Made by a program: the position numbers and the translations under genes. The notes below the pieces were generated by a model. That model did no database searches, was not told where the DNA came from, and was given only the letters and a program-made list of their open reading frames with translations. From Planctomycetota bacterium (GTDB lineage: Bacteria > Planctomycetota > UBA1135 > GCA-002686595): DNA of 64,000 nucleotides. Below are positions 1 through 64,000 of the stretch, one piece after another. The stretch is taken from the NCBI GenBank assembly GCA_016795325.1, contig JAEUHY010000012.1, forward strand, positions 434,001 through 498,000, read 5' to 3'. The first letter of the stretch is position 1; each line of letters begins with the position of its first letter.

Positions 1-169
1 CACGACGCTGGTGGACTTCACCGGCGAAGGCGAGACGGTCTACGGTTACCGCGCCGGCTTCGAGACGAGCTTCGAGATCAAGCGCTCGGACTACGGCGTT
101 TCGGGTCTGCTCGAGGGTCTCAGCGACAACGTGCGCATCACCGTCGCGCTCGAGGCGACCAAGAAGTAA
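1..169 (+). CDS. YceI family protein, C-terminal fragment
   Basis: Only the last 55 codons are in the window; the frame opens at base 2 and stops with TAA at 167-169. The visible end reads as a run of beta-strands, with FEIKRSDYGV and later DNVRITVALEA. This is how the lipocalin-like YceI barrel ends in the family as I know it. YceI proteins are usually periplasmic and bind polyisoprenoid lipids; the ligand here is unknown. The signal peptide and most of the barrel lie outside the window, so export cannot be confirmed. A strong inverted repeat follows at 202-233. Confidence 0.75.
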   Translation, partial: TTLVDFTGEGETVYGYRAGFETSFEIKRSDYGVSGLLEGLSDNVRITVALEATKK

Positions 170-201
170 GCGGCGCACGCTGATCAGCTGCTTCGCAAGC
201 G

Positions 202-233
202 ACGCGGCCGGGTCCCCTGGGGCCCGGCCGCGT
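202..233. terminator. Probable bidirectional terminator between convergent genes
   Basis: A perfect 11-bp inverted repeat (ACGCGGCCGGG at 202-212, CCCGGCCGCGT at 223-233) encloses a 10-nt loop that can itself fold. It lies between the YceI stop and the end of the gene on the opposite strand. There is no T-tract, so it is a strong hairpin rather than a textbook intrinsic terminator. Confidence 0.6.
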
Positions 234-299
234 TCGTAGTCGGCTGGTGGGTGACGCCTCGCGCGAACTCGCGCACGACGACGGAGCGCGCGCGCCGCG

Positions 300-3200
300 T
301 CAGAGCGCGTCGAAGCGAAGCTCGAGGGTGTTCTCCGCGCGCACCTCGACGTCGCGACGCGGCCGCTCACGGCCCTCGACACGCGGATCGAGCTCCACGC
401 GCCACTTCCCCGGCGCCAGCGACTGGAAGCGCGCCTGGCCGCGCAGGTCGAGCGTAGTCGTGCGCGTCTCGCGCTCGCCGTTCTGGTTCTTGGGCCCATC
501 GAGGCGCCGCAGGATCGCTCGCGGCCAGGGGCCGCCCGGCGGCAGCGCGAGCAGGTCGACGACGAGCGCGCCGCCGGGCTCGAGCACGGCGTCCTCGAGC
601 GTCTTGTCCTCTCCAGCTGCGAAGCCGAAGGGCTTGGTGGTGTGCAGTTGGAAGCGCGGGTGGCGCACTTCGAGCGCGAGGCGCTCGCTGGGCAACCCGA
701 TCAATTCGAAGCTCCCGTCGTCGCCCGTCACCGCGGCGGGCGCGCCGTTGAGCAGCGCCTCGAACGGCGGCCGACGTCGGCCTCCATCGCCGCCGCGCCA
801 ACGTCCCACGACGATGCGTGCCCCGCCGACCGCGTCGCCGCGCTTGTCGACCACGCGGCCGCGCAGCGCGTTGAGGGGAACGTCGATATCGAACTCGCGC
901 TCGCCGCCGTCGTGGTCGAAGCTCGCCGCGGTCGTGCTGAGGAACTCCGGCGGCGCCACGACGATGCTCCACGCGCCCGCGCCGAGATCGTCGATTCGAT
1001 ACCGGCCTTGCGCGTCGGTCCGCACACGCAGCGCCTCGGGTCGACCGACCAGCGGCGTCGAAACTCCGTTGCGCGCAGGCGTGAACGTGAGCAGGGTTCT
1101 GGCCAGCGCGCGCCGGCCGCTGGTGACTCGCCCGGAGAGCGAGCCGCGGGCGAGCGCGCTGAGCACGCACTCCGCAGCTGCGCCGTCGACGATCTCCACC
1201 GGTGCGAACGCGCGCGCGTGCTCCTTCTCGCTGCGCGGCGCGCCGGCGCGCGGCTCGTGCAACGCCGCGGTGTAGGCGCCCGCGGTGAGACCTTCGAACA
1301 GCGCGCGGCCTTCCGCGTCCGTCGATTCCCAGCGCACGAAGCGCCGCGACGACTCGCCCTGCTCGGCGTTCTCGTTGTTGACCGGTGTGAGCCGCACCGC
1401 GCGCGACGCCGCGGGCAGACCGTCGGCGTTCAGCACCGTGACGGTGAGCGAAGCGCCCAGTGCGAGCTGAAGCTCGACCACGGCCTGGTCGCCGTCGAAA
1501 CACACCCGTGTCGGCGCCGACGACGCGTAGTCCTCGTGGCGAGCGATGACGACCCCGCACGCGCTCGCACGGCCGTAGATCAGGGTCTCGCCCTTGGCGT
1601 CCGTGCGTTCGCTGCGCACGGCTCCGCGCCCTCCCCGCCCCCAGTTTTGGTCGGCGTCGCCGGGCGTGCGGTCGGGTTCGAGCACAACGCGTGCGCCTTC
1701 GACGGGCGTCAAGCTCAGCGCTTCAACGACGCGGAACGTGAGCCGCGGCCGCGGCTGCAAACGCAGCTCGCCCAGTTCGTGCTCACGGCCTGGCATCGGG
1801 GTGAACTCCTCGCTGATGAATTCGTCGTAGCCCACCCGCGTCACTTGAAGCTTCAGCCGATCCTCGGGCTTGAAGCGCCGATCGCTGGTGAGGCGTGTGC
1901 GCCCATCGTCGAGCGTGGTCTTGCGAAACTCGAGCCAGCGAACCTGTCCAGCGGCGTCGCGCGCGCTCAGGCTCAGGTTGACCTCGTCGAGCGCCGCGCC
2001 GCTGAGTGCGTCGCGGGCGAGGAACGAAACGGAGAAGAACTCTCCCACGACGATCTGAACGCCGCGATCGCCGGCGAGGGCTTCCTTCCAGGCGTCGAGC
2101 CCGAACTCGCCTTCGCGTTCCGATCGGCGACGCGCCACGACGCGCAGTCGGTACGCGCGTTCGGGTTCGAGGCCTTCGATGTAGAAGCCGCCGCCGTCGT
2201 CGAGCGCGCTGATGCGGCGCGACGGGCGCGCGTCACCGCGGGGCAGGTTGTCCTCGTTCGCGGCCACGGCCACGACTTCGAGCTCACCCGGCGGCGGCGC
2301 ATGCACGCCCGGCGCGATCGACACGTGACCCTGGATCGAGGCCGACTCCGGCAGTCGCAACACGAGCGAGTCGTCGTGCTCACCGGGATTGCGGGTGGCG
2401 CCGTGCACCGCGAGGTCGACGTGTTGGGGCGAGTGCACCAGCAGCGACCACGGGCCGACTGCGCGGCCGCGCAGATCGAAGCTCCCGTCGGCGGCGCTGC
2501 GTGCGAGCACCAGACCACGTTCACCGACCTCGCGACCCAGGCTCGGCCGCTCGGGGTCGTCGGGTTGGATCAGGTACGCGCCTTCGACCGGCGCGCCGTG
2601 CGCGTCGAGCACAACGCCGGACAGTCGCGCTCCCGCCTGCATCGTCAGCGCGCCTTGATCGTTGTCCGCGCCCTCGACGATCAGCACGCCCTCGAGGTCG
2701 ACCGGCGCAAGATCCTCACTGCGCAGCGCGACACGGGCGAAGCCCGGCTCGAGCTGCTCGACGCAGAAGCGACCGTCCGCGTCGCTCGTCGCCTCACGGC
2801 GCCGACGATCGCGCTCGGCCCAGGCCGGCGCGTCGAGCGGCGCATTCGGGCCGCGCTCGGCGAGCGCGCACAGCACCCGCACGCCGGACAACGGAGCGCC
2901 CTGCGCATCGAGCACTCTGCCGGTGAGCTGGGTCCGCACGCGACGCTCTTCGCGCCGCCGGGCTCGAATCTCCGCTGCGACGAAGGCGTCGCTGGGAGCG
3001 AGCGTGTCGCGTTGCGCTTGCGCAGGGTCGGGTTGCTCCAGCGCCGCAGCCGACGCGCGCACTTCGGAGACTGCGAGGCTCGTGCCGGCGACAGCCTGCG
3101 CGGCGCCCGCAGCGTTGGTCGCGGGGACGCGCCCCACCACCCACATCAGGCCGCACACGAGCGCCGCCAACACGACAGCCAACGGGATCAGGATTCGCAT
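300..3200 (-). CDS. Membrane-anchored protein with multiple carboxypeptidase-regulatory-like domains
   Basis: The product is 966 residues. Residues 3-23 form one hydrophobic segment, so it is probably an N-terminally anchored or secreted protein. Several stretches match the carboxypeptidase regulatory-like beta-sandwich, for example GRVLDAQGAPLSGVRVL near residue 95, SGVVLDAHGAPVEGAYLI near 195, SGRVTSGRRALARTLLTF in the third quarter and RGRVVDKRGDAVGGARIVV further on. There is no peptidase active site, so it is a structural or binding protein of the envelope, function unknown. Proteins made of these repeats are common in Planctomycetota. The start codon lies only 10 bp past the T-tract of the peroxiredoxin terminator and has no Shine-Dalgarno sequence, so its promoter is unclear. 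The hydrophobic N-terminus still argues for this start. Confidence 0.8.
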   Translation of the reverse strand: MRILIPLAVVLAALVCGLMWVVGRVPATNAAGAAQAVAGTSLAVSEVRASAAALEQPDPAQAQRDTLAPSDAFVAAEIRARRREERRVRTQLTGRVLDAQGAPLSGVRVLCALAERGPNAPLDAPAWAERDRRRREATSDADGRFCVEQLEPGFARVALRSEDLAPVDLEGVLIVEGADNDQGALTMQAGARLSGVVLDAHGAPVEGAYLIQPDDPERPSLGREVGERGLVLARSAADGSFDLRGRAVGPWSLLVHSPQHVDLAVHGATRNPGEHDDSLVLRLPESASIQGHVSIAPGVHAPPPGELEVVAVAANEDNLPRGDARPSRRISALDDGGGFYIEGLEPERAYRLRVVARRRSEREGEFGLDAWKEALAGDRGVQIVVGEFFSVSFLARDALSGAALDEVNLSLSARDAAGQVRWLEFRKTTLDDGRTRLTSDRRFKPEDRLKLQVTRVGYDEFISEEFTPMPGREHELGELRLQPRPRLTFRVVEALSLTPVEGARVVLEPDRTPGDADQNWGRGGRGAVRSERTDAKGETLIYGRASACGVVIARHEDYASSAPTRVCFDGDQAVVELQLALGASLTVTVLNADGLPAASRAVRLTPVNNENAEQGESSRRFVRWESTDAEGRALFEGLTAGAYTAALHEPRAGAPRSEKEHARAFAPVEIVDGAAAECVLSALARGSLSGRVTSGRRALARTLLTFTPARNGVSTPLVGRPEALRVRTDAQGRYRIDDLGAGAWSIVVAPPEFLSTTAASFDHDGGEREFDIDVPLNALRGRVVDKRGDAVGGARIVVGRWRGGDGGRRRPPFEALLNGAPAAVTGDDGSFELIGLPSERLALEVRHPRFQLHTTKPFGFAAGEDKTLEDAVLEPGGALVVDLLALPPGGPWPRAILRRLDGPKNQNGERETRTTTLDLRGQARFQSLAPGKWRVELDPRVEGRERPRRDVEVRAENTLELRFDAL

Positions 3201-3209
3201 AGGGCGACG

Positions 3210-3246
3210 AAAAAAGGGGCGTCGGCCGCACGCGGCGCGACACCCC
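3210..3246 (-). terminator. Intrinsic terminator downstream of the peroxiredoxin gene
   Basis: On the minus strand GGGGTGTCG pairs with CGACGCCCC (9 bp, one G-T pair), with a GCCGC/GCGGC inner stem, and is followed at once by six T residues (plus-strand A-run at 3210-3215). This is the most canonical terminator in the window. It ends just 9 bp before the start codon of the next gene on the same strand. Confidence 0.85.
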
Positions 3247-3272
3247 TTCAGGTTACTTCGAAATCCGCTGCT

Positions 3273-3725
3273 TCAGCCGAGCTTGGCGAGAGCAGCCTTG
3301 ACGGCGCCCATGTCGCGCGCTTCCGGCGTCTTCTCTTGGACCTGGACGAAGGCGACCTTGCCGTTCTTGTCGACGATCACGGTGGCGCGGTGGCTGATGA
3401 AACCGGCCGGGTGCAGCAGGTCGTAGAGCTTGGTCACGTCGAGCTTGGGGTCCGCCAGCAGCTCGTGCTTGATGCCGCGCTCCTTGCGCCAGGCCTTGTG
3501 CGACCAGGTCGAATCGCGGCTGATTCCCACCACGACCGCGCCGGGGATGTTGAGCGTCTGGTCCGTCGAGAGGGAGCAATTCTCCTTCTCGCAAGTCGGG
3601 CTCCAGTCGAGCGGGTACCACAGCAGCACGACGTTCTTGCCGCGCTGCGCGGACAGCTTCCAGTCCGCTTCGTCTTGGGTCTTGAGCGTGAAATCCGGGG
3701 CGGCGGCGCCGACTTGAATGGCCAT
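3273..3725 (-). CDS. Peroxiredoxin, PrxQ/Bcp type
   Basis: The 150-residue product reduces peroxides in the cytoplasm using thioredoxin-type reductants. The thioredoxin fold is recognisable from AAPDFTLK near the N-terminus. The peroxidatic cysteine is C45 in the motif PTCEKENC. C50 lies five residues on, which is the C-X4-C spacing of atypical two-cysteine PrxQ/Bcp enzymes. ISRDSTWSHKAW and the C-terminal TVIVDKNGKVAFV strand also fit. I chose the ATG at 3725 because AGGAG lies about 8 nt upstream; an upstream in-frame start would add 15 residues unlike the family. A canonical terminator follows. There is no signal peptide. Confidence 0.92.
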   Translation of the reverse strand: MAIQVGAAAPDFTLKTQDEADWKLSAQRGKNVVLLWYPLDWSPTCEKENCSLSTDQTLNIPGAVVVGISRDSTWSHKAWRKERGIKHELLADPKLDVTKLYDLLHPAGFISHRATVIVDKNGKVAFVQVQEKTPEARDMGAVKAALAKLG

Positions 3726-3923
3726 GGGAACTCCTGTGGGGAAAGGCAACCCGGCGTTGCGGCGTCGCACGCCGCCGCCGGGGTCGCGGTCGAGAGAAAG
3801 CCCGCTGTGTGCGGCTTGCGGGCCGCGAGTCTAGGCGCGCCCCGGGGCAAGCTCCAGTGCGCGGAAGAGTCCCACGGAGGAGAGCCCCACGGCCGCGTCG
3901 GAGGGGCGGCCCATCGCGGCGCC

Positions 3924-4268
3924 TCAGCGCCCGCTGCGCGACAGGCGCTCGATCTTCGCCGCCAGCACGAAGTCCGCGCGCGCGAGCCCGTCGATCGTGT
4001 GGGTCCACAGCGTGACGGTCAGCGAGCCCCAGCGCACGAGCAAGTCGGGGTGGTGCCCCTGCGCGTCCGCCAGCGCGCCGATCGCATTGGCGAACGCCAG
4101 GGCCTGCGCGAAGTCGGCGAACTCGAAGCGCCGCTCGAGCTTGCGCTCGGCGAGCACGCGCCAGCCGGGCCCGAGTTCAGCGGTCAGTTGCGCGAGTTCC
4201 GCGCCTCCCAGCGGCGCAACGCCGCCGCGGCAAGGTTCACAGTTCTCGTCCGCCAGGCTGGTGTTCAT
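3924..4268 (-). CDS. phhB: 4a-hydroxytetrahydrobiopterin dehydratase (pterin-4a-carbinolamine dehydratase)
   Basis: The 114-residue product dehydrates 4a-hydroxytetrahydropterin, the step that recycles the pterin cofactor after aromatic amino acid hydroxylation. The family signature is present: GHHPDLLVRWGSLTVTLWTH, then GLARADFVLAAKIE. The His-His-Pro triplet is the catalytic centre in characterised members. The start at 4268 is preceded by AGGAAC at a suitable distance; a longer version from 4304 would run over the thiD start. It is divergent from thiD with 41 bp between start codons. No pterin-dependent hydroxylase is visible here, so the physiological partner is unknown. Confidence 0.9.
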   Translation of the reverse strand: MNTSLADENCEPCRGGVAPLGGAELAQLTAELGPGWRVLAERKLERRFEFADFAQALAFANAIGALADAQGHHPDLLVRWGSLTVTLWTHTIDGLARADFVLAAKIERLSRSGR

Positions 4269-4294
4269 GTGCTGTTCCTGTGCTCGGTGCGTTC

Positions 4295-4300
4295 CATAAT
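4295..4300 (+). promoter_or_regulatory. -10-like box 9 nt before the thiD start
   Basis: CATAAT lies 9 nt upstream of the thiD ATG and matches five of six consensus positions. No convincing -35 is seen, and no Shine-Dalgarno sequence separates it from the start. If used, the transcript would begin within about 3 nt of the ATG. Confidence 0.35.
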
Positions 4301-4309
4301 CCACGCGCG

Positions 4310-5122
4310 ATGTTGGACACTCCGAAGATTGCTCTCTCGATCGCTGGATCCGACCCTTCGGGCGGCGCCGGCGTCCAAGCGGACCTCAAGACCTTCTCTG
4401 CGTACAGCGTCTACGGCGCGTGCGTGATCGCCTCGCTGACGGCGCAGAATACGCGCGAAGTCACCGCCATCCACGATCCCCCGCTGGAGTTCCTCGCCGC
4501 GCAGATCGACGCCGTGTTCGGGGATCTCGCGGTCGGCGCGACCAAGTTGGGCATGCTCTCGAACGCGGCGACCATCGAACTCGTCGGCGAGCGTTTGGCG
4601 GCGCACGCCGCACGCAACATCGTGCTCGACCCCGTCATGGTCTCCAAGGGCGGCGCGCGTTTGCTGCAGCCGCAGGCGGTCGCGGCGTTGCGCGAGAAAC
4701 TCGCGCCGCTCGCCGAGGTGCTGACGCCGAACCTGCCGGAGGCGGCGGTGCTGCTGGGCTGCAGCGAAGGCGAAGTGCTCGCCGATCTGGCCGGCGCCGG
4801 GCGGCGGCTGCTCGACCTCGGTCCACGCTGCGTGGTTCTGAAGGGCGGCCACGCCGGCGGCGCGCACAGCGATGACCTGGTGTTCGAGCCCGGCGGGGTC
4901 GTGGCGCGCCTCAGCGCCAAGCGCACGCCTTCGAACAACACCCATGGCACCGGATGCACCTTTTCCGCCGCGATTGCAGCCGGACTTGCCAAAGGCAAAA
5001 CGCGCGAAGAGGCCGTGATGAGCGCCAAGCGCTTCATCTCCGCGGCGATCGAGGGTTCGCGCGATTGGAAGATCGGACGCGGCCACGGGCCTGTGCACCA
5101 CTTCCACAAGTGGTGGAAGTGA
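4310..5122 (+). CDS. thiD: Hydroxymethylpyrimidine/phosphomethylpyrimidine kinase
   Basis: The 270-residue kinase phosphorylates HMP and HMP-phosphate to HMP diphosphate for thiamine synthesis. It is a ribokinase-fold protein: IAGSDPSGGAGVQADLKTF at the N-terminus binds the substrate, LDPVMVSKGG lies in the middle, VVLKGGH later, and NTHGTGCTFSAAIAAGLAKG near the C-terminus carries the anion hole and catalytic aspartate region (the Asp of the GTGD motif is Cys here, as is normal for ThiD: GTGCTFSAA). The ATG at 4310 gives the normal family length. thiG and thiS lie 57 kb away on the other strand. No TPP riboswitch fits in the 41 bp upstream. Confidence 0.93.
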   Translation: MLDTPKIALSIAGSDPSGGAGVQADLKTFSAYSVYGACVIASLTAQNTREVTAIHDPPLEFLAAQIDAVFGDLAVGATKLGMLSNAATIELVGERLAAHAARNIVLDPVMVSKGGARLLQPQAVAALREKLAPLAEVLTPNLPEAAVLLGCSEGEVLADLAGAGRRLLDLGPRCVVLKGGHAGGAHSDDLVFEPGGVVARLSAKRTPSNNTHGTGCTFSAAIAAGLAKGKTREEAVMSAKRFISAAIEGSRDWKIGRGHGPVHHFHKWWK

Positions 5123-5200
5123 GCGCGATCCTCACGCGTCGACGCACGCGCGGCGCCGCGGCTCGCAACACATCGAGAAGCGCACTTGCTCCACAACGAA

Positions 5201-5237
5201 GCTGGGCCGCTTCGCATCTCGCGAGGAGCGGCCCAGC
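5201..5237. terminator. Probable bidirectional terminator between thiD and the DUF1326-like gene
   Basis: A perfect 11-bp inverted repeat (GCTGGGCCGCT at 5201-5211, AGCGGCCCAGC at 5227-5237) with a 15-nt loop lies between the two convergent genes. No T-tract follows on either strand. Confidence 0.6.
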
Positions 5238-5272
5238 CTGAAGACTTCAGTGCGGCCCGTCGCCGCAGCGGT

Positions 5273-6064
5273 TCACATTTGCGCGTCGGGCGCGCGGCAG
5301 GTGGAGGCCGGCGCACACGCGGGCTGCGGAGCGCACGCCGGATCCGGTGCGCAGCACCCGCCGAAGGCGCTCGCCGCGCGTGGGCCGAACGCGCCGAGGA
5401 AGGCGTCGTTGTGGCCCGAACGTTCGAAATGTGCGCCCAGGCGCGCTTCGCGGAAGGCGAAGTGACTGGTCGCGGCGACCAGGCGTCCGTCGAGCGCTTC
5501 GAAGGGCTCGTACCAGACGTTGTAGGGCATCTTGCAGCATTCGCGGTCGGGCATCGCCGAGCCGCAGACCTCGAAGAAGTCGCCGACCTTCGCACGGAAG
5601 TGTTCGCCGTCGCTCGCCACATCGAGCGCCACCGTCTCCACGGCGAGGACTTCACCGAGCTTGGCGCCGTGGGTTTCGCGCAACCAACGAACGGCGGCCT
5701 CGCGCTGTGCGGGCTGCGCCTGTGCGTCGACGTAGATCACCGCTTCGCGCGCGGCGTCGCTCTTGAGGTTCTCGTCGGCGCCGACAGCGGCGGCGATCTC
5801 AACGCCTGCCAGAGTCACCCCGTGGTAGACGCCGCCGTCGAGCCGCCACGCGAGCACAGCCGTCTGGCCCTGCGTCGTCAGCTCTCCGTTGTAGTGGCAC
5901 GCGCCGCCGAACACCGATGCGTTGCGCGCCTCGACATAAGCGCCGAACGGCGCCACGTCGGCCACGCCGGGCTCGGGGCTCAGGAAGCACTGTGAGCCGC
6001 AGCACAGGAACTTGGCGCCCACGGCGCCGCTCAGAGCCAAACCGAGAACGAGAAGGGTCTTCAT
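5273..6064 (-). CDS. Secreted DUF1326-like protein with a cysteine-rich tail
   Basis: The product is 263 residues with a short signal peptide (MKTLLVLGLALSGAVGA). It resembles the DUF1326 family. ACHYNGE near residue 55, followed by AVLAWRLDGGVYHGVTLAGVEIAAA, matches the family's core. So does the pattern VIYVDAQAQPAQREAAVRWL and the later VGDFFEVCGSA. Biochemical roles in this family are not established to my knowledge. There are paired cysteines after the signal peptide (FLCCGSQC) and a C-terminal CCAPDPACAPQPACAP-type tail, which suggest metal binding or surface cross-linking. The start at 6064 is chosen for the signal peptide; no Shine-Dalgarno sequence is visible. It lies 109 bp downstream of the oxidoreductase operon on the same strand, with a possible promoter of its own. 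Confidence 0.7.
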   Translation of the reverse strand: MKTLLVLGLALSGAVGAKFLCCGSQCFLSPEPGVADVAPFGAYVEARNASVFGGACHYNGELTTQGQTAVLAWRLDGGVYHGVTLAGVEIAAAVGADENLKSDAAREAVIYVDAQAQPAQREAAVRWLRETHGAKLGEVLAVETVALDVASDGEHFRAKVGDFFEVCGSAMPDRECCKMPYNVWYEPFEALDGRLVAATSHFAFREARLGAHFERSGHNDAFLGAFGPRAASAFGGCCAPDPACAPQPACAPASTCRAPDAQM

Positions 6065-6108
6065 GGTTGGAGCATGATCAGGCTTGGGGCGACGGAAAGG
6101 ACCCACAG

Positions 6109-6137
6109 GTCTTCGGCGATCGAAGCCGAACTGTCAA
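6109..6137 (-). promoter_or_regulatory. Possible promoter of the DUF1326-like gene
   Basis: On the minus strand a perfect TTGACA (-35, plus-strand 6132-6137) is followed after 17 bp by GAAGAC, a poor -10. The -35 match is exact but the weak -10 keeps confidence low. Confidence 0.3.
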
Positions 6138-6172
6138 CCCTGGTGGAGTTTCGGAAAGCGAGACGGAGACGC

Positions 6173-6484
6173 TCAAGCGGGACTGGGCGTCCCCGAGGAG
6201 CCTTCCCCCGGAGAACTGTCCACGGAAGCGCGGTCCTGGGGAGCGCCTTCCAGGAGCGAGCGGAAGCAGCGGCGCCCGCGGCGACAGTCGTCGGGGTGCA
6301 CGGGGTCCTTGTCCACGCCGAGGCGATCGTCGGTGAGCGCGCACCAACAATCGTTCGAAGCGTCGAGAACCTCCGCGCTCGTGCGCGGCGCGCGGCCGAG
6401 CAGGAAGCACTTCTTGCTGCGCAATTCGGCGCAGATCGGAAACAGTTCCTCGATCCGTTCGCCCTTGACCGGCCGTTCACTCAT
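6173..6484 (-). CDS. Small cysteine-rich protein, last gene of the molybdo-oxidoreductase operon
   Basis: The product is 103 residues, without a signal peptide or membrane segment. It has six cysteines at positions 18, 26, 46, 48, 67 and 73, arranged as C-X7-C, CWC and C-X5-C, a pattern that could bind zinc or an iron-sulfur cluster. The last 25 residues are Ser/Gly/Pro-rich. The gene starts 13 bp after the stop of the FAD subunit, with GAGG upstream, so it is very probably co-transcribed. I do not recognise it with certainty. It is not XdhC/CoxI (no matching motifs), so a role in enzyme assembly or metal handling is inferred only from position. Confidence 0.6.
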   Translation of the reverse strand: MSERPVKGERIEELFPICAELRSKKCFLLGRAPRTSAEVLDASNDCWCALTDDRLGVDKDPVHPDDCRRGRRCFRSLLEGAPQDRASVDSSPGEGSSGTPSPA

Positions 6485-6497
6485 GACTCGGGCGCCT

Positions 6498-7499
6498 CTA
6501 GTTCGCGAGCTTGCGCAGCGCCTTGGTGATCATCCCCTGGGTCAACGGAATCTTGTAGCCGTTGTGCTCCAGCGGTTCGGCGCCCTCGAGCGCCAGACGC
6601 GAGATGAACTCGCACGTCTCTGCGTCCAGCTTGCGACCGACGAGCGCCGTTTCGGCCTTCTCACAGCGCCACGGGATCGGCGCAACCGCGCCGAGGACCA
6701 AGCGCGCTTCGCGCACCTTGCCGGCGTCGAGCGACAGGCGCAGCGCCACCGCCGAGAGCGCGAAGTCGTAGCTGCCGCGTTCGCGGAACTTCAAGTAGGT
6801 CGAGCGCCACGAACCGGCGCCGGGCGCAGGGACCACGATGTGCGTGAGGATCTCCTCGCTCGTCAGCACGTTCTCGCGCAGCACGCTGCCTTCGCTCGGC
6901 AAGGTGAAGAACTGCTCGAGCGGAACGCGCCGCTCGCCGCGCTTGCCGCGGATCACCGCCTGGGCGTCGAGTGCGACCAGCGCCGGCGCGACGTCGCTGG
7001 GATGCACGATGTACGACGGTCCCCCGCCGAGGATCGCGTTGTACTTGTTGAGCCCGCCGTAGGCGAAGCACTCCGAGCCGCCCTTCTTGATGCACACCGC
7101 CTGCTCGTGGCGGTAGTACCAGCAACGCGGCCGCTGGCACAGGTTGCCGCCCAGCGTGCCCTGGTTGCGGATCTGCACGCTCGCGACGGCGCCCGCGGCT
7201 TCGGCGAGCAACGTGAAACGCTCGCGGATCGCGCGTTCGTTTTCGATGCGCGCGAGCGTGACGAGCGCTCCGAGCGTGAGCGATCCGTCTGCGCCGTGCT
7301 CGATGCGATCGAGACCGGGGATGCGCTTGAGGTTGACGAGCGTGTCCGGAGCGACGAGGTGCTCCTTCAACTCGCCGAGCAAGTCTTGGCCGCCCGCGAG
7401 CAGCTTGACGCTGTCGCGCGCCTTGGTGTCGCGCGCCGCGGGCAGGGTTTCGAGCGCCGCTTCGAGCGTCGCAGGCTGTACCAGTTCGAAAGACTTCAT
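6498..7499 (-). CDS. FAD-binding subunit of PaoABC-like molybdenum oxidoreductase
   Basis: The product is 333 residues and belongs to the FAD-binding subunit family of xanthine/aldehyde oxidoreductases (CoxM, XdhB, PaoB). The FAD-binding motifs are LLAGGQDL near residue 35 and QIRNQGTLGGNLCQRPRC near 110-126. Cysteines 121, 126, 136 and 144 lie in the insertion that carries an extra [4Fe-4S] cluster in PaoB-like and 4-hydroxybenzoyl-CoA reductase subunits. AILGGGPSYIVHPSDVAPAL and the CO dehydrogenase flavoprotein C-terminal domain follow. The ATG at 7499 gives the family start. It is third in the operon after the 2Fe-2S and molybdopterin subunits. Confidence 0.9.
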   Translation of the reverse strand: MKSFELVQPATLEAALETLPAARDTKARDSVKLLAGGQDLLGELKEHLVAPDTLVNLKRIPGLDRIEHGADGSLTLGALVTLARIENERAIRERFTLLAEAAGAVASVQIRNQGTLGGNLCQRPRCWYYRHEQAVCIKKGGSECFAYGGLNKYNAILGGGPSYIVHPSDVAPALVALDAQAVIRGKRGERRVPLEQFFTLPSEGSVLRENVLTSEEILTHIVVPAPGAGSWRSTYLKFRERGSYDFALSAVALRLSLDAGKVREARLVLGAVAPIPWRCEKAETALVGRKLDAETCEFISRLALEGAEPLEHNGYKIPLTQGMITKALRKLAN

Positions 7500-7519
7500 G
7501 TGGTGTGCGCCCCTGTTCC

Positions 7520-9808
7520 TTAGCCGCGCTTGGCGCCGCGCAGCGCCATCAACAACTTGTCGCAAGTGAGCGGCATCTCGCGCAAACGCGCGCCGCACGC
7601 ATTCATGATCGCGTTCGCGATCGCCGACTGGCCGGGCACGACGGCCGGCTCCGACATGCCGATCACGCCGTTGCGTTCGTCGCCGTCGTCGAGCACCGGC
7701 TGCATCAAGCCGATCTCCTTGCAGCCGGCGATCTTGTAGTCCTCGAAGTTGGCGTTGAGCACGATCCCCAGGTCCGGATCGACCACGCGCTCTTCGAACA
7801 GGCCGTACGAAAGCGCCTGGATCATGCCGCCGTTGAGCTGGCTGCGCGTGGCGATGCGGTTCATCACCAGTCCGCAATCCTGCACGCCGACCATGTGCAG
7901 GACCTGGATCTCGCCGGTCAGCGTGTCGACTTGCACCTTGGCCGCCTGGGCGCCGCCGACGCCGTTCGAGGCGAGCTCGCGTTGCCACTCGCCTTGGGCC
8001 GAGATGCCCTGGCCGCCGACGGCCGCGCAGGCGTCCTTGAAACCGATCCAGTTGGATTCAGGGTTGGTCGAGTCCTCGATGCGGCCGCCTGCGATGCGCA
8101 GGTTCTCGGGCTTGACGCCCAGCAAGGTCCCCACGTGCTGGAACAGCGCCTTGCGCGCATTCCACGCCGCGTGCTTCACCGCGGGCGCGAGCGAGGCGGT
8201 GGTCGTGCTGCCGCCCGACGCGTTGGCTGCGCCGTAGCTCGAGCGTCCGATGCGCGCGGTCACTTGGTTCAACTCGAGGCCGAGTTCCTCGGCCACGATC
8301 GCCGCGACGTAGGTGCGCGTGCCCGTGCCCAAGTCCTGCGTGCCCGAGAGCACCTCGACGCTTCCGTCGGGAAGCAGCCGCACCTCGACCTTGCACTCCG
8401 GCCCGCCGCCGCCGCCCCAGGTCGACAGCGCGAAGCCGATCCCGACCTTGAGTTCGTCGTTCGAACGGTTGGGCGCCGTGCGGTGCGGGTGCGAATTCCA
8501 GCCGATCAACTCCGCGCACTGGCGCAGTTGCCGCTCGTAGTCGGTGCGCCGGTTGTCGGGCACGTTGCGGATGCGGAACTCGAGCGGATCCATGCCGATC
8601 GCATAGGCGAGGTCGTCCATCAACCCCTCCATCGCGAACGACATCTGCGGATGCCCCGGCGCGCGCATGGCGCGCGAGGAGTCCGTGTTCGTGAGCACGC
8701 TCTTCACCTGCGTGTGGCTCGTCGCCGGCCGGTAGATGTACGGCTGCTTCTGGTTGGAGCCGCCGCCCACGCCGCCGTGACGCTCCACGTTGGCGATGAA
8801 CGCGTGGAGCTCTCCGCTCTTCTTCGCGCCGGCCTTGAGCACGTGCACACCGCCCGCGCGGTTGCCCGCGGCGAGGAACTCGCTCGCGCGGTCGAAGAGC
8901 ATGTGGACCGGGCGCTTGAGTTCGAGCGACAGCTTGCAGGCGGCGTCGCCCTCGAGCCCCATTCCGAACTTGCCGCCGAAGCCCCCGCCCATGTGTTCCA
9001 CCACGGCGACGACCTGCGAACCCTTGAGCTTGAGCTTGCGCGCCGCGTCGGAGTTGATCGTGAACGTGCCCTGCGTCGAGGCGTACACCGTGGCGCTGTC
9101 GCCGCCGCGGTAGTCGACGACCACGCCGTGCGTTTCGAGGCACGCGTGGTGCTGCACGGGCACGCGCCACGTGCCTTCGACGACCGCGTCGCATTCCGCG
9201 AGCGCCTTCTCGGCGTCGGCCAACTCGCCTTCCGTTTCGTGCACGCGCACGTTGTCGCGGTTTCCCGCGATCTTCGGCGCGTCCGGCGCCTGCGACTGCG
9301 CCGGCGTGATGGCGAAGCGCTGCACCTCGTACTCGACCACGACTGCGCGCACGCCATCTTCCGCATGCTCCGGCGTGTCAGCAGCCACGGCGACCACCGG
9401 CCGGCCGACCCACTTGACCTCTTCGCTCTCGAGCACGACGGCGCCGAGCACGCCGGGCAGCTTCTTCGCCGGTTCGAGATCGATGCGCACGATCTTCGCC
9501 CAGGGATGCGGGCAACGCAGCACCTGCGCGAAGGCCATGCCCGGAACGCGGACATCGTGCGTGTAGACCGCGCGGCCGGTGACCTTGTCGGGAGCGTCGA
9601 CGCGCGGCAGGTCGTGGTTGAGCAGCCGCAGATCCTTGCGTGCGCCCCAGCTCGGACCGCTCGCGCCCGAGTCGATGTCGACTTCCTCCCAGACCTCCGT
9701 GTCGATGCCGTTCTGCACGCGCACCGACTTGACCCACTTCTTCCCCGGGGCCGCCGGGCGCGGCGGCTCATCCTGTTGCGCCAGCGTGGTGCGCGGATCG
9801 AGCGACAT
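7520..9808 (-). CDS. Molybdopterin-binding subunit of PaoABC-like aldehyde/xanthine oxidoreductase
   Basis: The 762-residue catalytic subunit should hydroxylate an aldehyde or N-heterocycle at the Mo centre; the substrate cannot be read from sequence. Visible family segments include GRAVYTHDVRVPGMAFAQ near residue 55, GGGFGGKFGM, RAMRAPGHPQ (active-site arginine region), GTQDLGTGTRT and, near the C-terminus, GMSEPAVVPGQSAIANA. The Glu of the last motif matches the catalytic base of the family. Its ATG overlaps the stop of the 2Fe-2S gene (TGATG), so the two are translationally coupled. It has no signal of its own and would be carried across the membrane by the Tat signal on the partner subunit. 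Confidence 0.92.
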   Translation of the reverse strand: MSLDPRTTLAQQDEPPRPAAPGKKWVKSVRVQNGIDTEVWEEVDIDSGASGPSWGARKDLRLLNHDLPRVDAPDKVTGRAVYTHDVRVPGMAFAQVLRCPHPWAKIVRIDLEPAKKLPGVLGAVVLESEEVKWVGRPVVAVAADTPEHAEDGVRAVVVEYEVQRFAITPAQSQAPDAPKIAGNRDNVRVHETEGELADAEKALAECDAVVEGTWRVPVQHHACLETHGVVVDYRGGDSATVYASTQGTFTINSDAARKLKLKGSQVVAVVEHMGGGFGGKFGMGLEGDAACKLSLELKRPVHMLFDRASEFLAAGNRAGGVHVLKAGAKKSGELHAFIANVERHGGVGGGSNQKQPYIYRPATSHTQVKSVLTNTDSSRAMRAPGHPQMSFAMEGLMDDLAYAIGMDPLEFRIRNVPDNRRTDYERQLRQCAELIGWNSHPHRTAPNRSNDELKVGIGFALSTWGGGGGPECKVEVRLLPDGSVEVLSGTQDLGTGTRTYVAAIVAEELGLELNQVTARIGRSSYGAANASGGSTTTASLAPAVKHAAWNARKALFQHVGTLLGVKPENLRIAGGRIEDSTNPESNWIGFKDACAAVGGQGISAQGEWQRELASNGVGGAQAAKVQVDTLTGEIQVLHMVGVQDCGLVMNRIATRSQLNGGMIQALSYGLFEERVVDPDLGIVLNANFEDYKIAGCKEIGLMQPVLDDGDERNGVIGMSEPAVVPGQSAIANAIMNACGARLREMPLTCDKLLMALRGAKRG

Positions 9809-10452
9809 CACTTGCCTCCCTTCGCGCGCAGCGCGCGGCCCGCGGCGAGCGCCGCCTCGAACACGTGCGGATACGTGCCGCAACGGCACAGATTGCCGGC
9901 GCACGCGTGCTTGATCTCATCGAGCGTCGCGCCCGGCTTGCGCTCGAGGCAAGCCGTGATCGACATCACGAAACCGGGAGTGCAGAAGCCGCACATCGAA
10001 CCGTCGTGCTCGCACAGCGCGCGCTGCACCTCGGTGAGTTCGCCTTCCTTCGCGAGCCCTTCGACCGTCGTGACCTTGCGGCCGACAGCGTCCGCCGCGA
10101 GCGTCATGCACGAGTACACGGGCTGGCCGTCGAGGTGCACCGTGCACGCGCCGCACGAGCCGCGGTCGCACACGACCTTGGCGCCGGTGAGCGGCGGCGT
10201 GCAGTGGTTGCGCAGCGCGTTGAGCAGCGTGGTGCGCGGCTCGACGCTGACCTTCTGCTTCGCGCCGTTGATCTCGAGTTCGAGCTCGACGACACCGGCG
10301 AGGCGCGTGCTCGTCGGCGTCGCTGCGGCCCGCGCGGCGTCGGCGACGAGGCCGCCCGCAGCGAAGGCGCCGGCGCCACGGAACAGGCTGCGGCGGGAGA
10401 AGACATTGCGCTCGGCGCCTTGGGCGCCGGGCGTGGACTGCGGATCGCTCAT
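9808..10452 (-). CDS. 2Fe-2S subunit of the molybdenum oxidoreductase, with Tat signal
   Basis: The product is 214 residues. The N-terminus carries a twin-arginine motif (FSRRSLFRG, arginines about positions 20-21) before a hydrophobic stretch ending in ARAA, so the holoenzyme is probably periplasmic as in E. coli PaoABC. Two [2Fe-2S] clusters are supported: CDRGSCGACTVHLDGQPVYSC for the plant-ferredoxin site and CGFCTPGFVM with CAGNLCRCGTY for the second. It is the first gene of the operon; the order here is 2Fe-2S, Mo, FAD, whereas paoABC runs 2Fe-2S, FAD, Mo. I see no dedicated XdhC-type chaperone in the operon. Confidence 0.93.
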   Translation of the reverse strand: MSDPQSTPGAQGAERNVFSRRSLFRGAGAFAAGGLVADAARAAATPTSTRLAGVVELELEINGAKQKVSVEPRTTLLNALRNHCTPPLTGAKVVCDRGSCGACTVHLDGQPVYSCMTLAADAVGRKVTTVEGLAKEGELTEVQRALCEHDGSMCGFCTPGFVMSITACLERKPGATLDEIKHACAGNLCRCGTYPHVFEAALAAGRALRAKGGK

Positions 10453-10618
10453 GGATGATCTCCGGGGGGCCGCGCGCGCGTCGGCGCGCTGACGGGTGCG
10501 GATTCTATGCAGCCGCGCAGGAGCGAAACAGCAACGAGACTCGGGATGCGTCGGAACTTCATCCGGTGGCCACAGGTCGGATGGCGCAACAACGAGCGAA
10601 TGTGCGAACCTCGGGCCC

Positions 10619-11488
10619 ATGAACTCGAGCCAGCTCCGCACCCTGGTCGTCGGCGTCGACTCCAAGGACCACTCCGACGAGGCGGTGCTCGCCGCGTACC
10701 TCCTCGCGCAGCGCCTCTCCCTCGAAGTGCAACTGGTGCACGCCACCGAGATCGACAACGAGCTCTGGCTGCAGATCGATCCCGTCGGCGTGCAACGCGC
10801 GAAGGAAGCCGCCGCGCGCCGCTTGGAGGCGCAACTCGCCGCGCACGGCGTGGTCGGACTGGACGTGGCTCGCTCGCTCTCGCTCAAGTCCGGCGGCGCC
10901 GCCGAAGCGCTGCTGGGAGTCGCGAATTCCAGCCAAGCCGCCCTGATCGCACTCGGCGCCCACCGGCGCTCCGCACCGCTCGATTTCGGCGACACGGTTC
11001 GCGCTGTCATCGCGCGCGCACCCTGCCCGGTTCTGGTGCAGTGCGGCGCTCCGCAACCGATCCGCAAGATCCTGTGCGCCATCGATCTGGGCCCCGGCGC
11101 GCTGGCGGTGTTGACGCTGGCCCGCGACTGGGCGCGCGCGCTCGGCGCCGAACTGACCACGCTCCACACCTTCGTGCGGCCCGAGTTGGGCTTTCTCCTC
11201 GGCTACCCGGTGCCCTTCCCGCCCAGCATGGTGGAGAGCGCACGCGCCGCTGAGGAACGCGATTTCCGGCGGCTGCTGGAGCCGTTCGACTGGCGCGGCG
11301 TCCTGCACCGCGAACTGTTCTACGAGGCCGCGCCCGCCGCCGATGTCTTGGCGGAACAGGCGAACTACGACCTGCTCGTGCTCGGCACCCACGGCCGGCG
11401 CGGCGTCGCGAGCGTGCTCGTGGGCAGCGTCGCGAGCGCCGTGTTGCGCGGTGCGCAGCGACCTGTGCTGGTGCTGCGCACCACGTAG
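10619..11488 (+). CDS. Universal stress protein, tandem UspA domains
   Basis: The 289-residue product has two UspA domains of about 140 residues each. The second keeps the ATP-binding loop GTHGRRGVASVLVGSVAS (G-X2-G-X9-G-S type). The first has GAHRRSAPLDFGDTVRAV in the same place and lacks the standard glycines, so it probably does not bind ATP. The start at 10619 follows the family's usual N-terminus (LRTLVVGVDSKDHSDEAV); longer in-frame upstream codons are in noncoding-looking sequence. It is divergent from the oxidoreductase operon and ends 8 bp before the convergent htpG. Confidence 0.9.
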   Translation: MNSSQLRTLVVGVDSKDHSDEAVLAAYLLAQRLSLEVQLVHATEIDNELWLQIDPVGVQRAKEAAARRLEAQLAAHGVVGLDVARSLSLKSGGAAEALLGVANSSQAALIALGAHRRSAPLDFGDTVRAVIARAPCPVLVQCGAPQPIRKILCAIDLGPGALAVLTLARDWARALGAELTTLHTFVRPELGFLLGYPVPFPPSMVESARAAEERDFRRLLEPFDWRGVLHRELFYEAAPAADVLAEQANYDLLVLGTHGRRGVASVLVGSVASAVLRGAQRPVLVLRTT

Positions 11489-11496
11489 GCGCGACG

Positions 11497-13455
11497 CTAC
11501 TTCGCCGCCGAGAGCATCAGGGCGCTGACCAGCTTCGAGAAGCGCGCCGGATCGGGCAGCGGCGAACCTTCCGCGAGCAGGGCCTGGCCGAGCAGCAACT
11601 CGCTCCACTCACGGCGCCGCTCGTGGTCCGCGGGCGCGTCCCCGAGCTCGCGCAGCCGCTCGACCAACGGGTGCGTCGGGTTGAGCTCCAACACGCGCTT
11701 GCGCTTGGGCGGCGTGCGCCCGGTCTGGCGCATCATGCGCTCCATCTGCGGCCCGACCGAACTCGGGTCGTCGACGAGCACCGCCGGGCTGTCCACCAAA
11801 CGTGTCGACACGCGGACGCGCTCGACGTGCGAGCGCAGATCGGTCTCGATGCCTTCGAGCACGTTGCGCAGCTCGCGCTCGCGTTGCTCGCGATCGAACT
11901 TCGCCGCCTCGCCGGCGTCCTCGAGCTCCGCCTTGTCGAGCGCGACGAGGCGCTTGCCCTTGTACTCGGTGAGGTGGTCGAGCACCCACTCGTCGATCGG
12001 CTCGGTGAACAGCAGCGCCTCCGAGCCGCGCGCGACGAGCGCCTCGACGTGCGGCGAGCGCCGCCCCGCCTCGACGTCCGCGCAGCGCAGCACGTACAGC
12101 TTGTCCTGACCCGCGGGCAGTCGCGCGATGCACTCGTCGAGCGTCGCGAGTTCGCCGTCGCGCGTCGTCGGCGCGAGGATCAACGCCGCGAGGGCTTCGC
12201 GCTGCTCGCGCTCCATCACCAAGCCTTCCTTGAGCACGGCGCCGAAGGCTTCCCAGAAGCGCTTGTAGTCGTCGCGGCGGTTCGCGAGGAGTTGTGCGAG
12301 CGCATCGAGGAGCTTCTTGACCAGCCGCTTGTGGATCTGCGCCAGTGCGCGATTCTGCTGCAGGATCTCGCGCGACACGTTGAGCGGCAGGTCCGAGCTG
12401 TCGACGACCCCGCGCACGAAGCGCAGCCAGGGCGGCAACAGCTGCTCGCAGTCGGCCATCACGAACACGCGCCGCACGTACAGGCTGACGCGCGACTTGT
12501 CGCGCTGCGGTTCGAACAGATCGAACGGGCGCTCGCCGGGGATGAAGAGCAGCGCGGTGTACTCGCTCGCGCCTTCGACCTTGAAGTGCACCGTGTCGAG
12601 CGGATCGGTCCACTCGTGCGTGAGGTGCTTGTAGAACTGCGCGTACTCTTCGGACTTGATCTCGTCCTTGGGCCGCATCCACAGCGGCCGCTGCGAGTTG
12701 AGCGTCACGACCTCCAGGCCGTCCTCGGCCTTCGAGCGCTGCAGCCGACCGTCGCCCTCGAAATGGCTCGCCGCCATCTCGATCGGCCACTCGACGAAGT
12801 CGGAGTACTTGCGGATGAGCTCACGCAGCGTGTCGGCGTCGGCGAAGTCCTGCGCGGGCGCGGACGAAGCGTCGCCCTCGTCGGCGCTCGCCTCGCCAGG
12901 CGTTTCGCTCGGACGCAACCGCAGCTCGATCCGTGTGCCGCGCGGTCCGGGGCCCACGTCCTCGAGCGTGTACTCCCCGTCGCCGCGCGAACTCCAGCGC
13001 ACGCCGCCCTTGTCCTGCTCCCCAGCGCGACGCGTCTCGACCACGACTTCTTCGGCGACCATGAAGCTCGAGTAGAAGCCGACGCCGAACTGCCCGATCA
13101 GCTCGGGCGAGTTGGCGCCGCGCTGCCGCAGGGCTTCGAGGAACTTGCGCGTGCCCGAACGTGCGATCACGCCCAGGTTCTCGACCACTTCTTGGCGGCT
13201 CATGCCGATGCCGTTGTCGACGAGGCTGAGCGTGCGGCGCTCGGCGTCGAGTTCGAGCCGGATCCGCAGGCGTGCGTCGTCGCTCGTCAAACCGGGCTGG
13301 GTCAGCGCCTCGAAGCGCAGCTTGTCGAGCGCGTCGCTCGCGTTGGACACAAGCTCGCGCAGGAAGATCTCCTTGTGGGAGTACAGCGAGTGGATCATCA
13401 GACCGAGGAGTTCCTTGACCTCGGCCTGGAACGGAAGTGTCTGTGTCGTCGTCAT
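11497..13455 (-). CDS. htpG: Molecular chaperone HtpG (Hsp90)
   Basis: The 652-residue product is a cytoplasmic ATP-dependent chaperone of normal family length. The GHKL ATPase motifs are all present: [15 protein letters not shown] near residue 30, [13 protein letters not shown] near 80 and [13 protein letters not shown] near 115. The middle domain ([18 protein letters not shown]) and a C-terminal dimerisation domain follow, with no MEEVD tail, as in bacteria. A charged, acidic insertion sits between the N and middle domains (around residues 195-210). The ATG at 13455 gives the standard N-terminus ([15 protein letters not shown]). Confidence 0.96.
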
Positions 13456-13562
13456 GGGATGGTCCGGATCTGCGCCCTTCGTTCGGGCGGGGCGCGGAAG
13501 ATAGTCGCGTGTTCGCCGAGCTTGAAGATGCCTCGGCCGGCGTCCTGAGGGGCGCGCGGGGA

Positions 13563-14093
13563 TCAGGGGTGAAGGCTGTCGCCGACTTCGAACAGTTCGT
13601 AATGCGAACGAGCCATGCCGACCCGTTCGTAGGTGCGTTGGGCGGCCGCGTTCGAACGCTCCACGTACAGCCGCACGGCCTTGGCGCCGCAGCGGCGTGC
13701 ATCGTTCAACACGGACGTGTGCAACGCGCGGTAGGTCCCCCGGCGGCGCGCCGCAGGCGCCACGTAAACGCTTTGGATCCACCACGCCCAGCCGCAGCGC
13801 CAGTCGCTCCACTCGCGTGTGATCAAAAGTGAAGCGCAGGCGGCGCCGTCGAATTCGCAGATGCGGTACTCACCCTTGGCGGGATCGGCTAGGGCCGCAC
13901 GCACTCCACGCGCGAGCACGTCGGGCTCGAGTTCGAGCCCTTCGGTCTCGCGCGCCAGCGCACGGTTGAACTCGACGAGCAAGCCGGCGTCGGACCACGT
14001 CGCCGGTCGAACCACGAACGGATCGATGCGTTGGGGCTGGCACAGGCGCGCGCGCCGACGCAGCTGACGCGTGTGAAGCACGGGACGTTTCAT
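13563..14093 (-). CDS. GNAT family N-acetyltransferase
   Basis: The 176-residue product has the GNAT fold. VRPATWSDAGLLVEFNRALA opens the domain. Motif A is QSVYVAPAARRRGTYRALH, whose Arg-X-X-Gly acetyl-CoA loop is RRRGTY. VRLYVERSNAAAQRTYERVGM is the closing motif B. The substrate is unknown. The ATG at 14093 precedes the domain by 26 residues; a TTG at 14153 would leave no room for the divergent sigma-factor promoter. A basic N-terminal extension (RQLRRRARLCQPQR) is unusual for the family. Confidence 0.82.
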   Translation of the reverse strand: MKRPVLHTRQLRRRARLCQPQRIDPFVVRPATWSDAGLLVEFNRALARETEGLELEPDVLARGVRAALADPAKGEYRICEFDGAACASLLITREWSDWRCGWAWWIQSVYVAPAARRRGTYRALHTSVLNDARRCGAKAVRLYVERSNAAAQRTYERVGMARSHYELFEVGDSLHP

Positions 14094-14141
14094 CGCGCAG
14101 GGAGCATAGCCGCGCTCCTGTTCGCAGGGCCGAGCGAGTTC

Positions 14142-14147
14142 TACACT
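14142..14147 (+). promoter_or_regulatory. -10-like box 7 nt before the sigma-factor start
   Basis: TACACT is separated from the GTG start by 7 nt, which would place the transcription start at or next to the start codon. There is only a weak TGTTCG in the -35 region and no Shine-Dalgarno sequence. Confidence 0.35.
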
Positions 14148-14154
14148 CCGCAAC

Positions 14155-14775
14155 GTGGACGACCTGACACGCTCAATTGAACTGGTGCGGCTCGCTCAGG
14201 GCGGCGACCAGCAGGCGCTCAACCGCCTGTTCGCGCGCTACTACGACCGGGTGCGCCGCATCGTGCGCATGCGGCTGGGGCCGGCGTTGCGCGCCCAGAT
14301 GGAGGACAACGACATCCTCCAGGACACCTTCGCCGCCGCGGTCGAGGCCTTCGAGCACTTCGAGATGCGCGACGAGGCGAGCTTGATCAACTGGCTCGCC
14401 AAGTTGGCCGAGCGCAAGATCATCGCCGCTGCGGATTACCACGCCGCCAAGAAGCGCGACGTGCGGCGTGAGATCCGCCTGGAGAGTCGCGGCTCCTACG
14501 AAGACTCGAGCACGTGCACTCGCGACCTCGCGAGTTCGATCGACGCCCCCATCCAGCAGGCCGCCGACGACGAGCTCAAGAACATCGTCGAAGACTGCGT
14601 CGCCGAGTTGCCCACCGAGTACCGCGAATTGATCCTGCTCCGCGACTACGCCGGCGCCTCGTGGGAGCACGTGGCGCGCGAGACCAGCCGCCCGAGCGCC
14701 GAAGCCGCGCGGATGATGCACGCCCGCGCGCTGGTCGAACTGTCGAAAAACGTTCGCGCCCGCGGCGTGCGCTGA
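14155..14775 (+). CDS. ECF-type RNA polymerase sigma factor
   Basis: The 206-residue product has sigma-70 region 2 (ALNRLFARYYDRVRRIVRMRL, then the conserved DNDILQDTFAAAVEAFEHFE and INWLAKLAERKI) and region 4 (ELPTEYRELILLRDYAGASWEHVA, then a SAEAARMMHARALVEL recognition helix). It starts at GTG. No anti-sigma factor with a zinc or membrane domain is adjacent. The central linker (residues about 100-135) is long and carries DIQ-poor, Ser/Asp-rich sequence. Planctomycetes encode many ECF sigma factors without linked anti-sigma genes. The next gene downstream on the same strand encodes a secreted protease, but the 174-bp gap makes co-transcription uncertain. Confidence 0.9.
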   Translation: MDDLTRSIELVRLAQGGDQQALNRLFARYYDRVRRIVRMRLGPALRAQMEDNDILQDTFAAAVEAFEHFEMRDEASLINWLAKLAERKIIAAADYHAAKKRDVRREIRLESRGSYEDSSTCTRDLASSIDAPIQQAADDELKNIVEDCVAELPTEYRELILLRDYAGASWEHVARETSRPSAEAARMMHARALVELSKNVRARGVR

Positions 14776-14949
14776 GCCCCGCGCGCCCGCCACGCGGCCG
14801 CCGCGAGGGCCGCCGATGCGGATTCGCGGGCCGCGAGGGCGGCGCCGCTTGCCGAACGGCCAGTTTGGGGGATGCTTGTGTACGGCAGGCCGAAGGATGC
14901 TGGCGTGCGTTCCGCGCGCCTTGGCCCTGGCCCCGCTGACTCGCACACC

Positions 14950-16497
14950 ATGCCGCCTCGCGCAACGTTCGCCCTGCTCCTCGGTGTCGCCGCCGCGCTC
15001 GGACCGTGGACAGCGCGCGCACGCGCTCAGTCCGAACCGCTCGAATCTCAGAGTTATCCCTACGCCTTCGACTCGGGGTGGCTCCAGCCAGCCCCTGGCG
15101 CGAGCGGTGAGAGCGTGCTCGCCTCGACCACCGTGCTGCTCCAAGGAGCGCGCTGGGTGCGACTGCGCTTCCAAGCCGCACAGCTCGCGCCCGGCGCGCG
15201 GCTGCGCATCGCGTCGCTGATCGACGGCGCCGTGCAGGAACTGGACGGCGTCGCTGCGCAGCAATGGGCGCACACGAGCGCGTACTTCAACGGCGACGGC
15301 GTTCAACTCGAACTCGTCGCCGACCCCGGCGCCGGCCCCTCGCGTGTCGTCCTGCATTCGCTCTGGGCGCCGCCGCAGAGCATCACTGCGCTCAGCATCT
15401 GCGGCGCGTTGGACGATCGCACGCTGTCGAGCGATGCGCGCGTCGCGCGACTGCTCCCCGTCGGCTGCACGGGCTGGATCTTCGACGACGCCGCGCACTG
15501 CATGTCGACCGCCGGGCACTGCGCCACGACGGAACTTCAGGTCGCTCAATTCGAAGTTCCGCTCTCCGACCCCAGCGGAGCGATGCAGCATCCGCCGCCG
15601 GAACACCAGTACGCCGTCGACCCCGCGTCCGTGCAGAAACGCAGCGCTGGACTCGGCATGGACTGGGCCTACTTCGGCTGCTTTCCCAACTCGAGCAGCG
15701 CGCTCACTCCGCATCAGACGCAGCAGGCCGCGTTCAGCTTGGCGTCGGCGCCGAGCGCCGCTCAGAGCGCCGTGCGCGTCACCGGATTCGGAGTGGACTT
15801 CGACACGCCGAGCGCCTCGCGCGCGCAGCAGACTCACCTGGCGACGCTCGATTCCCAAAGCGGTTCGACGCTGCGCCACACCGCGGACACCACGGGCGGC
15901 AACTCGGGTTCGCCGATCGTCGACGAACTCAGCGGCGCCGTGATCGGGGTCCACACCCACGGCGGCTGCAACCCGCCGCCCAACGTCAACGCGAACACCG
16001 GCACGGCGCTGCACGAGCCCGGCTGGGTCGCCGCACGCGCCTCGCCCAGCGGCGTGTGCCAGCCGAGCGCGAGCGTGACGAGCTACTGCACGTCCAAGAT
16101 CAACAGCTTGGGTTGCATGCCCGCGCTGAGCCACTCGGGAACGCCCTCCGCCTCGGGCGGCGCGGGCAGCTTCACGGTCCACGCCAGTTCGCTGCTCAAC
16201 GGCCGCCTGAGCTTCATGATGATCAGCGCGTTGCCGCGCGCGACCGCGTTCCAGGGCGGCGTGCTGTGCGTGGCGCCGCCGCGCCGCAGAACTCCGCCCG
16301 GTTCGAGCGGCGGAACCGCCGCCGGACTCGACTGCAGCGGCTCGTTGAGCCTGGACCTGGGCGCTCTGATCGCGGCAGGCAACGACCCGCGGCTCGCGTA
16401 CGGCGCGATCGCCTACGTGCAATGCTGGTCGCGCGACCCGCTCGATCCGAACGGTTCGAGCCTCTCGAACGGGCTGCGCATCACGATCGGCCCCTGA
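14950..16497 (+). CDS. Secreted trypsin-like serine protease with a lineage-type C-terminal domain
   Basis: The 515-residue product starts with a signal peptide ending ARARAQ at about residue 27. The trypsin-like triad is readable: His190 in STAGHC, Asp238 in GLGMDWAYFG and Ser319 in GGNSGSPIVDE. GVHTHGGC after it resembles the substrate-pocket strand. From about residue 378 a separate domain starts with YCTSKINSLGC and ends with WSRDPLDP and NGLRITI. It also has GGVLCVAPP, and four cysteines are spread over it. I recall this domain from other large secreted proteins of marine planctomycetes. It may be a surface-association module, but that is inference. The start at 14950 is chosen for the signal peptide. 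Confidence 0.82.
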   Translation: MPPRATFALLLGVAAALGPWTARARAQSEPLESQSYPYAFDSGWLQPAPGASGESVLASTTVLLQGARWVRLRFQAAQLAPGARLRIASLIDGAVQELDGVAAQQWAHTSAYFNGDGVQLELVADPGAGPSRVVLHSLWAPPQSITALSICGALDDRTLSSDARVARLLPVGCTGWIFDDAAHCMSTAGHCATTELQVAQFEVPLSDPSGAMQHPPPEHQYAVDPASVQKRSAGLGMDWAYFGCFPNSSSALTPHQTQQAAFSLASAPSAAQSAVRVTGFGVDFDTPSASRAQQTHLATLDSQSGSTLRHTADTTGGNSGSPIVDELSGAVIGVHTHGGCNPPPNVNANTGTALHEPGWVAARASPSGVCQPSASVTSYCTSKINSLGCMPALSHSGTPSASGGAGSFTVHASSLLNGRLSFMMISALPRATAFQGGVLCVAPPRRRTPPGSSGGTAAGLDCSGSLSLDLGALIAAGNDPRLAYGAIAYVQCWSRDPLDPNGSSLSNGLRITIGP

Positions 16498-16519
16498 CGT
16501 TGCGCCGCCCGCGCTCGGT

Positions 16520-17260
16520 TCAGTGCCGCCCGAAGCGCGTGCCTTCGAACACGAGCGAAGCGATGCGCCACTGCCCGTCGTGCAGCACGAGCGAGAACAT
16601 GTCGGCGCCGCGCCAACCCTGGGACTGCGCCCCCGACGGATCGAGCGCGTCGTACTGCGCGACCGCGGAGCCGATCGAGCCCAGCGTCTCGATGCGTTGC
16701 GTGCGCATCTCGAGCTTCAGCGGCGCCGCGCGGCCGCCGGCGCCTTGGCGCGCGACGTAGTCCTCGATGCGCAGGACCACCACGGTCGGCGGCGCTCCCA
16801 AGCTGGGACTGCGGATCGTGACCAGGGTCGCGCCGGGCCAGAAGTGATCGGCCACACGCGGCCAATCGCCGGCGGCGAAGTCGCGGTAGAACGCGTCGAG
16901 CAACTGACGCACCTCGCGCTCTTGAGGCGCGACGCTCGGCTCGGCGGGCGGCTCGCTCGGGGTGGAGACAACGGGTGCAGCGACGCTCGCTTGCGACGCC
17001 GCGGCGTCGGCCGCCGCTGAACTCGTTGCTGCTGCAGCGTTCTGCTCGGGGAGCGCCGCCGGGTCGGGTGCGGACTCCGCGGTCGGCGGTGACGCCGGCA
17101 CGCCGGGCGCGGGTTCGATCTCTGGGTTCGGCGCCGCCAGGGAGCGACAGCCGAGCGCCGGGCCGAACAGGACCAAGCTCCACGCCACGGCGCCGAAGAG
17201 CTCGCGCGTTCTGCCCAACGCGCCAGCGCTTGCGCGCCCCCGGTTTTCGAGTTGAACCAT
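16520..17260 (-). CDS. Lipoprotein with an NTF2/SnoaL-like domain
   Basis: The product is 246 residues. A hydrophobic segment runs into the lipobox PALGC, so it should be lipidated at about Cys41. A Pro/Ala-rich, low-complexity linker follows (roughly residues 45-115). Then comes a domain of about 125 residues starting EREVRQLLDAFYRDFAAGDWPRV, typical of NTF2-like/DUF4440 folds, and ending WRIASLVFEGTRF. No catalytic residues can be assigned. It lies 91 bp downstream of the TolC-like gene on the same strand, so it may be the last gene of the exporter operon. Confidence 0.72.
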   Translation of the reverse strand: MVQLENRGRASAGALGRTRELFGAVAWSLVLFGPALGCRSLAAPNPEIEPAPGVPASPPTAESAPDPAALPEQNAAAATSSAAADAAASQASVAAPVVSTPSEPPAEPSVAPQEREVRQLLDAFYRDFAAGDWPRVADHFWPGATLVTIRSPSLGAPPTVVVLRIEDYVARQGAGGRAAPLKLEMRTQRIETLGSIGSAVAQYDALDPSGAQSQGWRGADMFSLVLHDGQWRIASLVFEGTRFGRH

Positions 17261-17351
17261 CGTCGATCGCACCTTGCGCCCTGCAGCGCGCGACGCGCCC
17301 CTGCGGCTCGCCGTCACGCCGACAAGCATAAGGGACGACGGTCCGGCGCGT

Positions 17352-19004
17352 TCAACGCTGCGCGCCAGCCGGCGCGCCCGAGCCGATCGCACCGCCCGCC
17401 ACGACCTCGTCGTAGGGCAGTCCGACCACTGCCCGGTACTCCGCGAGCGCGCGGAAGTGCTCCTCGAGCACTTCGACCAGCGACTGCGCTGCGAGCGCCG
17501 CCTGTTGTTCGCGCAGATTCACGCGCAGCAGGTCGCTCTGACCGCCCCGCAGCTGCACGCGTTCGGCCTCGGCCAGCTGCGCTGCGAGGCGCACGTTCTC
17601 CCGCGACTGTCCGATGCGCTGGTAGCTCTGGTTGAGCGCCGAGACCACGTCGCGCACGTCGTTGCGCACGCTGTCGCCCAGGAACTGCGCCTCGCGCGTG
17701 AGCTTGGCGATCTTGGCCTGCGTCTCGCGCACCTTGCCGCGCGCCAGGCTGCGCTGGATCGGCAGCTGGAAACGCAGCAGCGCCGTCAGCTCGAACGGAT
17801 CCTTGTCATCCGGCGTGTTCGCGGCGCCGCCGTAGTCCTGCGAACCGAACACGCCCAAATCCAGGCGCGGGAGGATGTCGTTCTCGGCCAGGCCCAGCTC
17901 CAGCTCGAGCCGCGCGATCTCGAGTTCGAGCACGCGCACCTCGGGGCGGCGCGCCAGCGCGAGGTCCTCGTGCCCGGGCACGAACACCTCCGCGACATCG
18001 CGCGGCGTCGGGAATTCGTAGGGCAATGCACCGTCGGCCGGCAAGGTCGGCTGCCCGCGAGCGTCGCGCCAGTACAGCGAGAGCGCGAGCGCCGCCTGTT
18101 GCACGCCGCGTTCGGCGCGCAGGAGGCTTTGGCGGCGATCGACGATCAGTCGCTCGTTCTCGACGAGGTTGATCGGCGCCAGCAGCCCTTCGCGCACGGC
18201 CAGCTCGATCTGCGTGGTGCGGTCTTCGGCCAGCGCCAAGAGCCGCAGCGCGATCTCGCGCTTGCGCCCGGCGCCAACCCACTTCCAGTACGAGTCAGCG
18301 GCCTTGCGCGTGGCCTCGATGCGCTTGAAGAGCACGATCGGCTCGGCCTGTTCGCGCGCCAAGCGCGCGCGCCACAGCGCCACGCGCCGCGAGTCGATCG
18401 CGCGGCCCTGGAGCAAGGGCAGCGTCACGCCAAGCCGCGCTTCGCCGTCCTTGTTGGTCTTCGCCTTGCCGTCGTACACCGCGAAATCCCCGCGGCCGAT
18501 GCGGTAGCCGCCGGAGAAGTTCATGCCCCAGAACTCGAGCGGCTGCTCGACCCCGAAGTCGAACACGTCGCTCTCGTAGAAGCCTTCCAGATCGAAGGCG
18601 CCCTGCGCGTTGAGGCGCGTGTCGAAATTGCCGCGCGACTGCAGCAGTTGGCCCTCGGCGATGGAGACCTCTTCGAGCGCGGCAAGCACCAGCGGAAAGT
18701 GCGTCTCCACCGAGCGCAGCACGTCCTCCAACTCGATCTCGGCCGAGGCTGCGCCCACGCCCTCGCGGTCGGCGCGCGCCGACTGCCCCAGCACGTGGAT
18801 CGGCTCGAGCGGCGCTCCGTTCGGTGCGTCGCTCGCGACCGGCGCAGCGGCGAGCCTGAAGTGCTGGAGCACCTCGGGGGTGATCGGCGGCAGCGGATCG
18901 ATCGGGCACGGAGCGGCGAACTGGCAACCCGGCGCCAGCGCGGCGCCCGCGAGCACCAGCGCGCGCCGACTCGCCAGCGCCCTCAACAGATCGAGCGTGC
19001 GCAT
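17352..19004 (-). CDS. TolC-family outer-membrane efflux lipoprotein
   Basis: The 550-residue product has an N-terminal hydrophobic segment and a lipobox (ALAPGC), then two long alpha-hairpin regions typical of outer membrane efflux proteins. Examples are SIAEGQLLQSRGNFDTRLNA, RGVQQAALALSLYWRD and REAQFLGDSVRNDVRDVVSA. It would form the outer-membrane channel of the exporter encoded upstream. Its ATG overlaps the stop of the adaptor gene (TGATG), so translation is coupled. The length is at the high end for the family because of a 75-residue N-terminal extension before the first helix. Confidence 0.88.
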   Translation of the reverse strand: MRTLDLLRALASRRALVLAGAALAPGCQFAAPCPIDPLPPITPEVLQHFRLAAAPVASDAPNGAPLEPIHVLGQSARADREGVGAASAEIELEDVLRSVETHFPLVLAALEEVSIAEGQLLQSRGNFDTRLNAQGAFDLEGFYESDVFDFGVEQPLEFWGMNFSGGYRIGRGDFAVYDGKAKTNKDGEARLGVTLPLLQGRAIDSRRVALWRARLAREQAEPIVLFKRIEATRKAADSYWKWVGAGRKREIALRLLALAEDRTTQIELAVREGLLAPINLVENERLIVDRRQSLLRAERGVQQAALALSLYWRDARGQPTLPADGALPYEFPTPRDVAEVFVPGHEDLALARRPEVRVLELEIARLELELGLAENDILPRLDLGVFGSQDYGGAANTPDDKDPFELTALLRFQLPIQRSLARGKVRETQAKIAKLTREAQFLGDSVRNDVRDVVSALNQSYQRIGQSRENVRLAAQLAEAERVQLRGGQSDLLRVNLREQQAALAAQSLVEVLEEHFRALAEYRAVVGLPYDEVVAGGAIGSGAPAGAQR

Positions 19005-20356
19005 CACTTGTCTTCGGACTCCGCGTCCTTCTTCTTCGCGCCGTTCTTCTTCGACTTGCCCGCGGACGGAGCGATGTCGCCATTCTGAACGGTCGGCGGG
19101 AAGGCGTTGAGCTGCCGCCAGATTTCGTAGCCCAGGCGCACGGTGTCGAGCAGCAGCCAGCCGTTGGCTCGCACTCCCTGGCGCAGGTAACGCCGTTCGG
19201 GCCAGGGCTCGTCGGCCGGATCGGGTTCGATCAGCACGCGGAAGCGACCGTCCGCGTTGCCCTGGGCGTCGACGAACAGCACGCGGCCTCCGAACGTCCC
19301 CACGGCGACGGACGGCCAGCCGGCGAACTGCACCGCGGGCCAGCCCTCGAACTGGATGCGCACCGGGCGGCCTTGCTTCACGAGCGGCGCGTCCAAACCG
19401 CGCACCCACAACTCGACCGCGAGGCGGTCGGTGTCGGGGATCAACTCGATCAGCGGATCGCCCTGGGACAGGAACTCCGTCGAGGTCGCAGCGTGCACGC
19501 GCAGCACGTAGCCGTCGCGCGGCGCCACGACGACCTGGGTCTTCTGGCGATCGAACTTGACCTGGGCGTTCGTGACCTCTTTGTCCGCCTCGGCCGCCTT
19601 GGACTTCGCGTCTTCGGCGTCGGTCTTGGCCTTCTCGACGGCGGCCTGCTGCGACGCGGACACGCGGCTGACTTCGGCCTTGCGAGCTTCGAGATCGTTG
19701 CGCGATTGCTGCACCTTGGCCTCGGCCGCCGCAACCTTGTTGGTCGCCTCCTTGAAGTCGGACTCCGCCTTCTGGAAGTCGAGGTCGGAGACCACGCCCG
19801 AGCTCCGCAGGTTGAACTTGCGCTCGAAGTCGAGCTGCTTTTGCTCGAGCACCGCGGTGAAGGCCGCGAGATCGCGCTCGTTGATCTCGACCGCTTGGGT
19901 CGCGCTCTGCACCGCGAGTTCGGCGGTCGTGATGGCGTTGACGCGCGCCGTCTCGAGCAGCCCGACCTGCGTCGCGTACACCTCGACCATCTTGCGCGCG
20001 GCCCGCAGCTTCTCCTGCGCAAACTCGATCTGTTGCTGCAGACGCTGCACGTAGAGCGGGTCCTGGTCGCTCATCTCGGCGAGCACCTCGCCCTTCTTGA
20101 CCGCCTGACCTTCCTGCACGTCGAGTCGCACCAGCGGTCCGGTCACCGGCGCGGGAATCGTCACCGCGCGGTCGAGCGGGTCGATGGCGATCACCCGCCC
20201 CTGCGCCTGGACGTTCTGCACCCAGGGCAGCAGCACAAAGGCAGGCAGGGCCGTGGCGAAGATCACGATCAGCGCCTTGGCCAGCTTGCGCATGGCGCGG
20301 GGCGGCCGGACGATCTGGAACGCCGTCAGTCCCAGTCCCTCGAGTTCGTTCTTCAT
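19004..20356 (-). CDS. HlyD-family periplasmic adaptor (membrane fusion protein)
   Basis: The product is 450 residues. One membrane segment lies at about residues 28-48, then the first lipoyl half (VTGPLVRLDVQEGQAVKKGEVL). A long coiled coil from about residue 85 to 270 is rich in Ala/Glu/Lys heptads. The second lipoyl half follows (VVVAPRDGYVLRVH), then a beta-barrel (GQPA-like VRIQFEGWPAVQF). The last 35 residues are Lys-rich. It bridges the ABC transporter to the TolC-like channel. The start follows the ABC gene by 43 bp, and the stop overlaps the next gene. Confidence 0.9.
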   Translation of the reverse strand: MKNELEGLGLTAFQIVRPPRAMRKLAKALIVIFATALPAFVLLPWVQNVQAQGRVIAIDPLDRAVTIPAPVTGPLVRLDVQEGQAVKKGEVLAEMSDQDPLYVQRLQQQIEFAQEKLRAARKMVEVYATQVGLLETARVNAITTAELAVQSATQAVEINERDLAAFTAVLEQKQLDFERKFNLRSSGVVSDLDFQKAESDFKEATNKVAAAEAKVQQSRNDLEARKAEVSRVSASQQAAVEKAKTDAEDAKSKAAEADKEVTNAQVKFDRQKTQVVVAPRDGYVLRVHAATSTEFLSQGDPLIELIPDTDRLAVELWVRGLDAPLVKQGRPVRIQFEGWPAVQFAGWPSVAVGTFGGRVLFVDAQGNADGRFRVLIEPDPADEPWPERRYLRQGVRANGWLLLDTVRLGYEIWRQLNAFPPTVQNGDIAPSAGKSKKNGAKKKDAESEDK

Positions 20357-20399
20357 GGCTCCGGTGGAGAGTGTGTTCAGGGCGTGAGCGTACGGCGCA

Positions 20400-22562
20400 T
20401 CAACTGGCGCGAGCCTGGTTCTCGATCGCGCCCTCGGGCAGCGCGAGCACGCGCGAGCAGCGCGCGAGAACGTCTGGCTGATTCGTGGCGATGATCAGCG
20501 TCCACGGCGCCTTCGGATCGAACAGCACGTCGAACACCCGTTTGCGCGCGTCCTCGGCGAGCTCCTCGAAGAAGTCGGTGACGAGCAGGAGCCGCGGCCG
20601 ACCGGCGACCGCGCGGGCCACCTGCAGGCGCACGATCTGGCCGGAGGAGAGCGGGCGTCCGCTCGACGTGAGCGCCGTCTCGAGTCCATCCGGCAGACGC
20701 TCGATCTCGTCGAGCAGTCCCAGCCGCTTGAGCGCCTCGTGCACGTCGTCGTCCGTCACGAACGGACGCGTGACGCGCACGTTCTCGCGCACAGTGCCCT
20801 CGAACGTCTCTACCGCTTCGACCAGGCTCGCCGTGCGGCGCAGCGATTCCAGCGAGAGCGTGCGCAGGTCGCGCCCATCGACGCGGATCGTCCCGCCCGA
20901 AGCCTTGCGCAGGCCCCAGATCAGTTGGAGCAGCGAGGATTTCCCGCTTCCGCTCGGGCCGCGCACGCCGACGCGCTCGCCCGGGCGAACGTGCATCGAG
21001 ATGTGGTCGAACACCGGCTGGCTGTGCGTGCCGAAGCTGAGCGAGCGCAACTCGACCTCCATGCCCGCACCGCGCACGAGGCTCAGGTGGTGCTCCCCAC
21101 CCTGGTGCTCGACCGGCAGGTCGAGCAGCTTGCCGACCTTGTCCGTCGCCGCCATCAAGTCGTAGAACGACTCGAGGTGCTTGCCGAGTTTGGCGACCGA
21201 GTTCACCACCAGCGTCACGATCAGTTCGGCTGCGACGAGTTGCCCGAGCGTCAAGGTGCCTTCGATGACGAGCAAGCCGCCCACGCTGAGCAACGCGGTG
21301 CTCGCCAGCACCTGGAGCACGTAGGTGCCGATGTAGTGCGAGAACACCACGCGGAAGTGCTCGGCGCGGTGTTCGAGGAAGCGCCGCGCGAGGCGGTCGG
21401 AGCGCTCGAACACGAAGCGCAGTGCGCCGCTCGACTTGTAGAGCAGCGGATTGCGGGCGAGTTCTTCGAGCCACGCGACCGCTTCGTACTTCGCCTTGCT
21501 TTCCGCCTTGGCGGTCTTGATGCCGCGGCGCACCGGCCCGATCACGATCAACGCGATGGCGAGCAGCAGGACGACGTCAAAGGCCAGCAGCAGCGGGTGG
21601 TAGAAGGCCAGCACCACCAAGCCGACCGTAGCGCTGAGCAGGAGCGACAGTCCGTCGAGCAGCAGGAACGCGCCGAGCTTCTGGATCGCGATGACGTCGA
21701 GGAAGCGGTTGACGAGTTCGGGCGCGTAGTAGTGCTCGTGGACGCTCATCCCCAGGCGCGGCAGGCGGGCCGTCAGGTCGGCGAACACGCGCACGAACAG
21801 ACGGCGCTGCAGCATTTCGACGACCCAGGTCTGCAACGCCGTCAACAAGGCCGCGAAAGACAGGCCCACGAACAGCAGCAGCGCGACGACGACGAGCGGC
21901 GGAATCGCGCCGCCGAGCGCCACGAAGTTGACCAGCGACTGGACCGCGATCGGCGTCGCCAGCGAGAGCACGCCGATCGCCACCGCGAACACGGCCACGG
22001 CGAAGATGTCCCCGCGGTCCGGTGAGACCAGGGTCCAGAGGCGCTTCAGCGGAGGCGGAGGTTCGGCGTGCGCGTGCTCCCCGCCGTGTTCTTCGTCCGC
22101 CTCCGTGAGGTTGCCCAGCCGCGGCTTGAGCCATCGCAGGCGCCTTTCGCCCTCGAAGCCGCACAGCAAGGCCAGCTCGGGCAGCGCGACCTCGCGCACC
22201 TGCTCGCCCTCGTCGACGCCGCGGATCGTGACGCGCGCGCCGGCCTCGCTCTTGCGCACGAGCATCCAGCGCGTCGTGCGGCGCCCGCTGTCGTCGGCGG
22301 CTTCGAGCGCCGTCAGCAGCGGCTCGTCCCAGCGCAGCCACTGCAGGAGTTCCTCGTGGCTGGCCTCCACCACCTCGAGGTGCACGTCCGCGGACTCGGC
22401 CGCGAGCTTGAGCCAGTCCAGCGCCGCGAGCGGCACTTCGCCATCGGCGGGGAGTGCGCGTTCGAGCTCACGGACGAGTGCCCCGAGCACCTCGGCGGGA
22501 GCTGTCGGACCGGCGGTGAGGTCCGCGAGCGAGCGCGCGGCGGGTTCGATCTTGCCCTGCAT
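20400..22562 (-). CDS. ABC exporter, fused permease-ATPase with degenerate catalytic residues
   Basis: The 720-residue product has an N-terminal region (residues about 1-145) that looks like the inactive C39-peptidase-like domain of type I exporters. It lacks the catalytic cysteine. An ABC transmembrane domain (about 170-470) and a nucleotide-binding domain follow. Walker A (GPSGSGKSS, about 533) and the signature LSSGQ (about 637) are intact. The Q-loop Gln is replaced by Glu (SLVEAVE). The Walker B Glu is replaced by Phe (LLLVTDFFEE). The H-loop His is replaced by Asn (IIATNQ). ATP hydrolysis may therefore be slow or absent. It heads the exporter operon; the substrate is unknown. Confidence 0.87.
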   Translation of the reverse strand: MQGKIEPAARSLADLTAGPTAPAEVLGALVRELERALPADGEVPLAALDWLKLAAESADVHLEVVEASHEELLQWLRWDEPLLTALEAADDSGRRTTRWMLVRKSEAGARVTIRGVDEGEQVREVALPELALLCGFEGERRLRWLKPRLGNLTEADEEHGGEHAHAEPPPPLKRLWTLVSPDRGDIFAVAVFAVAIGVLSLATPIAVQSLVNFVALGGAIPPLVVVALLLFVGLSFAALLTALQTWVVEMLQRRLFVRVFADLTARLPRLGMSVHEHYYAPELVNRFLDVIAIQKLGAFLLLDGLSLLLSATVGLVVLAFYHPLLLAFDVVLLLAIALIVIGPVRRGIKTAKAESKAKYEAVAWLEELARNPLLYKSSGALRFVFERSDRLARRFLEHRAEHFRVVFSHYIGTYVLQVLASTALLSVGGLLVIEGTLTLGQLVAAELIVTLVVNSVAKLGKHLESFYDLMAATDKVGKLLDLPVEHQGGEHHLSLVRGAGMEVELRSLSFGTHSQPVFDHISMHVRPGERVGVRGPSGSGKSSLLQLIWGLRKASGGTIRVDGRDLRTLSLESLRRTASLVEAVETFEGTVRENVRVTRPFVTDDDVHEALKRLGLLDEIERLPDGLETALTSSGRPLSSGQIVRLQVARAVAGRPRLLLVTDFFEELAEDARKRVFDVLFDPKAPWTLIIATNQPDVLARCSRVLALPEGAIENQARAS

Positions 22563-23118
22563 GGATGGGCGCGTTGGATGGGTGCGTGGAGTGAAGGGAC
22601 AGCAGTTCAGCGAACACTCGACCGGCGCGCGCGCATCCAACGGCGCGAGCGCAGCAGCAGGCGCGGGGCACGGCTCGCAGCCCGCCCGCAGCGGCGCAAG
22701 CGACCGGCTTCCGGCTCGCTGTGCTCGACCCGCTGAAGGTCAATCCGCGCCAGGGCTTGGCTCGCGCCAAGTCCCGACGCCCGCTCACGGGTGCTACGCC
22801 GAGGCGTCGCACGGAGATGGGGCAACCGGAGCGAGCCGCGCGCACGGGTGCGAACGTCGGTTGCGGACCGCGGAGAGCCGGCCGCTTTCAGAGCGCGGGA
22901 AGGTAGCAGCGCCGACGGGTCCTCTGCGAGCCCGAAGAAGCCCGGGCGCCGCCGCCGTGTCAACGTCGTGCACAACGGCGCGGCGCCATCGCGCCAGGCC
23001 TGACAAAGACGCCCAGATCGGCCGAGCTCCGCGCTCCTTGCCCAGCACGCGCTCAGCCAACATCGCACGAACGAAGCCCGATGGCGCGAATCTGACACCA
23101 GCGCCCCAGCTCCAAGCC
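22563..23118. other. Intergenic region without a recognisable gene
   Basis: Between the ABC gene start and the repeat array there are about 550 bp with no open frame resembling a known family. The most distal part, from about 23050, shows faint remnants of the array (for example GGCTTCGTTCGTGCGATG on the minus strand, compared with GGCTTCTTACCTGCGATG in intact units). The promoter of the exporter operon should lie near 22570-22750, but I cannot pick a convincing -35/-10 pair. Confidence 0.4.
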
Positions 23119-23134
23119 GCCTGGCCTACCCGCG

Positions 23135-23249
23135 TGGCAACGCGGCCAGGATCCGACCCGCGTCCGCGCCCACCACCACCGCAGGTAGGAAGCCTTCCGG
23201 CGCGAATCCGAAACCAGCCCGACAGCTGCAAACCGCCAGGCCGATTGAG
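23135..23249 (-). repeat. Degenerate third unit of the tRNA-tail tandem array
   Basis: This copy is about 115 bp and matches the intact 131-bp units with many substitutions and a deletion of about 16 bp next to its tRNA-tail end (23135-23159). Its first hairpin (about 23214-23241 on the plus strand) has several C-to-T changes, yet 11 base pairs remain possible because the changes give G-T pairs. Confidence 0.75.
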
Positions 23250-23380
23250 TGGTAGCGCGGGCAGGATTCGAACCCACGCGCGGGCGCGCAGCGTCCGCGC
23301 CCACCACCATCGCAGGTAAGAAGCCTGCCGGCGCGGGAACGAAATCGGCCCGGCGGCTGTAAGCCGCCGAGCCGATTGAG
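23250..23380 (-). repeat. Second 131-bp unit of the tRNA-tail tandem array
   Basis: Positions 23250-23274 are an exact copy of the last 25 nt of the initiator tRNA gene (T-arm 3' half, acceptor strand and CCA). The remaining 106 bp differ from the neighbouring unit at seven positions by my alignment. Stems are kept: 12 bp at 23347-23373 and 7 bp at about 23281-23301. Confidence 0.92.
23347..23373 (-). terminator. Terminator-like hairpin inside the second array unit
   Basis: A 12-bp stem with a 3-nt loop, homologous to the tRNA terminator at 23478-23504. Two substitutions in the stem swap the place of the G-T pair but keep all 12 pairs; the downstream T-tract is interrupted (GATTTCGTTCCC). 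Confidence 0.6.
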
Positions 23381-23511
23381 TGGTAGCGCGGGCAGGATTC
23401 GAACCCACGCGCGGGCGCGAAGCGTCCGCGCCCACCACCATCGCAGGTAAGAAGCCTGCCGGCGCGAAAACGAAATCGGCCCGGCGGCTGAAAGCCGCCA
23501 GGCCGACTGAG
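23381..23511 (-). repeat. First 131-bp unit of the tRNA-tail tandem array
   Basis: The unit directly follows the tRNA. Reading on the minus strand, it runs from the base after the tRNA CCA through three predicted hairpins. These are a terminator-like 12-bp stem, GCAGG/CCTGC with a 7-nt loop, and GGGCGCG/CGCGCCC with a 7-nt loop. It ends in an exact copy of the tRNA's last 25 nt (23381-23405). The spacing from the tRNA tail to this copy and on to the next is exactly 131 bp each time. Confidence 0.93.
23478..23504 (-). terminator. Intrinsic terminator of the initiator tRNA gene
   Basis: Eight bases after the CCA end, a 12-bp stem (one G-T pair) with a TTC loop is followed on the minus strand by GATTTCGTTTT. 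The same element recurs in each array unit. Confidence 0.75.
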
Positions 23512-23588
23512 TGGTAGCGCGGGCAGGATTCGAACCTGCGACCTCCGGGTTATGAGCCCGACGAGCTGCCAGACTGCTCCACCGCGCG
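23512..23588 (-). tRNA. Initiator tRNA-fMet (anticodon CAT)
   Basis: The 77-nt gene folds into a full cloverleaf with CAT in the anticodon loop CTCATAA. Three features mark the initiator. The first base pair is a mismatch (C1 opposite T72). The anticodon stem has three consecutive G-C pairs (GGG/CCC). The D-arm sequence AGCAGTCTGGCAGCTCGTCGGGCT is typical of fMet tRNAs apart from small changes. The CCA end is encoded. In E. coli position 72 is A, so C1-U72 is a variant, but still unpaired as needed to escape EF-Tu and allow formylation. A promoter lies just upstream, overlapping the aroK stop. Confidence 0.95.
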
Positions 23589-23600
23589 ATCGAGGGGGAA

Positions 23601-23629
23601 AGGATAGGGCGGTGCGAGGCTGGGATCAA
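23601..23629 (-). promoter_or_regulatory. Promoter of the initiator tRNA gene
   Basis: On the minus strand TTGATC (plus-strand 23624-23629) and TATCCT (23601-23606) are separated by 17 bp, and the predicted start lies about 6-12 nt before the mature tRNA. The -35 overlaps the aroK stop codon. Confidence 0.6.
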
Positions 23630-24198
23630 GAGTCAGCTGGCCGCGAATTGGCGTACAGCTCCAGGCGAGCCCGCACTTCGCGCGCAAGTTCGGCGGGCGC
23701 GCGGCCGCAGCAGTCGATCGCGATGTGCGCGCACTCCGCGTAGAGCGGAGCGCGCCGCGCCCCGATCTCGCGAAACTCGTTCGCCCACCCTCCGGCCACG
23801 AGCGCCGGACGCCCGCGCCCGTCCGCGGCCGCGCGGCGAGCCAGAACCTCGACGGACTCGCGCAACCAGATGACCGTGGTGCGCAGGGCCAGCAGCCGCC
23901 GGTTGACTTCGCGCTCCACGACCCCGCCTCCGGTCGCGATCACGCGCGGCTCGCCGTTGTCGAGCACCCGCGCGAGCTCGGCTTGCTCCGCAGCGCGGAA
24001 CGCGTCCCAGCCGTGCGCCTCGATCCACTCTCCCAGGCTCGTTCCGTGCGCGCTGCAGCAGTCGCTCTGGAAGGAGTATCTCAGCGCTTCGTCGAGGTCG
24101 ACGAAGCCCGCGTCGAACTCGCGCGCGACGAGGGCGCCCACGGTGCTCTTGCCCGTGCAACGCAACCCGACGAACGCCAGCGAACGACGGAGCTTCAA
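23626..24198 (-). CDS. aroK: Shikimate kinase
   Basis: The 190-residue product phosphorylates shikimate with ATP in chorismate synthesis. The P-loop is GLRCTGKST at residues 11-19. The DLD motif follows at about 34, ATGGGVVERE at about 89 is the shikimate-binding triple glycine, and DGRGRPAL at about 125 is the lid arginine region. There is a short extra segment with a Cys pair (FQSDCCSAHG) between the DLD and the substrate domain. The start is a TTG at 24198, since no ATG or GTG in frame precedes the P-loop. It follows the aroDE gene by 20 bp, so both probably form one operon. Confidence 0.9.
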   Translation of the reverse strand: MKLRRSLAFVGLRCTGKSTVGALVAREFDAGFVDLDEALRYSFQSDCCSAHGTSLGEWIEAHGWDAFRAAEQAELARVLDNGEPRVIATGGGVVEREVNRRLLALRTTVIWLRESVEVLARRAAADGRGRPALVAGGWANEFREIGARRAPLYAECAHIAIDCCGRAPAELAREVRARLELYANSRPADS

Positions 24199-24218
24199 CG
24201 GCGGCCCACGCGGATGCG

Positions 24219-25748
24219 CTACTTCAGCGCGTGCTCGAACGCCTTGCGCAACAGGGCCTCATCGGGCTCGTGCTGCGTGAACTGGCGGAACTGCGTCTGG
24301 GCCTGGCGCACGAACCACTCGGCGCCGGGAACGGCGGTGCAGTTGCGGCGCAACGCGGCCGCCAGGAGCGGGGTCTTCAGCGGCCGATAGACAGCGTCGA
24401 GCACGACCGTGCCCGCACGGATCTCGTTCTCCTCGAGAACACACACGTCCGGCTGCGCGAGCGAGCCCGCGGGCGTGGTGTGCACGAGAATGTCGTAGGC
24501 GAGCGACGCGCGTGCGGACCACGGAGCGCTCGCGCACGCCAGTTCGCGCGCGCAACTCTGCGCCTGCGCCTCGCGCCGAGCGCACAGCGTGACGCGCCCT
24601 CCGCGAGAGAGCACCGCTCGCGCCGCCGCGCGCGCGGCGCCGCCGGCGCCCAGCACCAGCGCGTGCGCTCCGCCCAGCGGCGAGCCCATCGACAGCAGCG
24701 GCTTGCCCGCGCGTTCGTGGTGGTAGCGCCAGGCGCGTTCGAGCGTCTCCCCCGCTCCGGCGACGTCGCTGTTCGACGCGCGCCAGCCGCTCGCGTCACG
24801 CACCAGCGTGTTGGCGGCGCCGGTCGCATGCGCGTCCTCATCGCGCGACTTCGCGGACTTGAACGCAGCGAGTTTGTGCGGCGCGGTGACGGAGAAGCCG
24901 CGGAAGTGCGGATCGTCGACCAGGCCGAGGAAACGCTGGAAGTCGTGCACTTGGAGCGCGACGTACACCGCGTCGAGCCGCGCGCCCTTGAGCGCCATGT
25001 CGTGCACGCGCGGGCTGAGCGAGTGCGCCACCGGATCGCCGACCACGCCGAAGACCGCCGTCGAGTCGCCGCCGCCGCCGGGCGGCAGCACAGCGCGCAG
25101 GTCGTTGACGCGCCACTGCCCCGGCGCCGTGAGCGGCGCGACGGGCTCGCCGGGAACGATCGCCGGCGCCGCGTACGTGAAGGGCGAACCGAAGATCCGG
25201 CACAGCACGCGCGAGAACGCGCCGGCTTCGCCGCTCGAAAACGCGATCAGACCGCCGCGCGCCTGGCGCAGGTGGCGCAGCAAGGCGAGCGCGTCCTCCG
25301 CGCAGTGCGCGTGGGCCACCAGCTTGATCAGGTCGCCCTCGTACATCACGTTGCGGACCTCGTCCTCGAACTCGGCGAGATCGTCCGGGGTTCCGTCGTG
25401 GTCGTGCCGCGAGACGATGCGGTGGCACTTGGCGACGCCGGTTTCGCCGAGCTCGAGCGAAGCGCTCCAGTCGACGTCGACGAAGGCTGCGCCAGCGCGC
25501 GCGGCGCTGCGCAGGATGTCGAGCTGCTGATCGACGTCGCCCGCGAACGCTCCGCCCTGTTCGCGATTGCGCACGGCGACGATCGTCGGCTTGCCCAGTT
25601 GCGTGAGCAACGCGCGCAGTCGCTCCTCTCCGGGATCGCCGATCTCGTCGAGGCGCAACTCGATCAGATCGGAGAGCGGCACTTGGCGCAGCGCCTGCCG
25701 CGCGAGTTGCTCGAAGGAGGACGCCAGGTGGGAAACGACGATGGCCAT
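24219..25748 (-). CDS. aroDE: Bifunctional 3-dehydroquinate dehydratase / shikimate dehydrogenase
   Basis: The 509-residue fusion covers two successive steps, dehydroquinate to dehydroshikimate to shikimate. Residues about 1-215 are a type I dehydratase: the catalytic His lies in SRHDHDGTP and the Schiff-base Lys in LIKLVAHA. Residues about 240-509 are AroE: GDPVAHSLSPRVHD binds shikimate, VTAPHKLAAF carries the catalytic Lys, ANTLV follows, and GAGGAARAAARAV is the NADP-binding loop. Similar AroD-AroE fusions are known from plants, chlamydiae and planctomycetes. The ATG at 25748 gives the normal AroD start. The product's downstream partner, aroK, is the next gene. Confidence 0.94.
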   Translation of the reverse strand: MAIVVSHLASSFEQLARQALRQVPLSDLIELRLDEIGDPGEERLRALLTQLGKPTIVAVRNREQGGAFAGDVDQQLDILRSAARAGAAFVDVDWSASLELGETGVAKCHRIVSRHDHDGTPDDLAEFEDEVRNVMYEGDLIKLVAHAHCAEDALALLRHLRQARGGLIAFSSGEAGAFSRVLCRIFGSPFTYAAPAIVPGEPVAPLTAPGQWRVNDLRAVLPPGGGGDSTAVFGVVGDPVAHSLSPRVHDMALKGARLDAVYVALQVHDFQRFLGLVDDPHFRGFSVTAPHKLAAFKSAKSRDEDAHATGAANTLVRDASGWRASNSDVAGAGETLERAWRYHHERAGKPLLSMGSPLGGAHALVLGAGGAARAAARAVLSRGGRVTLCARREAQAQSCARELACASAPWSARASLAYDILVHTTPAGSLAQPDVCVLEENEIRAGTVVLDAVYRPLKTPLLAAALRRNCTAVPGAEWFVRQAQTQFRQFTQHEPDEALLRKAFEHALK

Positions 25749-25842
25749 GGGAGGCGCGGAGCGTAGCGCGAATCCCACGTGGCGCTCAGCGAGCGGTGAG
25801 CGCGCCCACGTGCTCCGGTGCGCTGCGCGCCGTTGCGCGTCG

Positions 25843-26280
25843 TCACACCGCGTCGAACTCGTGGTAGTCGAGGTCGTCGAAGCGCGCTGCGACGTACCCT
25901 TCCTGGCGCGAGGCGACCAACTCGGCCTCGTAGGCGCGCACGATCAACTGCTGCAGGTGGTCGCGCCCTTCCTGGTGGATCGGGTGGGCGATGTCCGCGT
26001 ACAGCCGCACCTTGCCGCGTTCATCCGCGGCGCCGCGCTGGTCCCTCAGGCGCCTCCCACAATCGTTGCAGTGGCGCGCGCGGAGCGGGTTCTTGCAGGA
26101 GCACGTCGGGCAGCGATCGTGCAGCTTGCGGCTCGGCATGGCGACGAACAGGCCCTTGAGGCCTTCGATGATCTTGATGTCGCGCACGACCAGTTCGCCG
26201 TCGATCGTGAGCGAAGCGAACCCGCGGAGTTTGTCGCGCGGGTCCTGCACGAGCTTTATGCGAATCTCGGTGATGTTCAT
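25843..26280 (-). CDS. spoVG: SpoVG family protein with a zinc-ribbon insert
   Basis: The 145-residue product opens with the SpoVG core: MNITEIRIKLVQ, GFASLTIDGELVVRDIKIIEG and GLFVAMPSRK. SpoVG is an RNA/DNA-binding regulator in Firmicutes. In the middle, where the family normally goes straight on, there is a CPTC-X10-CNDC zinc-ribbon pattern (Cys57, 60, 71, 74). The usual C-terminal segment (ADIAHPIHQEGRDHLQQLIVRAYE) follows. It is preceded by the ispE terminator, so it is probably transcribed separately; no Shine-Dalgarno sequence is seen. Confidence 0.88.
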   Translation of the reverse strand: MNITEIRIKLVQDPRDKLRGFASLTIDGELVVRDIKIIEGLKGLFVAMPSRKLHDRCPTCSCKNPLRARHCNDCGRRLRDQRGAADERGKVRLYADIAHPIHQEGRDHLQQLIVRAYEAELVASRQEGYVAARFDDLDYHEFDAV

Positions 26281-26329
26281 CTGGGGGATGGAGTCCGGAG
26301 CCCGCCCCGGGAAGGGGCTGGACGGACCG

Positions 26330-26359
26330 AAAAAATCGCCGCTCGGCCGAGTCGCGGCG
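26330..26359 (-). terminator. Intrinsic terminator downstream of ispE
   Basis: On the minus strand CGCCGC and GCGGCG form a 6-bp stem around an 11-nt loop, followed by a run of six T (plus-strand A-run 26330-26335). It closes the pssA-folK/panC-ispE operon. Confidence 0.75.
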
Positions 26360-26377
26360 CTCCAGCGCGCCGCTGAA

Positions 26378-27325
26378 TCAGCGCCCGAGCCGCATCGGCC
26401 GGACGACCCACAACCCGCGCGGCGCGAGCCCGGCGCTTTGCAGCGCCGAGACGACCCGCGTGCGCAGGCGCTGGGCAAGGTCAAGGTTGTCCAAGAGCGC
26501 GAAGAAGCTCGAGCCGCTGCCGCTCAAGCAGAACCGGCCTTCGGACGAGGCCTGCAGCACGTTGCGCCAGGTGTCGAGCCTGGGCAGCGCACGGCAGGCT
26601 GCTTCCTCGAGTCGGTTGAACGGCCGCCAGGCGCCGTCCGTGGCCTCAGCCCCGGATGTCTCCGAAGTGAAACACGATTCCAGCGTACGGCGTTCGCCAG
26701 CCCACCTCAACGGGTTTTCCAGCGCGCGGTAGACCAAAGGCGTGGCGGCGCCGAAGTCCGGAGTGACGAGCAGGGCCGCGCGCACCGGCGGCAGCGGACC
26801 GACCGCTTCGATGCGCTCCCCTCTCCCCGTGCAGCGAGCCATGCCGAGCGTCGCCGCGTGCCGGAAGAACACCGTGTCGGAGCCGAGCGCGGCGAGCAGT
26901 TGGTCCGCTTGGACGTCACTCGCCTTCCACGCGAGGGCCAACTCGACGGCGCGCAGCGCCGCGGCGGCGTCGGAACTCGCGCCCCCCAGGCCCGCCTGCG
27001 ACGGAATGCGCTTCTCGAGTTCGAGTTCGACGCCGTCATCGCGCGCCGCGGCCCCGCACTCCCGCGCGAGGGCCAGCGCCTCCAGCGCCGCACGCACGGC
27101 GAGGTTGCGAGCATCGCTGGGAATGTCCGCCGTGGCTTGCTCGCCGCTCACGCGCAGCGACACGCCGCCGTCGCTCGTGCGGCGGGCGCGCAAACGGTCG
27201 CACAAGTCGACCGCCAGCATCAGCGTGTCGAGTTCGTGGTACCCATCGGTGCGGCGCGCGAGCACCTCGAGGAACAAGTTGAGCTTGGCCGGCGCCTCGA
27301 CCTCGCACCACGCAGCGGCGCTCAC
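26378..27325 (-). CDS. ispE: 4-diphosphocytidyl-2-C-methyl-D-erythritol kinase
   Basis: The 315-residue GHMP kinase catalyses the fourth step of the MEP isoprenoid pathway. APAKLNLFLEVLARRTDGYHELDT at the N-terminus holds the conserved Lys and the substrate-binding residues. IPSQAGLGGASSDAAAAL near residue 105 is the ATP-binding GHMP motif, and CLSGSGSSFFAL near 275 is the C-terminal glycine motif. The start is a GTG whose last two bases overlap the stop of the folK-panC gene (GTGA), so translation is coupled. Confidence 0.94.
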   Translation of the reverse strand: MSAAAWCEVEAPAKLNLFLEVLARRTDGYHELDTLMLAVDLCDRLRARRTSDGGVSLRVSGEQATADIPSDARNLAVRAALEALALARECGAAARDDGVELELEKRIPSQAGLGGASSDAAAALRAVELALAWKASDVQADQLLAALGSDTVFFRHAATLGMARCTGRGERIEAVGPLPPVRAALLVTPDFGAATPLVYRALENPLRWAGERRTLESCFTSETSGAEATDGAWRPFNRLEEAACRALPRLDTWRNVLQASSEGRFCLSGSGSSFFALLDNLDLAQRLRTRVVSALQSAGLAPRGLWVVRPMRLGR

Positions 27326-28710
27326 GCAGGGCTCTCGTCGAGGTCCAAGCGCAGGTTGTCGATCAGGCGCACGGCGCCGGCGCGCGCCGCGATCAACGCC
27401 ACGGCGCGCTCGAGCTCGAAGCTCGGTTCGTCGGCGGTCCAACGCTCGGGATCGCGCACTTGCGCGTACTCCGGCTCGAGCCCGCTCCCGTCGAGCGCAC
27501 GCAGCATCACGGCGCGCAACTCGCGCGGCGCGCGGACTCCGCGCTCGCGCCACGCAGCGCGTGCGGAGCACAGCGCGGCGTAGATCCGCGGCGCGCGTTC
27601 CAGATTCTCCGGCGAAAGCAGCGCGTTGCGCGAGGAACGCGCCAATCCCGAAGCCTCGCGCGAAGTCGGACACACCACGATCTGCGGGTAACCCAGCCGA
27701 CGCGCGACGTCGCGCACCACCAAGGTCTGTTGGAAATCCTTCGCGCCGAAGTAAGCGCGGTTGGGGCGCACGATTTCGAACAGGCGCTCGACGATGGTCG
27801 CCACGCCGTCGAAATGGCCCGGTCGGAACGCACCCTCCAATCCGAGCCCCGCGGGCCCCGCCGGCGCCGCGACGATGGATTCGCGCGCCCCGCCCGACTC
27901 GGGAAAGAAGTCGGCCAAGGTTCCGCTGAACACCAGCTCGCAGCCTGCCTCGCCCACCGCGCGCGCGTCGCCTTCGAAGTCGCGCGGGTAACGCTCGAAA
28001 TCCTTGGCGTCGTTGAACTGCAGCGGGTTCACGAACACGCTCACGCACACCAGTTCGTTCTCGGAGCGCGCGCGGCGCACGAGCGACAGGTGACCCTCGT
28101 GCAACGCGCCCATCGTGGGCACGAATCCCAGGCTCGAGGGTCGGCGCGCAGCAAGCCACTCGCGCGCGCCGGCCGGGGTGGCGAACACCTGCGGCATGTC
28201 CGCGGCAGCATGACGAGGCAGCGCCTCGTTGCAAGCCCGGCGCAGGGCCTCGAGGCGCCGACGCACCGTCAGGCCACTCACGGGAAGCAGCAGGTCCGGC
28301 GCCAGCTCCGCCAGCGGCGCGAGAACGAATTCACGCTCCTCCATGCGCGGATGAGGCAACTCGAGCTCCGCCGTGCTCGAGCGTTGAGCGCCGAACAACA
28401 ACAGGTCGAGGTCGAGCGTGCGCGCGGCGTTGCGCACCTCGCGGACGCGGCCATGTCGCGCTTCGATCGCGTGGAGCGCTGCGAGCAACTCCGCAGCGGA
28501 GAGGGAGCACTCCAGCTCGACGACGCCGTTGAGGTACGGCGGTTGCCCGGGTGGGCCGCCGAGGGCCTCGGTCTCGATCCAACTCGAGCGGCGCAGCACG
28601 CGCACGCCAGGCAGCGCGCCGATCTCGCGCACAGCAGCGTTCAGCGTCCGCTCGCGCTCACCGAGGTTCGCTCCCAGCGCAACCCACACGCCTCCCACGG
28701 CCACGCTCAC
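27322..28710 (-). CDS. FolK-PanC fusion: HPPK and pantothenate synthetase
   Basis: The 462-residue product joins two enzymes that are normally separate. Residues about 5-165 are 6-hydroxymethyl-7,8-dihydropterin pyrophosphokinase (folate synthesis): WVALGANLGERERTL, ARTLDLDLLLFG and LPHPRMEEREFVLAPLAEL. Residues about 175-462 are pantoate-beta-alanine ligase: TMGALHEGHLSLV with the HxGH signature, VFVNPLQFNDAKDFERYPR, AYFGAKDFQQ and SSRNALLSPE. Both halves appear complete. The frame is continuous with no stop between them, so one polypeptide is expected. The start is a GTG 6 bp after pssA. I do not know of this fusion as characterised. Confidence 0.92.
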   Translation of the reverse strand: MSVAVGGVWVALGANLGERERTLNAAVREIGALPGVRVLRRSSWIETEALGGPPGQPPYLNGVVELECSLSAAELLAALHAIEARHGRVREVRNAARTLDLDLLLFGAQRSSTAELELPHPRMEEREFVLAPLAELAPDLLLPVSGLTVRRRLEALRRACNEALPRHAAADMPQVFATPAGAREWLAARRPSSLGFVPTMGALHEGHLSLVRRARSENELVCVSVFVNPLQFNDAKDFERYPRDFEGDARAVGEAGCELVFSGTLADFFPESGGARESIVAAPAGPAGLGLEGAFRPGHFDGVATIVERLFEIVRPNRAYFGAKDFQQTLVVRDVARRLGYPQIVVCPTSREASGLARSSRNALLSPENLERAPRIYAALCSARAAWRERGVRAPRELRAVMLRALDGSGLEPEYAQVRDPERWTADEPSFELERAVALIAARAGAVRLIDNLRLDLDESPA

Positions 28711-28716
28711 GCGGAA

Positions 28717-29628
28717 CTAGCGCGGCCCGGCGCGCTCGAGCGACGCGTCGCGCGCGGCGCCGACGTGCGGAGGGGACGGCGGCTTGGAGCGCAGCAGCCT
28801 GCGGACGACGCCGCTCCACACGAACGCGTGAGCGGCGAGGAACAACACAGGAATCGGCGCGCTGAACAGCAGGAACGCGCCGAAGACCAGATAGACCAGC
28901 GTGAAGAAGCTCCCCTTCTTGGTCAGCATCGACACGGCGTGCGGGTAGCGCACGCGGCTCACCATCAGGAAGCCCAGGCACGGCATGAGCACCGCGATCG
29001 CCGGGAGGATCGTGGGGAGCAACCAGTCCGGAAGGCTCGCCAAGCGCAGGTCGGGGACCAAGCTGAACAGACGCCCCATCGGCGTCGGGGTGCCGTCGTC
29101 CGTCTCGAGCTCCGGTCGACGCAGCACCAGGTACAGCAGCAAGGTCGAGACCAGCGCCGCCGCCGCGGCCGGCGAAGGCAACCCGCGGAACTCCGCGTGC
29201 GCCTTCTCGTCCGGGGTCGTTTCGAGGTTGAAGCGCGCCAGACGCAGGACCGCCATGAGCGCGAAGGCCGCGCAGGCGATGAAGTGCAGGCGCGGATTGC
29301 CGTGGTAGCCCAGCAGCGGGCCTTCGTGCTCGATCAAGACCTTCGCGAGCAGCGCCGGCGCGCACCCGAAGGTGATGGCGTCCGCGAACGAATCGAGCTG
29401 CGCTCCGAACTGACTCGCCCCGCCGGTGATGCGCGCGACCTTGCCGTCCAGCGCGTCGAAGACCATCCCCAGGAAGATGAGCAGGCAGGCGGTCTCGAGC
29501 TTGCGGTAGAAGATCAGCGGATCGCTCGCGCCGACGGCCAGCGCGTCGATCGCCTTGGCGATCGCGAGCAAGCCGCAGAACGCGTTGCCGAGCGTGATCA
29601 GATTCGGAAGGGCGGAGACGCGGCGCAC
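28717..29628 (-). CDS. pssA: CDP-diacylglycerol-serine O-phosphatidyltransferase
   Basis: The 303-residue membrane protein makes phosphatidylserine. The CDP-alcohol phosphotransferase signature is complete: DALDGKVARITGG followed by GAQLDSFADAITFG, with the paired aspartates at standard spacing. About eight hydrophobic segments are visible. I place the start at the GTG at 29628, because VRRVSALPNLITLGNAFCG is how the family begins. An ATG at 29712 would add 28 residues, and it would share two bases with the divergent eno start codon, which is less likely. It heads the operon with folK-panC and ispE. Confidence 0.87.
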   Translation of the reverse strand: MRRVSALPNLITLGNAFCGLLAIAKAIDALAVGASDPLIFYRKLETACLLIFLGMVFDALDGKVARITGGASQFGAQLDSFADAITFGCAPALLAKVLIEHEGPLLGYHGNPRLHFIACAAFALMAVLRLARFNLETTPDEKAHAEFRGLPSPAAAAALVSTLLLYLVLRRPELETDDGTPTPMGRLFSLVPDLRLASLPDWLLPTILPAIAVLMPCLGFLMVSRVRYPHAVSMLTKKGSFFTLVYLVFGAFLLFSAPIPVLFLAAHAFVWSGVVRRLLRSKPPSPPHVGAARDASLERAGPR

Positions 29629-29641
29629 GCCCAGAGCATAG

Positions 29642-30973
<1,332 letters not shown>

Positions 30974-31002
30974 CGCCCGCGAACGCTCCAGAGGCACGCA
31001 CC

Positions 31003-31347
31003 ATGGCGAGCATCACCTCCGCATCCACAGCCGCGACCGCTCCCAGCGCGCAGTCGACGTCGGTGTTCGCCGGGATCGTGGCTTGGTCGCCGGTGTGGAT
31101 CGCCTTCCTCGTCCTCGGCCAAGTGGCTTTGCTCGGTCTGCGCCCCGCGTTGACCGAGCGCAAGCGACTCGCCGCGGCCGAGGCCGAGATGCGTGCGCGC
31201 ACGGAGCGCGAACAGGCGCGCTCCGCCGAGCTCGAGCGGCTCGAACGCGCACAGAACGATCCGATCTACCTCGAGCGCGAGCGCCGCGCGCTGCGCAACA
31301 TCAAGGCCGAGGAGTCGGACGACGCTGCGGGCGACGAGGAACGCTGA
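31003..31347 (+). CDS. FtsB/DivIC-like septum formation protein
   Basis: The 114-residue product has one membrane segment (about residues 25-47, WSPVWIAFLVLGQVALLGL). A charged heptad coiled coil follows (ALTERKRLAAAEAEMRARTEREQ, about 50-90), then the typical closing motif NDPIYLERERRALRNIKAEE. This bitopic topology and its position after eno match FtsB/DivIC family proteins of the divisome. Whether it acts in division here is inferred, since many planctomycetes lack FtsZ. AGAGG lies upstream of the ATG. Confidence 0.72.
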   Translation: MASITSASTAATAPSAQSTSVFAGIVAWSPVWIAFLVLGQVALLGLRPALTERKRLAAAEAEMRARTEREQARSAELERLERAQNDPIYLERERRALRNIKAEESDDAAGDEER

Positions 31348-31354
31348 GCGCCGC

Positions 31355-33565
31355 ATGGGCCACGCGGGCCTCGACACGGCTCGGCCCACCGGCCTGAAGC
31401 TCCGCCAGCCCACGCGCCCGCGCGGGCCTGCGCTCGCGTCTGTGGGACTCTTGGGTTGCGCGCTGCTCGGCTTCGCCGCGCCCGGCTCGGCGCGTGCAGC
31501 GCTCCGCGCCCAGGGTGAAGCGCTGCAACTCGACGAGGGGCCGCTCGACAACGCTGCGTTCCTCGCGGGCAGCGAGTTCGCGAGCGTCGCGCTCGCGCGT
31601 GCGGACAAGCTCCAGGTCGAACTCAGCGCCGCGGCGTTCGGACAAACGAACGAGCGGCGCTGGAGCGAACTCTTCGACCAGTGGCACGTCGTATTGCGCG
31701 ACTCCGAGGAAGGCGCAGCGCTCGCGCCGTTGCCCGAGGGCGCGGGCGCCAAACTGTGGCCGGACGTCGACGGAACCGCGGACCCGGCGGCGGACCGCAG
31801 ACGCGACGGAATCGAGGCCGCGCTGCTGCGGCGCTTGCTCAGCGCTCCGCCCCAGGCGCGCGCGCTGTGGACACGTTCGCAGGATCTGCTCGCCGCGGAG
31901 CAACTCTCGCTGAGCGGGCGCGACCCGCAAGCGCTGGCGCGCGTGGAGCGGCGCTTCTTCGCTACAGCCAGCGCCGTGCGCGCCGCCCTCGCCCTGGCGG
32001 AGCTCGAGTTCGAGCGCGCGCGGCCGCGCGCGGCCCGCGACTGGCTCCAACGTGCGGAGCAACACCTGCAACTCGCCGCGCTGCCCTCGGACGAGCTCGC
32101 GACAGCGCTGGCACGGCGCCGCGCGGCGTTCGCGGAGGAGGCGAGTGCGGCGCCCGCGGCAGCCGCGAGTTGGTCGAACGCAACGCGGCTCGAGCCCGCG
32201 CACCTGTTCCTGCTCGAGGACCTGCGCCGGCGCCAACCCGCGCGCGGCCGCCTCGAACCGGGGATGTCGATCCGACCGGGGCTGAGCTTCTTCGGCGAAC
32301 GGCATGTGCTCGTGCACTTCTCCGCCGGCGACGGTCCGCAGAGCTTGGCGCTCTACGACCTCGAAGCCGGACTCCAAGTCGGCCGCACGGACGTCACAGC
32401 GCTGCTGCGCGACGCCGGAATGTCCGTGGGCGGGCTGCTCGACTCGCCCGAGATTCCCGGCTGGCCGCTGCAGATCTCGGCGCACGCCGGCGCCGCCGTG
32501 TTCGTCGTCGGCCGGCGCGGCACGACGCGTGGCAACGCGCTGGTGTGCCTGGACATCGCGGTCGATCCGGATCCAAAGGCGCCGCCGCGCGTCGCGCTGC
32601 GTTGGGTGTGGCACGACGGCCGCAGGGTGCTCGGTCCCGACGGGCCGACCGCAGCCGCTCCGAGCGAGTGGAGCACCAGTGAATTCCAACCGGGAGTCGC
32701 GCTCGACGGAGAGAACGTGGTGTTCGCCGTGCGGGAGTACGAAACCGCCGAGGAAGGCGGCGATTTCCAGGCGCGCGCCGCGGCGGCGGCAGCCGTGCGC
32801 ACGTCGCTCGCCGCGATCGATCTCTCGAGCGGCCAACTCGTGTGGAAACGTTGGATCGGCCGCGGCGTGGAGGTGCAACGCTCGACGGGACGCTTCTTCG
32901 GCGCGCGCGCTCCCGCGGCGAGCGCCTCCCCGCTCGGGGTCGACGCGGCCAACGTGCTGCTGCACTCGAACACCGGTTTCAGCGCCCTGCTCAGCACGCT
33001 CGACGGTCGGCTGCACTGGTCCTTGCGCACGCGTCGGCGCGCCGCCGACGAACGCGTCTGGTCTGGCGCAGCACCGACGCCGGTGAGGTTTCCAAGCGAC
33101 GTCGCGGCGTGGGCCAGTGCGCCCGCCGACAGCGACCACCTGTACTGGCTGCGCAACGCTCCCGACCTCGACGGACGCGGGCTTTTCTGCGCGGCGCCGC
33201 ACCGCGCCCCTGCGGGCACGACGCTGCTCGGAGCGCACGGCAGCGAAGCGTTCGTGCTGGGTCCGCACGGGCCGGAGCATGCGCTGTCGAGTTGGGAGGC
33301 GATCCGCGGGCGCACGCGCATCGCGCCCTACCTGGGCCCCGAGGAGCAGCTCACGGGCGATGGACTGTGCTCAGCGGAACGCGCCTTGTTCGCGACGCAG
33401 TTCGGCCTGTACCTGATCGATCTCGAGCGCGAGTTGTACCTGATCAGCCAGGCGCCGCTGGAGAGCCCGCGTGGGCTGAGCACGCTCGGCGGGAGCGTGC
33501 ACGCGCGCGCGGGCTGGGCCTGTGTGATCGGCCCGAGCGCGCTGTGGGTCTTCCGCGCGCTTTGA
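31355..33565 (+). CDS. Secreted PQQ-like beta-propeller protein
   Basis: The product is 736 residues. A signal peptide follows a basic N-terminal stretch (hydrophobic core ASVGLLGCALLGFAAPGSARA). The first 280 residues are alpha-helical and Ala/Arg/Glu-rich. The rest contains PQQ-like strands such as AAIDLSSGQLVWKRWIGRG, HSNTGFSALLSTLDGRLHWSL and LYLIDLERELYLISQAPL. No enzyme active site is recognised. It follows the ftsB-like gene by 7 bp, so it is probably co-transcribed with it and eno. It has the same design (helical front, PQQ-like back) as the larger protein at 47554-52119. Confidence 0.7.
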   Translation: MGHAGLDTARPTGLKLRQPTRPRGPALASVGLLGCALLGFAAPGSARAALRAQGEALQLDEGPLDNAAFLAGSEFASVALARADKLQVELSAAAFGQTNERRWSELFDQWHVVLRDSEEGAALAPLPEGAGAKLWPDVDGTADPAADRRRDGIEAALLRRLLSAPPQARALWTRSQDLLAAEQLSLSGRDPQALARVERRFFATASAVRAALALAELEFERARPRAARDWLQRAEQHLQLAALPSDELATALARRRAAFAEEASAAPAAAASWSNATRLEPAHLFLLEDLRRRQPARGRLEPGMSIRPGLSFFGERHVLVHFSAGDGPQSLALYDLEAGLQVGRTDVTALLRDAGMSVGGLLDSPEIPGWPLQISAHAGAAVFVVGRRGTTRGNALVCLDIAVDPDPKAPPRVALRWVWHDGRRVLGPDGPTAAAPSEWSTSEFQPGVALDGENVVFAVREYETAEEGGDFQARAAAAAAVRTSLAAIDLSSGQLVWKRWIGRGVEVQRSTGRFFGARAPAASASPLGVDAANVLLHSNTGFSALLSTLDGRLHWSLRTRRRAADERVWSGAAPTPVRFPSDVAAWASAPADSDHLYWLRNAPDLDGRGLFCAAPHRAPAGTTLLGAHGSEAFVLGPHGPEHALSSWEAIRGRTRIAPYLGPEEQLTGDGLCSAERALFATQFGLYLIDLERELYLISQAPLESPRGLSTLGGSVHARAGWACVIGPSALWVFRAL

Positions 33566-33611
33566 GAGCAGTCCCCGCCGCGCGCGGTTCCCGACAGCAC
33601 GGCGGATGCGT

Positions 33612-35087
33612 TCAGCGTGCAGCGCTCGCCAACCGCGCTTCGATGCTTTCGAACTCCCCGCCCAACGCCTTGAACAGCGCGATGGCGTGGCTGGTGATCG
33701 CGGCGTCGCTGGCCGCGAGTTCGTCCTCGAGTCCCGCGACCACGCGCTGCGAATCGACCACGGCCTGGAAGTCCGTCAGGCCCTCGCGGTACTGCGTCTG
33801 AGCAAGATCGACCGCGCGGCGCGCCTGGGTCGCGGCGCTGTCCAGCGACGCGCGGCGCTCTTGCTCGCGAGCGAAGTTGGTCAGCGCGTTCTCAGCCTCC
33901 TCGAGCGCGAGCAACACGCTCTGCTCCCAGGCGAGTTGCGCCTCGGTGACGCTCGCCTCCTGCGCTGCGATCGCCGCGCGGATGCGGCCGCCGGCGAACA
34001 GATTCCAGCGCAGCGAAGGTCCGATGCTGAGGAAGTCGCTCTCGAAATCGAGCACGTCCTCGGCGCTGTTCGCGGCGAGGCCCAGCGAACCGCCCAGCAC
34101 CAACTGCGGGTACAGCTCGGCCTCGCTCACACCGACGCGCGCGACCTGCGCGGCCAGCCTCAACTCCGCGGCGGCGACGTCGGGCCGGCGCCGCAGGAGA
34201 TCCGCGGGCACGCCGACGACGAGCGCGAGCGGTGCGCGCGGCGCCTGCGTCACGCCGGCCAGTTCGTCCTTCAACTCGCCCGGCGCCACGCCGGTGAGCA
34301 CCGCTAGGCGGTGTTCGGCGATCGCGGCGCTGGCGCGCAGCAAAGGCAGACGTGCGCGTGTGCTCTCGACGCTGGCGAGCGCTTGTGCGACGTCGCGCGG
34401 CCCCACCAACCCGGCCTCCGCGCGCGAGCGCACCAAGGCGAGCGTGCGCTCCTGCAACTCGACGTTGGCCTGCGCGATTTCGAGCCGCCGCCGCGAAGCC
34501 GCGAGTTCGACGTACTCACCCGCGACCTCCGCCGCGATCAGGACCGCGACAGCGCGCACGTCGGCTTCGCTAGCAGCGAGTTCTCGTCCCGCAGCCTCGG
34601 TGGAGCGCTGCACGCGCCCCCACAGGTCCGGCTCCCAGGCTGCGTCGAAGGCCAGCGTGTGGACGTTCGTCCGCGGGATGAAACCGCCGAAGGGCGTGTT
34701 GGGGCTCTCGCGGCGGTGTTCGTAGCTGCCGCGTGCGGCGAGCGTCGGCCACTGCTCCGAGCTGGCGACTCCGCGCAGCGCACGCGCGCGCTCAAGCCGC
34801 GCCAAGGCGCCGCCCAGATCGCGGTTGTGTTCGAGCGCGCGTGCGACCAGCCGCTCGAGCACCGGCGCGTCGAGGCGCCGCCACCACTCTGACGACCGTT
34901 CGTCCTGGGCGCCGACGGCGGACGGAGGTGCGCCGTGGAATTGCTCGGGCAGCGTGGGCGCCTTGCGCTCGTAGTCGCGCCCCACGGTGCTGCACGCCGC
35001 GAACGTGAGGGCGCACACGCCCAGCCAGACTGCGGAACGAACGGACTGCGCCGAGGCGCCACGATCGAGCGGAAAACGAGCGGTCAT
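33612..35087 (-). CDS. RND efflux outer-membrane lipoprotein, NodT/OprM family
   Basis: The 491-residue product has a signal peptide with lipobox FAAC and continues CSTVGRDYERKAPTLPEQF, the hallmark N-terminus of OprM/NodT outer-membrane channels. EWWRRLDAPVLERLVARALEHNRDL, EPDLWGRVQRSTEAA, VPADLLRRRPDVAAAE and NLFAGGRIRAAI are all typical. It is the last gene of the RND operon, 26 bp after the pump gene. Confidence 0.94.
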   Translation of the reverse strand: MTARFPLDRGASAQSVRSAVWLGVCALTFAACSTVGRDYERKAPTLPEQFHGAPPSAVGAQDERSSEWWRRLDAPVLERLVARALEHNRDLGGALARLERARALRGVASSEQWPTLAARGSYEHRRESPNTPFGGFIPRTNVHTLAFDAAWEPDLWGRVQRSTEAAGRELAASEADVRAVAVLIAAEVAGEYVELAASRRRLEIAQANVELQERTLALVRSRAEAGLVGPRDVAQALASVESTRARLPLLRASAAIAEHRLAVLTGVAPGELKDELAGVTQAPRAPLALVVGVPADLLRRRPDVAAAELRLAAQVARVGVSEAELYPQLVLGGSLGLAANSAEDVLDFESDFLSIGPSLRWNLFAGGRIRAAIAAQEASVTEAQLAWEQSVLLALEEAENALTNFAREQERRASLDSAATQARRAVDLAQTQYREGLTDFQAVVDSQRVVAGLEDELAASDAAITSHAIALFKALGGEFESIEARLASAAR

Positions 35088-35113
35088 CTGCGGAACTCCG
35101 TGTTGGAAGGCGC

Positions 35114-38100
35114 TCACGTGCCGTGCACCAGTTCGACGCGAGGTGCGTGCGCCGGCTTGCGTGCAGCCGCCGTCAGCGTCGGCTCTTCTTCGTCGTGGGA
35201 CGTGCGGTGCTCCGACGCGATGAACGAGTAGAAGACGGGCACGATGATGAGGGTGAAGACCGTTCCGAGCGCCATGCCGGCGACGAGCACGATGCCGATG
35301 CTGTTGCGAGCTTCGGCGCCGGGACCGGTGACGAGCACCAACGGGAAGTGGCCGAACACCGTGGCCGCTGAGGTCATGAGCACGGGACGCAAGCGCGTCG
35401 CGGCCGCCTCGCGCAGCGCGTCGAGTCGCGACTTGCCGCGCTCTTGAAGCGTGTTGGCGAACTCGACGATCAGAATGCCGTTCTTCGCGACGAGTCCGAC
35501 GAGCGTGATCAAGCCCACCTGCGAGTAGACGTTGATCGTCGTCCAATCGAGGTAGGTGAACACCAACGCGCCGCTGATGGCGAGCGGCGCCGAACCGGCG
35601 AGCACGATGAACGGGTCGCGGAAGCTGCGGAACTGCGCCGACAGCACGAGGTACACCAGCGCGATCGCAAACCCGAGCGTCAGCACCAGCGCCGAGCCTT
35701 CGCGGCGGATCTGGCGCGATTCCCCGGCGTAGTCGACGTTCACGCCCGGGCCCGCCACGCTGCGCGCGGCGCTCTCGAGCACGGCGAGTCCCTCTTCCTT
35801 CGTGACGCCAGGCTGGACGCCGCCGTACACGCGCACGGCGTTGCGCTGCTGGAAGCGGTTGAGCGTCCGCGGCACGGTCGCCATCTCGATGCGCGTGAAC
35901 GACGAGACGGGGACCAGTTCGCCGTTGGGCGCCTTGATCTTGAGGTCGAGCAACGGCCCGAGCGTCGCGCGGCCTTCGTCGCCGATCTGAGGAATCACCT
36001 TGTAGCTGCGGTCGAAGTAGTTGAAGCGGTTCACGTATCCGCCTCCGAGCAGCGCGCCGAGTTCGCGGCCGACACTCGCGAGGTCCAGCCCCAGGTCGGC
36101 GACGCGCTCGCGGTCGACGCGCACCGTGGCTTGCGGGCGATCGATCTTGAGGTCGGTGTCGACGTACAAGAACTTGCCGCTCTGCCAGCCGGCGCCCACC
36201 ACGGCCATGGCCGTGTCGAGCAACTCCTCCACCGAAGCCTCGCTCTGCAGCACGATCTCCACGTCGAACTGTCCGGGCGTGGGAAGCGGCGGATCCAGGC
36301 GCGGGAACACGCGCAGTCCCGGGGCCTGCGAAACGGCCCCGTAGACTTCGCCGTAGAGTTCTTGCGTCGAACGTTTGCGCTCGCGCCAGTTCTGCGCCAC
36401 GAAGCCGCCGAACCCACCCCAGTTCCCCACCAGCGACCACATGAAGCGGTTCTCGGGGAACGCGTTGACCGCCTTCACCACCGCGAGCGAGTCGCGGTTC
36501 ACCGAGTCGAGCGTCGCGTCCGGCGCCGCGTCGAAGAACATGCTGATGTGGCTTTGGTCCTCGACCGGCGCGAGTTCTCGCCGCGATTGCGCGTACATCG
36601 GCCACGCGGCCGCCATGAACGCCAGCGCCACGACCACGATCGCCCAGCGGATCGCCAGCGCGTAGTCGAGCACGCGCAGGTACACACGCGCCGTCCAGTC
36701 GAAGCCGCGGTTGACCTGCCGCGTCAGCCAACCCTCCTGGCCGCCGGGACGAACGGCGTACGCGCTCATCATCGGCGAGAGCGTGACCGCCACCACGCCG
36801 CTCATGAGCACCGCGACGGCGAGCGTGATCGCGAACTCGAGGAACAGCGAACCGGTGAGTCCGCCCTGGAAGCCGATCGGCGCGTAGACCGCCGCGAGCG
36901 TGATGGTCATCGCGATGATCGGCCCGAACAACTCGCGCGCGGCAACGAGCGCGCCCTGGATGCGCGTGTTGCCCTCGCGCACGTGGCGCGCCACGTTCTC
37001 GACCACGACGATCGCGTCGTCGACGACCAGACCAACGGAGAGCACGATCGCGAGAATGGTGAGCAAGTTCAGGCTGAAGCCGAGCAAGCTCATCACGGCC
37101 GCCGTTCCGATCAGCGACACCGGCATGGCGACGAGCGGCACGAGCGCCGTGCGCACCGAGCCGAGGAACAGGAACACGACCAGCCCGACGATCGCGACGG
37201 TCTCGAGCAGCGTCTTGCTGATCTCCTGGAGCGCATCGCGCATGAACACGGTGCCGTCCCACACCAGGCGCATCTCGATGTCCGAAGGCAGGGTCGGACG
37301 CAGGCGCTCCATCTCCGCCTGCAGGCCCGCAGCGACCTCGAGTTCGTTGGCGCCCACCAGCGGCCAGACGCCCAAATACACGCTCGTCTGATCGTTGTAC
37401 TTGGCGACCTGGTCGCCTTCTTCGGCGCCGAGTTCGACGCGAGCGACGTCTTCCAGCCGCACCAGCGCCCCGTCCGTCGAGGACACGATCAGGTTGCGGA
37501 ACTCGTCCACCGTGCGCAGGTCGGTGTTGGCGAGCAGGCTGACCTGCACGAGGTTGCCCTTGGTCTGACCGACCGCGGCGAGGTAGTTGTTGCGCTGCAG
37601 CGCGGCGTACACATCACCCGGCGCAAGCCCCACGGCCGCGAGGCGATCGGGATCCATCCACACGCGCATGGCGATCGGGCGACCGCCTTCGCTGTTGGTC
37701 ACGCGCTGCACGCCCTTGAGCGTCGAAAGCTGCGGCTGGATCGTGCGCGAGAGCCAGTCGGTGAGCTGAGAGAGTCCGCGCGTCGTCGACGTGAACGAGA
37801 TGTAGAACGTCGCGTAGGGTCGGTCGGCGCGCTGCACCTCGATCATCGGGGCCTCGGCGTCCTCGGGCAGTTCCGAGCGCACCTGCTGCAGACGCGCGTT
37901 GACCTCCGCCAGCGCAGTCGTCGTGCTGTGATCTAGCTCGAGGCGCACCGTCACCGTGCTCACGCCGGCGCGGCTGCTCGACTCGATGTGGTCGACGCCG
38001 CCGATGGCGGACACCGCACGCTCGATCGGCGTGGTGAGGAATCCACGCACGGTCTCCGCGCTCGCGCCGGTGTAGACCGTCGTGATGAGGACCGAGCTGC

Positions 38101-38227
38101 TCTCGAGCTTGGGATATTGCTGGATGGGCAGACTCGCAATCGAGCGCCATCCGACCAGTACGAGCGCCAGGTTGACGACGATCGCCAGAACCGGGTGCTT
38201 GATGAAGACGTCGGTGATCGAACGCAT
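35114..38227 (-). CDS. RND (HAE1-type) inner-membrane efflux pump
   Basis: The 1037-residue product has the two-fold repeat of six transmembrane segments and large periplasmic loops typical of AcrB/MexB-like pumps. ITDVFIKHPVLAIVVNLALVLVG starts TM1, and QQYPKLESSSVLITTVYTGAS is the porter-domain opening. LSVGLVVDDAIVVVENVARH carries the paired TM4 aspartates (about residues 403-404) of the proton relay. The second-half counterpart is LVGLVAKNGILIVEFANTL. The substrate range cannot be read. The gene starts 11 bp after the adaptor stop. Confidence 0.96.
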   Translation of the reverse strand: MRSITDVFIKHPVLAIVVNLALVLVGWRSIASLPIQQYPKLESSSVLITTVYTGASAETVRGFLTTPIERAVSAIGGVDHIESSSRAGVSTVTVRLELDHSTTTALAEVNARLQQVRSELPEDAEAPMIEVQRADRPYATFYISFTSTTRGLSQLTDWLSRTIQPQLSTLKGVQRVTNSEGGRPIAMRVWMDPDRLAAVGLAPGDVYAALQRNNYLAAVGQTKGNLVQVSLLANTDLRTVDEFRNLIVSSTDGALVRLEDVARVELGAEEGDQVAKYNDQTSVYLGVWPLVGANELEVAAGLQAEMERLRPTLPSDIEMRLVWDGTVFMRDALQEISKTLLETVAIVGLVVFLFLGSVRTALVPLVAMPVSLIGTAAVMSLLGFSLNLLTILAIVLSVGLVVDDAIVVVENVARHVREGNTRIQGALVAARELFGPIIAMTITLAAVYAPIGFQGGLTGSLFLEFAITLAVAVLMSGVVAVTLSPMMSAYAVRPGGQEGWLTRQVNRGFDWTARVYLRVLDYALAIRWAIVVVALAFMAAAWPMYAQSRRELAPVEDQSHISMFFDAAPDATLDSVNRDSLAVVKAVNAFPENRFMWSLVGNWGGFGGFVAQNWRERKRSTQELYGEVYGAVSQAPGLRVFPRLDPPLPTPGQFDVEIVLQSEASVEELLDTAMAVVGAGWQSGKFLYVDTDLKIDRPQATVRVDRERVADLGLDLASVGRELGALLGGGYVNRFNYFDRSYKVIPQIGDEGRATLGPLLDLKIKAPNGELVPVSSFTRIEMATVPRTLNRFQQRNAVRVYGGVQPGVTKEEGLAVLESAARSVAGPGVNVDYAGESRQIRREGSALVLTLGFAIALVYLVLSAQFRSFRDPFIVLAGSAPLAISGALVFTYLDWTTINVYSQVGLITLVGLVAKNGILIVEFANTLQERGKSRLDALREAAATRLRPVLMTSAATVFGHFPLVLVTGPGAEARNSIGIVLVAGMALGTVFTLIIVPVFYSFIASEHRTSHDEEEPTLTAAARKPAHAPRVELVHGT

Positions 38228-38238
38228 GGTGCGAGTCC

Positions 38239-39372
38239 TCAGCGAGTTCCGGCCGGCGCGGCGGCGGGTTGTTCGGCCGCGAGCGCGACGAGCATCCCGT
38301 CGAACAACTTGAACGACCCCGAGCCCGCTACGAGCTCGCCTTCGGCGACGCCCTCGAGCAGGACGACTTCATCGCCGAGCATCGGGCCGCTCGTCACGCC
38401 GCGCTGTTGTGCGCGCAGCGCGCCGTCAGCGGACTTCGCGACGACGAACACGTGATCGCCGCCCGGACCGCGACGCAGCGCAGCGACGGAAACCAACGTG
38501 ACCGACTGCGGGTCGGCGACGGCCACGCGCACGCGAACGGAACCGCCGGGCGCCGGAACGTCCGCGCCCTGCAGACGTGCACGGAAGGTCGCGCTGCGCG
38601 TCCGCACGTCGATCTCGGCCTCCTGGGCCACGATGACGGCCTTGTGCGCCTTGCCGTCCGCGGTGAACACGTCCAGCTCCGCCCCGACCGCCAGACGCGC
38701 CGCAACCTCCTGCGCGACGCGGAAGTCGACGTGCACCGCTTCGTCGACGCCCTGGAGCAGCGCCAACTGCGCGCCAGCGTCGAGATACTGGCCCACCTGC
38801 AGATCGTTCAGCCCGATCCGCGCGCGGAACGGCGCGAAGATGCGCTTGCGCGAAATCAGCGCTTCGAGGCGCACGACGTCGGCGCGGGCCACCTCGAGCT
38901 CCGAGCGCGCGCGGTCCACGTCGGCCTCGGCGGCGCCCTGGCTCTGCGCGGCGCGTTCGACGCGCTGGAGCAGAGTGTCCGCGAGGCGCACACGCGCCTG
39001 GGCTGCGTTGAGCTCGGCGGTTTCCACCGCCGTGTCGAGCGCAACCAGCAGGCTCCCGGCCTCCACGATGGCGCCGCTCGGCAGGTTCACTTCGCTCACC
39101 AGTCCCGGCAGTTCGCTGCGCAGTTGGACGGTCCGCACGGCACGGACGGTTCCGATCGCCGTCGTCGTCCGCACGTAGGAGCTGGTTCGCGCCGGCGCCG
39201 CAGCGACAACGGCCTGGGGTTGCGGCTGCTGCGCGGCGGCCTCTTGCGCCTGCACGCGCGCCGCTGTCTTCACACTGATGAGCCAGTACGCCAGCCCAGC
39301 GGCGACCAGCATCAAGACCAGCGAAGCGATCCAGCGGGAGGTGGTGGAAGGTGCGGTTTGCGTCGGACTCAT
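38239..39372 (-). CDS. RND periplasmic adaptor (membrane fusion protein)
   Basis: The product is 377 residues. The N-terminal membrane anchor is WIASLVLMLVAAGLAYWLI. The lipoyl half-motif ELPGLVSEVNLPSGAIVEAGSLLVALD is followed by an alpha-hairpin rich in Ala/Glu/Arg (about 115-165) and the second half-motif KRIFAPFRARIGLNDLQVGQYLDAG. A beta-barrel and the membrane-proximal domain end the protein. I use the ATG at 39372; a GTG 18 nt further upstream is possible. The gene leads the RND operon and lies behind a TetR operator. Confidence 0.93.
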   Translation of the reverse strand: MSPTQTAPSTTSRWIASLVLMLVAAGLAYWLISVKTAARVQAQEAAAQQPQPQAVVAAAPARTSSYVRTTTAIGTVRAVRTVQLRSELPGLVSEVNLPSGAIVEAGSLLVALDTAVETAELNAAQARVRLADTLLQRVERAAQSQGAAEADVDRARSELEVARADVVRLEALISRKRIFAPFRARIGLNDLQVGQYLDAGAQLALLQGVDEAVHVDFRVAQEVAARLAVGAELDVFTADGKAHKAVIVAQEAEIDVRTRSATFRARLQGADVPAPGGSVRVRVAVADPQSVTLVSVAALRRGPGGDHVFVVAKSADGALRAQQRGVTSGPMLGDEVVLLEGVAEGELVAGSGSFKLFDGMLVALAAEQPAAAPAGTR

Positions 39373-39406
39373 GGCGTCAGTGCGGTTCACTTTTGGGGCT
39401 GATGCG

Positions 39407-39432
39407 TAGACCGGTCGTCTCGTTCCTGAGAC
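39407..39432. promoter_or_regulatory. TetR operator upstream of the RND operon
   Basis: TAGACCGGTCGTCTC at 39407-39421 matches the tetR operator TAGACCAGTCGTCTA (40528-40542) at 13 of 15 positions. It sits 35 bp before the adaptor start. A second inverted repeat, GTCTC-N6-GAGAC (39417-39432), overlaps it and may be a further half-site pair. Confidence 0.75.
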
Positions 39433-39557
39433 GCGCCAGGGCGAACGCTGGGTTGGATTGGAGAAGGCGAGGCTGCGAGCGGCTCAGCGCACGCGCACGT
39501 TCGCGACGAAGCGCCGCTGGACGGCGGTAGGGGTGGTTTCGATTCCCATGCTTGGGC

Positions 39558-40514
39558 TCACCCGCCGCTCCGAGTGCGAGTCTCGGGCCCACTTTGGGGC
39601 AGACTTTCTGGGCGCAACAGGGTGTCGAATACGAAAGCGAGGAAGTCGTCGAGCGGCTGGATGCTGCGGTCGATCTGCATCCGCACCGCGGCGCCTTCCC
39701 AGAGCATCACGAGCACGCGCGCAAGCCGATCGGGGTCGTGGGCGGCGTCGATCTCGCCGGCGGCCTGCCCCTCGCGAATGACCTGCGCGATGATGGCGCT
39801 CCACTGTTCGTAGGAGCACTTCACCGCGGCGTGCACGGGCGCGCTCAACGTAGCGGTCTCGAGCGCAAGCTTGGGGATCAGACACTCCACCGTGGGGCCG
39901 GTGCGAGCGCATTCGTTGCGCGTATCCTCGAAAATCGAGCGCAAACGCCCCACCGCGCTGCGGCGGCGGTCCGTGAGGTGCTCGCGCAGCGAGTCGAGGT
40001 ACTCATCGCGCGCGCGCTCGATCAGCGCCACGCCGAAGTCCTCCTTGGACGCGAAGTAGTGATAGAAGGAACCCTTGGGCACCTCCGCTCGAGCGAGGAT
40101 CTCGCTGAGCCCGCAGCCGTTGAAGCCCTTGGCGCCCACCAGCTCGGCGCCGGCCTGCAGGATGCGCTCGCGGGTGTCCGCCTCGCGGCGCGGCGCGGCC
40201 GGGCGTTCACGGCGCTGCGCGGCGGAGTCGTCCCCGCGCTTCGCGGCCGGGCGGGCAGCGGTCGAAGCCGTCCGTGCGAGTTGACCAGTGGCCCGGCCCT
40301 TCGCCCCACGGCTTGCACCAGGGTTGGCCGCCGGCGAAACGCCCAAGGACAAGGAACCGACGCTCGAAGCGCCGGAGAGTTCTGTGCCCGCGCCGATCGC
40401 CGAGCCACCCGCCGAGCCACCGGCCGAGGAACCGCTCCTGGGGGGCGGCGGCGCGGCCGCGCTGGAGCGCGAGCGCTGCGCCGCGGGCTTCGGACGAGAC
40501 GGCTGGCGTGCCAC
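39558..40514 (-). CDS. TetR/AcrR family repressor with a long disordered N-terminus
   Basis: The product is 318 residues. The helix-turn-helix domain begins near residue 113 (TRERILQAGAELVGAKGF), with the recognition region LSEILARAEVPKGSFYHYFASKEDF. A C-terminal ligand domain resembling the TetR_C_6/AcuR-NemR group follows (RLRSIFEDTRNECARTGP, then GCLIGNLA-like VECLIPKLALE). The first 112 residues are Ser/Pro/Ala/Gly/Arg-rich and unusual for a TetR protein. The GTG at 40514 is supported by a promoter whose -10 ends 9 nt upstream. It is the probable repressor of the RND operon and of itself. Confidence 0.9.
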   Translation of the reverse strand: MARQPSRPKPAAQRSRSSAAAPPPPRSGSSAGGSAGGSAIGAGTELSGASSVGSLSLGVSPAANPGASRGAKGRATGQLARTASTAARPAAKRGDDSAAQRRERPAAPRREADTRERILQAGAELVGAKGFNGCGLSEILARAEVPKGSFYHYFASKEDFGVALIERARDEYLDSLREHLTDRRRSAVGRLRSIFEDTRNECARTGPTVECLIPKLALETATLSAPVHAAVKCSYEQWSAIIAQVIREGQAAGEIDAAHDPDRLARVLVMLWEGAAVRMQIDRSIQPLDDFLAFVFDTLLRPESLPQSGPETRTRSGG

Positions 40515-40523
40515 GAGGCCGAG

Positions 40524-40553
40524 AGAATAGACCAGTCGTCTAGTAGCCGTCAA
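40524..40553 (-). promoter_or_regulatory. tetR promoter with embedded operator
   Basis: On the minus strand TTGACG (plus-strand 40548-40553) and TATTCT (40524-40529) are 18 bp apart. The inverted repeat TAGAC-N5-GTCTA (40528-40542) fills most of the spacer and overlaps the -10, the usual layout for autorepression. The -10 is 9 nt before the GTG. Confidence 0.75.
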
Positions 40554-40840
40554 GCGCCCGGGCCGGGTGCGGCGCGACGCACGTTGCACGGGTCCCCCAA
40601 CGCGTGACGCGGATCGACTGCGGAGCGTCGCGACGCTCGCCATGCGCCGGGAACGGGACGCTTTCGTCCGCCTCAACATTTCGGCGCCGTGCGCGCTGCT
40701 CCGCTGGTCGACCACGGAAGAGCAGTGAAACTCCTGTAGCGCGCCAGACGCTCCGCAGCACCAGCGCATCGACGCGGTTAGATTGCGGTCCTGTTTCGCT
40801 CGGACCTTCCGTCAACCAGCCCATCCACAGCAACCCGGAC
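40554..40840. other. Intergenic region upstream of moxR
   Basis: This 287-bp stretch between tetR and moxR has no coding signal I can support. A TAGATT at 40779-40784 could be a -10 for the moxR operon, with a leader of about 50 nt, but no matching -35 is clear and no Shine-Dalgarno sequence precedes the moxR ATG. Confidence 0.4.
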
Positions 40841-41866
<1,026 letters not shown>

Positions 41867-41919
41867 CGCGCGTTCGCGTCGAGTCCGCGCGACACACACA
41901 CACCGAGGTCCTTTCAAGC

Positions 41920-42831
41920 GTGGCGGACATCGCGAGCAGCAGTCTCGACCCCAAGGTCCTCGACCGACTCGAGGGCCTGGAATTGGTCGCGCGTACGGTC
42001 GTCGAAGGCATGCTCTCCGGCCGCCACCGCTCGCCGTTGCGGGGCAGTTCCGCCGAGTTTGCGCAGCACCGTCAGTACGTCGCCGGCGACGAGCTGCGGC
42101 GCCTGGACTGGAAGGTCTACGCGCGCAACGACCGGCTCGTCGTGAAGGAGATGTTCGAAGAGACCACGCTCTCGTGCCACCTGCTGGTGGACGCGAGCGA
42201 GTCGATGGCCTTCCGCTCCGGCCGCTGGAGCAAGTTCGACTACGCGCGCTGGTGCGCGGCGGCATTGGCGCATCTGGTGATCGGCGCACGCGACACGGCC
42301 GGGCTCGTGCTGTTCGATGACCGCGAACGTGTCAAGGTCCCGCCCGCCAGCGGCGCGCCGCAGGAAGCGGCCATCCTCGGAGCGCTCGAGAACGCAGCGC
42401 CGAGCGGCCCGACCGGCGTCGGTGCGGTGCTCAAGTGGCTCGGCGGCCGCCTGCGCCGGCGCGGCATCGTCGTGGTGTTCTCGGACTTCTTCGACGACAT
42501 CGAAAGCGTCGCCGAGGGATTGCGCGCGCTCGTCCACGGCGGCCACGAGCCCATCGTCGTGCAGGTCATCGACCCGCTCGAACTGAGCTTCGACCTGACG
42601 CAGCTGGCGCGCTTCGACGGGCTCGAAAACGCCGGACAGCTCAAGGTCGACCCGCGTTCGATCCGCGGCGCGTATCTGGAGGAACTCGCCCGTCACAACC
42701 AGCAGTTGGCGCGCGTCGCCAGCGGCATGGGCATCGACTGGATCCAGATGAACACCGCCGATTCACTCGAACCGGCGCTGTCCAGTTACCTCGCGCACCG
42801 CAGCGCGCGCAGCCGCGGAGGACGGATCTAG
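41920..42831 (+). CDS. DUF58 domain protein
   Basis: The 303-residue product starts at GTG (41920). The DUF58 signature GDELRRLDWKVYARNDRLVVKEM lies near residues 55-80. It has a VWA-like fold after this, with LLVDASESMAFR as a MIDAS-type DxSxS motif and IVVVFSDFFDDI as a second acidic strand. No signal peptide or membrane segment is seen. DUF58 proteins nearly always accompany MoxR ATPases, and the gene follows moxR by 53 bp. Confidence 0.93.
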   Translation: MADIASSSLDPKVLDRLEGLELVARTVVEGMLSGRHRSPLRGSSAEFAQHRQYVAGDELRRLDWKVYARNDRLVVKEMFEETTLSCHLLVDASESMAFRSGRWSKFDYARWCAAALAHLVIGARDTAGLVLFDDRERVKVPPASGAPQEAAILGALENAAPSGPTGVGAVLKWLGGRLRRRGIVVVFSDFFDDIESVAEGLRALVHGGHEPIVVQVIDPLELSFDLTQLARFDGLENAGQLKVDPRSIRGAYLEELARHNQQLARVASGMGIDWIQMNTADSLEPALSSYLAHRSARSRGGRI

Positions 42832-42833
42832 TC

Positions 42834-45083
42834 GTGTTCGACGGCTTCGTGAATCCGGCCCTGGCCGCGGGCGTCGCGCTGGCGAGCGTGCCGCTGATCA
42901 TCCATCTGCTCAATCGCCAGCGCTACAAGCCCATGCCGTGGGCGGCCATGCGCTTCGTGCAGGCCGCGTACAAGAAGACGCGGCGCCGCGCCAACCTCGA
43001 GAACCTGCTGCTGCTGCTCTTGCGCATGTTGGCGGTCGCGTTGCTCGCGCTGGTCGTCGCGCGTCCGTTCCTCGGCGACCAATCGCCGCTCGCGCAGCTG
43101 GCGCAAGCGCGCCGCGACCTGGTGCTCGTGCTCGATACCTCGGCCTCCACGGGCTACCGCGACGGCGTGCGCAGCGTGCACGAAGCGATGCTCGAGCGTG
43201 CGCGCGAACTGCTGCTCGAACTCGACGGCGGCCGCGACGACCGGGTGCGCTTGATCGCCGCAGGCGCATCTCCTCGGCTGCTGTCCTGGCGCCGCCCCGA
43301 GGAGGCGCTGAGCCTGCTCAATTCGCTCGCCGGCCCCGACGACGAGCCGTTGGACCTCGCGCTCGCGCTCGGCGAAGTCGCGCGCCTGGCCGAAGAGGAC
43401 GCGGCGCAGCAGGGCGCGAGCACGCTCGAGATCCGCCTGCTCACCGACCTGCAGCGCGGCAGCTTCGAAGCGCCGCCGGCGGGTGCGGAGGCCGGCGCAG
43501 TCGCCGGTGCGAACGTCGGCGCCCAGCGTGCGCCTGCGGTCGTCGAACAACTCGATCGTCTGGCCGCGCTCGAACTCAAGGTCTGGGTCGAGGACCTCGG
43601 CCCGGCCGAGCCCACGCCCCCGAACCTGTCGATTTCAGCGCTCGAGCCGCTGGGCGAGGTGCTGGGCGGCGGCACGCTCGAAGTGGCGGTCGAAGTGCGC
43701 AACCACGGACTCACGAGCAAGAGCGGCGTGCGCGTGTGGTTGACGCTCGACGAAGACCAGCGACTGCCGTTCCGCACGCTCGACGTGCCCGCGCGCGGCT
43801 CGGCGCGCGCCGTGTTCAGCGCGAACTTCGCCAGCGCGGGCCCCCACGTCTTGCGCGCGCGCATCGACGCCGACCGACTGGCCGTCGACGACACGCGCGT
43901 GCGCATCGTCGACGTGCCTGCGACCGCGCGTGTGCTGCTCGTCAACGGCGACAGCGCCGCGGAAGTCGAACGCGACGAAGTCGGCTACCTGCACTCCGTG
44001 CTCGACCCGCTCGGCGGCGACGAAGTGCTCGGGGCCGGCGGCATCCCGCCGTTCACCGCGCGCACCGTTGCGCCGCACGAACTCAGCGGCGGCGAGGTCG
44101 ACCTCAGCGAGTTCGATGTCGTGCTGCTCGCGAACGTCGACGCGCTCTCCGCGCCGCTCGCGGAGAAGCTCGAGCAGTGGACAGCCGCGGGCGGAGCGTT
44201 GGTGTTCACGCTCGGCCGGCAAGTCGAGCCGACCGCCTTCAACCTGCGCCTGCACAAGCCCGACGGCACGGGCCTCGCGCCGCTCGAACTCCTCTCGCGC
44301 ACGCAGATCGCGCGCCGCGACGGCTATTTCCGCGTGCGCTCCTTCGAAGCCGCTCACCCGGCGCTGGCTTTCTTCGCCGACGAACGTTGGAAGCCGCTGC
44401 TGACGGAGTCGCCAACCTACGAGTTCTTCCAGTCGCGTCCCGATCCGAACGCGCGGGTCCTGGCCCAGTTCGACGACGACGCCGCGAGCGCCTTGCTCGT
44501 CGAGAAGCGCTACGACCGCGGCAAGGTGTTCGTGTGGACCACGAGCATCGACGCGGAGTGGAGCCGCATCGCGGAGTCGCCGAACACCTTCGTGCCGCTG
44601 GTGCACGAGTGGCTGCGCTACGCGGCCCGCAGCGAACGCCCCGCGCGCAACGTCGATGTCGGCGCGCCGCTGATCGCCCAGGTGCGCGTGTTCCCGCGCA
44701 ATGCGACCTTGCTCGCGCCCGACGACACGCGGCGCGCGGTCGAAGGCGAACCGCGCAACGAGGGGCCGGGTGTGTGGAGCGTCTCGATGCTCGACGGCTC
44801 GCAACGCGCGGGGCTGTACCGCTTGACCTTCGACGGCGCGCCCGACGAGCCCTTCGCCGTGGGCCTCGACCCGCGTGAATCGGACCTCGACCGCCTCAGC
44901 GTCAACGAACTCTCCGGTCTGCACCGCGCGCTGGTGGCGACCCGCGACGCGCCCTCCGGCGACGACGCTCCGGCGCCGGCGCAGGGTGAAGTGTGGCGCC
45001 TGCTCGCCTGGTTGTGCTTGAGCGCTCTGTGCCTGGAAACCCTGTGGGCCGCGTGGGTTGGCCGCACCCGGAGGCTGGTGTGA
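42834..45083 (+). CDS. BatA-like membrane protein with a VWA domain
   Basis: The 749-residue product begins with the aerotolerance-regulator N-terminal domain: NPALAAGVALASVPLIIHLL as TM1, then RYKPMPWAAMRFVQAAYKKTRRR, then TM2 LLLLLLRMLAVALLALVVARPF. A VWA domain follows with MIDAS DTSAS near residue 99. The central part has beta-sandwich stretches and a segment resembling a glutamine-amidotransferase-like fold (DVVLLANVDALSAPLAEKLEQW). One C-terminal TM lies near 730 (WRLLAWLCLSALCLETLWAAWV). The start is GTG, 2 bp after the DUF58 stop, so the pair is translationally linked. Confidence 0.88.
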   Translation: MFDGFVNPALAAGVALASVPLIIHLLNRQRYKPMPWAAMRFVQAAYKKTRRRANLENLLLLLLRMLAVALLALVVARPFLGDQSPLAQLAQARRDLVLVLDTSASTGYRDGVRSVHEAMLERARELLLELDGGRDDRVRLIAAGASPRLLSWRRPEEALSLLNSLAGPDDEPLDLALALGEVARLAEEDAAQQGASTLEIRLLTDLQRGSFEAPPAGAEAGAVAGANVGAQRAPAVVEQLDRLAALELKVWVEDLGPAEPTPPNLSISALEPLGEVLGGGTLEVAVEVRNHGLTSKSGVRVWLTLDEDQRLPFRTLDVPARGSARAVFSANFASAGPHVLRARIDADRLAVDDTRVRIVDVPATARVLLVNGDSAAEVERDEVGYLHSVLDPLGGDEVLGAGGIPPFTARTVAPHELSGGEVDLSEFDVVLLANVDALSAPLAEKLEQWTAAGGALVFTLGRQVEPTAFNLRLHKPDGTGLAPLELLSRTQIARRDGYFRVRSFEAAHPALAFFADERWKPLLTESPTYEFFQSRPDPNARVLAQFDDDAASALLVEKRYDRGKVFVWTTSIDAEWSRIAESPNTFVPLVHEWLRYAARSERPARNVDVGAPLIAQVRVFPRNATLLAPDDTRRAVEGEPRNEGPGVWSVSMLDGSQRAGLYRLTFDGAPDEPFAVGLDPRESDLDRLSVNELSGLHRALVATRDAPSGDDAPAPAQGEVWRLLAWLCLSALCLETLWAAWVGRTRRLV

Positions 45084-47497
45084 ACTTCTTGGCAGCTCTG
45101 CTCCCTCCGCCGCAAGCGGGCGCGAACGCGCTCGACGCCGGCACGCGCGAAACGCTGCAGTTGCTCGACCTGCCCGAGCCCTGGATCGTGGTTCTCGTCG
45201 TCGCCCCGGCGCTGGCGCTGCTCGTGTGGCTCGGCTACCGCGGCGAGAAGTTGAGCGTCGGCGCGCGCCTCACGCTGACGTTCCTGCGGGCGTGCGCGCT
45301 GCTGCTGCTGCTCGGAATCCTTGCGCGCCCCGTCAAGGTCATCCAACGCGAGGACGTGCAAGACGCGATCGCGCTGGTGCTCGTCGACGACTCCGCGAGC
45401 ATGCAGCGCAAGGACGCCTACGCCGGCGACGGCGCGACGCGCCGCGCGCTGGCTCAACTCGACTTCGCCGAACCGGCGCAGGTGACGCGCTCCGCGGTCG
45501 CGCAACGTGTGCTCGAACGCGTGCTGGCGCCCAAACTCGCGAGCGGCGGCTACGCGGCAAAGAACTTCGCCTTCGGCGCCGACCTCGAACCGCTCGGCCC
45601 CGGCGCGAGCTTGAACGCGCGCGACGCATCCACGCGCCTGGGCGACGCGTTGCTGCAGAGCCTCGCCGCGCACCGCGGACGCCACGTCACCGATGTCATC
45701 GTCCTCTCGGACGGTCGCCAGAACGCGGGGGCGTCGCTGCTCGATGCCGCGCGCGCCGCCTCGAGCCTCGGCGTGAACGTGCACAGCATCGTGCTGGGAG
45801 ACACGCGGCCGGAGCTGAACGTCGCGCTCGAACTGGTCGAGGCGCCGAGCAGCGCGCTCGACGGCGACGAGATCGCCATCACGGTGCGCGTGGTCGGCCG
45901 CGGGCTCGAACGCGGCCGCCGCGGCGAGGTGCGCCTGGAGGAGTACGACCCCGAGGATCCCGACGGACGCGCGCGCAGGGTCGCGGCCACGGCGGAGCTC
46001 GAGCTGAGCGAAAACGGCGAGCGCACGACCTTGATCGCCCGCGCCGGGCCCGCGAACCGCCGCACGCAGGAGCGCCGCTTCCGCGTCGAAGCCGCGCCGC
46101 TCGCGGGCGAGACCGCGCTCGACGACAACGTGCTCGAAGTCAGCGTCCACGTCAGCCCGCAGAAGGTGCGTGTGCTGTACGTCGAAGGCTATCCGCGCTG
46201 GGAGTACCGACGCCTCGCGCTCGACATGCTCAAGCGCGCCGACGAGAACATTCAGTTCCAGGCCTTCCTGCTCTCCGCCAATCCGGACTTCCGCCACGAG
46301 TCCTCGAAGGACCTGCCCTCCCTCGCCCGCGTGCCGTTCGAGCGCAAGGAACTGCTCGACAACTACGACGTGGTGATCCTCGGCGACGTGAACCCCTTCG
46401 CGATCTCACCCGACCCGAGCGCGAGCGAGGAGTTCATGAAGGCCTTGGTCGAATTCGTCGAACGCGGCGGCGGCCTGTGCGCCATCGCCGGCGAGTACGA
46501 CCTGCCGCGCGCTTACGTCGGCACGCCGCTCGAAGCGGTGTTCCCGGTGCTGTTCGACGACGCCGAGCTGCGCAGCGGGCCGTCCGACACGCGGCGCAAG
46601 TACCGCCCGCGCCTGGAGGACCCCGACCACCCGCACGAAATCGTGCGCCTGCACTCGGAGCTCGAGGTCAACCGCGAGCTGTGGGAGGAAGAGAGCGGCC
46701 TGTGGGGCATGCACTGGTTCTCGCCTGTGAGCCGCGCGAAGCCCGGCGCGCAGGTGTTGTTGCGGCACCCGCGTGAGTCCAACTCCTACGGCGCGTACCC
46801 GCTCGCCGTCGCCGGCTACTACCCCTCGGGGCGCACGCTGTTCCTGGCCTTCGACGAGACCTGGACCTTCCGCTACCACTGGGGACCGCGCTTCCACGAG
46901 CGCTTCTGGCGCAACGCGATTCGCTGGCTCGCGCTCGGCCGCCTGCGCAGCGGCGACCGGCGCTACCGCATCGAGCTCGCCCGCACGAGCTACGACCTCG
47001 GCGCGCGCGTGGGCGTCGAGGCGCGCGTGTTGGACGAGGACTACCGCCCGAGCACGGCCCAGACCCAGGAGCTGCGCTGGAGCGCCCCCGAAGGCCAACC
47101 CCAGGACCTGATCCTCACCGCCGTCGAAGGGCGCCCTGGCCTGTTCCGCGGTTCCGTCGAGCCCTCGCGCACCGGTCTGCACCGGGTGTGGGTCGAGCAG
47201 GCCGGCGAACGCCTCTCCGGCGCGGAGTTCGAAGTCGTGATCCCGAGCCTCGAGAGCGCGGACCCGACTCCGGCCCCCGCTGCGCTGGCGGAGTTGGCGG
47301 CGCTCACCGGCGGCGTCGCGGTCGATCTGGCGCACGCCGACGAACTCGTCCAGAAGGCCCTCCCGGGCGGAGAACAGCGGCGCGACCCAATTTCCGCGCG
47401 CTTGGACGATATTTGGGACCACGGTTGGACGCTGCTCGTCGTACTGGCGGTGCTTTCAGCCGAGTGGATCCTGCGCAAGCGCTTCGAGTTGGTGTGA
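45080..47497 (+). CDS. VWA/glutamine-amidotransferase-like membrane protein
   Basis: The 805-residue product has two N-terminal membrane segments (about 32-52 and 62-82). A VWA domain follows with a DDSAS MIDAS motif at about 103-107. A class I glutamine-amidotransferase-like region (VRVLYVEGYPRWEYRRLALDML and LDNYDVVILGDVNPFAI) lacks the catalytic Cys nucleophile. A C-terminal membrane segment (WTLLVVLAVLSAEWILRKRF) closes it. It begins with a GTG that overlaps the BatA-like stop (GTGA). With the preceding gene it probably forms a membrane pair with large periplasmic domains. Confidence 0.85.
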   Translation: MNFLAALLPPPQAGANALDAGTRETLQLLDLPEPWIVVLVVAPALALLVWLGYRGEKLSVGARLTLTFLRACALLLLLGILARPVKVIQREDVQDAIALVLVDDSASMQRKDAYAGDGATRRALAQLDFAEPAQVTRSAVAQRVLERVLAPKLASGGYAAKNFAFGADLEPLGPGASLNARDASTRLGDALLQSLAAHRGRHVTDVIVLSDGRQNAGASLLDAARAASSLGVNVHSIVLGDTRPELNVALELVEAPSSALDGDEIAITVRVVGRGLERGRRGEVRLEEYDPEDPDGRARRVAATAELELSENGERTTLIARAGPANRRTQERRFRVEAAPLAGETALDDNVLEVSVHVSPQKVRVLYVEGYPRWEYRRLALDMLKRADENIQFQAFLLSANPDFRHESSKDLPSLARVPFERKELLDNYDVVILGDVNPFAISPDPSASEEFMKALVEFVERGGGLCAIAGEYDLPRAYVGTPLEAVFPVLFDDAELRSGPSDTRRKYRPRLEDPDHPHEIVRLHSELEVNRELWEEESGLWGMHWFSPVSRAKPGAQVLLRHPRESNSYGAYPLAVAGYYPSGRTLFLAFDETWTFRYHWGPRFHERFWRNAIRWLALGRLRSGDRRYRIELARTSYDLGARVGVEARVLDEDYRPSTAQTQELRWSAPEGQPQDLILTAVEGRPGLFRGSVEPSRTGLHRVWVEQAGERLSGAEFEVVIPSLESADPTPAPAALAELAALTGGVAVDLAHADELVQKALPGGEQRRDPISARLDDIWDHGWTLLVVLAVLSAEWILRKRFELV

Positions 47498-47553
47498 GCG
47501 ACCACGAGCGAGGCGCCTGGCCAACCGCGATCGAGCTTCAACCGACCTTCGCC

Positions 47554-50500
47554 ATGCCGCTGCCTTCCGAGCCTTTCCCGCTGCGCTGCCCCGCTCGAGT
47601 CGGGCTGACCGCCGCCCTCGGCGCGGCGAGCTTGTTCGGCGCGCTCACGCCGTCGGCGCTGGCCGCACGGAGCGCAGCGCAGAACACGCCGCCCAGCGTC
47701 ACCGGCGAGGACGAGGTTCAACCGCGCGGATTCGCGATCCACCAGACGCACGCGGCGGCGGCGCTCGCACGCAGAGCACTCGATCACCTCGGCGCCCAGC
47801 GCACGGCGGAGGCACTTCAAACGCTCCAGGAGTTGCTCGTCGCGCACCGCGGCGACGTGTTGCTCGACCCCGAACACGCACCACAGAACGGGGAGGAGCA
47901 CTTCATCGGCGCAGGGGACTGGGCCGCCCGCAAGCTCGCCGAACTCCCCGACGACGCCCAGGCCGCGTACCGCGCGCGCCACGAGACGCAGGCCGCCGCT
48001 GGACTGAGCGAGGCGCTTGCGGCGCGCGACGGTCGCGCGTTGGCCGAGGTCGCGCGCACGTACCCGCGCACCGCAGCCGCACTGCGCGCCTGGCGCGCGC
48101 TCGGCGACCTGGAGGCCGAACGCAACAACCTCGCGGCTGCGCGCGTCGCGTGGCAGCGAGCCGACGCACTCGAGAGCGCACTCGAGCGCACCCCGGGCCG
48201 AACTGCCGCGGAGCCCGCCGCCCCGCGTCGCGCGGCGCTCGAACAGCTCCACTCGAGCTCGCCCGCGCTCGAGCGCACGGCGCCGGGGCCCGACGCCGCG
48301 ACGTGGAGCGCGTCGCTCGCGCCCGAGAACACCCAGGGCCCCTTCGCACGCGGCGAGAGCTTCTCGCTCTACGCCGCTGTCGACGGCGACCAGGTGTTCG
48401 TCTCCGACAGCTTGCGCGTGTGGGCCTTCGACGCCTGGAGCGGAGAGCGGCGTTGGGTCAGCGCGGAAGCGCCCCACTGGAACGCCGTCGATCGCGGTCT
48501 GGTGCGCCCCGGCGACGACCGCGTGCTGCGGCGCGACGACTTCTTCGAGAACATCGACCGCGGTCAGATCATCGTGCGTCCGGCGGCCTCCGGCGGAGTC
48601 GTGGTGGCCGCGATCCAGACGCCCTTCTCGCGCGTCGGCAACCGCAACTACCAGAACTTCTCGATCACGCGCGTCACTCCCGAGCGGCGGCTCGTGGCCT
48701 TCGACGCGCGCAGCGGCCGACCGCTGTGGGACCACTTCCCCCCGCCGCTGTGGGACGGTGAGTCCGGACCGTTCGAGCAGCGCATGATCGTCGGCGCCGC
48801 ACCGACGATCGCCGCCGGACGCGTGCTCGCGGTTTCGCACGCGCTGCGCGGGCGTGTCGATCTGCACGTGGCCTGCTACGACCTCTACGACGGACGGCGC
48901 CTGTGGTCGACGCCGCTGGTGTCGGGACAGGTCGAGCTCAACATGTTCGGCCGCGCGCAGCGCGAGTTCACCGCCGCGCCCGTGACCGTCGACGGCGAGC
49001 GCGTGCTGGTCGCGACGCAACTTGGCGCCATCGCCGCGCTCGACCTGTTCAGCGGCGACGTGCTCTGGGAGACGCTCTACGACCAGGTGCCGATCCCCAA
49101 GGCCGAGCACTGGCGCACCGACATGCGCCGCCAGTACTTCGCCAACGGTGCGCCGCTGGTGGTCGGCAATGCGCTCCTCGTCGCTCCGGCCGACGGCCGC
49201 GAACTGGTGTGCCTCGATCTGACGAGCGGCACGCCGCTGTGGCGGCGCGCGCACGACTTCTTCACGCGCTCCGGGCAAGTGGTGACGCTGCTCGGCGCGA
49301 ACGAGCAGACGTTGTGGCTCAGCACCGACCGCGTCCTCGTCGCACGCGCGCCGCGCGGCCTGGGCGCAGGTGCTGGCCCGACCAGCGTCGACGCCAGCTC
49401 CACCGCGCTCGACATCCAACCGCGACCTCGGCCTCAGTTGGGGGCGACGCACGTCGTCGCCGCGACGGCCGAGCGACGCCTCGCCATCGAACGCACGCGG
49501 CTGTCCGAGGACCGGCGCGCGAGCGCGGAGTGGGCGCCGACCCAGACCCCCGGGAACGTCGAACTCGCCGCGGGCGCGGCCTACTTCGTGTGCGATAGCC
49601 AGCTGACGGGTGCGGTCGACTGGAACGTGGTGAGCGAGCGCTTCGCGCGCGAGTGCGCCGCGGCGCCGCAGGATCCGCGTCCGCACCTGGGCTGGGCGAG
49701 CGTGCTGCTGCGGCGTGGCGCCGCGGAACTCGCGGCGGGCTCCAACGATGTCGCCGCGCGCCTTCTGCAGGAGTCCGCCCAACGACTGCTGCCTTGGATC
49801 GACACCGCCGAGCCGAGCCTGCGCGAGGACGTGCGCGAACGCTTCGTATCCGCGGCGCTCGCCAGCGCCGAAGCGCTGGCCCGCGCGGCGTCGCTGCGCC
49901 CCGCCTTGGAGTGGGCGCAGCGCGCAGGTCAGATCGCACAGAACAAGTCGCAGCTCGTCCGCGCTTGGCTCCAGGAGGCGGAATTGCTCGCTGCGCTGCG
50001 CCAGCTCCCGGAGCGCACGGCGCTGCTCGCTCGCCTGGCGGAGCAGTGCGGCGCCGAGTTGCTGCCGCCCGATTGGCGCGAGCGCGACGACGCGCGCCGC
50101 TTCCTCGCGCTCTTGGAGCGCGCCGATGCGCCGGACATGACGGTCGCGCTCTACGTAGCGCTGGAGCAGGCGCTCGAAGCGCGCCGCGCGAGCGACGCCG
50201 CCGGCGAACTGAACCTGCTGCACACGCTGCTCGCCAAGTTCGGCGACTTGCCGCTGCCGAGCGACCCGCTGCGCGGCTCGGACGCAGCACCGAGTGCATC
50301 CTCCAACACCTCGATCAGGGTGCGCATCGGTGCGTTGCTCGCCGCTGGAGCGCGCGAGGCCTACGAACCGTTCGAACGCGCTGCGTCGGAGTGGTTGGAG
50401 CGCGCCCGCGCGCTCGGTGACTCCAAGGCCCTCGACGAACTCGTCCAACGTTTCCCCCACTCGCGCGCCGCGGCGCAGGCGGAGCGTTGGCGCAGGGAGA

Positions 50501-52119
50501 CAGCGCTCAACGCCTCCGATCTCGAGCAGGTGCTGCGCCTGTGCATCGGCGCCACGCCCGACGATTGGAACCTCGCGCAGGCCGATGAGAACCAGCTGCA
50601 CGCGCAGTTCGTGCTGCACGCGGCGCTGAAAGAAAACGGCAACACAGAGGCGGCCGCGGCCGTGCTGACGCGCCTGCTCGCCTTCCACGCCGAGCAGGTC
50701 TCCCCGCTCGCCCGCGACGGCGGTCGCACGCTGGCGCAACTGCGCGCCGAGTGCGCGCAGACGCTGGCCCAGACGCCCGCCATGCCGATCGCCCTCGAGC
50801 CGTCGACGACGCCGATGCGCGGCGAACCCGGCTCCACGCTTCTGCTCGGCGTCGCGCCCGTGCAAGTGGCGCCCGGCGACCAGCGCTGGACGCAGTTCCT
50901 CTGCCGTCGCGACCGCCAGTTCGACACGCTCTCGGCCTGGGCCGCCGACAGCACCTCCGCGGACACCCTCGAGCGGCCGCTTTGGTCGGCGCGGGTCGCG
51001 CAGGGCGCGGCGCTCCCCGGCTGGCGCGCGCACGTTTCCGCCGGCGCCTTGATCGTCGCCAACCGCACCTCGTTGACCGCACTGGACGCCGCGAGCGGCG
51101 AAGCGCGCTGGAGTTGGTCGAGCGGCGTGGGCCGCGTGGACTCCGTGGCTGTGCGCAGCGGCATCGTGCTCGTGAACCTCACCAGTTCGCAGTCGGTGTC
51201 GCTCGTGGCGCTCGACGCGGGCTCCGGGCTCGAGTTGTGGTCGCGGACCGCCGCGGCGGAACTGTGGGGCCGCCCGGTCCTCGGCGACCACGAACTCGTG
51301 CTGCTCCCTAGCGACTTCGCGCAGACGCCGGCCGAGGTGTTGGACCTGTTCAGCGGCGCGCGCCTGGCGCGCTTGCAGCTCGCGCAACACGTAGGCCTGG
51401 CCGACGTCGAAGGGGCTTGGATCGAAGGCGGCCGACTGCTCGTGCCCTCGTTCCCCAAGTCGAGCGCGCCGATCGAGCAGGAGTGCCTCTCGGCCTGGGA
51501 TCTGTCCACGGGCCGCCGCGCCTGGCGCGTGCTCGCCGAAGCGCAGCATCAGTTCGATTCGATCGTGCGCGCCGAGGGCCGCACGTACTTGGTGATGTTG
51601 CCGCGCGCGGACGGCAACCGGGCGGCGAACGGCGCCGTGCTCGACCTCGACGCGAAGATCGGCGCGGTGCGGCGCATCCCGAACGTCTCGCTCGCGCTCA
51701 GCGACGTGCTGATCGGCGTCGCGCGCCACCGCGTGGTCGAGAACAACCACCCGTACCTTTTCGTGCGCAGCGACGGCGGTGACGGCGCCAGCACCTTGGT
51801 GCGCGCCTTCCACCTGCCCTACGGCGAGCGCTGGAGCGTTTCGCTCGACCTCGCCCCCAGCGCGCTCAACGCCGCGCCGATGCCGGCGCCGGTCGTCACC
51901 GAACGCAGCGTGGCGCTCTTCTACAATCTGTCCGTGCGCGGCAAACCCGTGCGTGGCGCAGCTAGCGCCGCGATGCTGCTCGTCGATCGCGAACGCGGCG
52001 AAGTGCGCGAGCGCAGCGCGCTGCCGCCGGAACTCGGCGGCGCCGAGAAGCTCGAGTTCTCAGCCCTCGGTCGCACCCTGTGGATCTGCGGCCCCAACCA
52101 CATGCTCGTGAGGCGGTGA
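47554..52119 (+). CDS. Giant secreted PQQ-like protein with a helical-repeat middle
   Basis: The 1521-residue product has a signal peptide (hydrophobic TAALGAASLFGALTPSALA). PQQ-like strands occur in two blocks: residues about 270-620 (VWAFDAWSGERRWVSAE, CYDLYDGRRLWSTPLVSG and AALDLFSGDVLWETLYD) and about 1160-1500 (TALDAASGEARWSWSSG, LVALDAGSGLELWSR). Between them is an alpha-helical, TPR-like stretch. It looks like a large periplasmic scaffold; no enzymatic motif is seen. An in-frame GTG at 47494 overlaps the previous stop in the same GTGA fashion as its neighbours, but the ATG at 47554 gives the better signal peptide. Confidence 0.72.
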   Translation: MPLPSEPFPLRCPARVGLTAALGAASLFGALTPSALAARSAAQNTPPSVTGEDEVQPRGFAIHQTHAAAALARRALDHLGAQRTAEALQTLQELLVAHRGDVLLDPEHAPQNGEEHFIGAGDWAARKLAELPDDAQAAYRARHETQAAAGLSEALAARDGRALAEVARTYPRTAAALRAWRALGDLEAERNNLAAARVAWQRADALESALERTPGRTAAEPAAPRRAALEQLHSSSPALERTAPGPDAATWSASLAPENTQGPFARGESFSLYAAVDGDQVFVSDSLRVWAFDAWSGERRWVSAEAPHWNAVDRGLVRPGDDRVLRRDDFFENIDRGQIIVRPAASGGVVVAAIQTPFSRVGNRNYQNFSITRVTPERRLVAFDARSGRPLWDHFPPPLWDGESGPFEQRMIVGAAPTIAAGRVLAVSHALRGRVDLHVACYDLYDGRRLWSTPLVSGQVELNMFGRAQREFTAAPVTVDGERVLVATQLGAIAALDLFSGDVLWETLYDQVPIPKAEHWRTDMRRQYFANGAPLVVGNALLVAPADGRELVCLDLTSGTPLWRRAHDFFTRSGQVVTLLGANEQTLWLSTDRVLVARAPRGLGAGAGPTSVDASSTALDIQPRPRPQLGATHVVAATAERRLAIERTRLSEDRRASAEWAPTQTPGNVELAAGAAYFVCDSQLTGAVDWNVVSERFARECAAAPQDPRPHLGWASVLLRRGAAELAAGSNDVAARLLQESAQRLLPWIDTAEPSLREDVRERFVSAALASAEALARAASLRPALEWAQRAGQIAQNKSQLVRAWLQEAELLAALRQLPERTALLARLAEQCGAELLPPDWRERDDARRFLALLERADAPDMTVALYVALEQALEARRASDAAGELNLLHTLLAKFGDLPLPSDPLRGSDAAPSASSNTSIRVRIGALLAAGAREAYEPFERAASEWLERARALGDSKALDELVQRFPHSRAAAQAERWRRETALNASDLEQVLRLCIGATPDDWNLAQADENQLHAQFVLHAALKENGNTEAAAAVLTRLLAFHAEQVSPLARDGGRTLAQLRAECAQTLAQTPAMPIALEPSTTPMRGEPGSTLLLGVAPVQVAPGDQRWTQFLCRRDRQFDTLSAWAADSTSADTLERPLWSARVAQGAALPGWRAHVSAGALIVANRTSLTALDAASGEARWSWSSGVGRVDSVAVRSGIVLVNLTSSQSVSLVALDAGSGLELWSRTAAAELWGRPVLGDHELVLLPSDFAQTPAEVLDLFSGARLARLQLAQHVGLADVEGAWIEGGRLLVPSFPKSSAPIEQECLSAWDLSTGRRAWRVLAEAQHQFDSIVRAEGRTYLVMLPRADGNRAANGAVLDLDAKIGAVRRIPNVSLALSDVLIGVARHRVVENNHPYLFVRSDGGDGASTLVRAFHLPYGERWSVSLDLAPSALNAAPMPAPVVTERSVALFYNLSVRGKPVRGAASAAMLLVDRERGEVRERSALPPELGGAEKLEFSALGRTLWICGPNHMLVRR

Positions 52120-52123
52120 CACC

Positions 52124-53302
52124 ATGCAAGCGCGCTCTCTTCTGCTTCTGATCGGCGCAACCGCGTTGTGCGGGCCCGCTGTAGCCGCGGCGCCCCAAGC
52201 CACGGGCGACTCGCGGCCCGAGCGCAGCGCGTACGAATCGCTCGACACCGAGCCGATCGTCGTCACGCCCGAGCACGCGGCGGCCGTGGAGCGCGGCCTC
52301 GCGTGGCTCGCCGAACGGCAAGTGCGCGAAGGGCCGGACGCCGGCGCCTGGGTGGCGAAGATCGGCTACAAACTCAACGAGGGCTACCAGCACACCGAAG
52401 CCGAGCGCGGACACGTCGGCGTGACCTCGCTCGCCTGCATGGCGTTCCTGGCCGGCGGGCACCTCCCGGGACGCGGGCCGTACGGCGACGTCGTCGAGCG
52501 CGGCCTAGGGTTTGTCATCAACGCCGTCGGCGACGACGGCTATGTCACGCACGCCGGCTCGCGCATGTACAGCCACGCGTTCGCGACCTTGTTCCTCGCC
52601 GAGGTCTACGGGCAAACGCACCGCCAGGACATCCGCGGCAAGCTGCAGCTGTGCGTCGATTTCATCGTCAACTCGCAGAACGCGGAAGGCGGCTGGCGCT
52701 ACGAGCCCTATGCGGTGACCAGCGACATGTCGATCGTGGTGTGCCAGGTGATGGCGCTGCGCGCGGCCCGCAACATCGGCATCCGCGTGCCCAAGAGCGT
52801 CATCGACCGGGCCGCGAAGTACGTGGTCGACTCCGCGGTGACGGAGCAGTCGCTCCAACGCTTCCCGGGCGCGAACTACTACCGCAACGAGATCGGCTCG
52901 TTCCACTACCAGAAGCACGACGGCTCGCGCTCGTCCTTCCCGCTCACCGCGGCCGGCGTGACCGCCATGTTCGGCGCCGGCGTGTACTCGAACCACTCGA
53001 TCGACCAGGGCATCCGCTACCTGCAGAGCAACCTGGCGCAGTTCAACTTCGAGCGCGGGCGCCAAGCGGGCGGGCACTACTTCTTCTGGTACGGCCACTA
53101 CTACGGCGTGCAGGCGATGTACACCGCCGGCGCGGACAAGTGGGAGTCGTACTTCACCACCGTGCGCGACGAACTGCTGCGCATGCAGACCACCAGCGGC
53201 TCGTGGCCCAACAGCGTGGGGCCCGGCGAAACGTTCGGCACGGCCATGGCGGTCTTGATCCTCGAGATCCCCTACCGTTTCCTCCCGATCTTCCAGCGCT
53301 AG
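52124..53302 (+). CDS. Secreted alpha/alpha-toroid protein (prenyltransferase/squalene-cyclase-like repeats)
   Basis: The 392-residue product has a signal peptide (LLLLIGATALCGPAVAA). At least five repeats resemble the prenyltransferase/squalene oxidase repeat, such as VERGLAWLAERQVREGPDAG, IVNSQNAEGGWRYEP, SVIDRAAKYVVDSA and RMQTTSGSWPNSVGPGETFGTAMAVL. The catalytic DxDD of squalene-hopene cyclases is absent, so it is probably not a cyclase. It starts 4 bp after the giant PQQ-like gene. A second protein of the same type closes the operon at 59463. Confidence 0.85.
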   Translation: MQARSLLLLIGATALCGPAVAAAPQATGDSRPERSAYESLDTEPIVVTPEHAAAVERGLAWLAERQVREGPDAGAWVAKIGYKLNEGYQHTEAERGHVGVTSLACMAFLAGGHLPGRGPYGDVVERGLGFVINAVGDDGYVTHAGSRMYSHAFATLFLAEVYGQTHRQDIRGKLQLCVDFIVNSQNAEGGWRYEPYAVTSDMSIVVCQVMALRAARNIGIRVPKSVIDRAAKYVVDSAVTEQSLQRFPGANYYRNEIGSFHYQKHDGSRSSFPLTAAGVTAMFGAGVYSNHSIDQGIRYLQSNLAQFNFERGRQAGGHYFFWYGHYYGVQAMYTAGADKWESYFTTVRDELLRMQTTSGSWPNSVGPGETFGTAMAVLILEIPYRFLPIFQR

Positions 53303-53312
53303 TCTCGACGCC

Positions 53313-55718
53313 TTGAACAAGCCGCCGCAACGTCCGGACGCTCCGCTCAGCTCGACACCGACGCTGGAGCGCCTGCTCGCCAGCTTGGCCGGGCAACTCG
53401 CCCGCCTCGCCTGGATGCAGGGTCTGGGCGCCGTGCTGGCCGTGCTGGCGCTGTGGCTGAGCTTCGCCTTCGTCGCCGACTACGCCCTGCAGGTGCCGCG
53501 CGGCGTGCGCTGGTTGCACCTGGGCGTGTGCTTCGCCGCGCCGCTGTTCGCGCTGTGGCGACTGGGCATCGCTCCGTGGCTGCGGCGCCCCGGCCGCGCG
53601 GGCCTCGCTGTGTTGCTCGAGCGCGAGCGACCTGAGTTGCGCCAGCTGTTCGTCAGCGCGGTGCAACTCCAGCACGCGCCGCCCGCCGACGCGCACCCCG
53701 AGTTGATCCAGCGCGTGATGCGCTCCGCGGAAATCGAAGCCGCCCGCACGAACCTCGCCGGAGTGCTCGACCCGCGCGCGCCGCGGCGTTGGCTCGCCGG
53801 CGGCGTGTGCACGGCCTTGGCCGTGTTCTTCGCCTCGCGCGCCTGGCCGGAATACGCGGCGATCTTCGGCGCACGCTTGTTCGGAGCGGACCAGCCCTGG
53901 CCGCAACTCACCCAGCTCGAGCTCGCGCTCGGCGCCGGGCTCGAGGCCGCACCGCTCGAAACGACCGCCAGCGGCGTGCGCGTGCGGCTGCCGCGCGGCA
54001 GCGACGCCCCGATCGTCGTGCGCGCGCTCGGCGAGCAGCCCGACGACGTGCGCCTGCACCTGGGCAACGAGAGCTCCGTGGCGCTGAGCGCGGGCGCCGA
54101 CGGGCTGTACCGAACGGTGCTGCGCGGCCTGCGCGAGGACGTGGCCCTGTCGGCCAGCGGCGGCGACGATCGCGACCGCGAGCCGACGCTCGAGATCGTG
54201 GTGCTCGAGCCGCCCGACATCGCGGGCTTGGCGCTGCGCATCCGACCGCCGGCCTACACCGGCCTCGCCGAACGTGTCGAGTTCGACCGCGACGTCGAAG
54301 TCCTCGCGGGTTCCTCGGTCGAGGTTGCGATCCGCCCCCAACCTGCGGACGCGCGCGGCAAGGTTCATCTGCTCCCCGCGGACGAGCGCCTCGAGCTCAC
54401 GCCCGTGCGCTTCCCGACGGCGCCGCCGAGCGCAACCGGTGAGGCTGCGTCCGACGGCGCGGCGCAGCCGGCCGAGAACAACGCGGACAGCGGCGCCCCC
54501 GACGCCTTGGGTTTCGCCCTCGTCGCCGTGAGTTCGCTGCGCTACCGCATCGAGCTCATCGACGACAGCGGACTGTCCAACCCCGACCCAGGCCTGTTCG
54601 CCATCCAGGTCGTGCGCGATGAACGCCCGCAGCTGGAGTGGCTCGCGCCCGCGCGCAACGAACTCGAGACGCTCCCGCGCGGAGCGGTGCGCCTGCTCGC
54701 GCGGGCCGACGACGATTTCGGCCTGCAGGGTGCGCAGTGGCGCGCCAAGCGCACGGGCGAGGCCGACGCGAGTTGGGCCGACCTCGCCCTCGGCGCGCTG
54801 CCGCAGGACGCGGAGGCCGCAGCGCGGCCCAACGCGCGCATCGCGGGAGTGCGCGTCGACGTCGCGACGCTCGCCGCCGCCGAACGCGCGCTGCAGCCTG
54901 GCGACCAACTCGAGTTCGAGTTGCGCGCCTTCGACACGCGGCCGCGCAGCGCCGACGGCGAGCTCGACCCCGCCGCCGTTGCGAGCGCCACGCCGCTGCG
55001 CGTGCGCATCGTCAGCGAAGAGGACTTCCTGCGGCGCCTCGGCGACCGACTGGCGCGCGTGCGCGCCCAGACGGCGGAGGCCGAGACGATCGCGCGCGAG
55101 CGGATGCGCCGCACGGGCGAGTTGCTCCGCACGCTGGAGGGCGACCAGGGACTGCCGAGCGCCAACGACACGACCGGGCTGGTCAGCGGCCAACGGCGAC
55201 TGCAGAGCGACCTGGACTCCCTGACGCGCGAACTCGCCAGCTGCGTCGAGAACGTGCTCTACGCGCGCCTGGACGAATCCGCAGCGCCCGCGCTGGCCGA
55301 CCTGGACGCGCGTTTGGCGCGCAGCTCGGCGCGGGCCTTCCCGGCGCAGGCCTGGCGCGAGTTCGCCGCGGCCGCGCGCGCCGGATCGGTGTTCACGCCC
55401 GGCGTCCCCGGACAGCTCACAGCGCTGCTCGAGCGCTCGCTCGCGCTCTCCGACGTGAGTTCCCCGCAGGCGATCGAGGCCCTGGAGCGCGCCACGCGCG
55501 CGGCGGAGCTCGACGGCGCTCACGGCGCGTTGTCGCAGGCGCTCGAAGCGCAGACCGCCGTCCACACCGGCCTGGTGGAGTTGCTCGAACAACTTGCCGA
55601 GTGGGACAACTTCCAAGCCGTCCTGACCCTGACCCGCGACATCCTCACACGGCAGAAAACCGTGCGCGACCGCACTCGCGACGCCTCGGGCGCCGATCCA
55701 AGGAGCGAACGTCGATGA
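53313..55718 (+). CDS. Large membrane protein, DUF4175-like
   Basis: The 801-residue product has two N-terminal membrane segments (about 38-57 and 67-86) and a third near 165-180. Long extracytoplasmic beta-rich and then coiled-coil parts follow. The stretch LRIRPPAYTGLAERVEF resembles the beta-domain of DUF4175/TIGR02302-like proteins. The last 250 residues are helical. The start is TTG at 53313, since no other start in frame precedes the first membrane segment. Its stop overlaps the next ATG (ATGA). I cannot assign a function. Confidence 0.68.
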   Translation: MNKPPQRPDAPLSSTPTLERLLASLAGQLARLAWMQGLGAVLAVLALWLSFAFVADYALQVPRGVRWLHLGVCFAAPLFALWRLGIAPWLRRPGRAGLAVLLERERPELRQLFVSAVQLQHAPPADAHPELIQRVMRSAEIEAARTNLAGVLDPRAPRRWLAGGVCTALAVFFASRAWPEYAAIFGARLFGADQPWPQLTQLELALGAGLEAAPLETTASGVRVRLPRGSDAPIVVRALGEQPDDVRLHLGNESSVALSAGADGLYRTVLRGLREDVALSASGGDDRDREPTLEIVVLEPPDIAGLALRIRPPAYTGLAERVEFDRDVEVLAGSSVEVAIRPQPADARGKVHLLPADERLELTPVRFPTAPPSATGEAASDGAAQPAENNADSGAPDALGFALVAVSSLRYRIELIDDSGLSNPDPGLFAIQVVRDERPQLEWLAPARNELETLPRGAVRLLARADDDFGLQGAQWRAKRTGEADASWADLALGALPQDAEAAARPNARIAGVRVDVATLAAAERALQPGDQLEFELRAFDTRPRSADGELDPAAVASATPLRVRIVSEEDFLRRLGDRLARVRAQTAEAETIARERMRRTGELLRTLEGDQGLPSANDTTGLVSGQRRLQSDLDSLTRELASCVENVLYARLDESAAPALADLDARLARSSARAFPAQAWREFAAAARAGSVFTPGVPGQLTALLERSLALSDVSSPQAIEALERATRAAELDGAHGALSQALEAQTAVHTGLVELLEQLAEWDNFQAVLTLTRDILTRQKTVRDRTRDASGADPRSERR

Positions 55719-58612
55719 CAGCCCGAACCCACAGCCGCCCCGCACTCGCAGCCCTCGCCCTGGGCTGCGCGCTGGCGCTGACGCCCTGCGCGCAGGCTCA
55801 GGATCGCGACGTGACGACGATCCTCGAGGAGCAAGAGCTGCTGCGCCGGCAGGTGCAGCGCCTGCGGCGCACCATCGAGGCCCTGATCCCGCGCCTGGAG
55901 CAGGAAGGGCGTCCGCGTGCGCTCGAGTTGCTCAAGGAAGGACTGCAGCTGTTGCAGGAGCGCTCCGAGGGCGCCGGCCGCCTCACGCTCGAGGAGCTGA
56001 TGGACAAGGTCCGCCAGGACGTTCAGTCCGGTCAGATCGCGACCTCGCTCGCCGCCCAGGAACAGATCATCAAGGACCTCGAGCGACTGCTGTCGGTGCT
56101 GCTCGACCGGCGCAACGTCGACGAACTCGGCAAGTCGATCGAGCAGCTCGAACAGATCCGCAAGGACCTCGGCGCGCTCGAGCAGCGCGAGAAGGACCTG
56201 ATCGCCAGGACCGAACAGTTGCGCGAGGAGTCGCGCACGCCCGAGCAGAAGCAGCTCGCGCAAACGCTCGAGCAGTTGGCGGCGCAACAGCGTGAGTTGC
56301 TCGAGCGCAACGAGCGCGCGGGGCGTCAGAGCGGAGCGCACGCGCTCGAACAGTTGACGCGCGAGTTGGAGCAGCTCGCGCAGCAGCAGGAGATCGACGC
56401 GCAAGTGCTCGAGAGCTGGAATCCGGAGGCTGCCCAGTCGCTCGAGCAGGCGGCGCAGGCGCTCGGTGAAGCGCGCCGCGCCCAGGCGCGCGAGGCGCGT
56501 TTGCGCGAAGCGGCCCGCAACCTGCGCGACGCCGCAGCGCGCGAGCGTGCGACGCCGAGCGATCCGAGCAGTTCGCCGAGTGCGGAACTCGAGGCGCAAG
56601 CCCAGCAGCAGCAGCGCGCCGCGCGCGCGTCCGAGGACGAAGCGGCCAAGAGCGCTGCGGGTGAGTTGCAAGCCGCGGCGCAGCGCTCCCGCGAAGCCGC
56701 GAACAACGCCGCAGCTCGCGAGGCCGCGGCGCAGGGCCACGAAGCGGCCGCTGCGCGGCTCGAACAACAAGCTGCAGCGCAGGCGGCGGCGGCCACGGCC
56801 GCGCAGCAGGAGGCGGCGAGCGCCGCCGAGCAGTCGGCCGCGCCCGCGGACCCGCAAGCTGCCGCTTCGCCCGCTCAGCAGGCGCTCGACGCGCTCAAGG
56901 CCGCGCTCGAGCGCGCGCAGGACGCGCAGCGCGGCGCCGGAGACGAACAAGCCGCTCGCGAAGCTGCGCGCGCCACCGACAACGCCGCGCGCGCGCTGCA
57001 GGAGGCCTTGGAACTCGAACAGCGCCTCGCGCCGGCGCTCGCCGGATCGCAGGCGGAAGCGGCGCAAACCGCGCAGCGCTTGGCGCGCGGCGTCGAAGCG
57101 CTTCCGGCGCCGGCTACACCCGGCGAGGCCCAGGCGCGTGAAGCGCTCGAGCAAGCCGCGGAGCAGATGAATGCCGCTGCGCGCGCGGCGCGCGAGCAGG
57201 ATGCAGCCGCCGCGGCGGAGGCCGCGCGCAAGGCGGAGCAGGCGCTGGCGCGGGCGAGAGAGGCCCTCGGCGGTGCGCAGAGCGCCCGCGAAAACGCCGC
57301 GCAGCCGCAATCGGCCTCGAGCCAAGCCTCACCGAGCGGCTCGCAGCAACTGGCGCAGGAGCAGGCACAGTTGGGCGCCTCCGCCCAGCAGGCGGCGCGC
57401 CAAGCGGAGCAGGCTGCGAGCGCGAGTCCGAGTTCCCAGGCCTCGTCGCCGTCGTCAGCGGCCGCCCAGAGCGCGCGCGAGCAGGCGCAACAGGCGCTCG
57501 AACGCGCGCAGCAGGCCATGGAGCGTGCGGCGGAGCAGCTGCAGTCCGGACGCTCGGCGTCCGCCGCTCAGTCGCAGCGCGAAGCCCTCGAAGAACTCGA
57601 GCGCGCACAGCAGTCCAACGACGCGGGAGTTCAGCCGAGCACGCCTCAAGCGCAGCAACAAGCCGAAGAGCTCGCGCGCGAGCAGGAGCGCATCCGCAAC
57701 GCCTTGCTCGAACTCGCCACGCGCAACAAGGAGCGCAAGAACGCCAAGCCCACGCCGTCGATCGAACAGGCGGCGCAATCCGCGCAGCAAGCCGAGTCGG
57801 CGCTCGAGAGCGGCGACCTCGAATCCGCGGAACAGAACGAAGAGCAGACCGAGCGCGAGATTCGCGAGGCGCAGCAGGAGTTGAAGGCGGAAGAGGAGCA
57901 GTACCAACGCCTGCGGCAGGAGGAAGTCCTGTTCCGCATCGGCGAGGAGTTGACGGCGCTGCTCGAAGCCGAGCGCGGCGCGCTCGCGGCGCTGCGCGAA
58001 GTGGACGGCTCGCGCGACGCGGAGAAGCTCTCGCGCGCCGAACGCCTGCGCCTGCGCCGCATCTCGGGCGAGTTGGTGCAGCACGCGACGCGCACCGGTG
58101 AGATCGCCACGGCGATCGAAGCCGAGAGCGCAGCGGTCTTCGCTCACGTGCTCCGCGAGGTGCGCCAGGATCTCGAACGTGTGTCGAGCGACATCGACGA
58201 AGTCGGCGGTCACCAGACGGGCGAACGTCCGCAGGCCCTGCTCGAAGACGCCATCGAAGCCACCGAGCGGGTGCTCGAGGCGCTGAAGTCCGAGCAGCAG
58301 CGCCGCCAGCAGGAACAGCAGCAGCAGCAACAGCAAGAGCAGCAGGATGGCCAGCAGCAGTCCAAGCAGGCGCTCGTGCCGGACGTGGCCGAATTGCGCC
58401 TGTTGCGGCTCATGGAAGTGGACACGCTGGACGCGCTGCGCCGCTTCGAAACGCTCTATCCGGACCTCAAGCCCGAGGACGCCGGCCCGGAGGTCCTCGA
58501 AGATCTCTTACGCTTGGCGGAGCGCCACGAACGCACGACCCGCTTGTTCGCACGTTTTCGAGCTAGGCTAGGCATCGACGGGCCCACGGCCCCGGGAGTC
58601 CAGAAACCATGA
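55715..58612 (+). CDS. Secreted 965-residue Ala/Gln/Glu-rich coiled-coil protein
   Basis: After a signal peptide (ALAALALGCALALTPCAQAQ) the protein is almost wholly predicted coiled coil. Residues 30-260 form Gln/Leu/Glu heptads (QLEQIRKDLGALEQREKDLI). A very Ala/Gln-rich section runs from about 260 to 660, then a charged section. A run of Gln with a few Glu lies at about 865-885 (58309-58360). The last 75 residues (LRLLRLMEVDTLDALRRFETL) look globular. The start has AAGGAG upstream and overlaps the previous stop; the stop overlaps the next start (ATGA). It could be a periplasmic spacer or fibre; the function is unknown. Confidence 0.78.
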   Translation: MTARTHSRPALAALALGCALALTPCAQAQDRDVTTILEEQELLRRQVQRLRRTIEALIPRLEQEGRPRALELLKEGLQLLQERSEGAGRLTLEELMDKVRQDVQSGQIATSLAAQEQIIKDLERLLSVLLDRRNVDELGKSIEQLEQIRKDLGALEQREKDLIARTEQLREESRTPEQKQLAQTLEQLAAQQRELLERNERAGRQSGAHALEQLTRELEQLAQQQEIDAQVLESWNPEAAQSLEQAAQALGEARRAQAREARLREAARNLRDAAARERATPSDPSSSPSAELEAQAQQQQRAARASEDEAAKSAAGELQAAAQRSREAANNAAAREAAAQGHEAAAARLEQQAAAQAAAATAAQQEAASAAEQSAAPADPQAAASPAQQALDALKAALERAQDAQRGAGDEQAAREAARATDNAARALQEALELEQRLAPALAGSQAEAAQTAQRLARGVEALPAPATPGEAQAREALEQAAEQMNAAARAAREQDAAAAAEAARKAEQALARAREALGGAQSARENAAQPQSASSQASPSGSQQLAQEQAQLGASAQQAARQAEQAASASPSSQASSPSSAAAQSAREQAQQALERAQQAMERAAEQLQSGRSASAAQSQREALEELERAQQSNDAGVQPSTPQAQQQAEELAREQERIRNALLELATRNKERKNAKPTPSIEQAAQSAQQAESALESGDLESAEQNEEQTEREIREAQQELKAEEEQYQRLRQEEVLFRIGEELTALLEAERGALAALREVDGSRDAEKLSRAERLRLRRISGELVQHATRTGEIATAIEAESAAVFAHVLREVRQDLERVSSDIDEVGGHQTGERPQALLEDAIEATERVLEALKSEQQRRQQEQQQQQQQEQQDGQQQSKQALVPDVAELRLLRLMEVDTLDALRRFETLYPDLKPEDAGPEVLEDLLRLAERHERTTRLFARFRARLGIDGPTAPGVQKP

Positions 58613-59403
58613 AACCTGCTCAGATCCTTCGCGTCACCTTGGCGGCCGCGGCCCTCGCTCTCGCGTCTCACGCGCGCCAGGACGGCGCAACGCCTACGCC
58701 GGAGCTGCCGCGCTTGCCCGAACTGGGCGGCGCCAACGATCCGCGCCAGGAGATGATCGAGTTGTTCCGCAAGGTCGAGACTCGGCTCGGCGAGATCGAC
58801 AAGCTGCTGTACGACGCGAGCGCAGGCGAACGCGCCCTGTCGGGCTCGTCGCTGGACAGCGGCATGGCCGAACTGCTCAAGAGCTCCAAGGGCAAGAGCG
58901 AAGAGGTGCTCGCCGGCATCGATCGGATCCTCGAGATCGCCCAGCAACAGGGCGGCACCTGCAGCTCCGGCATGAGCGGCGGATCCAAGCAGAAGAGCCC
59001 CAAGGGCTCGAACCCCGGCCAACCGTCGCAAGGTTCCGGCAGTGAGCCGCAGCAAGGCTCCCAGGGTCAGCAGGAGCGCGAAGCAACGCCGGAGCGCCCG
59101 GGCGGTCAAAAGCCCGCGCCGGACGGCAAGCAAGACGGTCAAGAGCCGGGTGACAAGCAGCAGGCGCAAGGCGGCCAGCCCAAGGGCAACCAGCGCAGCA
59201 ACGCCGAGCCTCAAAACAGCGTCGGTGGTCCGCCGCCCGGGCTCGAGACGGGGCGCGTCGATCCGACGCGCGACGCGGAGCGTTGGGGGGAGTTGCCGGA
59301 GCAGTACCGCGAGCTGTTCCGCACCGAAGGCGGCGGCGACCTGCCGCCCCAGTACCGCGACTGGATCGACGCCTACCACCGCCGCCTCAACCGGCGGCGC
59401 TAA
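58609..59403 (+). CDS. Small secreted protein with a Gly/Gln/Pro-rich linker
   Basis: The 264-residue product has a signal peptide (TLAAAALALASHARQ). A short helical domain follows (about 45-110, with KVETRLGEIDKLLYD). A low-complexity Ser/Gly/Gln/Pro/Lys linker runs from about 118 to 210. A C-terminal motif RWGELPEQYRELFRTEGGGD-PPQYRDWIDAYHRR ends it; LP-QYR appears twice. The closing motif recurs in planctomycete proteins next to long coiled-coil genes, as I recall. Its ATG overlaps the preceding stop (ATGA), which argues that the two proteins act together. Confidence 0.65.
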   Translation: MKPAQILRVTLAAAALALASHARQDGATPTPELPRLPELGGANDPRQEMIELFRKVETRLGEIDKLLYDASAGERALSGSSLDSGMAELLKSSKGKSEEVLAGIDRILEIAQQQGGTCSSGMSGGSKQKSPKGSNPGQPSQGSGSEPQQGSQGQQEREATPERPGGQKPAPDGKQDGQEPGDKQQAQGGQPKGNQRSNAEPQNSVGGPPPGLETGRVDPTRDAERWGELPEQYRELFRTEGGGDLPPQYRDWIDAYHRRLNRRR

Positions 59404-59462
59404 ACCCGCCGCCCTCCGGGCGTGCGAGGCTTCGCGCTTCCTTTCCCCCACGAGTCGCCTCC

Positions 59463-60638
59463 GTGTTCCGTCTGACGATCGCGGCGCTGGCTTGGGCCTG
59501 CGCCACCGTGTTGGGCGGGGCTGCACTCGTGGGCGTGCTCGCGCGGCCGACCTTCGCGGCCCGCGACGTGCGACGCAGCCATCCCTCCACTCCCGCGCCC
59601 GCACAGTCCACGCGGCCGTTGCCGCTCGACGCGCCGAGCGCAGTCCGTCCCCTCGACCCGTCGCTCCGCGCTTCTCTCGAGCGCGGTCTGCGCTTCCTGT
59701 CCGAGGCGCAGGCGCGTGCAGCGGACGGCGCGTTGCCCAAACTCGAAGGCGCCTCCGACGTGAGCGTGGCCGTGTCCGCCATCGGCGCGCTCGCCTTCAT
59801 GTCCGCAGGCTCGACGGCCGAGCGCGGCGAGTACGCGTCCCAAACCGCCAAGCTGATCGACTACCTCATCGCGCGCGCCGACACGAGCGGATCGGCGACC
59901 AACGGCTACATCTCGGCCGGCGCATCCGAGCCCACGGCGCGCATGCACGGCCACGGTTTCGCCGCCTTGGCGCTGGCGCAGGCCTACACCATGAGCCCGG
60001 GGGGCGCGCGCGGTGAACGGATCGCGCGCACGCTCGAAGCCGCGGTGCGCCGCGTGGAGGCCAGTCAGAGCGTCGAGGGCGGCTGGTACTACTCGCCGAT
60101 CGCGAACATCGAGGACGAGAACTCGGTCACGGTGATCCAGCTCCAGGCGTTGCGCGCCGCGCGCAACTGCGGGATCCGTGTCGCCCCGACCGTGATCAGC
60201 AAGGCCGTCGACTACATCCTGCGCTGCCAAAGCGACGACGGCTCGTTCCGCTACGCCCTCGGCCAGGATCAGAAGACGTCCGTAGCGCTCACTGCCGCTG
60301 GCTTGGCGACGCTGCACTCGGCGGGGATCTACGAAGGTCCCGCCGTGCAACGTGCGCACGACGCTCTCTGGCGCCGCTTGGTGGCGCGCGACGGAGGCAC
60401 GGAAGAGGCCGCGGACTTCCCCCACTACGAGCGGCTGTACGTGGCGATCGCGCTGTGGACCATGCCCGACCAGCGCGGGTTCACGCGCTGGTTCGACGGC
60501 GTCGCCGCCGAGTTGCTGCGCGACCAGCGCCCCGACGGCGGCTGGGGCGACGAGCGCTACGGCGCGTGCTACGCCACGGCCATGAACTGCCTGGTGCTCG
60601 CGATGCCCGACGGTCTGCTCCCGCTGTTCGAACGCTGA
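59463..60638 (+). CDS. Second secreted alpha/alpha-toroid protein
   Basis: The 391-residue product starts at GTG (59463) with a hydrophobic signal/anchor segment (IAALAWACATVLGGAALVGVL). Repeats such as LERGLRFLSEAQARAADGALP, RRVEASQSVEGGWYYSP, AVDYILRCQSDDGSFRYAL and LLRDQRPDGGWGDERYG belong to the prenyltransferase/squalene-oxidase-like class. QALRAARNCGIRVAPTVISKAVDYI closely parallels MALRAARNIGIRVPKSVIDRAAKY in the protein at 52124, so they are probable paralogues. No DxDD motif is present. It ends the operon-like run; an inverted repeat follows. Confidence 0.85.
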   Translation: MFRLTIAALAWACATVLGGAALVGVLARPTFAARDVRRSHPSTPAPAQSTRPLPLDAPSAVRPLDPSLRASLERGLRFLSEAQARAADGALPKLEGASDVSVAVSAIGALAFMSAGSTAERGEYASQTAKLIDYLIARADTSGSATNGYISAGASEPTARMHGHGFAALALAQAYTMSPGGARGERIARTLEAAVRRVEASQSVEGGWYYSPIANIEDENSVTVIQLQALRAARNCGIRVAPTVISKAVDYILRCQSDDGSFRYALGQDQKTSVALTAAGLATLHSAGIYEGPAVQRAHDALWRRLVARDGGTEEAADFPHYERLYVAIALWTMPDQRGFTRWFDGVAAELLRDQRPDGGWGDERYGACYATAMNCLVLAMPDGLLPLFER

Positions 60639-60639
60639 C

Positions 60640-60698
60640 GGTCGCAGTGCGCGCATCCGACTCCGCGCCTGCCGCGCGCCGTTCGCGCGCACACGACC
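60640..60698. terminator. Possible bidirectional terminator at the end of the MoxR cluster
   Basis: GGTCG/CGACC and GTGCGCGC/GCGCGCAC form an interrupted 13-bp inverted repeat (60640-60654 with 60685-60698) around a 30-nt loop, between convergent genes. The loop is long and no T-tract is present. Confidence 0.4.
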
Positions 60699-60702
60699 AC
60701 GT

Positions 60703-61224
60703 TCAGTGCGCCGCCGATTCGTCGAGGTACAGGCGGATCTTGCGCGCGTAGTCCGCCGCGCTGCGTCGGATCGCTTCGACATCGGCGTCGCTCAGCGTGC
60801 GCACGATGCGCGCCGGAAGTCCGACGAGCAGCGACCGCGGCGGCGCGACGAAACGCTCCTTGACCACGGCGCCGGCGGCGACGAGGCACTCGTCGCCGAT
60901 CACGCAGCCGCCCAGCAGGATCGCACCCATCCCGATCAGGCAGCGGTCTCCCACCTGGGCGCCGTGCAGGATCGCGCGATGGCCGACCGTGCAGTCCTCG
61001 CCGATCACGTTCGGCACGCCCGTGTCGGCGTGCACCATCGTGAGGTCCTGGATGTTCGTTCCGCGGCCCACGCGGAGCGGTGCGTCATCCCCGCGCAGCA
61101 CGCAGCCGAACCACACGCCCACCTCGGGCCCCAGCGTCACGTCGCCGGTGACGACAGCGTTGTGCGCGACGAAGGCGCCGCCTTCGACGGGTCGGAACAG
61201 GCCGCGGCGAGGAAATTGAGTCAT
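60703..61224 (-). CDS. Gamma-carbonic anhydrase-like hexapeptide protein
   Basis: The 173-residue product is a left-handed beta-helix with regular hexapeptide repeats (VGVWFGCVLRGDDAPLRVG, IGEDCTVGHRAILHGAQVG, LIGMGAILLGGCVIG). Three histidines (MVHAD, VGHRA and ILHG) occupy the metal-ligand positions of the gamma class. Members may be carbonic anhydrases or cofactor-binding relatives, so activity is not proven. The YrdA/PaaY-type length fits. It follows the CPBP gene by 21 bp. Confidence 0.88.
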   Translation of the reverse strand: MTQFPRRGLFRPVEGGAFVAHNAVVTGDVTLGPEVGVWFGCVLRGDDAPLRVGRGTNIQDLTMVHADTGVPNVIGEDCTVGHRAILHGAQVGDRCLIGMGAILLGGCVIGDECLVAAGAVVKERFVAPPRSLLVGLPARIVRTLSDADVEAIRRSAADYARKIRLYLDESAAH

Positions 61225-61245
61225 GACGATTCGCGGGTGCGCGGA

Positions 61246-62082
61246 CTAACCCGGCGTCGACGCGACGAGCAGCAGCGTCAGGCCGTTGTGCACGGCGTGG
61301 ACGACGACCGGCGCCGCCAAGCGCTGGGTGCGGAGCATGGTGGCGCCCAGGACGATGCCCAGCGCGAAGATCGGGAAGAAGGACGCCAGGTTCGCGTGCG
61401 CCGCAGCGAACAGCAGTGCGGTCACCAGCACGCCGCCCCGGTCGCCGAGATTCTGGACGAGCAGCGGCTGGAGGAACGAACGGAACAGCAGTTCTTCGAT
61501 CAGCGGCGCCACGACGACGGCGAGCACGGCGAACAGCGCCAGTTCAGCGCCCGCGAGTCCGCTCGCGTAGTCCGCGAGCGCCTGGACCTTGAACTCCAAG
61601 CCGCTGTGTTCAATCGCAAAGCGCGCGAGGATCTGCAGTCCGAGCAGCCCCGGCACGGCGCACACGTAGCCGATCAGTCCGGACACAATCGCGGTGCCCG
61701 ATCCGGCGCCCCGCAGTCCCAGGGAGCGCCAGCCGTCGGGATCGAGCTGTCCCGCGAGCGCGACGATCAGCGCGACGGTCGGCAGGAGGAGCGCGCACTG
61801 CAGCGCGAGCGTGTGCAGCGTGTCGAGCGGCGCGAGATCGAGCGCCTGCGCGAGCGGGCCGGCCGTGGCGAGCGCGGCGGCGGAGAGCAGCAACGCAAGC
61901 GCCACGTGGGAGAAGCCCCAGCGCGCGAAGAACACGTTGCGGCCGGGATGCACCACGCGGGCGAGCCGCACCGCGAGCGGCGCGAGCGCGAGCGCGAAGG
62001 CCGTCAAGGCGAGCGCCTGCGCGGCGGCCGCGTTGCTCAGCGGAGCGGAGATGCCGCCATCGCTCGGGGACGTCTGCAGCAT
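61246..62082 (-). CDS. CPBP-family intramembrane metalloprotease
   Basis: The 278-residue product has about eight hydrophobic segments. The three family motifs are present: PLIEELLFRSFLQPLL (EExxxR), FAAAHANLASFFPIFALG (FxxxH) and VVHAVHNGL (HxxxN). These form the metal site of Rce1/CAAX-type proteases. The substrate is unknown. I use the ATG at 62082, 19 bp after thiG; a GTG four codons upstream is also possible. The gene is in the thiS-thiG-CPBP-carbonic anhydrase run. Confidence 0.87.
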   Translation of the reverse strand: MLQTSPSDGGISAPLSNAAAAQALALTAFALALAPLAVRLARVVHPGRNVFFARWGFSHVALALLLSAAALATAGPLAQALDLAPLDTLHTLALQCALLLPTVALIVALAGQLDPDGWRSLGLRGAGSGTAIVSGLIGYVCAVPGLLGLQILARFAIEHSGLEFKVQALADYASGLAGAELALFAVLAVVVAPLIEELLFRSFLQPLLVQNLGDRGGVLVTALLFAAAHANLASFFPIFALGIVLGATMLRTQRLAAPVVVHAVHNGLTLLLVASTPG

Positions 62083-62101
62083 TTCAGCGATCACGGACGG
62101 C

Positions 62102-62935
62102 TCAGGCTTTCGCGCCAAGGACGCCGCCCGCCGCGCCGCCGATGACACCCTCGAGCGGTGAGGATGCGTTGGCGTACAAGCGGCGCTCGATACGGCCGGC
62201 GAGGAACGCGTTGCGGCCCGCGCGGCATGCGTCGCGCATCGCCGCCGCCATGCGCAACGGATCGCGCGCCAGAGCGACCGCGCTGTTGAGCAGCACGCCC
62301 GCGACGCCCAGTTCCATGGCCGCCGCTACGTCCGACGCGGTTCCCACGCCGGCGTCGACGATCACCGGTTTGTCGATCAGTTCGAGCAAGATGCGGATCG
62401 CGTTGGGGTTGAGCACGCCCTGGCCCGAGCCGATCGGAGAGCCTGCGGGCATCACGCTCGCGACGCCGATCTCGGCCAGGCGCACGCCCAGGCGCGGGTC
62501 GTCGGAGCAGTAGCACAGCACATCGAAACCTTGCGCGACGAGTTCGCGCGCGGCTTCCAGCGTGCCGATGGGATCGGGCAAGAGCGTGCGCGGATCGCCG
62601 AGCACCTCGAGCTTGACCCACGTCGAACCGAGCAATTCGCGCGCGAGTTCGGCAGTGCGGATGGCCGTCTTGGCGTCGTAGCAGCCCGCGGTGTTCGGAA
62701 GGATCTGGTAGCGCGAGCGGTCGATGTAGTCGAGCAACGAGGGCTCGCCGCGGCCCAGGTTGACGCGCCGGACGGCGACCGTGACGCAGTCGGTTCCGCT
62801 GAGCGCGAGCGCATCGCGCATCAACTCGTTCGTCGCGTATTTGCCGGTGCCGACGAGCAGGCGGGAGCGCAGGGTGGTGCGACCCACCACGAGCGGCGCG
62901 TCGACGGGCTCGGTGCTGGAGGTGGCGGGATTCAT
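62102..62935 (-). CDS. thiG: Thiazole synthase
   Basis: The 277-residue TIM-barrel enzyme makes the thiazole phosphate of thiamine from DXP, dehydroglycine and ThiS thiocarboxylate. [19 protein letters not shown] opens the barrel. [16 protein letters not shown] contains the Schiff-base lysine. [16 protein letters not shown] and [20 protein letters not shown], then [14 protein letters not shown], are phosphate-binding segments. The ATG at 62935 follows thiS by 83 bp. The last residues ([16 protein letters not shown]) extend slightly beyond the typical end. Confidence 0.95.
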
Positions 62936-63018
62936 CGTTGCTTGGTCCACGTTGCTCGGACCCGCGTCGCGCGGTCCGGGTTGATGGGTCCAGGTCGTCT
63001 GGCCTGCGGGCGTGCGCC

Positions 63019-63237
63019 TCAGCCTCCGCCCACCAACGTGACGAGTTCGAGCACATCGCCGGCCGCGAGGCGCCGCTGCGCGTGCTCGGCGCGGCGCACG
63101 ACCGCTCCGTTGCACTCGACGGCCACGAGTTCCGAGCGCAGGCCCAACTCGGTGATCAGTTGCGCAAGCGTCGCGCCGGCGGGCGCCACACGGCGCTCGC
63201 CGTTGAGCACGAACTCGATCTGGGACGGGGCGGTCAT
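63019..63237 (-). CDS. thiS: Sulfur carrier protein ThiS
   Basis: The 72-residue ubiquitin-like protein carries the sulfur used by Thi[21 protein letters not shown] is the first beta-hairpin, [20 protein letters not shown] is the middle region, and it ends [13 protein letters not shown]. The terminal Gly-Gly is the site of thiocarboxylation, with one extra Gly. No TPP riboswitch is visible in the 61 bp upstream. ThiF and other sulfur-transfer genes are not in the window. Confidence 0.92.
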
Positions 63238-63298
63238 CGCGCGCGCGGTCGGCTGCGCAGCCGGCGCCGAACAAGGTTAGCCGCGCACGAGCGGAGCC

Positions 63299-64000
63299 TC
63301 AATCACGCACGCGCAGGAAGGCGCACTTGAGGTAGTGCGATTCGGGCAGCGTCAGCAGGTGCGGATGGTCTGGAGCGGCGCCGCACAGCGCTTCCAAGAA
63401 CACGTCGCGGCGCGCCTGGTTCGCCGCGGCGCCGAGCGTCTGCACGAACAGCTGCGGGCTCATCGCGTAGGAACACGAGGCGCTCACCAGCAGCCCGCCG
63501 TCGCGCACGAGCGAGAGCGCCCGCGCGTTGAGCTCCCGATACCCGCGTTCGGCCCCGACCAGTTCGCTCTTGTTCTTGGCGAACGCCGGCGGATCGACCA
63601 CGGCCACTTCGAAGCGCCGCGCGAAGTCCTCGCGGCCGCGCAGCTCGCGCATCACGTCGACACGTTCGAACGAGAGGCGCGCGAGCACGCCGTTGCGCTC
63701 CGCGTTGCGCCGGGCGCGTTCCAAGGCAGCCTCGGCTTGATCGAGACACACGACGTGTCGGGCGCCCGCAAGGGCTGCGCGCACGGCGAACAAGCCGTCG
63801 TAGCAGAACGCGTCCAGGAACTCGCCGCCGCGCACGGCGCTGGCGGCGCGGCGCCGGTTCTCGCGCTGGTCGAGATAGTGCCCGGTCTTGTGGCCGCCGA
63901 GCACATCGACCTCATAGCGCAGCGAGTCCTCGCGAACCTCGACCTCGCCAGTCAAGGCGCCGCGCAGCACCGCGACGCGCCGCTCGAGCCCCTCGAGCTT
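63299..64000 (-). CDS. Class I SAM-dependent rRNA methyltransferase (RlmI-like), partial
   Basis: The C-terminal 233 residues are in the window; the reading frame continues open to base 64000 and beyond, so the N-terminal PUA domain is missing. HKTGHYLDQRENRR is the family's entry motif. LDAFCYDGLFAVRAALAG is SAM motif I, VVDPPAFAKNKSEL is the catalytic DPPxF motif, and GYRELNARAL with SASCSYAMSPQLF follow. Members methylate a cytosine in 23S rRNA, but the exact target varies. Confidence 0.92.
   Translation of the reverse strand, partial: KLEGLERRVAVLRGALTGEVEVREDSLRYEVDVLGGHKTGHYLDQRENRRRAASAVRGGEFLDAFCYDGLFAVRAALAGARHVVCLDQAEAALERARRNAERNGVLARLSFERVDVMRELRGREDFARRFEVAVVDPPAFAKNKSELVGAERGYRELNARALSLVRDGGLLVSASCSYAMSPQLFVQTLGAAANQARRDVFLEALCGAAPDHPHLLTLPESHYLKCAFLRVRD

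Follow-up and report, generated by a model that had tools for sequence, protein, structure and literature searches.

A tandem array with direct and inverted copies of the tRNA end behind an initiator tRNA gene of a planctomycete

The initiator tRNA gene on the minus strand of the window (the whole stretch of 64,000 nucleotides of planctomycete DNA that was analysed) is followed by a tandem array of two intact units and one decayed unit, in which the end of the tRNA recurs in both direct and inverted orientation. The same plan is shared by relatives, above all Pla163 and Pla86, and is also that of the tyr repeats of Escherichia coli. With moderate confidence, we read the array as a tandem array of the tRNA-linked repeat (TLR) type at an initiator tRNA, whose rods ending in UACCA are likely released as small RNA on read-through. 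Transcription would read through the first hairpin of the array, each unit would form a rod with a UACCA end behind its terminator-like hairpin, tRNA-processing enzymes would cleave at the CCA end, and the rod would leave the tRNA transcript as a small RNA, any function of which is inferred.

Anatomy of the array and its predicted fold

The array is confirmed as a real feature. The original prediction that the tRNA tail recurs at 131-bp steps is borne out by copies that match the tRNA-fMet at 25/25 nt in units 1 and 2 (table 1), and TRF reports one array, at 23160-23536, with a period of 131 and 2.9 copies. The decayed third copy that had been proposed is also present, with 20/26 matches, but at an interval of 115 bp and not 131 bp. 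What had been missed is the inverted tail copy in each intact unit. From the tRNA outwards, the order in intact units is the terminator-like hairpin, the inverted tail copy (I), the apical hairpin, and the direct tail copy (D). In the window's genome, which is 89.9% complete, there is a single tRNA-fMet match at an E-value of 1e-14 or better.

Table 1. Coordinates of the initiator tRNA gene and of the array features in the window
Feature	Coordinates	Strand	Remarks
tRNA-fMet	23512..23588	-	Initiator tRNA; CAT, C1/T72, CCA encoded
Repeat unit 1	23381..23511	-	131 bp
Repeat unit 2	23250..23380	-	131 bp; differs from unit 1 at seven positions
Repeat unit 3	23135..23249	-	115 bp; decayed and shortened
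Terminator-like hairpin, unit 1	23474..23508	-	16 pairs, then T-rich tract
Terminator-like hairpin, unit 2	23343..23377	-	Copy; stem kept, unflagged by terminator consensus scan
Terminator-like hairpin, unit 3	23212..23246	-	Copy; stem kept via G-T pairs, unflagged as terminator
I arm, unit 1	23441..23465	-	Inverted tRNA-tail copy
I arm, unit 2	23310..23334	-	Inverted tRNA-tail copy
Apical hairpin of predicted rod, unit 1	23411..23435	-	
D arm, unit 1	23381..23405	-	Direct copy of the tRNA's last 25 nt, with CCA end
D arm, unit 2	23250..23274	-	Direct copy of the tRNA's last 25 nt
Decayed direct copy, unit 3	23135..23160	-	20/26 matches

The count of seven differences between the two intact units is exact. 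Three of them fall in the first stem, where pairing is kept, three others lie in a loop or linker, and the remaining one adjoins the loop of the apical hairpin, where a pair is lost in the register of unit 1. The claim that all the differences keep pairing or are unpaired thus stands for six of the seven. The first stem, said to stay fully paired with G-T pairs in the third copy, does so over 16 bp in all three units, with six G-T pairs in unit 3.

The persistence of this stem is one of the points in favor of a reading that we consider rather improbable, in which the units are back-up terminators keeping the strong tRNA transcript out of a co-directional downstream gene. Pfam identifies the next long gene on the minus strand (20400-22640) as an ABC transporter, and the core hairpins of relatives described below sit behind housekeeping genes, both of which agree with this reading. 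On the other hand, the terminator consensus scan flagged the T-rich tract in unit 1 only, units 2 and 3 having lost it, and the tail copies are left unexplained. The number of terminator-like sites (2, against a shuffled mean of 1.2) shows no excess, and this and the flag in unit 1 only also count against the TLR-type reading. Two further candidates were rejected. ARAGORN and Rfam detect one tRNA only, which speaks against full or pseudo-tRNAs within the units, and the mascRNA-like Rfam matches are weak (20.1 and 19.6 bits in the window and 28.6 in G001, a genome of the same genus, for a cut-off of 42.5). The array is probably not coding either, judging from its period of 131, which is not a multiple of three, and the overlying frames are taken as chance frames in GC-rich DNA.

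For each intact unit, folding predicts a rod with UACCA at its end. The inverted tail copies score 13 in both, and for unit 1 this compares with 11 for the best of 300 dinucleotide shuffles; in all seven units tested, from seven genomes and six genera, the I arm beats all 300 shuffles. In the predicted fold of the window unit, the terminator-like hairpin precedes an I-D rod with UACCA free (z of −3.6 and −3.2 for the two 87-nt rods and −6.2 for the 131-nt unit), and folds with a free UACCA end are predicted for the window, G001, Pla163, and G005, with z between −3.2 and −8.4. The window rod does not exceed shuffles in helix length, which 86 of 200 shuffles attain for unit 1 and likewise for unit 2, and it does not clearly exceed them in the count of paired bases, which 42 and 40 of 200 attain. 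In seven of the nine planctomycete units tested, the D-I helix is longer than in at least 195 of 200 shuffles, the two exceptions being the window's own. Because the D arm of the window is paired no more than in shuffles, the case for the window rod rests on the I-arm match and on the relatives. Stem-preserving change, another element of the original prediction, is found in the first stem and in the core hairpin of relatives, but the pairing of the window rod does not exceed that of shuffles.

Relatives with the same plan

By using a combination of DNA searches (61 genomes), a scan of GTDB contigs, and a pattern search in 154 genomes of the class, we looked for relatives of the array. The strict tail-to-tail pattern occurs in six of these 154 genomes, namely, the window's genome, G001, G005, Pla86 (G016), Pla163 (G030), and G094, in which the units are inverted relative to the tRNA; the reversed control pattern gave no match. 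In a sample of the phylum, 2/392 genomes match a pattern whose narrower spacer range misses Pla163 and Pla86, and none of the 351 genomes outside the class does (by row count). This restricted distribution within the class, together with the ongoing decay of unit 3, speaks against the TLR-type reading.

We then considered chance levels and specificity. The loci scanned, 127 in all, were tRNA-fMet genes plus some truncated copies, each with at least 100 bases downstream (eight shorter loci were excluded). A tail or inverted-tail copy scoring 12 or more is present at 24 of them, and at 0 of 127 after shuffling of the downstream letters. The 24 positives include three Sumerlaeota tandem tRNA sets, the tRNA cluster L090, the decayed second tRNA of L094, the gammaproteobacterium L037, and a few short matches. 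The Sumerlaeota matches were rejected as arrays of such units, being ordinary tandem tRNAs. Among the 33 tRNAs scanned in each of the two genomes so treated, the window's (G000) and Pla163, only tRNA-fMet carries an array (30 loci were taken per genome, out of 46 and 41 tRNA matches, respectively); six non-fMet matches correspond to neighboring tRNA genes by their coordinates in five cases and to a 12-nt match in the last.

Pla163 and Pla86 are complete genomes, and such named relatives bear out the original guess of a planctomycete. In Pla163, the array behind fMet consists of six units of 137 bp each, in which the core hairpin and the 25-nt D arm show 0/51 varying columns versus 15/86 elsewhere (p 0.001), with region limits set after viewing the units and a varying column just before the D arm. 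The tails of this array differ from that of its own tRNA, yet I and D pair together, which indicates that the arms are not simply tracking the tRNA; in the I arm, two of the three changes break a pair. Genomes of family f5 (e.g., L104 and L021) have direct copies and no inverted tail copy at the threshold used. Copy number at this locus, for which a comparison of related genomes had been suggested, does vary between relatives, with the six units of Pla163 as an example.

Other loci deserve mention. In G001, contigs L002/L033 and L081 place different units directly after tRNA-fMet. This suggests that copy number varies within the population sampled or that the assembly is broken there. The only tRNA-fMet match of G094 (L034, 5280-5740) lacks an encoded 3' acceptor strand and CCA and has intact inverted tail copies just downstream, as though an inversion or a misassembly had affected the array at this gene. 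In a Granulosicoccaceae metagenome-assembled genome (MAG; L037, around 3830-4220), a direct tRNA-fMet tail copy and repeated inverted pieces lie behind the gene, and the pairing of the D arm with upstream sequence is not beyond shuffles; this gammaproteobacterial locus is apparently an independent instance. Genera g36 and g61 (L083, L079, L121, and L094) have a similar gene after tRNA-fMet; close to that gene, G088 shows recurring truncated 3' parts of the tRNA, in the manner of cassettes made of a gene and a tRNA end. Finally, in genus g25 (L063, L064, and L065), tRNA-fMet is followed by a terminator and then by a recurring hairpin of the GGCGCGCGGGTCC type, with no obvious tail copy.

The main rival to the TLR-type reading is that the array is a functionless scar, a possibility that we regard as real though somewhat doubtful: replication would fold back at the terminator hairpin and invert the gene end, and tandem duplication would then multiply the units. 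According to the available text of PMC7202029, quasipalindrome template switching makes imperfect inverted repeats more perfect. Palindromes running from the terminator into the gene end lie behind fMet in Pla86 (L015) and in G081 (L125), and at L266 in Pla86 the end of a protein gene has a perfect inverted copy of 33 nt. The decay of the third window unit and the junctions of the tRNA with different units in G001 contigs L002 and L081, as if copy number varied, also fit a scar. Against it stand the invariance of the D arm and core in Pla163 while the rest of the unit varies, the recurrence of the same plan at the same gene in several genera, and the rarity of gene-end copies elsewhere. Direct copies (score of 13 or more) and inverted copies (15 or more) were each found at 1 of 265 gene ends in Pla86, and at 0 of 241 in Pla163 and 0 of 40 in the window, in a strict scan that missed the rpsG array within its own Pla86 sample. 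As a separate observation, the fold-back of L266 (gene end 2694, minus orientation) spans a short terminator hairpin and looks very recent.

Dispersed core hairpins in relatives

The core GGCCCAACCGCTGRCGCGGTTGGAGC, which forms the apical hairpin in Pla163, Pla86, and other relatives, is dispersed in their genomes. With up to three mismatches, it is found in 14 of the 154 class genomes, and the reversed control gave two matches, in two other genomes. A looser core pattern has 21 matches in Pla86 (control, 6), 20 in Pla163 (2), and 8 in G096 (0), of which 14, 12, and 6, respectively, have at most one mismatch; some of the three-mismatch matches are likely due to chance. The window's genome has an apical hairpin of another sequence, whose pattern matches the three array units and one other place at three mismatches; as the control also gives three matches, this additional place is likely fortuitous.

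In 15 of the 21 core loci tabulated (out of 24), the hairpin follows, by eye, the end of an identified gene, with the tail or stop codon in the palindrome. The genes concerned are tRNA-Thr, tRNA-Ser, and protein genes, tRNA-Pro being a further case. Pfam searches on seven of the 15 core-linked reading frames identified housekeeping genes in all seven: rpsG (in two genera), rpoB, and those for FKBP, the 2-oxoacid dehydrogenase E2, a sigma-70 factor, and the small chain of ribonucleotide reductase. The same core hairpin ends rpsG in two genera (L205 and L250) and rpoB in two genomes of one genus (L214 and L256). In Pla86 and Pla163, 11 loci other than fMet were tabulated, and at 7 of them the gene end with its stop codon is also, by eye, repeated downstream. 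Over 18 distinct cores, hand-picked from the fMet and dispersed loci, 96.7% of the cells are paired and 5 of the 10 pairs change on both sides, compared with a mean of 2.1 in shuffles and 0-2 in slid registers, which is a further argument against a functionless scar. That a covarying hairpin lies behind housekeeping genes such as rpsG and rpoB suggests that the copying of tails extends beyond tRNA genes.

Two tandem arrays stand apart from these loci: a short one behind another protein gene in Pla86 (L270, gene end 14537), which repeats the last bases of the gene and its stop codon without the core hairpin, and a large one in Pla163 (L295, 13200-14000), with periods of 127 and 154 and, by eye, without gene-end copies. 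A leading-strand bias was rejected as a candidate, the sampled GC skew being weak in both genomes.

A more general explanation, which we hold to be unlikely, is that these are gene-tail elements: a lineage-specific core hairpin would spread behind strongly expressed genes across distant bacteria and rewrite its arms into copies of the gene end, whether tRNA or protein. The RNA of the fMet array would then be a CCA-ended mimic of the initiator acceptor and T-arm, competing for tRNA-processing or translation-initiation factors.

Mobility of a more conventional kind appears highly improbable, whether the tail copies are viewed as attachment scars of an integrative element or the units as mobile hairpins of the REP type that a Y1 transposase would move. 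The 25-nt tail repeat does resemble the target duplications of integrases, copies of the core hairpin are scattered over Pla86, Pla163, and G096, and G096 has 11 Y1 transposase matches, one of them about 10 kb from a core copy. Pla86, however, has 21 core matches and zero Y1 transposase matches (2 were found in Pla163 and 1 in the window's genome). The GTAG and CGTC tags define two REP super-families, according to the available text of PMC3733652, and the window units carry neither of them. The core hairpins of relatives begin with GG and end with GC or AC and likewise lack both tags; elsewhere in unit bodies, CGTC occurs in G005 and GTAG in Pla86. A phage or integrative element at the array itself was rejected, as there is no phage match and about 206 kb lie between the array and the nearest tyrosine integrase match (PF00589) of the contig. 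The loci compared in relatives gave no sign of a unit excised from another tRNA or newly inserted there. Truncated tRNA-fMet copies located elsewhere in relatives looked at first sight like attachment sites.

The dispersed hairpins invite comparison with REP/BIME elements, as they lie behind genes and sometimes form short tandem arrays. They differ from them in that their arms copy the host gene's own end, in that they have no GTAG or CGTC tag, and in the absence of Y1 transposase matches from Pla86.

Comparison with the tRNA-linked repeats of E. coli

The available text of PMC8144298 places tyrT and tyrV among the TLRs (22 genes at ten loci), whose 3' end comprises 18-19 bp identical to the upstream tRNA or rRNA gene. 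E. coli TLRs were first described in 1978 and, according to the same text, a function is known for none of them beyond the evidence on rrA, rrB, and rrF. These three lie between dual rRNA terminators, are made by read-through, and are processed, and binding of CsrA and Hfq has been reported for them (PMC8144298, as available).

The resemblance to tyrT noted at the outset holds and goes deeper than was thought, tyrT and tyrV being members of this described class. In the tyr units, too, an inverted tail copy pairs with a direct one: D copies and an inverted copy are present behind both tyrT and tyrV of E. coli K-12, and the annotation of the RttR RNA stops at the final A of the D copy. In helix length, 5 of 13 E. 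coli units (four tyr and one lys) lie beyond shuffles, whereas the other eight fail. The statement that no initiator-tRNA counterpart was known is upheld for K-12, in which our scan detected no such unit at metZWV and metY, except for a 9-nt inverted match behind metY. For planctomycetes or an initiator tRNA, no report of units of this kind came up among titles and abstracts, with thin coverage of subscription journals.

Similarity of plan is not accompanied by similarity of sequence. The Rfam RtT family (RF00391) has no match in the window at E-values up to 1, nor in ten loci (relatives and one gammaproteobacterium) at E-values up to 0.5; as a positive control, it gave nine matches, some of them to the tyr repeats, in two of the three E. 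coli loci scanned. In blastn comparisons of six unit bodies with three E. coli bodies, the best E-value was 0.17, versus 7e-13 for the control pair argV and lysW. Given the lack of RtT matches and the chance-level similarity of the bodies, the array would work like a TLR without being a member of RtT.

The likeness of the rrA, rrB, and rrF units, by analogy, would lie in a repeat unit that carries a copy of the upstream gene end, sits between terminators, and is part of a read-through transcript; the E. coli units differ in being located behind 5S rRNA, one unit each. Our scan missed the rrfB unit at its threshold, and this comparison therefore rests on PMC8144298. If the planctomycete RNA has a role, it would most likely be that of a low-level RNA whose amount follows transcription of the initiator tRNA, as proposed for rrA, rrB, and rrF.

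Several traits differ from those of TLRs. The planctomycete units have another core hairpin, and their bodies share only short matches at chance level with those of E. coli; the array lies at an initiator tRNA, with a terminator-like stem in each unit; and relatives of the window also carry the plan behind protein genes. Both kinds consist of tandem units, each about 100-180 bp long, that follow the gene of a stable RNA and finish with a copy of its 3' end, CCA included; as in the E. coli tyr units, there is also an inverted tail copy, predicted to pair with the direct one. TLRs number one to five per locus, compared with three behind the tRNA-fMet of the window and six in Pla163. On these grounds of analogy, we regard the array as the counterpart, at the initiator tRNA of a planctomycete, of the E. 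coli TLRs. The occurrence of the TLR plan with unrelated sequence at this gene indicates that the plan arises or is kept repeatedly, and the planctomycete arrays offer a comparative test of what TLR-type units do.
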